A stretch of DNA of 64,000 bases from the NCBI RefSeq assembly GCF_032118995.1, contig NC_092651.1, positions 15,935,349-15,999,348 of the forward strand, in the 5' to 3' direction. Made by a program: the position numbers and the translations under genes. Within the stretch, counting starts at the first letter, position 1. Each line of letters starts with the position of its first letter. Below the pieces are notes generated by a model that saw nothing but the letters and a program-made list of their open reading frames with translations, did no database searches and had not been told where the DNA came from. Positions 1-64,000 of this stretch are shown here, in pieces. This stretch comes from Asterias amurensis. Its lineage: Eukaryota > Echinodermata > Asteroidea > Forcipulatida > Asteriidae.

Positions 1-37
1 CTATGGTCATTTTAGTTTTGCAAAAAACAGTACATGA

Positions 38-225
38 CCTGGGCCCAATTTCATAAAGCTGTTAGTAGAAATTACCGCTTTTTCTTTGCTTAGCAAAAAT
101 TTAGTGGGGCATCGGTCACCATGTAAACTTAATGTAATTTTGGCTGGTAACCTGTATATGTTAAGCAATACTTTTGTGTGCTTAGCACATCTGTGTGCTT
201 ACAGGCTTTATGAAATTAGGCCCTG
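38..225. mobile_element. Inverted-repeat element, family B (GGGCCCAATTTCATA ends)
   Basis: The two ends are inverted copies: GGGCCCAATTTCATAAAGCTG on the left and its complement on the right, ending in TTAGGCCCTGATG. The interior is about 150 bp of degenerate sequence with further TTAGCA/TGCTAA inverted motifs and no coding capacity. Seven further copies occur in the window, so this is a non-autonomous MITE-like family. Confidence 0.7.
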
Positions 226-934
226 ATGTTTCGACCCTAGCAGAGTCTTGTCTGAGCTTTCAAGAAAGCTACTGTACGTTAGGGTCGATACATCAGGCCA
301 TTAACTATTTTTTGCATTTTGACCATAGGTCCTTTTGGTTGGTAAGCAGTTTGAACCATCTCAACTCCTTAGGAGTATGCAGCACCAGCACCCAAATTGG
401 CACACGATTTGCTGACCGTTCCCGTCAACAATATCTTCCCTTGCAGGTTGCCATTTACTCTTGGGTTGAAAAACAAAATATATTAAAGTGACTTGCTTGA
501 GAACACAAGTGTCCTGACCGGGATTTGAACGCACAATCTAGTGGCCAAAGATTATAGAGCGTCAAAGGCGCAAGATGTGGAACTCGGGCTGAAATGGTAA
601 ATCCCACTGGACGCCATTTCGGCAAGTAACTCTTTTGATACAACAATAGATCAGTGCAGACAATGACCATTCTTATCAATGGGAAACAAAACATTCATTT
701 GCTGAAATGGTGCCCATGCATATTTCACGTTCCAACAATAGATGAAGCAAGCTTCAGTTCCGCATCTTGTGCCTTCGGCGCTCTGTAAGTGACTAACAAC
801 CACCAGAACTTGAGTTCAATGCGCTAAAATTGCTTGGTGACGACATGCATCATGGTAAAACTCTTTCTCACACAAGGTTTATATTTGTGACATTTTTAAG
901 TGTGTAATGTATTTTAAGTAACAGCTGATAGGTT
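226..934. other. Intergenic, no supported gene
   Basis: No gene is supported here. Around 512-575 there is a degenerate stretch resembling the B-box end of a tRNA-derived SINE on the minus strand (GGGATTTGAACGC). The open frames are short and have no recognisable domain. Confidence 0.5.
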
Positions 935-1207
935 GTTAAAGGCACTGGACACTATTGGTAACTACTCAAAATAACCGGCACCCTCTGAAGTAGCATAAAT
1001 ATTTGCCTTGAATTCAAGACTTCAGCTGAGTTCTCGAATTCAAGCATCTGTACAACAAGGGTGTTTTTTCTTCCATTATTATCTCGCAACTTTGACAACC
1101 ACTTGAGCTCAAATTTTCACAGGTTTGTTATTTTATGTATTGTGTTGATGCATACAAAGTTAGAAAACTGGTATTTGACAATTACCAAAGGTGTCCAGTG
1201 CCTTTAA
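935..1207. mobile_element. TTAA-flanked inverted-repeat element, family A (short copy)
   Basis: It begins TTAAAGGCACTGGACACTAT and ends with the inverted counterpart, finishing in GTGCCTTTAA. TTAA lies at both outer edges, as expected for piggyBac-type target-site duplication. There is no open reading frame. This copy is internally deleted relative to the ~380-bp copies elsewhere in the window. Confidence 0.8.
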
Positions 1208-1813
1208 GTGCCTTTTTTATTAAGTACACAACACAACTCATGGAGGAGATATTAATGTTTCCCATTTTATTTAAAATAATCATTTGAGTTGCCATATAGA
1301 AACAAAGCTCAACGGAGATATGACTTGCAGTTTAAAACGGAATAAAATAATTTTGTCACAAGTTTAGTTTTTGTTTCTTATTTTTACGTCCCTTAATTTT
1401 GTGGAGCATCAAGTTCTGTTGTAACACAGAGTGGGATTTTGAATCCTCGCTTAGGCATCCTTAGTCAATATTGAAATAATTGCTTGTCAATGGGTTTTGA
1501 GGTATTCCATGGCTATCTTGGCACAATAATAACTCACAATCTCAATGACAGCGCAGTTATAGATGGTCTGCCTACAGGTACAATTCGAGGCAGAGGCCAC
1601 CCTAAGCTGCGCTGGATAGACAACATCACAAAGTGGAGTAGAAGAGGCGTCGAAGAACTGAGAAGAGCAGCGATTGAAAGACACCAGGTGATGGCAGCAA
1701 CTCCATGAGTGGGCCCCCATTACAATCTGAGGACGAGGCGGCCATGGATGCAAGTCTATGCTGAATGATGATGGATGATGGTGAGTTATGAATGTATTGT
1801 GTTTGCAGTAACA

Positions 1814-1986
1814 CCAGGGCCCAATTTCATAGAGCTGCGTAAGCATAAAAATCAGCTAAGCACAACAAAATTGTGGTTACCAGAACAAGGACACCAGCCG
1901 AATTATTATTCCACATGTACAATCTGTGACTGGTATCCTGCTCATTTCTGCTTAGCAGACAACTGTCAAGTGATATTTGGGCCCTG
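1814..1986. mobile_element. Inverted-repeat element, family B
   Basis: The left end CAGGGCCCAATTTCATAGAG is mirrored by a right end running ATTTGGGCCCTG. The interior has the TTAGCA/TGCTAA motifs shared with the copies near 9.7, 21.2, 39.1 and 41 kb. It is non-coding. Confidence 0.7.
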
Positions 1987-2610
1987 GTGCATATATACTT
2001 TGCTGTGTAGATTTGTTCTTTGAGAAATTATCTTGCTTTATTATTCTACTGATGCAGAGTAGATTTTTGAGTTCGGGAGACTGCAGTTCTGGGAAAAAAA
2101 CTGTCCTGCTTAAAACTACCTGGTCCGATTTCCAACCCCTTGTGAATTTTATTGTTGCCCTACACAATTGCTTGTTCATTGTCTTGAATATATATCTAGT
2201 TCTATACATGTAGGTCGTGTATATTGGCATTATCATGGCAACTGATCTTCAATTCTTTTGTATTTATAACATGTTCCTCTTACAATGTTTTATCAAGGTT
2301 TATATTGGGAAATGCCAATGTCTATTTTGTCACTAAGTTGTGTTTTGTTAGCAGGAAAACAAGGAACTTGTCTTTGTTATTATTATCAGTTTATGAAAGA
2401 ATTGTTTTAGCTGATATGTATCAAAGTCCCCTACTATTATTAAATATTACCATTTGCTTTTTGGAACGCCAAATTAATCACTAAAGGAAAAATAATTATG
2501 GCGTTTTAGATGGCGTTTGTTCATTTCAGCTGAATACTCATTCGACAAAATTCAAATTAGCTATTTGGAAAAAGTTATTTTGCCCAACAGACTTGTTTGT
2601 TGGAATGTGT
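1987..2610. other. Intergenic, no supported gene
   Basis: AT-rich sequence without a recognisable gene or repeat, ending where homology to the upstream flank of the second Ig receptor gene begins. Confidence 0.4.
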
Positions 2611-3075
2611 GACTAGTTCTCGGTCACGGATGACAATATTAATCAGGTTGGGTATTCTTTCTGAAGAAGTTTGGCTCCTTTTTGTCGAGGCATTTAATGT
2701 CAAGTGCTTCCCCATACAGCAAACACTTGGTGCACTTTATCAAGGTTTGTGTTTATGATGGCACAATTTCAAAACAATAAGAGTTAGGAAAAACTCTAAT
2801 TTTGTTTTTTTTAAGAAGAAAAAGGATCTCTTCCTGGGTTTTTTTAAGTTATGAAGATGTTGTTTTACTGATATGGATCACAATAATCACAGTAAGTTAG
2901 TTGCACTGAGGAAAGTGTTGTTGTTTTTGCACGCAGGAATCTGATATAAATGCCTTCAAACAAGCTTGACACATCACTTTTCTTCAGAACAAGTTCATTT
3001 TACAACTCGACAAAGATCGTTCCCAACTCCAGCCACAGAGTGCTATTAGCTTCAAGCTTCCCTATCTACAACACT

Positions 3076-4287
3076 ATGAAGACCATGGATCGAGGGTGTT
3101 GTTGCATACAGCTGCTTTTCCTGTGTATTTGGCTTGGTTTATTTCCAACCTTTTGCATCAGTGTGAATAGATTGACTGTTGAGGTACAATTATTATCACC
3201 AACTGGTGATGTAGTGGAGGATGACACAGTGCGATTACAATGTAATGCTACTGGTATGCAGTTTGGTTATGAACTGGAGTGGTGGGCATATTACAGCGAT
3301 AGTAGATCACAAATAACAGGAAATGACGAGTGCATCGTTTCAAGTTGTAGTCTTGAAACAACATACACTTCAAGCCAATCAAAGATTGAAGTCCTCACGA
3401 TTAGAATCATCAGTAAAACCACTGTGTATTATCAGTGTAGTGTACATAGCCTGGTAGACAGCGGCATCATAGCTGCAGATGGTGTGTTCTTATGGGTGCA
3501 CTACTTTCCATCACTCTCTTGCTATCCAAAAGGTCCTTTTACTGTACAAGAAGGAGAGCAACAATATATGAGGTGTTACACTCAGAAAGGTAAACCTGAA
3601 GTTAACATGGATATTGTATCTCTTGGTGAGAGTTACACTTGGCAACAGTGGAACTACCCAGACGTGTATATAAGACTCGGTGTTAGAGCTACTGATAACG
3701 GCTCTTCATATGACTGTAGGATGACCTCCAGTGGATCAAGGTTCTCTGGTATGGAACGAACTTGTACCATTGGTCCAATGACTGTGGTTCCTATGACAAC
3801 ACTATCATTCACAACAACCCAACCAACAACAGAGCATCCTGATGCATCTATTAATAGTACAGCAGCATCACAACAACCAACGTCTTTGGAAATTGCAACA
3901 GCTTCTGAAGAAGGCGCTGATGGGGCCCCCTCATCCATATCTGCCCTCCCTTGGATTGCCGCATTCCTGGTCACTCTTCTGCTGCTTGTTATCTTGGTCA
4001 TCATAAACATCATCTTCATTGTCAAGCATCTGCAAAGATCTAATAGCAAGGAGACTGTTCAAACCAACACAGTGAAGACCGGCAGTGCTGAGGAACAGTT
4101 TAAAGGTGACAAGGTACAGTTTAAATGTGACAAAGCATTTTACAAGGTCCCGACATCCAAAAAGACTTTACAAGATCAAGACTGTAGACAAAAAGTGAAA
4201 AACAGTTGTAAAATATCAGAAGATGTCTCGGTCTATGAAGTGGTTACAAAGTTACAGAGACCTGTTTATCAGAATGTAAAGTTTTGA
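3076..4287 (+). CDS. Ig-like type I membrane receptor with tyrosine-motif tail (paralogue 1)
   Basis: Predicted single-pass receptor of 403 residues, in one exon. I chose the ATG at 3076 because it starts a clear signal peptide (MKTMDRGCC, then a hydrophobic run to FPTFCIS); the frame is open upstream to 2950 without hydrophobic character. Domain 1 (about residues 30-145) is V-like: VRLQC, LEWWAY, an extra C...SSC pair, then TTVYYQC. Domain 2 (about 147-240) has SLSCYP, YMRC, YTWQQW and DNGSSYDC. A Thr/Ser-rich stalk with one repeat unit follows, then a transmembrane helix (ALPWIAAFLVTLLLLVILV) and a basic stop-transfer. The tail has SVYEVV, which fits the ITIM pattern S/I/V/L-x-Y-x-x-V/L/I, plus AFYKVP and PVYQNV (YxN). 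Immune-type inhibitory or adaptor signalling is inferred from architecture; the ligand is unknown. A close paralogue lies 1.7 kb downstream. Confidence 0.85.
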   Translation: MKTMDRGCCCIQLLFLCIWLGLFPTFCISVNRLTVEVQLLSPTGDVVEDDTVRLQCNATGMQFGYELEWWAYYSDSRSQITGNDECIVSSCSLETTYTSSQSKIEVLTIRIISKTTVYYQCSVHSLVDSGIIAADGVFLWVHYFPSLSCYPKGPFTVQEGEQQYMRCYTQKGKPEVNMDIVSLGESYTWQQWNYPDVYIRLGVRATDNGSSYDCRMTSSGSRFSGMERTCTIGPMTVVPMTTLSFTTTQPTTEHPDASINSTAASQQPTSLEIATASEEGADGAPSSISALPWIAAFLVTLLLLVILVIINIIFIVKHLQRSNSKETVQTNTVKTGSAEEQFKGDKVQFKCDKAFYKVPTSKKTLQDQDCRQKVKNSCKISEDVSVYEVVTKLQRPVYQNVKF

Positions 4288-4565
4288 AATGAAATACAGG
4301 ATTGAAGGTATCACGGTTTCAAAGGGGATTTAATATCGATTTAACAACGTCACCCAAAGTAGGTACCATATCTAAGCGTTACCTAATATCATGTTTGTTC
4401 ACCGGTGTATCTTTTTTAAATATCGATGGTATGAATTTGAAGTTGTCTTGTTAAAAATCACTAACAATATTTATTTCCATTGGCGAAACAAATTTTGTAC
4501 AGTAATTTGAACATTGAGGTTTCTGGACAAGAATCTGATTTCATCAAGTACCAAGATTGATCTCT

Positions 4566-4905
4566 AAAGCACAGTGCATACTTCATGCGAATGCGATACA
4601 AATGTTGATATCACATATTCGCAACGAATAATTCGAAGCATAGGATTCGAACTGCCTCTAGCTACCGGGCAATCTCGGTAGTCTAGTCAGTAAGACACTG
4701 CTCTAGAATTGCAAGGGTTGTGGGTTCGAATCCCACCCAAGTAATATGCCTGTGATATTTTTTCACAGGAACTAACCAAAATTAATAACTTGTAGCAGTT
4801 GAACTGTGCTCAACTTTTGCAAAACTTTCGCTGTGAAAACAGAATTGTGACGTCAAATTCACGTCAAATTCGCATCACATTTACAGGAAGTAGGAGCCGG
4901 GCTTT
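4566..4905. mobile_element. Inverted-repeat element, family D, split by a SINE
   Basis: The ends (AAAGCACAGTGCATACTTC on the left, ACAGGAAGTAGGAGCCGGGC on the right) match those of the element at 31851-32012. A tRNA-like SINE sits in the middle (about 4655-4790). Paralogue 2 lacks the whole insertion at the corresponding place (near 7920-7950), so it arrived after the gene duplication. Confidence 0.65.
4655..4790 (+). mobile_element. tRNA-derived SINE
   Basis: It has a pol III A-box-like segment (TAGTCTAGTCAGTAAGAC) and a B box (GGTTCGAATCCC), followed by CACCCAAGTAATATGCCTG. A second copy at 44535-44640 shares the same sequence up to that point. The anticodon arm is not intact, so it is not a working tRNA gene. 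Confidence 0.7.
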
Positions 4906-5124
4906 AGTCATCCAATGATCCTATCTTAATTGTTGAGCAAAGTGTGATGTCATGATATAGAAAACTCATCTTAAGATCAACCATATAGCACTTAATGAAA
5001 TCAGGCAATGTTTTATAGTCTTGATCTCACACTGCTGTAGGTATTACTATTCCACTGATCTCAAAACCCAAACCGGAGAAATTATATTTTTCTAACAATA
5101 TTTGTTAGCTTGATCATTATCAGT

Positions 5125-5447
5125 TTAAAGGCATTGGACACAATTGGTAATTGTCAAGTATTTTCACTTTGTGTATCCCAACTCATGCAAAAAATAACAA
5201 ACCTGTGAAAATTTTGGCTCAATAGGTTGTTGAATTTGCAAAGAATAGTGAAAGCAAAAACGAAAGGCTTCAGCTGAAGTCCTTTATTGTTTGAGTGTGC
5301 AAAATTACCTCTTTTTTTAAACTACATTACTTCAGAGTGAACCATTTCTAAAAATGTTTATCCACAGCTCTCCATTGCTTGTTACCAAGTATGTATTTTT
5401 GCTGACAATTATTTTGAGTAATTACCAATAGTGTCCAGTGCCTTTAA
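5125..5447. mobile_element. TTAA-flanked inverted-repeat element, family A
   Basis: It runs from TTTAAAGGCATTGGACACAA to AGTGTCCAGTGCCTTTAA, with inverted termini and TTAA at both edges. The matching site in duplication copy 2 (near 8190-8205) is empty and reads ATCACTTTTATAACAAAG, which defines the insertion endpoints directly. Confidence 0.85.
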
Positions 5448-6001
5448 TAACAAAAAGATTAATTGGACATTTTTGGCAAACAGAATTGGTTATTCTGTTT
5501 TGAATCAAGAGCTAGGTCATGTGCATTGTCATATAAGTTTCGTGACAATTAACCAGACTGTGTTTTTTTTTGAAGAAGTTTGACTTGTTATCAAGTGAAT
5601 TAATTTCAAATGCTTCCTCATACAGCAACACTTGGTGCACTTTATCAAGTTTTTTTTTATGTTTGCACAATTTGAAAACAATCAAAGTTCAGATAACTCC
5701 AATATACTTTTTTTTTTACAAGAAAAAGAGGAACTCTTCCTGGGTTTATTAAGTTATCAAAATGTTGTTTATTGATATGGATCACAATAATAACTATAAA
5801 TCGTGCCAATAGATAGTTATTTGCACCGAAGAAAGTGTTTGGCGCACTTTGGAATCTGACATAAATGCCATCAAAAAGCTGGACCCATCACTTTTCTTCA
5901 GAACGAGTTCATTTTACAACTCTACAAAGATCGTTCCCAACTCAAGCCACAGAGTGCTATCAGCTTCAAGCCTGGGGTCTTGCTTCCCTATCTACAACAC
6001 T

Positions 6002-7645
6002 ATGAAGACCATGGATAGAGGGTGTTGTTCCATACAGCTACTATTCCTGTGTATTTGGCTTGGTTTATTTCCAACCTTTTGCATCAGTGTGAATGGATTA
6101 ACTGGTGATGTAGTGGAGGGTGACACTGTGAGATTACAATGTAATACTACTGATATGCAGTTTGGTTATGAAGTGCAGTGGTGGGCATATTACAGCGATA
6201 GTAGAACACAAATAACAAGAAATGAAGAGTGCATCATTTCAAGTTGTAGTCTCGATACAACATTCACTTCAAGCCGATCAAAGATTGAAGTCCTCACGAT
6301 TAGAAACATCGGTAAAACCACTGTGTATTATCAGTGTAGTGTGCATAGCCAGATTGACAATGGCAGTTTAGCTGCAGATGGTATGTTCTTATGGGTGCAC
6401 TACTTTCCATCACTCTCTTGCTATCCAAGAGGTCCTTTTACTGTACAAGAAGGGAAGGGGCGATATATGAGTTGTTCCTCTGAGATTGGTAAACCAAATG
6501 TAAATGTGCATATTGTATCTAGTGGTGAGAGTTACACTTGGTACAAGAGTAGTAACCATTACATGACTATATGGCTATATGTTAGAGCTACTGATAATGG
6601 CTCTTCATTTGACTGCAGTATGAACTCCAGTGCATCCAGGTTCTCTGGTATGGGACGGAATTGCACCATTGGTCCAATGACTGTGGTTCCTATGACAACA
6701 CCATCAATCACAACAACCCAACCAACAACGGACCATCTTGATGCATCTATTAGTACAGCAGCATCACCACCACACACAGCATCTTGGGAAAGTACAACAG
6801 CTTCTGAAGAAGATGCTGATGGGGGTCCCTCATCAATATCTGCCCTCCTAATGACCACACCACCAAGCACAACAACCCAACAAACAACTGACCATCTTGA
6901 TGCATCTATTAGTACAGCAGCATCACCACCACACACAGCATCTTGGGAAAGTACAACAGCTTCTGAAGAAGATGCTGATGGGGGCCCCTCATCAATATCT
7001 GCCCTCCTAATGACCACACCATCCAGCACAACAACCCGACCAACAACTGAGCATCTTGATGCATCTATTAGTACAGCAGCATCACAACACACAGCGTCTT
7101 GGAAAAGTACAACGGCTTCTGAAGAAGACGCTGATGCCTCCTCATCCATATCTACCCTCCTAATGACCACACCATCCAGCACGACAACCCGACCAACAAC
7201 TGAGCCTCTTGATGTATTTATTAGTACAGCAGCATCACAGCACACAGCGTCTTGGAAAAGTACCACAGCTTCTGAAGAAGACGCTGATGGGGGCCCCTCA
7301 TCAATATCTACCCTCCCTGTAATTGTCGCATTCTCGGTCATTCTTCTCATTTTCTTTGTCTCGGTCATCATAAACATCATCTTCATTGTCAAATATCAAA
7401 GGTCTAAGAGCAAGGAAACTGTTCTAACCAACGCAGTGAAGACTAACAATGTTGAGTTACAGTTTGAAGGTGACAGGGCAATTTACAATATCCCAACATC
7501 CAAAACGACTTTACAAGATCAAGACTGTAGACAAAACGTGAAAAACGCCAGTAAAAGATCCGAGGAAGATGTCTCCAGTACCTATGAAGCGGTAGATGAT
7601 TTACAGAGCAAAAAGAACCCCATGTATCAGAATGTAAGATACTAA
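6002..7645 (+). CDS. Ig-like type I membrane receptor with expanded mucin-like stalk (paralogue 2)
   Basis: Predicted single-exon receptor of 547 residues from the ATG at 6002, which begins the same signal peptide as paralogue 1 (MKTMDRGCCS...). Domain 1 starts nine residues shorter (VNGLTGDVVEGDTVRLQC) because of a 27-bp deletion, then keeps QWWAYY and TTVYYQC. Domain 2 has SLSCYP, YMSCSS, YTWYK and DNGSSFDC. The stalk holds four tandem units of 51-53 residues (starts at 6692, 6851, 7010 and 7163), each with MTTP, TTT, DASIS, TAAS and TASEEDAD; they are Ser/Thr-rich and likely O-glycosylated. The helix is LPVIVAFSVILLIFFVSVI. The tail has STYEAV (ITIM-like), AIYNIP and PMYQNV (YxN). Codon phase is kept through all repeats, which argues for a functional gene. 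The signalling role is inference. Confidence 0.85.
   Translation: MKTMDRGCCSIQLLFLCIWLGLFPTFCISVNGLTGDVVEGDTVRLQCNTTDMQFGYEVQWWAYYSDSRTQITRNEECIISSCSLDTTFTSSRSKIEVLTIRNIGKTTVYYQCSVHSQIDNGSLAADGMFLWVHYFPSLSCYPRGPFTVQEGKGRYMSCSSEIGKPNVNVHIVSSGESYTWYKSSNHYMTIWLYVRATDNGSSFDCSMNSSASRFSGMGRNCTIGPMTVVPMTTPSITTTQPTTDHLDASISTAASPPHTASWESTTASEEDADGGPSSISALLMTTPPSTTTQQTTDHLDASISTAASPPHTASWESTTASEEDADGGPSSISALLMTTPSSTTTRPTTEHLDASISTAASQHTASWKSTTASEEDADASSSISTLLMTTPSSTTTRPTTEPLDVFISTAASQHTASWKSTTASEEDADGGPSSISTLPVIVAFSVILLIFFVSVIINIIFIVKYQRSKSKETVLTNAVKTNNVELQFEGDRAIYNIPTSKTTLQDQDCRQNVKNASKRSEEDVSSTYEAVDDLQSKKNPMYQNVRY
6692..7312 (+). repeat. Coding minisatellite (stalk VNTR), four units
   Basis: Four in-frame units of 159, 159, 153 and about 150 bp encode the Ser/Thr-rich stalk of paralogue 2. 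Units 1 and 2 are nearly identical (ASPPHTASWES), as are units 3 and 4 (ASQHTASWKS), suggesting duplication in two steps. Paralogue 1 has only one equivalent unit (3796-3948). Confidence 0.9.
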
Positions 7646-8317
7646 AATCAAATACAGGGTATCATGGTTTCATAGGGGGTTTAAGATTGATTTAACAAAG
7701 TCACCCAAAGTAGATGCCACCTTAAAGTGACATCTAACATGTCATCTTTGTTCACCAGAATATCTTTTGTATTTCGTTGGTTATAAACTTTGAAATTATG
7801 GGTCAATCTTGTTAAAAAACACACAATATTTATTTCCATTGGTAACAGAAATTTGTACAGTAATTTGAACATTGAGGTTTCTGTATAAGCATCTGATTTC
7901 ATCAAGTACCAAGATTGATCCAAGAATCACACAATGTAAGTCATTCAATGATCCAATCTTAATTGCTAAGCACAGTGTGATTTCACAATACAAATCACTG
8001 TTGTGGAACACCTTATGAAATCAGGCATTGGTTTAAAGAGTTACACCCACATTGCTCACAATTCCACTGATCTCAAAACCTAAACCTGAGAAATTATATT
8101 TGTCAAATAATCTTGACATTGGCATTGCATTTCCTTTGTTTTTCTTTATACATGTTAATTTGAATAGGTAGCATTTTATAGCTTGATTTTATCACTTTTA
8201 TAACAAAGAGATTGTATTGGACATTTTAATTGGAAGATTTTTATTTAGAACATTGAAGTTACATAAGCACCTTATGTACATACTATATCCATATGGTTTT
8301 TGTTACCCTTTCTTGCC

Positions 8318-8705
8318 TTAAAGGCAGTGGACACTATTGGTAATTACTCAAAATAATTATTAGCACAAAACCTTACTTGGTAACAAGTAATGGGGAGAGG
8401 TTGGTGGTATAAAACATTGTGAGAATCAGCTCCCTCTAAAGTGACATAGTTTTCGAGAAAGAAGTAATTTTCCACGAATTTGATTTAGAGACCTCAGGTT
8501 TAGAACTTGAGGTCTCGAAATCAACCATCTAAACGCACACAACTTCGTGTGACAAGGTGTTTTCTTCTTTTATTATTATCTCGCAACTTTGATGACCGAT
8601 TGAGCTCAAATGTTCACAGCTTTGTTATTTAATGCATATGCTGAGATACACCAACTGTGTAGGCTATAGTCTTTGACAATTACCAATAGTGTTCACTGCC
8701 TTTAA
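8318..8705. mobile_element. TTAA-flanked inverted-repeat element, family A (full-length copy)
   Basis: The left edge is TTAAAGGCAGTGGACACTAT and the right edge is its complement ending in TTTAA. An inner inverted pair (GAGACCTCAGGTTTAGAACTTGAGGTCTC) sits at the centre. At about 388 bp it represents the full-length form, with no coding capacity. Confidence 0.85.
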
Positions 8706-8769
8706 TTGTATATAATTTAGTTTGTAAATATCACCTTGTTTACAAAAATATTTACCTGGTACATTCCAG

Positions 8770-9220
8770 GGGTTGATTTCACAAAGAGTTATAAGACTAA
8801 CCCTAGCGTAGGACTAGTCCTATAGGAGATATCAAAAACTTAAGGCTAGTCTTAAGTTAACTCGAGATAAGACTGGTCTTAACTCTTTGTGAAATCCACC
8901 CCTGGACTAGTCCTTTCTTAGGACGAGTCCTTACTTAGGATTAGGACTAGTCCTAATTTCCTAACGTAAGACTAGTCCTATGAGATATCAAAAACTTAAG
9001 TCTAGTCCTAAGTTAGGACGAGTAACTCATCCTAACTCGAGATAAGACTAGTCTTAACTCTTTGTGAAATCCAGCCCTGGACTAGTCCTTTCTTAGGACG
9101 AGTCCTTACTTAGGATTAGGACTAGTCCTAATTTCCTAACGTAAGACTAGTCCTATGAGATATCAAAAACTTAAGGCTAGTCCTAAGTTAGGACGAGTAA
9201 CTCGTCCTAACTCGAGATAC
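8770..9220. repeat. Palindrome-rich tandem repeat (GGACTAGTCC motifs)
   Basis: Arrays of nested palindromes based on GGACTAGTCC and AAGACTAGTCTT with CTTAAGTTA spacers. A segment of about 175 bp beginning CCTGGACTAGTCC occurs at 8900 and again at 9075. Outer inverted motifs (AACTCTTTGTGAAATCCA and complement) bound the region, so it is probably a palindromic mobile element with internal duplications. Confidence 0.75.
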
Positions 9221-9221
9221 A

Positions 9222-9408
9222 GGCCCCGTCCCACACTGCAGCAATACAAAAACGATAACGATCACGACGCAAAGAGAACGCATTCTATTGGTCGAATTGC
9301 TCCACGCATAATACGCTCACGCTCAATCAACCAATGGAATGCGTTCTCTTTGCGTTGTTAACATTATCGTTCTCCTTATCGATGCAGTGGGACTGGGCCT
9401 TTGGACTA
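9222..9408. mobile_element. Inverted-repeat element, family E
   Basis: The left arm contains GCAAAGAGAACGCATTCTAT and the right arm its complement (GGAATGCGTTCTCTTTGCG). The outer ends are CAGGCCCCGTCCCACACTGC and GCAGTGGGACTGGGCC. The element at 50123-50282 has related ends and the same AACCAATAGAATGCG motif. It is non-coding. Confidence 0.7.
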
Positions 9409-9687
9409 GTCTTTGTGAAAACCACCCCTGGGCAGACAACTTACTGGCCATGTGAGAAAATGTTACATATTGAGTGGTATTAACCACATAAAGTCAATAG
9501 TGGACAAAATAATAAGTTTTGAGTTGTGCCCCCTTTTTCTTCATATACCAAAAGTTGATCTGGTGCAATCTACATAAAATGTGACATTCTTTGTTTCATT
9601 CCATCAAACTGCTTACTACAAGCTGATATTATGAGAATTCAAGCAGGCTCTGTGATTCTTGTGTAAATAAGATTTCACATAACCAAT

Positions 9688-9926
9688 GGGGCCCATTCCA
9701 TAGAGCTGCTTAAGCACAAAAATGTCTTAAACACAAAAATAGCTTGCTTGTTTTACACATGTTACTGGCCAAACTGTTATGCCATATACACTGCTTGTGA
9801 CTGGTATAGTTGTTGTGTACTTAGCATAACAATTAAGTAGAGTCTTGGCCGGTAGTCTTATTTTACTAAGCAGGTATGTTTTTGCCTTAAATTTTGTGCT
9901 TAAGCAGGTGTATGAAAACTGGTCCA
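9688..9926. mobile_element. Inverted-repeat element, family B
   Basis: GGGGCCCATTCCATAGAGCTG on the left, and AGCAGGTGTATGAAAACTGG on the right as its degenerate complement. The interior ATGTTACTGGCCAAACTGTT segment is shared with the 21.2 and 39.1 kb copies. Confidence 0.65.
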
Positions 9927-9929
9927 TGG

Positions 9930-11500
9930 TCTCTAAACAATGCGTCTTATTATGTATTGGTCTTTGGACCTATGTACTCCTTAAAATATTCTTTATTATC
10001 AAGTACATAATTATGAGGATATTCTGTAGATATTTTAACAAGACCATTTACCATTTACTTTCAAACTCTTAAAAGCAAAGTATACCTTTGATTTTAACTC
10101 TTTTGTCATAATCATATGTTTTAATCATTATGTAGATATACATAATTAGCTAACATCTGAAAAATTTATAATTTAATAATTAAATAATTTAATATATTGG
10201 AGCGAATATATCCACGCAGATTCAATTTTGGGACAAAAAAAAATATTTTTAAAAAGCATTGCTTCCAATAAAATGTTTCTCAAAATGCTTTACATTGTCA
10301 AATTGTCAAATGCTTCCTTAAAGGGGAAGTGGAGTTGTTCGTTTTGAATTTTGACAGATTGTCTTCATCCAGTAGATACTATAATCGTACTCAGTGAAAA
10401 CATTTGTTTGTATTACTTGGCTCAAAATGGCTTATTTGTACATTGAGTTGGCCTATACTTTCCCTTTAATTTGATATGTACACATTTTAGGTATACATGT
10501 TGCACTGTAAGGCAAAATTAGAATGTACACAAGGCTACATGTTGTATAGTGGGGCTACATTTTGCATTTGAGGGCAACATTTGATGGGTCAGAAGTTTAT
10601 AGCCTTGTTGCATTTAAAGGTGGCATTGGATTAAAGCTATTGGGCCTACATGTTGCAATTGAGGACAAAATTGGATATATACACAAGTTTTTAGCCTTTG
10701 TCAGTTTAAAGAAAATTGTGTAGCATCTAAAGGCAAAATTGTATAAGTCCTTGTTACAGTTTAAGGTAACATTTTATAAGTGAACATATTAAATGCTGTT
10801 CTAAAATGCAATATAGCCTTGTTTTACATATCAATTAGCCTTAAATGTATACAATGCTGTATCGAGTGTGCGTTTTTTTAGCCAAAACTATGTACACTAA
10901 TTGTCATATATTATATTTACCAAGACATTTATTACACATTCTAGTGAAACATTTGTATTTTGCCATTTTCAACATTTTTGATAATATCAGCTCTCAAAGT
11001 ACTCAAAAACTTAGTGGAATGTTTTTAAAATCGTCAATAAACAAAGAGAACTTTAAATGCTTAAAAAAAAAGGTGTTTCTCCTCGATTTGTTTAAAATAA
11101 GGTTTTGGAGTTTAGTTACACAGGTAACTAAGATACTCAAAGATAGTCATTTTTAAATTAACTTTTCCATTCATAGGGCCCTACAATAAGAATGAAATTG
11201 ATCAAAATACTGAGATGGCCTTTATTTTTTAGTTATCAAGGGATTACAACTTTTACCTTTTGAAATTCGTTTCAAGATTCCTTCTTTTTATTTATTAGCA
11301 GGTTAGCGTTTATTAGCAGATAAGTGTCTGGGGGTGTAAATGATTGAACGTTCTCGCTTCTACCACTGTACCATGCGTATACAGTCCCGCTTAAAACTTG
11401 CGCCACCCCCGAATAACAAGTGGTGTGTGCCGACCGTGGTGCCGACTTAACTTGGAGAGGGTTTGGATATCACTCCGCCGTACTAGAACTCGATAAAAAG
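9930..11500. other. AT-rich intergenic stretch with degenerate GCAAAATT-type repeats
   Basis: No gene is supported. Between about 10490 and 10820 there are loosely repeated phrases (GGCAAAATTAG, ACACAAGGCTACATGTTG, AGCCTTGTTGCATTTAAAGG) related to the large array at 28.5-30.9 kb. The rest is AT-rich without recognisable features. Confidence 0.5.
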
Positions 11501-11565
11501 GGCGCTCTTTGTCTTAAAAATTAAGTTATCAAACACTCTAAGTTAATTAATTCGAGTGAACTATT

Positions 11566-11841
11566 ATGTTTGCCAAGAAAAAAAAAATTCACGTTTTTGT
11601 TTACAATGTTACATCTAAAAAAAATTGGAACTATGATTTGGGGTGGATGTATGTGTGTAAGCAAAGCACACGCGCACAAGGTGAAATGTGGTCCTTTCCA
11701 AAATGGCGATTTGCGTGCAGCACATGTGTAATCGTTTTTAAACCTGTCAGACGACGGAATTGTCCCGAAATGACATGTTTTTTCAAGCACTTGGAGAAGT
11801 TGGCAAATTCCACAAGAATTGAAAAACAGTGTGGTAAGTAA
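11566..11841 (+). other. Unassigned open frame ending at a splice-donor-like site
   Basis: A 91-residue open frame rich in Cys, Lys and Trp ends beside TGTGGTAAGTAA, which matches a splice donor. I do not recognise the protein and see no downstream exon in phase. It could be a 5' exon of an unannotated gene or chance. An overlapping frame on the other strand is equally open, which lowers confidence. Confidence 0.15.
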
Positions 11842-12621
11842 CTTTTGCAATATAAACATGTAAATGCAAACAAATATTGTGTTTTTGTCGAACTTGCCAG
11901 GTTACAATTTGTCCGAATGTATTCCAATTTCAATCAACAATGCGGCCCCGGGTGATTGGTGCAAGGAGGCCGGTCATCCAGTGGCATGGGAGGGGCCAAC
12001 ATGACGAGAGGCGCGGGTGCATCAAGTGTTGGTTTTTACACTTGCTACATTTTCGGTTAATAGTTTATTATACAACATTGGGAAGTTTCCGCTCGCGCCA
12101 CCTCTTTTTCATTCGATATTTAATAATCGTAGGTTGTCCTGTTTTCAATTGTTCAAGGTGTCTCTAAAATCGAGGCAACCCGTCTACCTCTCTCGACTCA
12201 AGTGCGCGATGTACACAGTCCCAATAATAGATAAAATACTTGTGGTTTGACTTGCCAAGCAAGTCTCCTCTCCCTTGACCAAAACTTGGAAACACTTAAG
12301 GCTCCACTGGTTTAGTTGCACTTGTAAATGCCCCCCCCCCCAATAAAAAAAAAAAAAAAAAGAAAATCTGCACACTCCACCTCTTTTTCATTCAATATGA
12401 GTTAATATAGTACTTACTCAATGTCCATTGAGACAGGCCGAGGCCTATCCCTTTTTGTAAAAATGAGTGAAAAAGTGGTGGCGCTATACGGAAAGTTAGT
12501 CGTATTTTTAGGCATTTCTACAAGTACACAAATATGTCATAATGTTGGACCCATATATAACAAAAACTATTTCATGTCACAATTCTTGATGATCAACCCA
12601 TGTGACTGAACATTCCGAGGC

Positions 12622-12992
12622 TTAAAGCCATTGGATCCTTTCGGTAAACAGTGTTTTCCAAGGCCCACACTTTGTGTACCACAACTTCTATATCAAATAA
12701 CAAACCTGTGAAAATTTAAGCTCAATCGGTCATCGGAATCGGGAGAAAACAACGGAAAACCCCACCCTTGTTTCCGCGCGTTTAGCCATGTCATGACATG
12801 TGCTAAAAATAAATCCATAATTCTCGTTAATGAGAATTTATATTGTTTTGCTGTTTTGTCTAAAAGTAAAGCATTTCATGGACTAATATTTCAAGAGAAG
12901 TCTTTCACCATTGCCTTCTGTAAACCCTGTAAGTAATTTGTAAATCTGTGAACTTTTTTTTTTTCTGAACTGAAAGGGTCCAATGGCTTTAA
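12622..12992. mobile_element. TTAA-flanked element, family A subfamily
   Basis: The ends TTAAAGCCATTGGATCCTTT and AAAGGGTCCAATGGCTTTAA are inverted copies with TTAA at both edges. The interior shares AACAAACCTGTGAAAATTTAAGC with family A but the termini differ, so this is a diverged subfamily. Confidence 0.75.
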
Positions 12993-13557
12993 AGAAGCCA
13001 TGTGCCTTTTATATCATTTTCTAATAAAAAAATTGAGAATTTCTTTGTTAACATTATCAATATTCTTAACATTAAAATTTAAACATCGGCTTGGTACACA
13101 AAGTCTCACAGTAGTCACTGCAGATGTTTCTTCCACGCATGGCTTCATTGGGAGACCATACTTTCTCATTTGCCTTGAAAAGAGGATAAACTCAAAACAT
13201 GGGACCAGTTGAAGTCATCAAAACATATGGCACCAGTTGAAGTTATCGAAGATCAATCAGTGTATGGTGTTAAAATTGCAATGTCCATCAATATTTTGTT
13301 TTCCTATTCAAAGAAAAAGCCATTAAACCTTGAAAACAGGACAGTGGAGGATATCATCTAATTTACCTCATTGAGATAGGCCTATTCCTTTCTGTAAAAA
13401 TGAGTGAAAAAGTGGTGGCGCCATGCCATTCCGATTTAAACCGGAATTCTGTTTTTTTGTTCCATGTGAATTTGAAATAAAAATCAGGGGGGGGGGAAGG
13501 TTTTTGGGGGGTATCCCTCTTTTCGGATCAGACATTGTAAGTTTCCCTTTGTATTCA

Positions 13558-14054
13558 TTAGGCCTGGGCGAATTATTCGAATATCCGGTTAATGGCGAAT
13601 AGGTTTTCCTATCCGTAACCGCGAATGCTGTTTTTTTCTTAACCGGATATCCGCATAGGGCGCGAATACCTATTTACAAACCGGATAATTCTGTAATTAC
13701 AACCGAGTAACCGGATATTCTTTAATATCCGAATATCCGCGGAAGTCGACGACAACTGATATGAATGTTTTGTCTGAATCCTTATGAAACTTCTATTAAG
13801 ACAGCATAAAACAGCATAAATCAAGTATTTAACTATGCTCACCTCTGTGAAGAGTTAAAACAATGACATTTCTGACGTAATTTGGTCAAAGTTACTAAAG
13901 TTTTCCTTCACGTAGAGTCAATCACGATCAAAAGAAAAAGCATCTTTAAATTAGATCCGGTCATTTTTATGAATGAACCGAGTGACACTGTCTAAAACTA
14001 ATATCAATCCGCCCATAAGATCTCATTCACAAATGAACAGCGCCCTCTAGCGGC

Positions 14055-14111
<57 letters not shown>

Positions 14112-14216
14112 TTTAATAGCGCCCTCTAGCGGCGAAAAAACTATTCGAATATCCAGTAATTTCGGATAGTTGGCCAGCCGTATCCGAATAACAAAATTTC
14201 ACTATTGGCCCAGCAC
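13558..14216. mobile_element. Inverted-repeat element, family C (CTGGGCGAATATTCG ends)
   Basis: The left end is CCTGGGCGAATTATTCGAATA, the right end CACTATTGGCCCAGCACTA. The interior is rich in ATATCCGGTTA/TAACCGGATAT inverted motifs. A (TA)n tract of about 50 bp (14056-14106) is flanked on both sides by GCGCCCTCTAGCGGC. The 3' half recurs at 20055-20308. CTGGGCGA termini are reminiscent of hAT elements; that assignment is tentative. Confidence 0.7.
14056..14107. repeat. (TA)n microsatellite
   Basis: About 25 uninterrupted TA units, inside the family C element and bracketed by duplicated GCGCCCTCTAGCGGC. Confidence 0.95.
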
Positions 14217-14639
14217 TAGTATTCATATATTATGTTGGATCTGCACAGCGTTCATGAAAAAACGGCACCTAAACAATTAATTGTCGCCCAGCAGCTGGCC
14301 CAATATACGGCTTGTGGTCTTCCTGGCATCGTGCATGCATGCAGCAGCGTCAGACGTACATGTAAACTTGTCTCATTTCTCGTTTCGTTTAATAGCGGTA
14401 TGGTTCAATGCTGCAGAAAAGGTAACGTGTGGAGACTTTCAAAAGTCTACTGATAAAACAGTATGCATGTGTTTTGCACTCGCGCAGGTTTGTACACGAA
14501 CCAATGAGTGGCGCGGCACAAGTTGGAGATCATGGCAGGCCATGGGAAACTGGTACCTGTTATTGCCTCACAACCAGCGAAAAATATATTGGGGACCAGC
14601 GAACACATTGTACGTCCAGCTGTCCTTATTTCATGTAGG

Positions 14640-15840
14640 AGCGAGTGGGGAAACATTTAATTGCAAAATAATTTTTTATACAACCGAACTTCAAATCAAG
14701 AACCTATAAAAACAGTGGATGTTGTTGGAAAAAAAGCATTTTCAAGGGCAGAAATAAAGGATTAGATCATCAACTTTTTTTTTTTTTCTGTTCCTGGAAT
14801 TGTAACAAAATCGCAGGCGACCCCAAAAATGTTTGAATTGTTTGAGCTTTACATTCCGTGTTTTCCAGTAAACCTGATATTTTTCGTCAAAAATAGGAAA
14901 AATCGTCCAAAAGTAGCTCACTAATAGGAAAAATAGGTGTCATAAATGCATCAGAGATTACCGCAGAGCTTCTAAAATACCCAGAGCGTCCCGTAAGGGA
15001 CGAGCAGGGCGCTTGTGTTGTGTGCGAAGCACACATTGCAATAAACTGAATTTTTTCCTGTTTATTTATTATCACCCGTTCTCATGCCTGAAATTATCCA
15101 AACATTAAATTGCAGCCTTATTTGCTACTGACCTAAAATAAATTTCATTTGTTCGAAATTGTAGTGTACGTCTTAAAATATCAAAAATAAAAGTTTCCGT
15201 ATGGCGCCACCATTTTTTCATTCGATACGAAAAAATGTGGTATCTAATTTACCTCAATGAGATATATAACAACCTCTTTTTCAAAAACACGTCGCTCTCG
15301 CTAAAAATTAATGTGCGTCGCTGAAGGATCGTTAAAATTAGAACATTTAATTGAAAAAAAATTCTTCTATACAACCGAATCTCAAATCAAGAACCTATAA
15401 AAATGGCTGTTGGTAAGACAAAAAGCATTTTCAAGGGTCAAAAAAGTAAAAATATTATTGTTATTGTTATTTTTTTTTTCCCCTTCTTTTTCTGGAACTG
15501 TAACATAATCGCAGGCGAACCCAAAATTGTTTGAATTTTTTTAGCTTTACATTCCTTATTTTCCCTTAAACCTTTTATTTTTGTTTAAAAAAAGGAAAAA
15601 TCATACAAAAGTAACTCACTTCTACCTGGAAATATAGGTATCAGAAATGCATCAGAGACCACCACAGAGCTTCTAAAATACCCATAGCTCCCAGCGCCCT
15701 TAAGCGGGCCCTGGACCCCGGGCGTAAGGGACTTCGGGCTGCGCGCTCGTGTTGCTTCGTACACAAAAATGATGGAATAATGACATTTCCAATCAATTGA
15801 ATTTTTTCCTGTTTTTTTTTATCCTCACCCATTTTTATGC
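14640..15840. repeat. Direct duplication, two ~450-bp copies about 690 bp apart
   Basis: Copy 1 (about 14650-15075) and copy 2 (about 15340-15845) share, in order: ACAACCGAA, CAAATCAAGAACCTATAAAA, AAAAAGCATTTTCAAGG, AATGCATCAGAGA, AGCTTCTAAAATACCCA and TGAATTTTTTCCTGTTT. Both have diverged open frames on the minus strand with no recognised domain. This is probably an old repeat fragment duplicated in tandem. Confidence 0.7.
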
Positions 15841-15847
15841 CTGCCTG

Positions 15848-16096
15848 TCACACCATGGTCACGCGAAGTTGTGTGCTTTTAGATGCTTGATTTTGAGACC
15901 ACAAATTCTAAATCTGAGGTCTCGAAATCAAATTGGTGGAAAATTACCTCTTTCTCAAAAACTATGTTACTTCAGAGGGAACCGTTTCTCACAATGTTTT
16001 ATACTATCAACAGCTCCCCATTACTCGTTACCTAGTAAGGTTTTATGATAATAATTTGTTTGAGTAAATTACCAACAGTGTCAGTTGCCTTTAACA
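15848..16096. mobile_element. Truncated family A element
   Basis: It matches the right two-thirds of family A (GAGACCACAAATTCTAAATCTGAGGTCTC, then AACAGCTCCCCATTACTCG, ending ACCAACAGTGTCAGTTGCCTTT) but lacks the left terminus. It abuts copy 2 of the preceding direct repeat. Confidence 0.7.
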
Positions 16097-16099
16097 TTA

Positions 16100-17000
16100 A
16101 CCTTGTCAAAACCAAACGAGAAAAAAATGCACTAAAATTGGGAATAATTAAGTTACTTGTTCGTTTTTGGGACCAGATATTGACGCATCTTATTTTCCTA
16201 ACACCCATGTCGGCAACTGTCACAAGAAGTATATTCTAAAGAATACTAGACGGTTCTCTTTCTTTTGAGATAATGCGAGAAAACCAAAGTACTTGGTGTA
16301 GAATTTTGTCAGCTTTCCAATAGTACCAGTTTGAAATAATTCGCGTGAATAAAAATGTAATTTTTGCTCAATTTTTCGAACACATAAAATATGGACATAT
16401 TATGTAGATTTTTTTCCTGAAAATGCTTCCTATAACATATGTATAGGTCATTACAGTTCTTGAACAGAAAGTTATCATACAGTTTAGACTCTGGAATGGC
16501 TTTCTATGTACTTTTTTTTCACTGGTTCCAGTTGAATGAGGTACATCCTAAATGGCCATAACTCCGTTTGCAATTAGTCATTGGTCTTCTAACTGGCCAC
16601 TGGAAGCTTGCCATGGCAGCTTCGTTGAATATTCTAGTTTTTACAGTCATGTTTTGTTTGTTTTAAATTCTCATATCCTTCCTGCATCATTTTATAGAGC
16701 CATGAATCAAATTCTATAGAGTACTTTCAATTTTCATTTTTTATTATTATGATAAATCGTAATACTCACCGGAGGATAAAGCGCCACTCAAAATTATTGT
16801 AATCATCCAGGATTAATTGTGAAGGGTTCAGTGTACAAAAAGTTAGGATACATTGGATGAACAGAGTATTCAAGTGTGTAATGTTAGATTGTTTCTTCTT
16901 GACTTGTTTTGCTTTGCTTTGCCCAAAGTAAAAATGCTGTGATGAAGAAGCAATGTTTTTTATCTCCTGCCCAGTTGTGTTAACTATTTTTCTAGCTCAC
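16100..17000. other. Intergenic, nothing recognised
   Basis: AT-rich sequence without a supported gene, repeat or RNA. Confidence 0.4.
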
Positions 17001-17719
17001 ATTTTTGTGTGCACCCAACAAACTATTAATTTGTTTTCTAATTCCCTATTTTTGTCTACAGACGAACTAATAAAGACAGAGATGTCTGGTCTTCAGTCAG
17101 TGTTGCTTTCCATCCAACTGAGCAGAGATGTCTCAATCTATCCATGTTGAAGCCTGGATGAGTCGCCAGTAGTCTGCTTTCTCTATTCAATCAACCTCCT
17201 GATTTACAGGTACGAATCAAATTCATTTTCCTTTGTTGAACTAGCTGGTATTGGACCATTCTGCATGACTCAATGAATAGTCTACTCACTAAGTATTTAA
17301 ATTTTATGCATTTCTTAATGTGTTTTGTCAACTTGTACAGGTGAACTGATGAAGAATGCAGAAATGTCTGATCTTCATTGATGGATGGCTGTCAATCACA
17401 CTGAGCAGACGAGTCTCAATTTATCAATGATGAAGTCTTAGAGAATCTCCAGCAGTCTGCTTTGACAACTCAATCAACTTCACATTTAAAGGTGCGAAAC
17501 AAAAGTTGATAGAAACAAACAAAAATCTTTATGAATGAAACAAGTGGCAATAAAACTACCCCTCATGTGATGGAAATTGGTCAGGTTGGTTGCAGGGTGT
17601 GACCATTGAAAAGTAGATGTTTCATTGGCATCAGAGATAAAGAGTATTATTCTCTGATGTGTTAGCACTGTATACTTGGTACTTTCCCCCAAATTATGTA
17701 GACAAAATAAAAGGCATAT

Positions 17720-17800
17720 TACTCAAATGGGATTCGAACTCACAACCTTTGCAAATCTGGAGTAGTACTATCCAGCGCACTGTTGGTAGACCTATGTTAA
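17720..17800 (-). mobile_element. tRNA-like SINE fragment (reverse)
   Basis: On the minus strand it carries a B box (GAGTTCGAATCCCA) downstream of a degenerate A box. It lies inside a candidate intron. It is too degenerate to be a tRNA gene. Confidence 0.45.
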
Positions 17801-18454
17801 CATTGGATAGTAGATCATGATAACTCAGCCAATAACCCCCATGAGACCATGGAGTGTGGTGGGGAAGAGGGAAATAACATGCCAGAGAATTATTATTATT
17901 ATTATTGTGTTTTTTTTATTATGGGATTTTTGTTTTATGCCAGAGAATTATTGACCAATTCTAGAAGTCTGAGCTTGTATGTAGAGCATTCCCTGAAACG
18001 CGGACATTTTTGGAGAGCAGTAACTGGTTTTGAGACTCCTTTTCTCAAGTTGGTTTAGGGAGTTGCAACTCGCTTAAAGCATAAGGGAAAAGAAAAATAG
18101 TTCCTTGAATTTTAGCCAAATCCTTTTTTCATTGAGTTTTCACAGTAGTTTCACTACTGAGATTTTCAGAGTATCAAAGGCAAACACATTTGATTCCCCC
18201 CCCCTAAAAAAAAGAAGAAATTTGTGTTTAACTTCATACGCATTTGGCCTCCATGGTTCACTCATAGATGTGGAAATTTGTTAAAATTCTCTGTCTAATG
18301 GATCCCACAGCAGTGTCACTTTAAATCAAGTTTTCGAAGTAGGCCCTTTTTGAGTGATAATGTCTTTTTTTTCATTGAATACAGTGGGAAAATAAATGAA
18401 CCTTGAATCTCATTCTCTTTTTTCATCTACAGATCAAGTGATCCAAACTGCGGT

Positions 18455-18575
18455 TGTCAGATCATCAGTCATAGTGCCGTCCAGATTGTCAGATCATAAG
18501 TCATAGTGCCGTCCAGATTGTCAAATCATCAGTCATAGTGCCGTCCAGATCGTCAGATCATCAGTCATAGTGGCA
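18455..18575 (+). repeat. 32-bp tandem repeat within exon block 3
   Basis: Four copies of GTCAGATCATCAGTCATAGT followed by GCCGTCCAGATT. Block 4 (19336-19501) has two copies, so the exons differ mainly by repeat number. Confidence 0.85.
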
Positions 18576-20054
18576 GTCTCGTGTCACACAGAGCAGAAGT
18601 GATGCTGAAGCCTAGTGTCCAGCATACTGCAATGTGACAACTCATTCAACTTCCTGTCTACAGGTACGATTCAAGGTTGATTTTGATAAAGCGAAATTGG
18701 TGGTTGAATTGGCATAGTGTATCTTTCTTACATCACCTCCATCTCTAGGACCTCCTGTTCGAATTTTAATGGGGGCACTTCATGGATTGGGTTCAGTGGG
18801 TTTTCACTTGAAACATTTTTAAGTCTGGGCTTGGATGTTGAGCAGTCCCTGAAATCAGGGTGACATTTTTGGAGGCCAGTAAATGGTTCGAGACTCCTCT
18901 TCCCACTGAAAGCATTGGTGAAAGAGAAATAGTGAAAGAGAAATAATTCCTTGAACTTTAGCCAAATCCTCCAGTGGTTTCACTGTGGAGGTTTTCAGAA
19001 TGTCAAAGGCAAAAACATTTGATTCCCCCAACCCCCCCCCCAAAAAAAAAAAAGGAAGAGGAAAATTGTGTTAAGTTTCATTCGCATTGGACCCCCCATG
19101 GTTCACTCTTAGAGGCAGACATTTGTTAAAATTCTCTGTCTCAAATGCATGCCATTTAGGGACCATTGCTGGCAAGCTCTGCTTCTAATGGATCCCTCAG
19201 CAGTGTCACATTTCATCTAGTTTTAGAAGTACTGTTAGGCCTACTGATCCTTTTTGAGTGATTATGTCTTTTTTCTTTGGATACTGTGGGAAAATATATA
19301 TGAGCCTTGAATTTCATTTTCTTTTTCATCTACAGATCAAGTGATCCAAACTGCGGTTGTCGGATCATCAGTCATAGTGCTGTCCAGATTGTCAGATCAT
19401 CAGTCATAGTGGCAGTCCTTGTCGCACAGAGCAGAAGTGATGCTGAAGCCTAGTGTCCAGCAATCTGCGGTATGACAACTCATTCAACTTCCTGTCTACA
19501 GGTACGATACAAAATTTATATTAATAATACAAAATTGGTGGTTGAATGGGTGTAGTGTATCTTTCCTAATTGGCCTCCACCTCTAGGACCTCGTGTTCGA
19601 ATAACACTGGGGGGCACTACATGGTTTGGGTTATCAATTCCTACCTGTGACTACATAAGTTTTCCCTTAAATAATTTTTGGGGGTGTTCCTCCCACATCT
19701 AAAACTGAAAATTCATGGGCTCTTGGCTTGTCTTAAACTATTTTGAAACTAGCAGGTTCGTGGCATTGAGAGAAGCCCCTTGCCCTTGGCTCGGGCCTTC
19801 TCGCATGACCACGACCCTGCCTATTTTAAACAGCAGTTTAAGAACGAGTCGCTACCCATCTATTCACTTATTCAAATACAAGAGAATATGACTGGTTTAC
19901 TCGATATCCCTGGCTGATCCCTTGCAATAAGATAGTTCAAGGTTGAATGGCTTCTTTCTTGCACTATGAAAAAATATGGTTGACAAAACTGCCAATACCT
20001 GGACGCCTCAGTTAGAACCCCTTGCCCTCGGCTCGGGCCTTCTCTTTGTTCAAA

Positions 20055-20308
20055 ATTACGAAAGTTACATAGAGTCAATCACGATAAAAGAAAAAGCAAA
20101 TCGCCATCTTTAAATTAGATCCGATTATTTTTATGAATGAACCGAGTGGCACTGTCTAAAACTAATATCAATCCGTCCGTAAGATCTCATTCACAAACAA
20201 ACAGCGCCCTCTAGCGGCAGGAAAAAACTATTCAAATATCCGGTGAATTTTGGATAGTTGGCCAGCGGTAACGAATACCAAAATTTCACTATTCGCCCAG
20301 CACTACCG
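20055..20308. mobile_element. Family C element, 3' half
   Basis: It matches 13905-14216: TAGAGTCAATCACGAT, ATGAATGAACCGAGTG, ACAGCGCCCTCTAGCGGC, ending TTTCACTATTCGCCCAGCAC. It lacks the (TA)n insertion, so that tract was gained in the other copy. Confidence 0.75.
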
Positions 20309-21245
20309 GTCACATGGAAAATTTGACATTGTGTGTATGCTGCCACAAAGCTTCAAGATTTATAAAAGAGGAGCAAACTAAATATGATTTTAGAGATATG
20401 CTCCTTTCATCAAACCAAAGGTTGATACAAAACCAGACATTGCAATTATCAATCAACATTATCTTGCATGTACCAACCACGCCTGCAGGAAGTCCAGCCT
20501 CAGTGATGAATCTTCTTGAAACATGTGTGATGCCACAGGTTTACATGGTCTATAGATTGAAATTATATTGTCTTTCAATAGCTGTCTAGGCTTTATTGTT
20601 ATGTTAAATTGGTTTTCTAACCTTGTTTCATTTACTCAGATCAACTAATCCAGACAGTTGAGAGTGTCAGGTCTTCAGAGTGGGAGTACCTCTGCCATAA
20701 ACACACCAATCAACTTTACAGGTATGTAAACATTATTGGTTGGAGACATAACAAGCTTAATATTTGTTAGGAATAACCCAAGTAGTTTGGGTTAATACCC
20801 TGGTACTCCTCGGTTACTAGTGTAAAAACTCTTTTCCATCAAATTCACTTATCTATCGTTCTTCCATCCAGTACATCTATCCAGTAGAGTTTAATGAATG
20901 TACAGAAATGAAAACCTTTGCCTTTTTATCATGGTTTGTAGTAAAGAAACATAATGTGAGGCGATATTTACTAACAACAAAGAGTACTTGTGCAACTAAG
21001 TGACTTGATCATTGAGAAGCATAGAAATCCCCTACAATCTTGACTTCAAGAGTAGTGGCCCTGGCTACAAATTGTTTTCCCTACTGCTACATGCAAAATA
21101 ATACTGTTCACAAACTTGATTTTGGCAAAAATTGCACCAAGTTGTGCAACATCCATGCACAAGTTCAGATAAAGTGGGTACATTTTGGACAACCTGCATG
21201 CATGAAACCTAGCGGTTGGCAAGTGTCTGTTACAGACAACATGAC

Positions 21246-21494
21246 CAGGGGCCAATTTCATAGAGCTGCTTAAGCAAAAATTGTGCTTAAGCACGAAAAC
21301 AGCTCGCTTATTTTACGGATGTTACTGGCCAAAATGTTTATGCCATATACATTGATTGTGACTGGTAATTAGCTGTTGTTCACTTAGCATAACAATTGAG
21401 TGGAGTCTTGGCCGGTAATCTGATCTTACTAAGCAAGGATTTTTTTGCTTAAGCAAAATTTTGTGCTTAAGCAGCTCTATGAAATTGGGCCCTG
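21246..21494. mobile_element. Inverted-repeat element, family B (full-length)
   Basis: CAGGGGCCAATTTCATAGAG at the left and CTCTATGAAATTGGGCCCTG at the right are near-perfect inverted ends. Inner TTAAGCA/TGCTTAA pairs extend the hairpin. Length about 249 bp, non-coding. Confidence 0.8.
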
Positions 21495-21779
21495 CCAAGT
21501 ACAGTGCCTTTAATCAATTTTAGAGGATTAGAGGGAAATGCTTTTATGAAATCATTGCCTTATCAAATGGTGATTGCTATACCAATGAAGGTGCTAAATC
21601 TTGTTTTTGTTCCCTTTTTCCATCTTTTGCAGATCAACTAAATCCAGATGGAGAGTTTCGGATATTCACAAGGAGTTTGCCAACCATCATACAACCATCA
21701 TCGATGCCTCAACCTTTTTGTATAGTTTGTAATTAGTTGTAGATTACAGGTATAGATTTTAGGTTGATAATTGTGTGTT

Positions 21780-21950
21780 GAGTTGTTCACACTTTTCCTT
21801 GTGTGTAGTATTGATCACACTTTCCCCTGTGAAATTCTGCACTTCCCCTGTGTTGTGAATTTCTTGCACATCCAACTTGTCATGTGAGTTTCTCCCACTT
21901 CCACTGTGGCGAGTTGCTCATACTTTCACCTTGTGTCGTGAATTATCAAG
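21780..21950 (+). repeat. Degenerate copies of the 57-bp satellite unit
   Basis: Degenerate phrases such as GAGTTGTTCACACTTTTCC and GTGTTGTGAATTTC foreshadow the regular array at 22590. Confidence 0.5.
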
Positions 21951-22139
21951 TTTATAAACTGAAACGTTGTCTAGGGCTGAGTTGGAAGAATGTTTCGCTA
22001 TCTATTCTAGCACATTCATTTCGCTCATTTAATTTAGATGTATGCTGATGTATGGAGTTGACAAACTTGGTTGCCATATAGTGGAGCCGGTATGGGAATT
22101 TTTCCCCACAGGGGTTTTTGCCCATCTCATATATCGGCA

Positions 22140-22520
22140 ATAGCAGGCATGCAATATCTGATTTGTATGGTTTTGGTTTTCTCAGCCATTAAAACGTTTA
22201 AAAACGCAGCACAAAATCTTGCTGTGCTTGGATTTCTGGAAATGTCAAATCTTTTATCAAAATATAGAGTTGCATGACTGAAATAGGAGACACTTTAGTG
22301 TCTAATTTCTTAGGAGTCAAAACAAATTTGACATAATACCAGTTTTTTATGCAATATCTGATTTGTATGGTTTTGGGTGTTTAACAGCCATTAAAATGTT
22401 TAGAACACAGCACAAAATCTGTGTTTGGATTTCTGGAAATGTCTATCTTTTATCAAAATATAGAGTTGCATGACTGAAATAGGAGACACTTTAGTGTCTA
22501 AATTCTTAGCAATCAAACAA
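22140..22520 (+). repeat. Two-copy direct repeat, ~203-bp period
   Basis: ATGCAATATCTGATTTGTAT starts at about 22149 and 22351. Both copies continue through TTTCTGGAAATGTC, AAAATATAGAGTTGCATGAC and GGAGACACTTTAGTGTC. No coding role is apparent. Confidence 0.85.
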
Positions 22521-22589
22521 AATTTGACCTACCCAATACTAGTTTATTTATTTGTTGAATATTTTGTAGATTATATCAACGTTTCTGGG

Positions 22590-23075
22590 TGTGCCAGGGT
22601 GCATCACACTTCCTTTGTGTGTTGAGTACAGACACTTTCCCTTGTGTTACTCTGAGTTGCTCACACTTCCTTTGTGTGTACAGTACAGACACTTTCCCTT
22701 GTGTTACTCTGAGTTGCTCACACTTCCTTTGTGTGTTGAGTACAGACACTTTCCCATGTGTTACTCTGAGTTGCTCACACTTCCTTTGTGTGTTGAGTAC
22801 AGACACTTTCCCTTGTGTTACTCTGAGTTGCTCACACTTCCTTTGTGTGTTGAGTACAGACACTTTCCCTTGAGTTACTCTGAGTTGCTCACACTTCCTT
22901 TGTGTGTTGAGTACAGACACTTTCCCATGTGTTACTCTGAGTTGGTCACACTTCCTTTGTGTGTTGAGTACAGACACTTTCCCTTGTGTTACTCTGAGTT
23001 GCTTACACTTCCTTTGTGCGAGTTGCTCCCACTTCCTTTGTGTGTTGAGTACATACACTTGCCCTCGTTTGGTTT
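22590..23075 (+). repeat. 57-bp satellite array, about eight units
   Basis: The unit reads GAGTTGCTCACACTTCCTTT, then GTGTGTTGAGTACAGACACT, then TTCCCTTGTGTTACTCT (57 bp). Because 57 is a multiple of three, long open frames appear on both strands; they are by-products, not genes. Neighbouring units differ at a few positions only. Confidence 0.95.
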
Positions 23076-23244
23076 AGCCACTTTCCCCTAGGACAGTTAC
23101 CCACACTACCCCCTGTGTGGTTTACTACTAAAACGTCCTCTTAGTAGTTTATAAAGATCCCCCCATTTTACACTCAAAGATATATGATTCAGATTCATTC
23201 ATGCGAAATTTGCTAAGCAAAATCTTTGAAAATCATAGAAAACA

Positions 23245-23490
23245 TTCCCTTGCAGATAATCAGAGCACTCTGATTGCCTTCTTGGGAAACAGTTTTACCA
23301 GTCAGAGAGCACTCTGATTGAAACTGTTCAAAGACATTTCAAACAATTATTTTAGCTGAACTTTTTGATGAATTTAATTCATACCTTTCTTGCGGATAAT
23401 CAGGGCACTCTGATTGTTATCTTGGAAAACAGTTTTACCAGTCAGAGAGCACTCTGATTGAAACTGTGCAGGTATTTTAAACAAAACTTT
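23245..23490. repeat. Duplicated palindromic block (AATCAGAGCACTCTGATT)
   Basis: Two copies about 139 bp apart (23252 and 23391) each contain AATCAGAGCACTCTGATT or its near match, then ACAGTTTTACCAGTCAGAGA, then CACTCTGATTGAAACTGT. The second half of each copy is an inverted version of the first. Confidence 0.8.
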
Positions 23491-23635
23491 AAAGGACTTT
23501 TGGATCTTGATTAAATGAAAAAAATGCAAACTTGTTCTTTTAACAATTAATTCTGAATCATATGTCTTTGTATTAATTAAGTTAAATGTACGAGCTGCTC
23601 CTACTAAAAAGTGAGACCATTTAAAAGCGTGAAAC

Positions 23636-23780
23636 AAACTAATGACTTTTCTTGCAAGCAAAGCCATTATTTTGGTTTCAATGACCAAGCATATAAATAA
23701 AACTGTTGCAATCTTAGTTAAATTTTCAGAAAGTAATGACTTTTCTTGCAAGTGAAGCCATTAACTTTGTTTCATTGAAC
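23636..23780 (+). repeat. Direct repeat (AATGACTTTTCTTGCAAG)
   Basis: Two copies of AATGACTTTTCTTGCAAG, each followed by a variant of CAAAGCCATTATTTTGGTTTC, about 95 bp apart. Confidence 0.7.
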
Positions 23781-24069
23781 AAACATGAAAACAAAATTAG
23801 GGAAATCTCAGTATCTTGCAGAGATATGGAAATTTCTGTAAAAAAGAATTGCAAATTGTTGTTTTACTTTAATTTTTTTTCGATAAAATCTTTCAGATAC
23901 TAAGGGGAAACATTTCGTTTTTTACTCTTTTCAATTATGTTTGTTTGAGGGTCAGGGTTTTTTAATGAAATTTTCAAGATTTAAAACATGGACTCATTGT
24001 GTAGGAGCAGCTTATTATGATGAACTTAGTTCATGTATGTTAGGGCCTCATCCAAACCCATGAAAAACT

Positions 24070-24560
24070 CGCAGAGTTGTGCAAACACCTGTGCCTGTTG
24101 GTGGACCCCCTCGGCTGCCTGGAACAAGTGTTGGTCCTTCGGGCCCGGGTGCAATGGAAGGTATGTTCTCCGTTCAGTGAAATTCTTTTAGATGCACAAC
24201 TAGTGTTCTCCTTCACTGGTGTAATGCCTTACAAAATTTGACGAGCTAGAGCGAGCATTTTAGAAAGCATGCATTCATACTAGGGCCTGAGCTGGAAGGT
24301 AGTGGTTGGTCCCTAAAAAGTTCTGGTCGGCAAGATCTCTCAAGACGTCGGGATGAGGGCCCCTTATTATTTAGCCTTTTGTTGGTCACGTCATTCTTTT
24401 GTTTTTGAGTAAACAGGTTTGTACTGGGGATCTTTTGAGATCATCAAGGGTGCTTTGAGATGTCTTCGCTTGAGCTAATGGAATCTGGACCCAGTGGATG
24501 ATGAGGACTTCTATTCAGTTGATGATATGAGGGCTGGAGAAACATGTTCTGCTTGGTCAT
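24070..24560 (+). pseudogene. Inverted-repeat arm 1: degenerate gene fragment
   Basis: It aligns to the reverse complement of 27608-28027 (for example GTTGTGCAAACACCTGTGCC and GGTGGACCCCCTCGGCT). A possible exon 24075-24160 lies between CTCGCAG and GGAAG/GTATGT. Near 24490 a frame reads WNLDP...DDEDFYSVDDM...AGET, similar to the other arm, but upstream parts are broken by stops. It looks like a decaying duplicate of an unrecognised gene. Confidence 0.45.
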
Positions 24561-24779
24561 GCCACATCACATCCAAAATACCTAGTAAGAACACCAATTT
24601 TATTGCCTTTTGATATCAAAGATGACATTGGATTCCTATAATTTGTAGTTGTTTTGAAATGGTTGTTTTTGGAAGAGGTCAAAGGTCAGGTCTATGTCAA
24701 GGTTCTTAGTGTCTGGTCACTGTTGAGGGCAAACTACTGCTGGAGATCACATAAATCTAGTTTTCAAAGCAATGCGGAA

Positions 24780-25500
24780 CAGAAAGTTTATCATAAAGGT
24801 TCTCTGAAACTTTGCAACATTTACAACTAAAACTTAACATTTAAAACTTAAAAATTTAATCTGGGACCATGGTTTATAAAATCACACCTGGTAAAATTAA
24901 ACAAAAAATTTCACAGAGAGTCTAAAGAACAAACTTATTACAAAAGTTTATTCCAAACTAAATTTTATTTTAGGATATGAATTTTAAAACCAAATTAAAA
25001 GTGGATCAAATTAGGGTAAAACTAAATTAGTTTTCAATATGTATAAACAAAAAGTTTATCATAACATTTTTTACTTCTCTAAAAGCTTGGGACACTCGCA
25101 ACCAAATCTTATTCTAGAATACGAATTTTGAAATCAAACTAAATGTGGACCTAAACACTTGCGAGGTTAACATTTAAATATTTGGATAATTTTTTTATTT
25201 TTAATCAGACTAGGGTAAAACCAAAATAGCTTTCAACATGTCTAAACAAAAAGTTTATGAGTTTTTTTTACTTCTCTAAAAGCTTGGAACGCTCGCAACT
25301 AAATCTTTTCCTAAGACATGAATCTTAAAAAAACTAAATGTGGACCTATAAACACTTGTGAGGTTAACACTTAAATCTTTTGAGAATATGTTTTTTTAAT
25401 TTCAAGTTAAGGTAAAATTAAATTAGTTTTCAATATGTCCAAACAAAAAGTTTCTGATAAAAGTTTTTACTTCTCTTAAAGCATGGGACACTTCTAAAAG
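24780..25500 (+). repeat. ~200-bp tandem repeat, three to four diverged units
   Basis: Recurring phrases AACAAAAAGTTTATCATAA, TTACTTCTCTAAAAGCTTGG, ACTAAATGTGGACCTA and ACACTTGnGAGGTTAACA recur at about 25045, 25245 and 25440, with an older copy near 24780. Non-coding. Confidence 0.75.
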
Positions 25501-25509
25501 TAACATTTA

Positions 25510-26130
25510 TGGCAGAAATAATGGAACTTGTCAGCATTCAATCAGTACTAGCGAGGACCCGTTACTTGTTCAACTCAATCTCCATTTTGTGTCAAAGGTC
25601 ATTTATTGGTCACCCAACATTTAAATCATTGAATGAAAGGTCAAAGGTCATTTTAAGGTTGCAAAGTGATCAATTTTTCTCGAAGTTTTGTAGGTAAAAT
25701 TACAGCACACAGATGGCATCTGGTTATTATTGCACGCAAGCATTGGTCTTTTCACCAGTGACGCTGTTTACAGAAAAAGGAGTGAACCTATGTGTAACCC
25801 AAAACAGGGGTGAGCTGAAGAATCAAAAATAGTTTCTGTCACAATGAGCAATCATTTGACAGTGAATCTTTGACAAAAGTTGAAACCATTTAGTCCCTCA
25901 TTTTGTTTGATAATAATTTGAGGGGGGAAATTAAGTCTTGACGAGCTTTTGAGGCTAAGACTATTTCAGTGCAAACTAAGTGGTAGTATTCATTCAAAAA
26001 CTTAAATTTAGGAAACAGTTGTGCCCTAAATTACAAAGAAATTGTCCCTCATTTTATAAAATAAAAATTTGAAGGGAGGGGGGGTCAAATGCTCAAAAGT
26101 TACCCTTTTTTATTCTTAATACCAAGCTAC
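25510..26130. other. Intergenic, nothing recognised
   Basis: No supported gene or repeat. Confidence 0.4.
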
Positions 26131-26134
26131 TTTC

Positions 26135-26785
26135 TCTTGTATTACTCCGAGTTGCTCACACTTCTTTGTGTGTTGAGTACACTCCCCCTTGTGTGACTCT
26201 CCGAGTTGCTCACACTTCTTTGGTGTGTTGAGTACACTTTCCCTTGTGTGACTCTCCGTGTTGCTCACACTTCCTTGGTGTGTCGAGTACAGACACCTAA
26301 CCCTGTGTTACTCTGGGTTGCTCACACTTCCTTTGTGTGTTGAGTACAGACACTTTCCCTTGTGTGACTCTGAGTTGCTCACACTTCCTTTGTATGTTGC
26401 GTGCAGACAATTCCCTTGTGTTACTCTGAGTTGCTCACACTTCCTTTGTATGTTGCGTGCAGACACTTTCCCTTGTGTCACTCGGAGTTGCTCACACTTC
26501 CTGTGTGTGTTGAGTACAGACACTTTCTCTTGTGTTACTCCAAGATTCTCACACTTGTGTGTTAAGTACAGACACTTCCCTTGTGTTACTCTGAGATTCT
26601 CACACTTTGTGTGTTGAGTACAGACACTTCCCTTGTGTAACTCTCGAGTTGCTTACACTTCTGTGTGTTGAGTACAGACACTTTATCTTGTGTAGCTTTG
26701 AGTTGCTCACACTTCTGTATGTGTCGAGTACAGACACTTTCTCTGGTGTTACTGCGAGTTGCTCACACTTTCTTTGTGCCAGCAA
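26135..26785 (+). repeat. 57-bp satellite array, second block (diverged)
   Basis: About eleven units related to the 22590-23075 array (GAGTTGCTCACACTTC, GTGTTGAGTACAGACAC, TTCCCTTGTGTTACTC). Spacing is less regular because of small deletions, so frames are broken more often. Confidence 0.9.
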
Positions 26786-27607
26786 TGTTTTCACACAAAC
26801 CAAGTGAAGGTATTTCTTTTAAAAGCCTTCAATTTAGGAGACAGTTGTGCCCTAAATTGCAAAGTTTCGTAGTCCCCCTCATTTGATTACATAATAATTT
26901 TAGGGGGAATACCACTTTACCGAGTTGTTCCAGTTTTTCCTCTTTCTGCAAGGCGAAAAATGGTAATTCAAACCAAGTAAAAGCAACCTTTTGAAAACTT
27001 CAATTTAGGAAACAGTTGTATCCTAAATGCTTCTTTTTTACCCCCTTCTTTTGTGAACATGCGTCTCACTCGACTTTGTTATAATATTCCGATTTTCTTC
27101 ATCAATAGTTCTAGTGGTCTGTTTGAAGTGTTTACTTCTCTTATCAATAACTTTCTCCGAGCACGAATGCTGAAAATTTTAGGGTTACAAATAACCAAAA
27201 AGGGTCACATTTTTGTGAACATGCATGAAAATAAATCAAATGCTTCAGATCTTGTTCAATCTTAGTCGTGTTGAAATAATGGATATTATGGTCAGTGCTG
27301 GTTCTTTTTTTAGGATGGTAGACGTTATATTAATCCAATGTCATCTTTGTTATCATTTATTGGCAAGCATGTAGTGAGAAAACATCACTATTCGCCGAAC
27401 TTAAACTGTTAAAAAATCTGTGACGTTCGTGTGAAAACGTCAAGCGTTTTTCTCAGAGCTTTTGGTTGATACATATCTAGTGTTTTAAACACTCAAAAAC
27501 TTTGTTATTAATCAAAGTTGGTCAAAAACAAGTTCACTTGAAGCCATTTTGTCAGTGCACTACAGCTGAACGTCCAAATTGCAGCCCCATGGAAAGCAAG
27601 GGGGAAA

Positions 27608-27787
27608 TTAGTGGCCATTAGAACTTGTTTCTCCGACCAGCACATCATCATCTGGATAGAAGTCGTCATCATCTGTCGAGTTAGGATCCCATTTGAACAA
27701 GCCTCGACATCTCTTGGCACCACCAGTGCAGCTTGGTTGCGAGACAACAATCGGTGAAATCTTAGGCCCTTGAGGGCACCAGTTCAT
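27608..27787 (-). pseudogene. 59-residue open frame of coding character (inverted-repeat arm 2)
   Basis: The minus-strand frame from the ATG at 27787 to the TAA at 27608 gives a 59-residue peptide with SQPSCTGGAKRCRGLFKWDP, then an acidic block DDDDFYPDDD and a C-terminus VGETSSNGH. Composition and the acidic C-terminal tail look protein-like. I do not recognise a family. It could be the last exon of a real minus-strand gene or a remnant; arm 1 carries a broken version of the same sequence. Confidence 0.35.
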
Positions 27788-27876
27788 TTAAGCAAGCAAC
27801 AACTACCTTCTGCTCAACACTTGCGTCCAAAACAAAGCGCCAAAATTGCGTCTAGCTCGTTTATACTTGTAAGACA

Positions 27877-28030
27877 TTACAACTTTGAAGTAGACACCAG
27901 GAGTACATCTAATTGAACTTCACTGAATGGAGAACATATCGACCATTGCACTTGGGCCTTTAGATCATCACAAGTTCCAGGTAGCCGAGGGGGTCCACCG
28001 ACAGGCACAGGTGTTTGCACAACTCTGCTT
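27877..28030 (-). pseudogene. Open frame without start, upstream part of arm 2
   Basis: The minus-strand frame reads RVVQTPVPVGGPPRLPGT, continues through DDLKAQVQWSICSPF and stops at 27879. Over the first 17 codons it differs from arm 1 at only two bases, both at synonymous third positions (GTC/GTT and CTA/CTG), which hints at past selection on protein. There is no start codon and no clear splice acceptor. Confidence 0.35.
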
Positions 28031-28109
28031 TTTTTTTGGCCAAATTTTTAAATAAAAAATTGAACAGGACTCTCCTTGTAACTTGTGTTTTATTTGCCTC
28101 AACCCTACC

Positions 28110-28235
28110 CCCCCCTCCCCATTTAAATATTGAGGGTTCATCTTATCCTGGTGGAACCCTCCCCCACCCTGTAGGGACCAATGGCAAGTCCCCACAGGGT
28201 GGGGAGGGTTCCACCAGGATAAGATGGACCCTCGG
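28110..28235. repeat. GC-rich inverted repeat
   Basis: TTCATCTTATCCTGGTGGAA and CCCTCCCCCACCCTG on the left are mirrored by CAGGGTGGGGAGGG and TTCCACCAGGATAAGATGGA on the right, forming a hairpin with a short loop. It may be a small inverted-repeat element. Confidence 0.75.
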
Positions 28236-28479
28236 GCTGTAATTTCTGCCCACAATACAATTGGGTGCGTAAGTAAGTCGCTTTTAGCAAGGCATTTTGC
28301 GCAAGAAAACTCCCATTAAATTAATACACACCAAATTTGTTGCATTGTGGAAAAAAAAGCCAGCCAAGTAGACGAGTCAAATAAAGAAACATACAGTTCT
28401 AAGTTAAGACAAATCAACTAATGGTTGACTTGCCCGTAAATAGCATCAGCCTTTATTCTTGTACAAATAAAATAACACA

Positions 28480-30960
28480 ATCTGATAATTATACAAGGCA
28501 AAATTTAATTAGTATGCAAGGCTTTTTTGAGCAAAATTTGATAAGTATGCAAGGCTAAAGCCTTGTTGCATTTTCAAGCAAAATTTGAGCACAATTTGAT
28601 AAATATGCAATGCTATAGTGTTGTTGCACTTTTGGGCAAAATTTGATAAGTTTGCAAGGCTATAAGTTTATAGCCTTGATGCATTTGCGAGCAAATTAAT
28701 TGAGCAAAATTGGATAAATATGCAAGGCTATAGTCTTGTTGCGCTTTTGGGCAAAATTGGATAAATACGCAAGGCTATAGTCTTGTTGCACTTTTGGGCA
28801 AAATTTAAGCAAAATTGGAAAACTACACAAGGCTTATAGTCTGGGTGCACTTTTGGGCAAACTTTGAGCTAAATTTGATTAATACGCAATGCTATAGTGT
28901 TGTTGCATTTTCAAGCAAAATTTGATAAGTATGCAAGGCTAAAGCCTTCTCACATTTTTGAGCAAAATGTGAGCAAAATTTGATAAGTGCGCAAGGCTTA
29001 TATAGTCTTGTTGAAAATTTGGCCTAAATTTGAGCAAAATTTGAAATACCCAAGGCTTTAATAACAGTGTTGCACTTTTGGGCTAAATTTGACCAAAATT
29101 TGATAAATACGCAAGGCTATAACAGTGTTGCACTTTTGGCCACAATTCGAGCAAAATTTGATAAATACGCAAGGCTATAGTCTTGTTGCATTTTCAAGCA
29201 AAATTTGATAAATATGCAAGGCCTTGTCACATTTTTGAGCAACATTTGATGAGTATGCCAGGCTATATGAGCCTTGTCGCATTTTTGAGCAAATTTTGAT
29301 AAGTATGCAAGGCTATAAGGTTATGGCTATATAAAGGTTATAGCCTTGTTGCATTTTCAAGTATGCTAGCCTTGTCGCACTTTTGAGAAAAATTTTAGCA
29401 AAATTTGATAAATACGCAAGGCTATAACAGTGTTGCACTTTTGGGCACAATTTGAGCAAAATTTGATAAATACGCAAGGCGATAGTCTTGTTGCATTTTC
29501 AAGCAAAATTTGATAAGTATGCAAGGCTAAAGCCTTGTCACATTTTTGAGCAACATCTGATGAGTATGCAAGGCTATATAAGCCTTGTCGCATTTTCAAG
29601 CAAAATGTGAGCAAAATTTGATAAGTGCGCAAGGCTAAAACAGTGTTGCACTTTTCAGCTAAATTTGAGCAAAATTAACGAAAGAACCTTGTTGCACTTT
29701 TCGGCAAAATTTGAGCAAAATTGGATAAGTACGCAAGGCTATAGTCTTGTTGCACTTTTCGGCAAAATTTGAGCAAAATTTGATAAATACGCAAGGCTAT
29801 AACAGTGTTTGAGCAAAATTAACGAAAGAACCTTGTTGCACTTTTGGGCAAAACTTGAGCAAAATTGGATAAATACGCAAGGCTATAGTCTTGTTGCACT
29901 TTTGGGCACAATTTGAGCAAAATTTGATAAATATGCAAGGCTATAGTCTTGTTGCACTTTTGGGCACAATTTGAGCAGAAATGGATAAATACGCAAGGCT
30001 ATAGTCTTGTTGCACTTTTGGGCACAATTTGAGCAGAAATGGATAAATACGCAAGGCTATAGTCTTGTTGCACTTTTGGGCACAATTTGAGCAAAATTTG
30101 ATAAATACGCAAGGCTATAACAGTGTTGCACTTTTGGGCTAAATTTGAGCAAAATTTACGTAAGAACCTTGTTGAACTTTTGGGCACAGTTTGAGCAAAA
30201 TTTGATAAATACGCAAGGCTATAACAGTGTTGCACTTTTGGGCTAAATTTGAGCAAAATTTACGTAAGAACCTTGTTGCACTTTTGGGCACAATTTGAGC
30301 AAAATTTGATAAATACGCAAGGCTATAGTCTTGTTGCACTTTTGGGCACAATTTGAGCAAAATTGGATAGATACGCAAGGCTATATATAGGCTTGTTGCC
30401 CTTTTGGGCAAAACTTAAGCAAAATTGGATGTGTTGTTGCACTTTTGGGCAGAACTTGAGCAAAATTGGATGTCTTGTTGCCATTTTGGGCAAAATTTGA
30501 GCAAAACTTGATAAGTACGCAAGGCTTTAGTCTTTTGGAATTTTTGGGGCAAAATTTGATAAATTCTTGTGGAATTTGTTGGCAAATTGGATTAATATGC
30601 AAGGCTATAGTCTTGTGGATTTTTTTGGCAAAGTTTTAGCAAAATTGGATCCTTGTTGCACTTTTTGGCAAAAGTTATGCAAAATTTGATAAATTAGCAA
30701 GGCTGTTGCACTTTTGGGATTTTTTTAAGCAAAATTTGATAAATACCAAAGGCTTCAGCTTTGTTGCACTTTGGGTACAATTTGAGCAAATTTGGATTAA
30801 TACGCCTTGTTGCACATTTGGGCAAAGTTTTAGCAAATATTGTAAATATGCAATGATTTTTGTTAAATACGCCATGTTGCATTCTGGCATATAAGTTTGA
30901 AAAATTTACAAGGCGTTATTCTATATAGCCCTGTTGCTTATTTTTTTTAGAAATATTTGA
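28480..30960. repeat. Large diverged tandem array, ~60-bp unit (GCAAAATTTGATAAATACGC)
   Basis: About 2.5 kb of units built from GAGCAAAATTTGATAAATAC, GCAAGGCTATAGTCTTGTTG and CACTTTTGGGCACAATTT. Spacing varies by insertion or loss of the sub-motifs. Minus-strand open frames (CPKVQQDYSLAYLSNFAQIV-like) come from the repeat and are not a gene. Related degenerate phrases occur near 10.5 and 38.1 kb. Confidence 0.95.
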
Positions 30961-31112
30961 TAAATATGCAATATGTTAATTGTCCCGAGGCTGCAAAAGG
31001 TGTCAGCCCTCCATTCTGTTGAGCTTGAATCTCTCTGGGTTCGTTCATTAAGGCCTCGCTTACGAACTGACACTGTTGACTTTGGTGCTGTTTCATTGAT
31101 GACAATCGGTCC
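30935..31112 (-). other. Minus-strand open stretch with coding-like composition
   Basis: From about 31112 downward the frame reads GPIVINETAPKSTVSVRKR, then GLNERTQRDSSSTEWRADT and FCSLGT, before running into the repeat array. A stop precedes it directly, so a splice acceptor would be needed. I do not recognise it. It could belong with the minus-strand remnants at 27.6-28.0 kb. Confidence 0.2.
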
Positions 31113-31639
31113 TTAGCGGATGCAGTTGTTATGCCACCTCACAGTTGGTTCACATGTAAAACAAAGCAAATATTCTTGCATTAGTCTTGTTTTAATAATC
31201 TGATTGAACAGAGTATGATTGTAGGGCAATCTTGTAGTTAAGTAGACCCATGCAAGCAAAATATTTCAGTTTCAAATTTGGCCTATTCATCCTGGTAAGG
31301 TTCGTCTAAAACAGGGCTACCACGTGAAGGTCCCAGGATACCTGCCCCACACGGTTTCCAGATCATCAGGGCCTTTGCACCATCCTGTCGGATGGGTCAG
31401 GTCCGCCGTCCCAGAAGGAGGGACAGTCCCCTACTGTACTAGCGCGGTCCCTAGTTGGAAAGAACTTAGGGACTACTTCCGTTGGTCAACCATTTGTGAT
31501 AACACCGGCACCATCCTAGCAGATGAGGAGCCCGAATGCACCTTTAAGATCAACCACCCAGTGGCCCGAGCCGGAAGTAGGACCCCACATGCCACGTGCA
31601 CGTGTCCAGGTCCCTTTAGTCTTATTCGAAAATCGTCCG

Positions 31640-31726
31640 TGCTGTACCATTTCGATCCGCAGGCACCACCATTTATTTCGATCCGCACGCACCACCATTT
31701 ATTTCGATCCGCAGGCACCACCAAGT
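31640..31726 (+). repeat. 29-bp tandem repeat, three units
   Basis: TTTCGATCCGCAGGCACCAC followed by CATTTA occurs three times in a row at the end of a GC-richer segment (31310-31640) with no recognised gene. Confidence 0.85.
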
Positions 31727-31850
31727 TAGCGCAAAAAAACGCGTATATGCTTGCTTGCTTGCAATGGTGTACTTATTAACAAGATGCCAACTGTATAGTG
31801 AGCTACAAAAACAACCCACTACATGTAAGGCATCAAATATCAACACATGT

Positions 31851-32012
31851 AAAGCCCGTTTCATACTTCCTGTGAATGCGATGCGAATTTTACGTCGGAA
31901 CCCTCTTTTCGCATTAATATTCACAAGTGAGTTGAGCAGATTTGAACTGCTGCGAATTATTTGTGACATCAACATTCGCTTCACGTTTGCAGGAAGTATG
32001 AACCGGGCTTTA
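31851..32012. mobile_element. Inverted-repeat element, family D
   Basis: AAAGCCCGTTTCATACTTCC at the left, GGAAGTATGAACCGGGCTTT at the right: near-perfect 20-bp inverted termini. Interior ATTCGCA/TGCGAAT pairs. The same ends bound the SINE-split copy at 4566-4905. Confidence 0.85.
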
Positions 32013-32289
32013 CTCATCTAAACAGAATATCTTACTTTTGTTCATTCGTGATCCACTGATGAGCTGCTCGGATGTCTTGATGATATTGATGTTTTCCAAG
32101 GCAGTTGATCTCCTTTATACCCTGCAGCCTTCAAGGTGTCGGTAGGGGAGACTCCATCCGTACTTGGTTTCAGGAACTACTGGCCCTGAGTTTTTGTGCT
32201 GAAAGGTCAAGTTAACGGATAGAATTAGTAGTTATAAGCCAATATTTTGTCATCAAAACTCTTGCATGGGTAATTTAGACTACCTCTTT

Positions 32290-32525
32290 ATATAATAATA
32301 ACAATAATGGTGGCTTTTTATAGCGTTCAGGTCTGTCACGCAGTGACGCTCATGGCGCTTTAACATTATTATTACCCCTGGTCACTGGGCCTTAAATCAT
32401 TCCTTAAACCATCTTAGCTCCCTGGGGAATATACAGTCCGTGCCCCCAAATAGGTAAGCTAATCAATCACAAGAACCAACTCTGCCCTCACAGGTACCCA
32501 TTTACCCCTGGGTGGAGAGAAGCTT
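32290..32525 (-). mobile_element. tRNA-derived SINE, 5'-truncated, reverse
   Basis: On the minus strand it matches the tail of the SINE at 46363-46721 (GTGACCAGGGGTAATAAT, AAAGCGCCATGAGCGTCAC, GACAGACCTGAACGCTAT) and ends in a degenerate (ATT)n. The tRNA-like head is missing. Confidence 0.8.
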
Positions 32526-33079
32526 ATGGTGACGTGAATAACCACCTAGATATTTCTTTGTGTATCTTGCACATGCTTGCCCCTGTGGTGATACACTTTT
32601 CACCCATTAAACGAGGGACAGAAAGTAGCAGAAATAATGCACCCGTATCCCCCTTTTGCCTTATCCCCAGTTCCAGAACATTTGTTGTCCGTTTGTTATA
32701 CAAACATGGCAGACAAGCCAGGTTGCACCATAGTTTTTCATTGTACTTGGGTATTTGGCTAAATGGAAATTAAAGCATTCTGGGATTTCTACACTATACC
32801 CTGGCAGATTATTTATCTGATGTGGCTAACGGCCAAGGTTCTACGATTGCTGGTCGGTGCCTTACTCATATTTTCTCACAAGACAACAACAACTCCAAGT
32901 GTAAAAACGTTTTGCTGTCTTTCCTTTTGTAAAGTCAAGGCTTTATTGGTCAATTATATTTTTAAAAACAATCCCTCATTATTAGCAAGATAATTTGGGT
33001 GGTATACTGACCTAAAGAGGTTTTAATTTGGGGGGCGGGGGGAGGGGGAGATGAAACAGACCCCCCCCCCAAAAAAAAA

Positions 33080-33694
<615 letters not shown>

Positions 33695-33699
33695 CAGAA

Positions 33700-35450
33700 G
33701 TACTGTTTATTAAGACTACCAGCACCATGCACTTTTATAAAAACAATTGTACTTGCATGGTGATTGGCCTTTAGCTAAATGAGTTTAATCTGGGCGCTAG
33801 TTCCATTTGATTTGCATATACATCCTTCAAACAATTGTTAAGAATTATGTATTTACCTTCTTTGTTATAGGCCTACATCATATTCAGATCACTATGAGCT
33901 TGTTACTGGTGATTTCTTCCCGATGGTGGCAGACAAACACTACAAAGAAAAGCGTTTTAAGGACAAAATAAGTTTGCATATAAAAATATAAAAATTACAA
34001 GGGGTAAGTTCGGCAGTTTTATCGAATTTGGGACAAAATGTTTACAAATTACAATGGGTAAGTCCACCAATTTGATCAAATAATTTTTGGAAAAAAATTA
34101 ACAATATCACAAGGAATAAATTTGCAAGCCAACCACAGACCTTGTTTGTTCAACCATGCATGTCAAGGTTTAGGTCTTGTTTTTGTTTCCTGAAATAGCG
34201 CCCAGAACCAGTTCTAGGATTCAGACTTGAGACAGGCTCAATTTTTGTGACTTGGTCTTGATGCGAGTCACATTGGCAAAAGACTCAAACTAGACTATCA
34301 TATGACTCGGACGTTATCCCGAGGACTTGTGATTGCGAGTCACATACTTTCACCAAAGATACTTAGTGTGCATGTGTACTCCTGCTCCACGTTACTAGGC
34401 ATTTTCGCTTATAGGGCCTACAGCTAGGGCAGAAATTTGACGCTAGCACAGTAAGCGGAGAAGTTGGCGATAAGCAGAGCCATGAAATTGGCCCTTTTAA
34501 ATCTGAGGCGAATATTTTAGAGGATTGAGCTGTATAAAGATTTAATGAAACATTTCTGAAATGTTCATTTCAGTTGGGTTGCTGACAAAGAGATACTGTT
34601 TTTTAAAGCAACATGATAGCATTTGTTCGCGTTTACACTTACCCTTGGTCCATGGTCCAAGTCAGCAATCACTTGTACATGTGGTGATATTTTGTGGACA
34701 GTGTGCCAGCTCAACAGTATACAACCCTACAATCAAATGAAACACAGGTAATATTTTAAATTTGTGCAGAGCAACCAAATAATCACTAGCTTTGAATCTC
34801 CAGACATGGGATCAATGGGAGACTTATAGGCGGTCCTTTTCACAGTTCTCACCAGTATTAAGCGTGCTCACTGCTCATCACACGGAGTTAAAGGAGGGCG
34901 CCATAACTTTTGCGCAATTTGGCTGTTGCGCAAAAGTGTGGAAGTGCATTTCATCACACAATAGAGATATTGTGCGTTGGAATCCTGTGAGACCAGCCAT
35001 GTGCATGACAAACTTTGGAGATATAAATACTAACCAGAATTAAATTGAATTATATATATAGGCCTATTCATAAACCAAGTGTACAAGTTGTCCACAAGCA
35101 CTCATTTTGCCACACAGGGCGATTCAAAGTGTGGATCATGAACTATATTGATAAGTACCTGTTTGGTTTGTTGTCAAGTTACATAACTTTTTTAAAAGAT
35201 CTTGAATAAATTAGAATCATATACTAACTATGTCAATGTCATGTATGTGTACAAAATTGTGGAGACTATTGCCTCTAATCAGAATTTGACCCTTTCTCAA
35301 CGGCCCTTTCTCTATGGTTTAACTAACAGTGTTTGATGATGATTGTGCCCATATTATTGTACATGCTTTTCCTACTCCTGCCAATAGGTGGCGCTCTATG
35401 AGACATTTCAACTGAATATCATAATGGACTTACTGAGCATGTGATAGTTG
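33700..35450. other. Intergenic; partial family B remnant
   Basis: No supported gene. About 34410-34495 resembles a truncated family B element (ending CCATGAAATTGGCCC). An 83-residue open frame at 34792-35043 on the plus strand has no recognised domain. Confidence 0.4.
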
Positions 35451-35539
35451 TTATGTAACAACCCGAATCAAAAAGGGTTATCCAGTACCTGAATTTATGC
35501 ACAAACCCTTTGGGGTTCCTGTGTGAAAACGATGTAGGA

Positions 35540-36005
35540 TACCTGTGAAAATTGTCTGAGATCCCTGTTGAAACATTTTTTTGTTCAAAATTGACAAAAT
35601 TAGGGGTTTAAATCCAGCACTTTTCATAGTTCTAATGGACCAAATCTGATCTAAACCACTCCCTTTTAATTGTGATTTTTCAATGTTGCATCCAAAATTG
35701 GTAAATATTTTCAATTTTTGACCCAATTTTGATACAAATGCTCGACTCACCGAGTCCCTCCCATATAGTTGACTTACCACTCACTTGTGATTGTTTAATG
35801 TTGCACCCAAATTTGATAAATATTTTCAATTTTAGACCGAATTTTGATAAAAATGCTGGACTCACCACTCCCATTTAATTGTTCAATGTTGCACCCGAAT
35901 TGTTAACAATATTTAAAATGTTTGACCAAATTTGGAAGAAAATGCTGCACCCCTTGTGATTGTTCAATGTTGCACCCAAATTTGATAAATATTCTAGATT
36001 TTACC
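35540..36005. repeat. ~110-bp tandem repeat, about four units
   Basis: Repeated phrases TGTGATTGTTCAATGTTGCA, CCCAAATTTGATAAATATT and GACTCACCACTCCC, with diverged copies. Non-coding. Confidence 0.75.
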
Positions 36006-36009
36006 CCTC

Positions 36010-36895
36010 GAGACTTGTCCTTATATCCTGGGATGTCCTGTTTTCAAGGTGTCTCTAATATCGAGGCAAATCTTTTCCCTCTCTGCGCGGCGATGTTATT
36101 TTGTGGTTCGACTTCTTACCAAGCAAAGAGTCTCCCCATTGATCGAAACTTAGAAACAAGTAAGGCTCTCTGATAAGTTGCACTTGTGAATGCAAAAAGT
36201 TTTGGTATTTTAGGCATTTCTACGAGGTACAATCATGTTGGGGCCATATAAAAAAGTTTGCCCACCCAAAAGGTTTCATCAAACACTTTTTCAATTCACA
36301 ATTCACAATGATTAAATCATGTGACTGAACATTCTGCTAAGCATTCTGGAAAAAAGTACAGAGGCTTAACTTAAGCCTCTGTATTTTTTTCGTAGCCATG
36401 TGCCTTTTTATATCATTTTCTCATATATCTGGAGAATTTTTGTCTAACATTTATATTTAAATTTAAACATCGGCTTGGTGATTCAATTATCACTGTTGAT
36501 TTATTATACGCTTGATTATAAAAAATCATATTTGAAAGCAAATAATTATTGACACTTTCATTTTTATTATAATTATTTTTGAAATTTACCATGGTTACGG
36601 TAATTTTAATAAAAATGAAGACAACTGTTGGCTATAGATAGAATCATACACAAAGTCTCACAGAACATTTCGCAATGAAGCAGAATCTTTAAACCCATGC
36701 ATGGACGCTGTCGCGTTGCATGCAAAGGAGGAGTTCAACCTGGGCTAGGGAGGAACCTGTGTTTTGTTTTGTTTTTTCAAAATTTGAACTAAATTCTAGA
36801 CTAAGAAAATGCATGAGTCAAGATGTAGGCCTAAATTGGATACAAACGCGTTTCCCCTGGTGATTTGAATTTTTTTAACTCATATTGTGGCTTTA
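36010..36895. other. Intergenic, no supported gene
   Basis: AT-rich. The block 36000-36180 is similar in wording to 12120-12310 (TCCTGTTTTCAA, GTGTCTCTAAnATCGAGGCAA, CCAAGCAA), so both are copies of one undescribed dispersed repeat. Confidence 0.45.
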
Positions 36896-36899
36896 TCAA

Positions 36900-36978
36900 G
36901 ACATGTGTAGCCCCGGCCGCCCGGCCCACTTGTACCGCCAACTCTCTGGCGAGTCAAGTGGGGCTACGAGACATGTAC
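36900..36978. repeat. GC-rich palindrome
   Basis: ACATGTGTAGCCCCGGCC and CCCACTTGTACCGCCA on the left pair with TGGCGAGTCAAGTGGGGCT and ACGAGACATGT on the right. Compact hairpin of about 79 bp. Confidence 0.6.
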
Positions 36979-37269
36979 AAACAATACGCGTCCACCCTTC
37001 CTCATGCTTTTCAAATGTTGCGCCCAGTGAAAACAAAACAAAAATTCACAAAGAAATACATTCCATAACAATTCAGTATTTCACAAAGATAACAATCAAC
37101 TCACCTGTGTTAGTTTTGCATAATAATAGCCACGGAACTGTCCGCGAAAAGTACAATCACAGTCTGAACAGAAATCGATTGACACAGGAGGTCTTCCCTC
37201 AACCACGTTTCTTGAAGTAAAATGGCGACTATTATAACTGGCGCCCGACGACCCATATCTCTTTCAGTG

Positions 37270-37360
37270 TTTCAGGTTGCACTGGCGTACTGTCTTCAGT
37301 GCGACGTCAGGGTGTGTTCCAGGTTGCACTGGCGTACTGTCTTCAGTGCGACGTCAGGTT
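37270..37360 (+). repeat. 46-bp tandem duplication
   Basis: AGGTTGCACTGGCGTACTGT followed by CTTCAGTGCGACGTCAGG occurs twice in a row. Confidence 0.9.
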
Positions 37361-37589
37361 GTCGATTCAGCAGTTTACCAACCAAGGTTGGAAAACTATG
37401 GAAAGCCAAAAACGCAAATCAAGAACATAGCCATAGTTTGTAAGAAATTTATAGTTTCAGATAATTATTCAAGCAGAAAAAAAGCCAGATTAGAGTTGAA
37501 TTGTTGGTGTGCTGTGCATAAACAATCTATTTTTAGGAATAGATTTCTGTTGCAGTTTATGTAAACCTTGTAAACCATGGTTTAAACCA

Positions 37590-37815
37590 AAGATGGACTA
37601 GTGATTATTTTGCTGGGGGTGTGGCTAGTTGGATTTGGGTATGAGCAAGCTGGGTAGATGACTGGGGGCAGAGACTGGGAGTTCGATTTGAGGGTAGGGG
37701 AGATGGACTAGTGATTATTTTGCTGTGGTGTGCCTGGGGACATGGGTATGAGCAAGGGGTAGATGACTGGGTGGCGGAGACTGGGATTTCGATTTGAGGG
37801 TAGGGGAGATGGACA
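37590..37815 (+). repeat. ~105-bp tandem duplication
   Basis: GATGGACTAGTGATTATTTT, then GGGTAGATGACTGGG and CGATTTGAGGGTAGGGGAGA, present twice with minor differences. Confidence 0.85.
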
Positions 37816-38094
37816 TGGGTGTCTAGGTTTATTCCAGGAGCTGTGAGCTAGAGCCCGCTGCCTTTTTTCTGTAATATAGAATTCCCATCATCAACAATTC
37901 TCCTACTTTTTTTTTTGAAGGATTGCCCTTTTTGAATCGATTAAAACAAATTCCCATCAAAGAGCATTAAGACAGTGACAGTTTTGACGTTCAGAACACA
38001 AACTGCAGCCCGCTGGAACAAATCATCGCTTGAGAAATTGCTCATTATAATTAAAATCATTCTTAGGATGAATAGGTCAAAGTCCAACATATAA

Positions 38095-38300
38095 TGAGAT
38101 GCACCCTATGGCCTTTAGGCAAAATTTGATAGGTACATTGTTCATAAGCCTTGTACACATTTTCAAGCAAACATTTAGAAGTACCTTGTTGCATTTTAGG
38201 GCAAAATTTGATATGTACACAAGACTTTTGTTGCATTTTCATGAAAATTTGATTTATAAGTACAAAAGGCTAAAACCTTGTACACATTTTCAGGCAAGGT
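38095..38300. repeat. Outlying copies of the GCAAAATTTGAT repeat
   Basis: GGCAAAATTTGATAGGTACA, CCTTGTTGCATTTTAGGG and CATTTTCAAGCAAACATTT repeat loosely at 55-60 bp spacing, related to the 28.5-30.9 kb array. Confidence 0.65.
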
Positions 38301-38309
38301 GATCTAGCC

Positions 38310-39080
38310 AGAACAGTCGACAAAACCAACCCAGTTCTATGCTGCAACCTAAGCAACCAAAATGTGAGGGAGGTTCAGATTTCAAGAGTAGCTCCTTTTA
38401 TTTGATTTAAGTAGAACTCTGATTCCCAGCTAGATCACAGGCTTATCAAACCTATTATAAGCAAAGTAAATATATGTATAATAGTAGACATACCTAGTAA
38501 TATATGCACAAAATAGTAAATGGTCCAACGTTTCAACCCTAACCGTGTCTTTCTCGAAAGCTAAAATGACTACACCCAACAAACAAACTTGGGTGCTTAT
38601 ATAAATTTGGGGTAGTCAGTAAATAGCGGTAGTGACATCTAAATACACAATACTAAGTGACAACATTGACCATTCACAAGTAAGCTTTAATATCACTGGA
38701 CACAGTTAAAAAAACTAATAAATGATCAAGTGGATTTTCTGTAACAAAATATTTGTTGAAAATGATTTGGAGATGCATCTAATTTCAGCAACTATAATTA
38801 GTAAGTCCAGTTAGCTGATGTCAAACAAGTACTAACTAGTTTTGAATATTTAGAGTTCAGATCACAAGCTGGTATGCATGCAAGATAATAACGGCTCCAT
38901 ATCTCCAGTGGAGCTATTATTCCTTTTGTATGCACTCATAATTGTTTTGATATGGGTACTAATGTCTCCCATACATATCTAAGTGGTATTGCAAGACTTC
39001 TTTAATGATTTAAGAATGGATTTGTTAACAACCAAATAACTTTGTTTGATTCAGTTGTAATACCCAGTATTACAGTGTTG
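38310..39080. other. Intergenic, nothing recognised
   Basis: No supported gene or repeat. Confidence 0.4.
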
Positions 39081-39083
39081 AAG

Positions 39084-39315
39084 CAGGGCCCAATTTCATA
39101 GAGCTGCTTAAGCACAAAAATCCTTGCTTAGTGAAATCAGATTACCGGCCAAGACTCCACTCAATATTGTTATGCTAAGTAAACAACAGCTAAATACCAG
39201 TCACAAGCAATGTATGTGGCATGAAATTTTTGCCAGTAACATGTGAAAAATAAGCGAGGTATTTTCGTGCTTAAGCAATTTCTTTGCTTAAGCAGCTCTA
39301 TGAAATTGGCCCCAG
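39084..39315. mobile_element. Inverted-repeat element, family B (full-length)
   Basis: CAGGGCCCAATTTCATAGAG at the left; AGCTCTATGAAATTGGCCCC at the right. The interior is closely similar to the 21.2 kb copy but in the opposite orientation. Confidence 0.8.
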
Positions 39316-40332
39316 AACATTTTGCAAAACAAAAACCAGCAGTGACACTAGTACAAACCAATGTTAGTATGTTGGCTGATGACCTGCCTTTTGCCGTGCA
39401 AATTGTTGTTACCTCACAGTTTAACAAAACTTGGCCGAAATTAAACCATTATCATCTTACATCCAAGTTGGCTTTCAAACAATTATCATTATTGTATTTG
39501 AATGAAATTAACAGTTAAGTGTCAGTACGCACCCTTACAGAGATAAACTAAGTTTCATTGTACATTTTCAAGTAATTTAAACTCCCTTGAGTAACATCAC
39601 TTGAAAATGAATTATGAATTTTTTTAATATAAAAATTTTCTGTCAATAACAAATTTCACTACATTGAAGGTTAACTTTGGATTGATCACAATATTCTGCA
39701 CACAAATGAAACTTCTTTTTAAAGTAGTCATCAAGTTCCAGATCTATACAATATCTGTATGCTACAAAATATAAACACTATGCTGACTCATATGTTTTCA
39801 AGATATTCTTTAAGCATAAATTCATGTTATGCACACATTAAAGAAAGAAATATCTGGCAACATATTCTGCAAATCACCATCCTTTTTACTGACTATTTTA
39901 AAGAGAACATTTTTTATATTGCATATATTTCAGTTTACTTAAAATGACCACACTGAAAAGTTGGTTAAATTGGACAGTCATTGAACAAATACCGGTTGGA
40001 GTGATGTGATTGAAGTTTGCATGCAGACAATGTTGGTTCAATGTAATGGCTGCAGATATGATATTTACTCTTTCAAACTAATACAAAAGCCAATACTGCA
40101 GGCATGCAAGGGCGCCTTTTGGCAGCCAGCCACATCAACCCATTATGGCCACAGAGCAAAGCCAGGGATCAAAAGGGTTTGATTTGACCACAGATTAAAG
40201 CCAGGGATCGAAAGTGTTTGATTTGACCAGAGCAAAGCCAGGGATCAAAAGTGTTTGATTTTTTCTGAGGGAGAAAAACCGGATGGTCTGGAAAACCCTT
40301 GTGGCACAGCAGAGAACCAATGCACAACTCAA

Positions 40333-40412
40333 CTCACATACATGGCCCTGGCCTGGAATCGAACCAGGGTCACCTTGATGAGAGGCAAGTGCTTTACGCT
40401 AAGCCAACCATG
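40333..40412 (-). mobile_element. tRNA-derived SINE head (reverse)
   Basis: On the minus strand: GGTTGGCTTAGCGTAAAGCA (A-box region), TTGCCTCTCATCAAGG (anticodon-like arm) and GGTTCGATTCCAGG (B box). It is the most tRNA-like of the SINEs here but lacks a clean acceptor stem and continues into non-tRNA sequence. Confidence 0.5.
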
Positions 40413-40794
40413 CCCCCATTTTAGAACAACCAGTTTAATTTGAACTTTTCAACTTGCATCAAGTCTTGTCCATTCATTGTCGAAACAGACAGAACTTTAG
40501 TCACAGTACAAAATTAAATGCACTAAATAATTTTGGCTTTAAAGCTCAAGCAAATTTGTATTAAATTCCAAAATCACTTGGAAAAACTGCTACTTCAAAA
40601 TATCAAAGCTCTTAAATAACTGTTTCAATTCTCATAGCTAATAGTTCTCCTATAATGTAGTCATGTTGTTCCCCCAATCAGGGAGCAAATATCAAATAAC
40701 ACTCTTGGAGTTAGTTTCATAAAACAGTTTTTTCTCTTTCAAATTTCCAGCTATTGAAAAGGTTTTATTTACAACACAGATGAATTACTTGCAG

Positions 40795-40954
40795 GCCTGG
40801 AATTACACGCAGGCCACGGCCTCTGTTGCCCCTGGTCTTGGCCTTGGTGCCCTTCAAAAGTTTCCCATAGACTTCAAGATTTTCCAATGGAGGTGCCCTT
40901 TGAAAAATGAAAATGGCCTTGCCTTTTCAACAAGTTCAGAGATGAAATTCCAGT
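40795..40954. mobile_element. Inverted-repeat element, family F (GGCCTGGAATT ends)
   Basis: The left end CAGGCCTGGAATTACACGCA pairs with GATGAAATTCCAG on the right. The interior has GGCCTTGGTGCCCTTCAAAA and ATGGCCTTGCCTTTTCAAC. Related copies lie at 44850-45412, 49508-49622 and 59085-59210. Confidence 0.65.
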
Positions 40955-40974
40955 AAGGTGGTACAACTCAACAG

Positions 40975-41377
40975 CAGGGCCGAATTTCATGGAGCTGCTT
41001 AAGCACAACATTTTGCTTAAGCAAAAAAAAAAACCTTGCTTAGTAAAATCAGATTACCGACCAAGACTCAACTCAATTGTCATGCTAAGAAAACAACAGC
41101 TAAATACCAGTCAAAAGCAATGTACATGGCATGACATTTTGGCCAGTAACATGTGTAAAATAAGCAAAGCTACTTTCGTGCTTAAGCAGCTCCATAAACC
41201 TTTTTGAGATATTGCGGACACAATGCTACAAAACTACTGCGGCTTATGGCGCGTATGTACGCGCGACCGTTCTAGGTATAATATTCTATATCTAGGTGTT
41301 TTCCCCCTGTTTGGGGCGCGCGCGTAAAACATTGTATGTCCGCCATACCTCAAAAAGGCTTATGAACTTGGCCCCAG
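40975..41377. mobile_element. Family B element with a second inverted-repeat element nested inside
   Basis: Family B ends (CAGGGCCGAATTTCATGGAG ... TATGAACTTGGCCCCAG) enclose an inner element at about 41205-41362. The inner termini are CCTTTTTGAGATATTGCGGA and TCCGCCATACCTCAAAAAGG. The outer insertion splits a duplicated fragment of the last UBE3A exon. Confidence 0.75.
41205..41362. mobile_element. Nested inverted-repeat element
   Basis: About 158 bp with near-perfect 20-bp inverted termini (CCTTTTTGAGATATTGCGGA and complement) and a GC-rich core (GCGCGTATGTACGCGCG). The only copy seen in the window. Confidence 0.75.
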
Positions 41378-41446
41378 GTTGCTTTCAGCATGCAAAACCC
41401 TTTGGCCTGAGTGATGGCCTTGAGTAGTCTCTCTCCAAGTTGGCAG
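41377..41446 (-). pseudogene. Duplicated fragment of the last UBE3A coding exon
   Basis: GGTTGCTTTCAGCATGCAAA ... GATGGCCTTGAGTAGTCTCT repeats, with a few changes, the 3' end of the UBE3A terminal exon and its stop region (41494-41560). The matching upstream flank GGTACAACTCAACAGCAG lies at 40960-40977, separated by the family B insertion. It is too short to encode anything and sits in the UBE3A 3' UTR or just beyond. Confidence 0.8.
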
Positions 41447-41501
41447 GCCTGACTCGATGTCTTGACTTTCCCTTAGGGGTACAACTCAACAGCAGGTTGC
41501 T

Positions 41502-53735
<12,234 letters not shown>

Positions 53736-54156
53736 CTGAATAGAGAAAAGAAAAAGTTGCTATGAGTAACCACAACATTATATTCTATTCTACAATAACT
53801 TCACATAAGTATTTCTATTTCAGTATACTTAATTAAAGAATGTAATAAAAAAATCTCAAAATGTGAACATTAGTAATTTTTTTAAAGAGAACACAACTTC
53901 TTTTCTTTCGACCCCCCTACTCAAAATAACACACCAATCATGTGAATTTAAAACTTATTTCTTCTTGATGTAAGTACATAAGTAAATATTTCCCACAATC
54001 ATCAACAAATCTGATAAAACCTGCGTGTGATAAACAACTACCACAGGTGTGGTGTTCATCCACATCTCATTATCAAAGGCTTAGGTTTATTCATCACATG
54101 CAATGACTACTGATGTTGTTTATATTTTGAGGTTTTTCATAATAGTCAGCAATATC

Positions 54157-54502
54157 TTAAAGGGCCTGGGTACTTTTTGTTACACAAAACACAGCGTCCA
54201 CAGATTTACTTTAAACTTAAACAGTTTGAAGACAATGATTGTAGAAAGCTTCCCTTAAAATATTACTTGCTGAGGTGCTGTAGTTTTTTAGAAATACAAG
54301 TCACGAAAGGAGATGGAAAATATTTTTGCATTTATGTAAAACGTATTTTCATAACATTGTTTACTCATTTCTCAAAAACTACAGCACCTCAGCAACTAAT
54401 AGTTAAAAGTAAGCCTTCTATTCATTATCTTCAAACGGTGTAAGTTTAATGTAAATTTGTGGACACTACATTTTGTTTACAAAGAGTATCCAAATCCTTT
54501 AA
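54157..54502. mobile_element. TTAA-flanked inverted-repeat element (AAAGGGCCTGGGTAC ends)
   Basis: TTAAAGGGCCTGGGTACTTT and AAAGAGTATCCAAATCCTTTAA are degenerate inverted ends with TTAA edges. Inner arms TTGCTGAGGTGCTGTAGTTT and ACTACAGCACCTCAGCAA are near perfect. Confidence 0.75.
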
Positions 54503-54509
54503 CAGTGGT

Positions 54510-55680
54510 TCACTGACCAAATGCCAGTTGTAACTTCTGAGAACCACTCAAAACTCTACCCAAGTGGTCTTATAATTATTAAGTCTGCACTTATTGCTCA
54601 TATGGTTTCAAACTGAGGTAGCAGTAAAAAATGGAAGTGTTGATAGAAAACCGTAAAAGATGTGGAAAGCCTGGCGAAGTATTGAAATGACAAGCTAACT
54701 GGTCCCACTCATCACCAGTCACTGAAATAGTTAGACCTCCGTGTTAAAATTAACAAGTATAAGTTAGTTTTGTTCAGTTGATAGAGCACTCATGTAGTTT
54801 ACATTTTCATGTGGTCAGTTATTTTATGGAGATTCGAGTACATTTTTAATGAATATTCATACACTGGACAGCCACAACTTGTAAAATGTGTACTGTACAT
54901 CATTTGAGTTTCAAGTTTTTGATTTAACTAAAAAAACAGCCACTTATTTTAACTTTTTTTTTGAGGTATCAAATAAAAGCTAATTACTTTCCGTGCTGTC
55001 AAATTGCCAATGCAACATTTTTAATTAATCAGCAAAAATATGCAATAATCAGCCTAAAATTGTGCAGCACATTACAGTTATCTTTACTATCATGACTTTA
55101 TTTAAGGGGGATGGGCGTGGTGTATTCATACAAAATGGGTGGGGCACTCAAAACTGGCTCAATCTAAAGTCAGAGTTAATTTATAATGCATATTATTTGA
55201 ACTTTTAATAGTAAGTATATTATTTATGATGATGGCATCATTCATCATAAGTCCATTCATTTTAATTATCATATTTTGTGTACTTGGGATTTGTTGTTGT
55301 TGTCATTAATATAACAAGTTTACTTATTGAACTGGAACAATGATAAGTAACATTTTGGTAAAGTTGTAATTTCTGTCGTAAATAATATTACTCACAAACA
55401 AATACAAAAAGCTCTTACATTAAAAATGCATTAGAAAAGATTCAAACCAGGTCCTTGTTCTAATGAGTATGATCCACCCATCACTATTTCTTTGAATACA
55501 ATAATAATACCAAAAACATGAAATAATAAAACACTGAAAACATTAATTTATGTCATAATTGAGGTAAAAAGTGACAGTCAGGTGGGGATTTGCCTTCCCT
55601 AGACATTGCATGATTAATAAAAACATATATTCGAATGGTACAGAGCCATCAAAAGGAAAGTTTTTAACGGCAATATCGTG
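54510..55680. other. Intergenic or UBE3A 5' intron, AT-rich
   Basis: No supported gene between the most upstream confirmed UBE3A exon and the GC-rich island. Confidence 0.4.
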
Positions 55681-55990
55681 AGTATTGAGACGCCCCAAAA
55701 CGATAGGCGAGCAGAAAACATGACATCACCCGCCCGGACGGAACAGCCCACCTTTCTCCGTCGTCAGCCCTCGCTCCTAAGGAGAGATCTCTCGGTGGAT
55801 TCATACGAAAATCTCTCCCCGCAGTATATGGAGAAGGTCGACGGGAATGTAGTGTAGAAACCTGTAATTTACACCGTGTGAAAACCCATTTATTTTGACG
55901 GAATCTTCACTAAGGAAATTCCCAACATCCCAGTTATGCGTGCTGCAGATTGGGTCGTCGGACGTACACACAGTCTCGATCGAGTCGTCG
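55680..55990. promoter_or_regulatory. Putative bidirectional promoter / first-exon island of UBE3A and PGAP2
   Basis: The only GC-rich, CpG-containing stretch between two divergent genes. Plus strand: ATG at 55720 opens a 45-residue frame to 55857. Minus strand: ATG at 55804 opens a frame that reaches GAAAG/GTGGGC at 55752; splicing to UBE3A exon 53735 would be in phase and would give a longer N-terminus. Both are plausible and they overlap, so neither is firmly called. Confidence 0.4.
55752..55804 (-). CDS. Possible upstream coding exon of UBE3A
   Basis: MNPPRDLSLGARADDGE followed by two bases of a Ser codon, donor GAAAG/GTGGGC. The phase fits the exon at 53735-53688 (SNTEVNLRSPANSPDDM), giving an N-terminal extension like those of longer vertebrate isoforms. 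No sequence similarity supports it. Confidence 0.25.
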
Positions 55991-56465
55991 TAGTAGACGA
56001 TTGTGTGTGGAGTGTGTGTAATGTAAAATGCTAAATAAATATTTTAATACTTGTAGTTGGTGTCACAAACACAAACAAATTTTCATCATTATCAGTTTTC
56101 AGATAAAATAGGCAGTAATCATAAGTGTATTATTGTTGTTTGATCACACCTTATTTTTAAACTTTCACTCAAATGAGGCTAATTAACTGAGATTAATTAA
56201 CTTTTTGGGGGGTGCAGTTGGATGAAATAGTCTGATCCCTAACCAGATCGCCGAATCACTTCATATTCAATCATACGAGTTTTATGGCAAGCCTCAATGG
56301 GTGCCATGCATTAATTAGTTTTATAGACCATTTTGATATTTTGACCTCTTGAGGGCGCTCGTCAGTTTTTGAGAACACGACAACATTCCAGGAAGACCGA
56401 CAGAAAACACGTATCCTACAACACTATTTTTTCAAGTGAAAACATTGTTGAGATTTGTTAAAATT

Positions 56466-59400
56466 ATGATCCGGATTCCGATGAGAACTTTGACTTTAGT
56501 TACGTCAAGTCTACCGTTATTGGGGTTCATTATCTGTGTGTTAATATCTTTTTTCAAGGATTTTGAAGGAGTGAACTACACCCACTGTAGAGTAAGAATT
56601 TTAATTTTAAGGAACGTTTTTTTTCTTCAATTCCATTGGTTTTCAAAAGTTACTCAGGATATAGACGTTTTGGATAACTTTCCGTATGGCGCCACCACAT
56701 TTTCACTCGTTTTTACAAAAAGGGATATATCAATCAGGTAAATTAGATACTATATTATTTTATTTCGAATGAAAAAGTGGTGGCGCCATACGGAAACTTT
56801 TCCTCAAATTTACTCAAAATGAGATATTCCTTTTTGTAAAAATGAGTAAACAAGTGGTGGCAGGATACACAAAATTTCCCAAATTTGTCTTCAAAGTTCT
56901 TGAGCAAACTTGACTAGCAGATTACAGCAATTCGCCGTGTAAGAACAATGTACGTTTTGCAATATTATGCAGAGTTCTAGACCAAGTGACTGGGGCGCTA
57001 GATTCCTTTTTTTCAAAATTTTGATATTATCGGTCATTTACCCAGTGACATGACTGGGGTGCGAGATTCCTTTTTTCAAAATTTTGACATTATCGGTCAT
57101 CTAGCTAGATGACCAATGACCGATAATGTCAAAATTTCGAACAAAGGAATCTAGCACCCCAGTCACTGGGTCTAGCAGAGTTTAACAGAGCAATATGCAG
57201 GGTTTGATATGGGCTGGGTTTATATACACACCTCTCTTGTTGCTATGGATCAACCAATCAGAATCGAGGATTATTGTTGAACTTTTTTTTTTTAGCAAGA
57301 CACTTTCTGTTCAAAACTATTAAGGTCTAAATTATGCTAAAGTTAGCCCCGCTCCAGCTACAATATTGTAAAGTCCAATTGTTTGTATTTGTATATTGTG
57401 TTTGTATGGAAATAAATGTTGTTGACTGAATATTAAGAGCCAATTCAAGTAGAATAGAGAAATCCAAATTTACCTGCGATGATCAAAACCCTTTAGTCTC
57501 TGAAAAATTATCCTTGCTCCTTTATTGACAAGATTACTGTACAGACTCTTAAATTTGATTATGAAAGATTAGATACCTAAAGATTATTAAAGATTAAATT
57601 GTTTTTGTTTTTCTTCTTTCTTGTAGGTTTACAATTTCCTGCCATCCATCAGTGCCAGTATTGGTGGCTTTACACCCCAGCGCTACATATGGCGCGTCGC
57701 TGTGGCCTTTCACACCACTCCAAGATTTCTGTTTGCATTTATGTATTACAACTGGCATCGTCAGGGTACCCAAAATTGGAACAAAAACTCTAAGTATAGA
57801 ACTCTTTGTCAAGCAAATCTTGGAGTAAACTTAGCAGAGTTGTGTTGCTTGCTTGGTCTGACATACGTCTCCTCAGAAGAAGACTACAGTAAGTTGCATT
57901 GGAACTCTATATACGCCTCTCTTATTATTCATGCATGACGTCATAATTTTTACCCAAAATTAGGCTATAGGTGCACAGCCGCCACCACTTGCAGTGGCTG
58001 TGTCTATGGCCTCGTTTTGTGTTAGAATTGTGATGCACTCATGCTTTAATATTAAGAGAGGCGTATGCTATCTAGATGTTGAGTATATTTGGTATGATGA
58101 TGGTGTTTGCAGAGTTTAAACAAGTTCTTAACTCTGTGTCTGAAATGGCTGCATTATATACTCCTTTTCCACAAAAACTTTTTAAATTGTAAGTAAATTA
58201 TCTAGTCTACACGTTTGATATCATTGTTGCATTTGGTTACTTCAGAGGGGGCAATATTTTTTACTATCAACAGCTCTCCATTGCACGTTACCAAGTAAGT
58301 TTTTATCCTAAAATTATTTTGAGTAACTACCAATAGTGTCCAGTGCCTTTAAAGGCAGTGGACACTATTGGTAATTACTCAAAATAATTATCAGCAAAAA
58401 ACCTCACTTTGTATGAGTAATGGGGAGAGGTTGATAGTATGAAACATTGTGAGAAACGGCTCCCTCTGAAGTGACGTAGTTTCGAAAAAGAAGTAATTGT
58501 CCACAAATTTGATTTCGAGACCTCAAGTTTAGAATTTGAGGTCTCGAAATCAAGCACCTGAAAGCACACAGCTTCGTGTGACAAGGGTGTTTTTTTCTTT
58601 CATAGTTATCTCGGAACTCCGATGACCAATCGAGCTCAAATTTTCACAGGTTTGTTACTTTATACATATGTTGAGATACACCAAGTGAGGAGACTGGTCT
58701 TTGACAATTACCAATAGTGTCCAGTGTCTTTAAGGCATTGACAATATACAGGAGGAAAAAGACATAGTTTTGTGGCAATATAGATATTTTTTCTTTCTTT
58801 CTTTCAGAAACACATGAGAAGTGTTTTATATTCTTCGTTGTGTTTGGTTTCATCTATATGGTCACAACATGCTGTCTGTGTCATATGAGAAAAGCTCCAA
58901 TGGTAAGCACAAAACTAAAATACATTACATTCAAAATCAGGTCATTTTTACACTGTTTATAAATGAAGGAGGCTGGCAAACTTCCAAACTAATAACACAA
59001 ATCTAACCGGTAGCCTAACACCAAGTATACTACCAAGCCTGATACTTCACACAAAGGCAACGAGAGCGATTACCTCCATTCCCCCTGGTCATTGCCTTGG
59101 TGCCCTTGAAATACACCAGTTGAAATTTGCAATTTCCTTATATGGTGCCCTTTATCTACCAAGGAGAAAATGGCTTGGTGCCCTTGCCCTTTCATACAGG
59201 TCTGTACTACCCAGGTAAAGTTAGATTATTGGAAATTCTTCAAGCTTGTATATTCTCAGCAGGTTTGATGGTAAGTGGAGCTGGGTTAACAGGTGTCAGG
59301 TCAAGAACAGCCAAACTTCTTTGGTCAGATCTCAGAAACTACACTTTTCCTGATGAAATCATATACCAATAATTGTTAATCGGATGACCACTATTTATTG

Positions 59401-60250
59401 ATGATATTCTTTAGATTACTGAGATTACAAGTGAGATTAAGTGAGATTAAGTGAGATTAAGTGAGATTAAGTGAGAATATATAGGTTTAACCTGAACTTG
59501 GTCCTCATTTTCGCATAGGCTGATCACTCGAGGCTCTTCTCATGGCCGTGACTAGTTCACTTCTTTCTTTTTTCCTTTCTTTTGACAGATTCGACGTTCA
59601 AGGCGGTTGAAACATTATGCCTTCATTGCTTTTGTGCTGTCAATATGTGGATTTTCATATTTTTTTCTGAGGCATAATCTTTACTGTGAACCATATGGTA
59701 AGTGTTATATTTTGAAGTTTATCAACTTATAAAAAAGTTTGGAAACAGTTACATTATTTGCAGTTCTTTCTGTTGATCCGTAATAACATGGAGAACGAGC
59801 TATCCCTAGTTTTCCGTCTAGTTCTATGAACTGAGAACCGGGTCTGATCAGCTGATGAGCGGAATCGTTGGCTGTATGCATTATTGCCTGAAATAGCACC
59901 CTCATGTAGATAAGCTACAGTCATTGACCTGTGTGTGATTTTCTAATCTGTGGGGGGCGTTTGCGCGGATGATGCAGAGAAATAACAACAATCTCAGACT
60001 TGAAACCAAGTCTAGCCACCTATTTGTTCTTCCATCTTCCTAATTGATCATGTTGATAGAATGCCAACCAATAAGTGTCTTTCTCTTTGTTTCAGTCTAC
60101 AGTATGTTTGCATTTTGTGAGTACATCTCGGTGGTCAGTAACATCGGTTTTCATGCAACAGTTGCCGTTGACTTCCGAGATACAAACATCGTCATCTCTA
60201 GCTTGGATAATGAACCAGTAAACACACACAATGGCTACCTCCTGAGATAA
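56466..60250 (+). CDS. PGAP2: PGAP2, GPI-anchor lipid remodelling protein
   Basis: Multi-pass Golgi membrane protein needed for fatty-acid remodelling (re-acylation) of GPI anchors. Five coding exons: 56466-56591, 57627-57888, 58808-58902, 59589-59697 and 60096-60250, all GT-AG and in phase, 248 residues (human 254). Conserved segments in order: LVTSSLPLLGFIICVL, NYTHCR/VYNFLPSISASIGG, PQRYIWRVAVAFHTTPRFL, NLAELCCLLGLTYVSS, EDYKTHEKCFIFF, FFLRHNLYCEPYGVYSMFA and SNIGFHATVAVDF. About six membrane helices are visible. The start at 56466 is the first ATG in an open frame reaching back to 56373, so extra N-terminal residues from an upstream exon are possible. The divergent neighbour is UBE3A and the convergent neighbour is DYNC2H1. 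Confidence 0.95.
56990..57176. mobile_element. Palindromic element in PGAP2 intron 1
   Basis: A left arm (ATTCCTTTTTTCAAAATTTT, GACATTATCGGTCATCTAG) is followed at once by its complement, ending CACCCCAGTCACTGGGTCTA. A diverged extra left arm precedes it (56990-57050), so one arm is duplicated. Confidence 0.8.
58235..58352. mobile_element. Truncated family A element
   Basis: Only the right third is present (ACTTCAGAGGGGGCAAT ... GTGTCCAGTGCCTTTAA). It abuts the next copy at a shared TTAA. Confidence 0.75.
58349..58733. mobile_element. TTAA-flanked element, family A (full-length)
   Basis: TTAAAGGCAGTGGACACTAT to AGTGTCCAGTGTCTTTAA, in PGAP2 intron 2; it ends 74 bp before exon 58808. Confidence 0.85.
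59085..59210. mobile_element. Family F element remnant
   Basis: CATTGCCTTGGTGCCCTTGA, GTGCCCTTGCCCTTTCATAC and related phrases match family F interiors. PGAP2 intron. Confidence 0.45.
59420..59476 (+). repeat. 11-bp minisatellite (AGTGAGATTA)
   Basis: Five copies of AAGTGAGATTA in PGAP2 intron 3. Confidence 0.9.
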
Positions 60251-61070
60251 CACATTCAATCTTTTTTTTAAAGGTTTTAGTAAATGTTTATTTATATTTT
60301 GCAAATATTTAGAGAAATATATGCTGGGTAAACTTAGAAAATTTTACAATTTTTGATCACTTAAACCTTGAATATCGTAGATTGATGTCTTATGGGTATT
60401 GGGCGTCTACCTGTTAAAACCAAAGAATGTGATCCAGGTGTTTTGACAGAGTGTGAGAACGCCCTTGCGTAGCTTTCATGTACATATCCAATGGGAACGT
60501 AGCAATAAACAAAAACATGTGAAAAAGTCATCAATTTACAGGGTCGAAAAATATCTCTGAGTGTATCTTTGAAACCGATGAGTTTAACAAAAGGGATCTT
60601 GGTGTTTAAAAGACAAGGACGTCCTCACTTCGCTTTTGTGTACAAAGCCAATGAGGATTCACAAACGTAAGGTGTGTGTGTGTGTGTGTACTTAGAGTGA
60701 AATTTAAACCGAGGACTTAAAACAAAAGGGACAACGGGACCACGATTGCAATCACAAAGGAAACAATGAGGATCAATGTTTGTCAGGACAAAGAGTTGAA
60801 CAAAAGAGGGTCTTTGGAGCTGATAAACACTCGGCATTCAAACATAGGGCCTCTGGGAAAGTGACGCCACAGACAGTCCTGCCTTTGCTTTTATGTGCAA
60901 ACCAATGGGGATGTGGATAAAAAAAAAACTAAGTTCAAACAGTGGGTGAACAAAGGGGACACCCCTTTGTTAACACCATTTAGAAACTGGTCTATGTTGC
61001 TTAGTTTATTTTAATTAATAGTTATTTTGTATTTACATGTACATGTTATGTTTGTTCAAGAGGGGATGTA

Positions 61071-61076
61071 AATAAA
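61071..61076 (+). terminator. Candidate polyadenylation signal for PGAP2
   Basis: AATAAA about 820 bp after the PGAP2 stop, in ATGTAAATAAATTTG. Other weaker AT-rich sites exist, so the true 3' end is unverified. Confidence 0.4.
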
Positions 61077-61079
61077 TTT

Positions 61080-63460
61080 GAATTCAGTCTATTGAATATT
61101 GTGTTTTGTATTTTATTTATTGATAAACATTACTTGTGGCACTGAATTGCTTTGGACAGGAAGAAGTAATGGTAACATAAGATATTAACCAACATTTTTT
61201 CCTAAACAAAAACAATGCAAATAAACACACACAATAATCTGGACTTTGCAAAACTTCTTTCCCCTGCATTAACAGATACTCTACATTAACAGTTGCAGAA
61301 AATCCCAGCAGTTATTACAAATAATTAAAAGGGGGCTAGAAGGTTCAGTTCTGTGAACCACCCATTTTCCAATAGATAGGGTCCTTATCAAAATGGGGGG
61401 GGGGGGGGGGTTGTAAAAAGCCACTGTATTTGATACTCTTCAAAGTGCATTTTTTTGTTGAAATTAATAAATGTTTGATGACGTCACATTTCAAATAATA
61501 TATGGTATATATACTTTTGTACAGAGCAGTTTTAGTGCCTTCCTGAATTTATATTATTTTCAGTCAAAACGGCATTGAATTTTTACCTTTATGGCAGGCT
61601 CAAAAGATTTCTTTGTAATGCACAGACCCATTTGATTTTGTTATATCTGATGATGTCATGTTTCAAATTTCACTATGAAAGAGAATCAAATAAAATGTGA
61701 TTTTTCATTTCATTTTCATGAGGTAAGAGAACTTACCGTGGACTCTATCTGTTGGAAAACGTGTTGGAAAATGAGTGCATCACAAAATATAATTTTGACC
61801 TTGGCGTCCCTCTTTCTCTCTACGCAGATTTCACTCCTCAGGTATATTCATTTGGTACGAGGAATCTCTAACACAGCTTCTTTAGGAAATCCTACCCCCA
61901 TCAATTTGAGAATGTTGATCTTTGGCTTTGAGTTCTGTGTTAAATAAAAATGAGCCATGAAATAAAATCTGTTAAGTCATACAGCACAGGTATAGATTTA
62001 AATGTTCTAAAGACCTTGCTTGAAACTTGTTTTGAAACTAAAGCAATAACAATGTGAAAATCGCCTTACAAATGAACATAAAGTAGATAGTGAAGTTGTG
62101 TAATGTAACAGCACTGTGTTCCTTTGTGCGATATTGATATAGTACATTTGTGTTAAAAATTGTTTAATTGAATGAGTAACAGGTACATTGTAGGTATTTT
62201 TTTTTAGATGATCCCCATCAAGGGAACTCGGCAAACTCACACAAAGGGATATAAACACTAAGCTTGCAACAGCCAATCTCTCTCATACAGACACTTGTCT
62301 AACGTCTATGATTATGAGTTGCACAAATCAAGAAATTGTGATCCAGTAACTAGACAATAATACTTATTTTACTCATTGTGAATTGAATCTCTGAATACAT
62401 TAAAAGCCTGTTTAACTGATTAAAAGCTTTCATCTTATTCAAAAGGCGAGAAAGTGTATCTACTTAAATGATCAACAATTAATTATAAAATAGTCTCTGA
62501 ACCGTGATTCTATTTTTTTTGCTCATCTTCGTCCGAAAATATTAAACGCTCACTGTACTCGGGCATGCAACTTTTCCTGGATCAGCTAATTTCCTTGTTT
62601 GTTAATTTCAGTTTTACCATTCAAAATTGAAAAAAAAATATACAAAATCATTGAATTTTTGTGATATCCTATTTTTGGGTGAAGCTACAGTTGCATGCCT
62701 GTGTACTTACAAAGCTTGTGAAAAGAGTCTAGTATGATAGCTATCAGACAATCAGAAACTTAACCTATGCCTTTTCAAATTGCGCACAAAACAGTGTTTA
62801 GTTATATTCATAGAAGAATCCAGAAGACGATCAGAGCATACTGATTGAAACGTCGAGTTAATCCAACGGTTCTTTTCAGAACCACCACAACTCATTTAGA
62901 GATTGTTATTACATGGTGTTACCGCAAACTCTTCTATATTATATTCATACAGGCAAATGACTTCAGTGTGTATTTGATTAACATAACTTATAAAATAAAG
63001 ATCTATTTATTTCATCCCTGAAACTAAATTTTTAGTGTACAGTACTCGGCAAACAAACACACTTTTAAAAACAATATATACTCTTTATATACAGGATTTC
63101 TCTATAATTTATAGATCACACACTTGATTATTGAAATCCTTACCAGCCTTAGAAAAACTTTTAGTTTCCAACTATCAGAAAACTTTCCAACTGCTTGATC
63201 GAAAACGATCATTAGTAGTTATTCAGTTGTAAATCAAACGCAATTCATTAAAATAAACTGCATTAGTGGTTTGTGGGTCAGGAGATTGAATAATAAGTGC
63301 TGCAAAGAAAACAGATTTTCTTTATCTCAAAGAATATTTTTTCGCCTTAAGAAAACAAGGTTGTATTGAAAAAAAGAAAGAAAAAAAGGTGGTATTGAAA
63401 CTGGGTTTCATCTGATTATTCATTTAACCCTTTTCTCAAGGCACAGTAGTTGAATACACA
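61080..63460. other. Intergenic between PGAP2 and DYNC2H1
   Basis: No supported gene. It contains a G homopolymer (about 61396-61412). At 62825-62885 the phrase GATCAGAGCATACTGATTGA followed by AACGTCGAGTT is palindromic and resembles the 23.2-23.5 kb block. Confidence 0.4.
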
Positions 63461-63465
63461 GTGAT

Positions 63466-63662
63466 ATTGACTCCTTGCACACACGTCCTACGCGGCGACT
63501 TTGCCACGCTCACCATTTTGGTGGGCAACCGATTTACGTGTAAACTCTGCGTCGCCTAAAATGCGCACTTCACTGAATAACGCACAGTGACATTGCCCAC
63601 CAGTATGGCGCATCCAAGATTATTCTGATGATGACGTCGGGTGAATTAGGTCAATAGATATA
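63466..63662. mobile_element. Inverted-repeat element, family G (reverse copy)
   Basis: It matches the complement of 41660-41885: TTGCACACACGTCCTACGCG, GTGCGCATTTTAGGCGACGC as complement, AGATTATTCTGATGATGACG and GGGTGAATTAGGTCAATA. It begins 23 bp beyond the DYNC2H1 stop codon, so it probably lies in its 3' UTR. Confidence 0.8.
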
Positions 63663-63684
63663 TTTACAAATGATGCAATGATAT

Positions 63685-63843
63685 TCAAAGGCTTTTCAAG
63701 AAGAGCGCGGCCCCAGTCTGGACCCAGTGATCTTGGTCTCCACCACAGGGTACCGTTAGATGAGTCACTATCTTCTCACGGTCAGCGCTGTAGTACACAG
63801 GTAGTGAAATGCTCTCTTGGCTATTGTATGGCTCACCAGCATC
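63685..63843 (-). CDS. DYNC2H1: Cytoplasmic dynein 2 heavy chain, last coding exon (partial gene)
   Basis: C-terminal 52 residues of the retrograde intraflagellar-transport motor, which carries cargo from cilium tip to base. After acceptor TTTGTCAG the frame reads DAGEPYNSQESISLPVYYSA, then DREKIVTHLTVPCGGDQDHW and the terminus VQTGAALFLKSL with TGA at 63687-63685. The vertebrate DYNC2H1 terminus has the same landmarks (ISLPVY, VPCGG, QD-W, GAALFLK), unlike DYNC1H1. The exon is phase 0 at its 5' end. All upstream exons (motor, stalk, tail) lie beyond the window. It is convergent with PGAP2. Confidence 0.9.
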   Translation of the reverse strand, partial: DAGEPYNSQESISLPVYYSADREKIVTHLTVPCGGDQDHWVQTGAALFLKSL

Positions 63844-64000
63844 CTGACAAACAAAGAAGAACAAATATTGAAATCTCAATTGACAATTCTACATCTACAT
63901 CTATTACAATTTTTTGTCTAAGCCTGTTCAGCATCTGTCGTCTATTTCACCTAGCTCCTCCTAACTTAGGATTGATCTTAGGAATTAAGACGAATTCAGT

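Follow-up and report, generated by a model that had tools for sequence, protein, structure and literature searches.

Two genes for candidate Ig-type receptors lie in tandem on the forward strand of the window, a 64,000-nucleotide stretch of the Asterias amurensis genome that sits on the contig labelled C4 (C1, C7, C10, C13 and C18, used below, are contigs of the same genome). Frames and translations bear out the layout read in the original prediction, with signal peptide, two Ig domains, stalk, helix and tail following one another on one open exon in both genes.

3076..4287, +, gene 1, single-exon Ig receptor, 403 aa plus stop (open frame, translation)
3076..3165, +, gene 1 signal peptide, residues 1-30 (hydrophobic N-terminus)
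3166..3507, +, gene 1 Ig domain 1, V/I-type, Cys-Trp-Cys (alignment A1, AlphaFold2)
3508..3789, +, gene 1 Ig domain 2, four cysteines (alignment A1, AlphaFold2)
3790..3966, +, gene 1 Ser/Thr-rich stalk (translation)
3967..4023, +, gene 1 transmembrane helix core, residues 298-316, without charged residue (hydropathy)
4141..4152, +, gene 1 tail YxxP motif YKVP (motif scan of translation)
4228..4245, +, gene 1 tail SVYEVV, ITIM pattern (pattern)
4267..4278, +, gene 1 tail YQNV, YxN (pattern)
6002..7645, +, gene 2, single-exon Ig receptor, 547 aa plus stop (open frame, translation)
6002..6091, +, gene 2 signal peptide (translation, hydrophobic N-terminus)
6092..6406, +, gene 2 Ig domain 1 (alignment)
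6407..6688, +, gene 2 Ig domain 2 (alignment)
6688..7316, +, gene 2 stalk, 4 copies of a 159-bp (53-codon) Ser/Thr-rich repeat (Tandem Repeats Finder, 91% matches)
7334..7390, +, gene 2 transmembrane helix core, residues 445-463 (hydropathy)
7484..7495, +, gene 2 tail YxxP motif YNIP (motif scan of translation)
7577..7594, +, gene 2 tail STYEAV, ITIM pattern (pattern)
7625..7636, +, gene 2 tail YQNV, YxN (pattern)

Gene 2 is a tandem duplicate of gene 1 (73% amino acid identity over 385 aligned residues), and the tails are of similar length (87 aa in gene 1, 84 aa in gene 2). A second in-frame ATG lies upstream of gene 1 at 2950, but its counterpart in gene 2 falls out of frame, which favours the signal-peptide ATG as the start of gene 1. 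In a DNA alignment of the pair, gaps are multiples of three in 7 of 7 coding cases vs 1 of 15 flanking ones, a retention of frame that goes beyond chance. The dN/dS comparison proposed alongside the original prediction gave 0.78 for the pair, not significantly below 1 (p = 0.10 against neutrality) and so compatible with the relaxed selection that was named at the outset as a refuting condition; the value of 0.08 in the signal peptide is based on only 4 differences.

The two tail motifs first read from the sequence, S-x-Y-E-x-V and Y-Q-N-V, are both there: SVYEVV in gene 1, STYEAV in gene 2 and YQNV in each. Both tails also carry a YxxP motif that the earlier reading had not listed. The description of these tails as ITIM-like stands insofar as both genes fit [ILVS]xYxx[ILV], but this is a pattern only, set in a motif order like that of the class B tails described below.

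A clustered family of two-Ig genes with two tail classes

A profile search of the Ig domains, suggested at the outset, succeeded for the relatives of the pair but was weak for the window proteins alone. Pfam listed Ig_3 for gene 1 at E = 0.039 and no Ig family for gene 2, and the gene 1 ectodomain had no Pfam Ig match at E ≤ 0.01. As these proteins by themselves gave no Pfam Ig match above the cut-off, we place the Ig call on the relatives and on a structural model. Ig_3 was matched at E ≤ 0.01 by 46 of 48 family ectodomains, three of four full-length relatives passed the Pfam Ig cut-off, and AlphaFold2 predicts an all-strand, two-domain gene 1 ectodomain (pLDDT 88.4) that superposes on two-Ig structures in structural alignment. 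In alignment A1, C36 and C101 of Ig1 and C129 and C210 of Ig2 are invariant, C147 and C194 of Ig2 are nearly so, and W49 of Ig1 is kept in at least 90% of sequences; four cysteines are invariant among 48 ectodomains. Pfam scans of the window proteins and relatives listed no sushi domain. A SIT match of gene 2 (Pfam E = 0.0063, 17.4 bits vs a cut-off of 27.6) was rejected as homology, and the best Foldseek rows, mostly antibody fragments at TM-scores of 0.3-0.5, were not taken as kinship.

Further paralogues had been anticipated, and the family is present at 173 or more places in this genome, for the most part as single open frames in tandem clusters. Overlapping genome searches returned 105, 150, 131, 70 and 149 rows (the 105-row list at E ≤ 0.001, the pair's own rows included), and the lower bound combines 155 distinct places from two merged searches with 18 from two further ones. 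Frames reach at least 380 aa in 117 of 141 core places and are shorter in the other 24, and the copy at C4:15.77 Mb is split. Helix dN/dS is 0.34 across 19 C13/C10 genes. Gene 1 itself shares 33-36% identity with full-length-type members on C18 in the genome search. Among the literature matches listed, mostly of open-access coverage, no paper described such a family in echinoderms.

What the earlier reading envisaged, a candidate family of Ig-type, single-exon genes with paralogues and a paired-receptor-like layout, is upheld; its activating partner with a charged helix is not, since none was found among 55 full-length members and the partners instead carry a different tail. The helix core is uncharged in 49 of the 55 predicted helices, the six exceptions being class C members with a Lys near the cytoplasmic end.

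The two tail classes are unrelated to each other in sequence. Class B tails are short, with YxxP in 35 of 35 distinct tails, TxYxx[VI] in 31 of 35 and usually YQN; a single tail holds up to 12 YxxP motifs, and the 35 tails together hold 110, vs a shuffled mean of 24.0 and maximum of 38. Class C tails usually run to 322-364 residues and have the clearest tandem ITIM-type ends: 8 of 10 finish in two ITIM/ITSM-like motifs (Y[AS]xx) spaced 23-28 residues apart, and 7 of 10 carry [ILVST]xYxx[ILV] twice close to the C-terminus (shuffled share 0.0002). As a pattern only, the strict form [ILVS]xYxx[ILV] is present in 9 of 10 C tails, and in all 10 when T is permitted at -2. The enrichments are overstated, since the motif shuffles take no account of relatedness and a single cluster supplies six of the seven strict tandem C tails.

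Class B and class C genes occur together in five clusters; one genome search recovered 24 C-tail genes and another 6. Orientation on C13 is biased, with class C genes on the + strand in nine of nine cases and B tails 8 on + and 24 on - (Fisher p = 6.9e-5), and C genes stand head-to-head with a B gene in 5 of 9 cases on C13 and 3 of 4 on C10, at spacings of about 1.4-3.3 kb.

Synonymous divergence of ectodomains and tails

Similar ectodomains are found on both tails. Across eight C-B pairs drawn from C13/C10, C18 and C1, ectodomain dS is 0.05-0.25 in 14 of 16 domain comparisons, and the other two, Ig2 of two mosaics, give 0.30 and 0.47. Six of the eight pairs lie within a cluster or subcluster pair at a single position on a chromosome arm (C13; C18 3.94-3.99; C1) or join C18 3.97 with 4.19 Mb, and one joins C13 with C10. 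On the ectodomain tree the two tail classes are intermingled, with 10 changes for 10 C rows and 36 B rows against a shuffled mean of 9.24. As read from its genes, the family has the anatomy of the vertebrate paired receptors CEACAM, KIR and LILR.

The B tails follow a different course: their DNA is about 80-98% identical from one chromosome to another, although the ectodomains attached to them have reached saturation. In 18 of 18 comparisons of C18 with C7, C13 or C10 (nine genes), tail dS is 0.19-0.46 vs 1.67-2.64 for the ectodomain, where values near 2 are rough figures, and the conserved block is bounded by the helix and the stop. No such tail excess was seen between C7 and C13/C10. Ectodomain data reject a tail-like grouping (p = 0.0159), and when the 78-codon tail is used for the topology tests, the grouping seen with the ectodomains is not rejected (p-AU = 0.387, 0.376); tree incongruence was therefore dropped as proof of tail swapping, which rests on the rates. 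Judged by these rates, B tails have been homogenised or swapped between chromosomes. Constraint at the nucleotide level is an unlikely source of the identity because the tails on C1, at C18:9.76 Mb and on C4 have diverged.

Variation within Ig1 was also considered. In Xenopus CEACAM, replacement changes in the first domain fall in its CC'C''FG region (PMC5112662). Here, Ig1 hot sites, picked by replacement count, favour the GFCC'C'' side (16 of 58 vs 5 of 53; Fisher p = 0.016), and N/S per site is 0.91 on either side. Given that equality and the way in which the sites were chosen, we dropped positive selection as a conclusion from Ig1 variation.

Interpreting the pair and the family

We favour, with modest confidence, the explanation that the pair represents two short-tailed members of a large, clustered, intronless two-Ig family organised as paired receptors. 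Ectodomains would bind putative ligands, and class B tails, phosphorylated on YxxP, TxYxx[VI] and YxN, would dock SH2 adaptors of the Crk and Grb2 types and give a positive, phagocytic or adhesive signal. The C-terminal ITIM/ITSM-like pair of the long C tails would recruit an SHP-type phosphatase and deliver an inhibitory signal. The ectodomains of B and C genes stay similar within a cluster, so the same ligand could be read both ways. Gene conversion or tail swapping would keep B tails alike across chromosomes as ectodomains diverge. An immune role and expression to match are presumed in this explanation.

The window pair fits less securely than the family as a whole. Its tails have the class B motif order (YxxP, [S/T]xYExV, YQN), and a profile built from other B tails scored the gene 2 tail at 14.0 bits, vs 11.0 for the best of 400 shuffles; the gene 1 tail was not listed by that profile. 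Kinship of the pair's tails with class B, as a divergent B-like branch, is weakly supported, and for this reason we lowered our confidence in the paired-receptor explanation and raised that in an alternative compatible with a paired family, namely that the two genes are inhibitory ITIM receptors whose S-x-Y-E-x-V would engage SHP2. SVYEVV and STYEAV do fit the ITIM pattern, and gene 1 lacks the profile support that would ally it with class B; set against this, the tails follow the B order, in which position -2 is usually T and YxxP and YQN adjoin the motif, and we regard this alternative as somewhat unlikely. The genome queries run here found no class C partner of the pair on C4.

A role in adhesion or recognition is a further alternative, in which the family would be an expanded, intronless Kirrel-type branch (irre cell recognition module) serving tissue patterning, cell fusion or self-recognition, its tyrosine tails docking the cytoskeleton. 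A Kirrel-type D1-D2 structure came first on both structural lists, albeit weakly, with other Ig chains within about 1 Z. The echinoderm gene KirrelL likewise encodes an Ig-domain transmembrane protein, is intronless as the single open frames here are, and has a skeletogenic role; the term ITIM is absent from that account (PMC8903837). The size of the family (173 places or more), its two alternative kinds of tail, its ITIM/ITSM-like ends and its mosaic ectodomains do not resemble a single conserved adhesion gene, and we hold this reading to be unlikely. KirrelL has more Ig domains than the two-Ig family.

It is quite improbable that the tails are activating in an ITAM-like manner, with Y-E-x-V-x(7-10)-Y-Q-N-V as a degenerate ITAM that would bind a Syk/Shark-type kinase. 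The YExx-(10)-YQN spacing does recur in 28 of the 30 B tails having both motifs (gene 1 has a spacing of 7), but the strict form YxxL/I-x(6-12)-YxxL/I, with L/I at +3, was found in none of the 35 distinct B tails or the 10 C tails. One distant member, L034, whose tail was classed as 'other', carries YMEL-x9-YTEL, which fits the ITAM pattern and is a point in favour of this reading. That the genes are largely non-functional copies, left by retrogene formation, tandem duplication and drift, accords with the near-neutral dN/dS of the pair, the split C4 copy and the shorter frames, but is very improbable in view of the long frames in most core places, the frame-preserving gaps of the pair, the invariant cysteines and the constrained helix.

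The paired-receptor explanation has a close parallel in the CEACAM genes of Xenopus and mammals, which share clusters, like ectodomains with opposite tails, an inhibitory ITIM/ITSM end, non-random orientation and gene conversion (PMC5112662). The likeness is one of layout, known here from the genes, and not a claim of orthology; in contrast to CEACAM, the starfish family is intronless, its second tail bears YxxP/YxN rather than an ITAM, and the B tail is homogenised between chromosomes. KIR, LILR and PILR also combine Ig ectodomains common to differently signalling members with ITIM tails and clusters (PMC3533184), but their activating members rely on an ITAM adaptor together with a charged residue in the transmembrane segment, and none of this type was recognised in the 55 helices here. 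Among invertebrate chordates, Botryllus FcoR are Ig-superfamily receptors with ITIM or hemITAM tails, and cnidarian Hydractinia Alr are candidate allorecognition genes with such motifs, the latter alike by description only (PMC12065747). FcoR differ in that their genes are spliced and encode one V-type Ig domain, one sushi domain and a pair of C2-type Ig domains, against two Ig domains on a single exon here. Docking regions of the p130Cas type are built of repeated YxxP motifs. In this family the comparable repetition sits on a transmembrane receptor, and we claim no homology.

More tentatively, and with somewhat more doubt than belief, we propose that an invertebrate has independently built a paired immunoreceptor system on the scale of KIR or CEACAM. 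More than 170 intronless two-Ig loci would be arranged in cassettes whose docking-tail (B) and ITIM/ITSM-type (C) genes have ectodomains in common, some of these genes standing head-to-head. Ectopic gene conversion would hold one signalling tail uniform across chromosomes against the divergence of the ectodomains, with the result that germ-line recombination brings together ligand specificity and signal sign in new combinations.

In vertebrates, NK and myeloid immunity is marked by paired receptors that have ectodomains in common but tails of opposite effect. If the family works as interpreted here, an invertebrate evolved or retained this same logic, in intronless genes whose tails move between chromosomes, and the origin of the balance set by inhibitory receptors would become testable outside the chordates. 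The family would then offer comparative immunologists a candidate repertoire of more than 170 loci, and a clean case in which gene conversion decouples ligand binding from signal sign.

The tandem receptor pair and its family

The two intronless receptors of the original prediction were borne out, each as a single open frame:

3076-4287: gene 1, Ig-type receptor, open frame, 403 aa
6002-7645: gene 2, Ig-type receptor, open frame, 547 aa

Both have the layout described for them: a signal peptide and two Ig-like domains (Ig1 and Ig2) are followed by a Ser/Thr stalk, a single hydrophobic helix and a tail (87 aa in gene 1, 84 aa in gene 2), with single-exon status referring to the coding frame as read from DNA. 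The proteins are 73% identical over 385 aligned residues, the flanking DNA is 86% identical upstream (365 aligned bases) and 70% downstream (395), and the genes are tandem duplicates. The reading frame has been preserved in the pair, since gap lengths in the DNA alignment are divisible by three in 7 of 7 coding gaps versus 1 of 15 in the flanks. The stalk of gene 2 contains four copies of a 159-bp repeat. The dN/dS check suggested for the pair was run and gave 0.78, a value indistinguishable from 1.

Between the receptor genes lies a tRNA-like match (4672-4744, 41.3 bits), possibly a tRNA-derived repeat. Elsewhere in the window, the minus strand carries a piece of a gene homologous to UBE3A, the E6-AP ubiquitin ligase, at 50284-51591 (PDB match, E 7e-105) and what we take to be a further piece at 52322-52927. 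An AAT repeat at 33089-33694 (202 copies, 100% matches) could be a polymorphic locus, and 62863-62909 matches the histone 3' UTR stem-loop (Rfam RF00032, 35.6 bits).

Further paralogues, which the original prediction proposed seeking genome-wide, were abundant. Across the 23 contigs (491.5 Mb) of the genome that contains the window, gene 1 as query returned 105 rows, its own included, and more distant members returned 150, 131, 70 and 149. From the 150- and 131-row searches, 160 rows were kept, with duplicates removed by eye, and merged into 155 places (141 core, 14 weaker); 18 extra places, judged by reading, from the 70- and 149-row searches bring the total to at least 173, a lower bound because the search scores best candidates only. 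Core frames measure 380-589 aa in 82 of the 141 places, at least 590 aa in 35, 300-379 aa in 15 and less in 9. A subset of 63 family frames was read as DNA, and 55 of these have start, ectodomain and helix in one frame. Much longer single open frames with family matches occur on contigs C6 (2324967, 1242 aa) and C7 (17832626, 924 aa). On contig C13, several rows at 18868-18885 kb repeat with the same scores at 19030-19047 kb, an offset of ~162 kb, and the members at 18879150 and 19041180 do not differ in ectodomain or tail; this repeat would be either a recent segmental duplication or an assembly duplication.

Two classes of cytoplasmic tail

The 55 tails were sorted into 37 of class B (35 distinct), 10 of class C and 8 others; the labels ITIM, ITSM, Crk-type and Grb2-type for tail motifs follow what we take to be the usual conventions. 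Class B tails are short, with motifs in the order YMEL, YMEP, YYQP, YARP, TxYEAV, YQN. YxxP occurs 110 times across all 35 distinct B tails (shuffled mean 24.0, maximum 38), reaching 12 in a tail with internal repeats, while TxYxx[VI] is present in 31 of the 35, YQN, YHN or YQD stands close to the end in 29, and the YExx-YQN distance is 10 in 28 B tails. Three members (L011, L021 and L020; C18:4.21 Mb, C17:12.35 Mb) have B tails expanded by internal YYQP-YARP unit repeats.

Class C tails are 322-364 aa long, save one of 226, and in 8 of 10 end in a tandem motif spaced by 23-28 residues (for example ITYAEL to TLYASI, IVYADL to VLYSSV, or TTYAEL to PIYATV). The pattern [ILVST]xYxx[ILV] is matched at both end positions in 7 of 10 (shuffled share 0.0002), though these are not seven independent cases, because one C18 cluster supplies six of them; the C13 member is the independent case, and C1 is a looser third.

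Some members depart from both patterns. The tail of L034 (C18:15876142-15877353) reads YMEL-x9-YTEL, close to an ITAM; this member belongs to a divergent branch that includes a further 11 places at C18 15.8 Mb, all with at least 62% identity. L075 (C1:20991700-20992850) is a 314-aa frame with a terminal hydrophobic stretch and no cytoplasmic tail, an end resembling what a GPI-anchored or decoy form would show. L064 (C13:19026260) and L015 (C18:3949433), on different chromosomes, have tails that depart from the usual frame, lack most tyrosines and share the last residues IPTTNQLK.

The window-pair tails each carry one YxxP, one S-x-Y-E-x-V and one YQNV. When a profile was built from the remaining B tails, the gene 2 tail scored 14.0 bits against it, with 11.0 bits for the highest of 400 shuffles, and the gene 1 tail was not among the matches listed. 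The profile points to B-tail kinship for gene 2 only, so the role of the pair is less certain than that of the family. By their motifs the two are probably reduced B-like members; no C partner for them was found on their contig, C4.

Probable tail exchange and rapid change among family members

Class C and class B genes can carry similar ectodomains. In one such pair on C13, Ig1 is 81% and Ig2 88% identical in residues (dS 0.12 and 0.10), and helix and tail give no alignment above background. Across eight C-B pairs (from C13, C13 vs C10, C18 3.94-3.99 Mb, C18 3.97 vs 4.19 Mb, and C1), dS was 0.05-0.25 in 14 of 16 domain comparisons; the other two come from mosaics, on C1 (Ig1 0.13, Ig2 0.47) and at C18 3.95 Mb (Ig1 0.12, Ig2 0.30). 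On an ectodomain tree of 10 C and 36 B rows, a minimum of 10 switches of tail class is needed, versus an average of 9.24 with shuffled labels, and the ectodomain is therefore no predictor of tail class.

Searches with C tails found 24 genes in C13, C10, C1 and C18 4.42-4.46 Mb and 6 in C18 3.94-3.99 Mb, and B-tail rows are also present in all five clusters. All nine C genes on C13 lie on the plus strand, versus 8 plus and 24 minus among 32 B tails (p 6.9e-5). A C gene stands head-to-head with a B gene in 5 of 9 cases on C13 and 3 of 4 on C10; judging by where the tails lie, the start codons are ~1.4-3.3 kb apart. In PMC5112662, the case for Xenopus CEACAM paired receptors was argued from the non-random orientation of the genes, from IgV domains that are 80-93% shared and from gene conversion.

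B tails also appear homogenized between distant members. In all 18 pairs of C18 with C7, C13 or C10 genes (nine genes), dS is 1.67-2.64 in the ectodomain, rough values near saturation, versus 0.19-0.46 in the tail, and sliding identity reveals a ~250-bp block, starting just past the helix and ending near the stop, of about 80-98% identity against near background outside. C7 vs C13/C10 shows no tail excess (dS 0.49-0.53 ectodomain, 0.37-0.43 tail), so a single tail transfer preceding the C7/C13/C10 radiation could suffice. Topology tests on the short tail did not reject the ectodomain grouping.

Among 19 distinct short genes of C13/C10, dN/dS is 1.16 for the signal-peptide stretch, 0.87 for Ig1, 0.76 for Ig2, 0.86 for the stalk, 0.34 for the helix and 0.70 for the tail. 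Rapid change in the family is demonstrated; positive selection is not, as the Ig1 replacement hot spots, mostly on the GFCC'C'' side, coincide with higher synonymous change.

Reading the family as paired receptors

In the literature searched, we found no description of an echinoderm family of this kind. Its similar outer parts, two kinds of tail (one ITIM/ITSM-like), clustering and mosaic ectodomains mean that it is best read, from sequence, as a paired-receptor system. The charged-helix partners that the original prediction proposed looking for were not seen among the 55 members with start, ectodomain and helix in one frame, unlike in vertebrate paired receptors, where such a partner is present. 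In the starfish family, the partner signal would instead be carried by the receptor's own docking tail.
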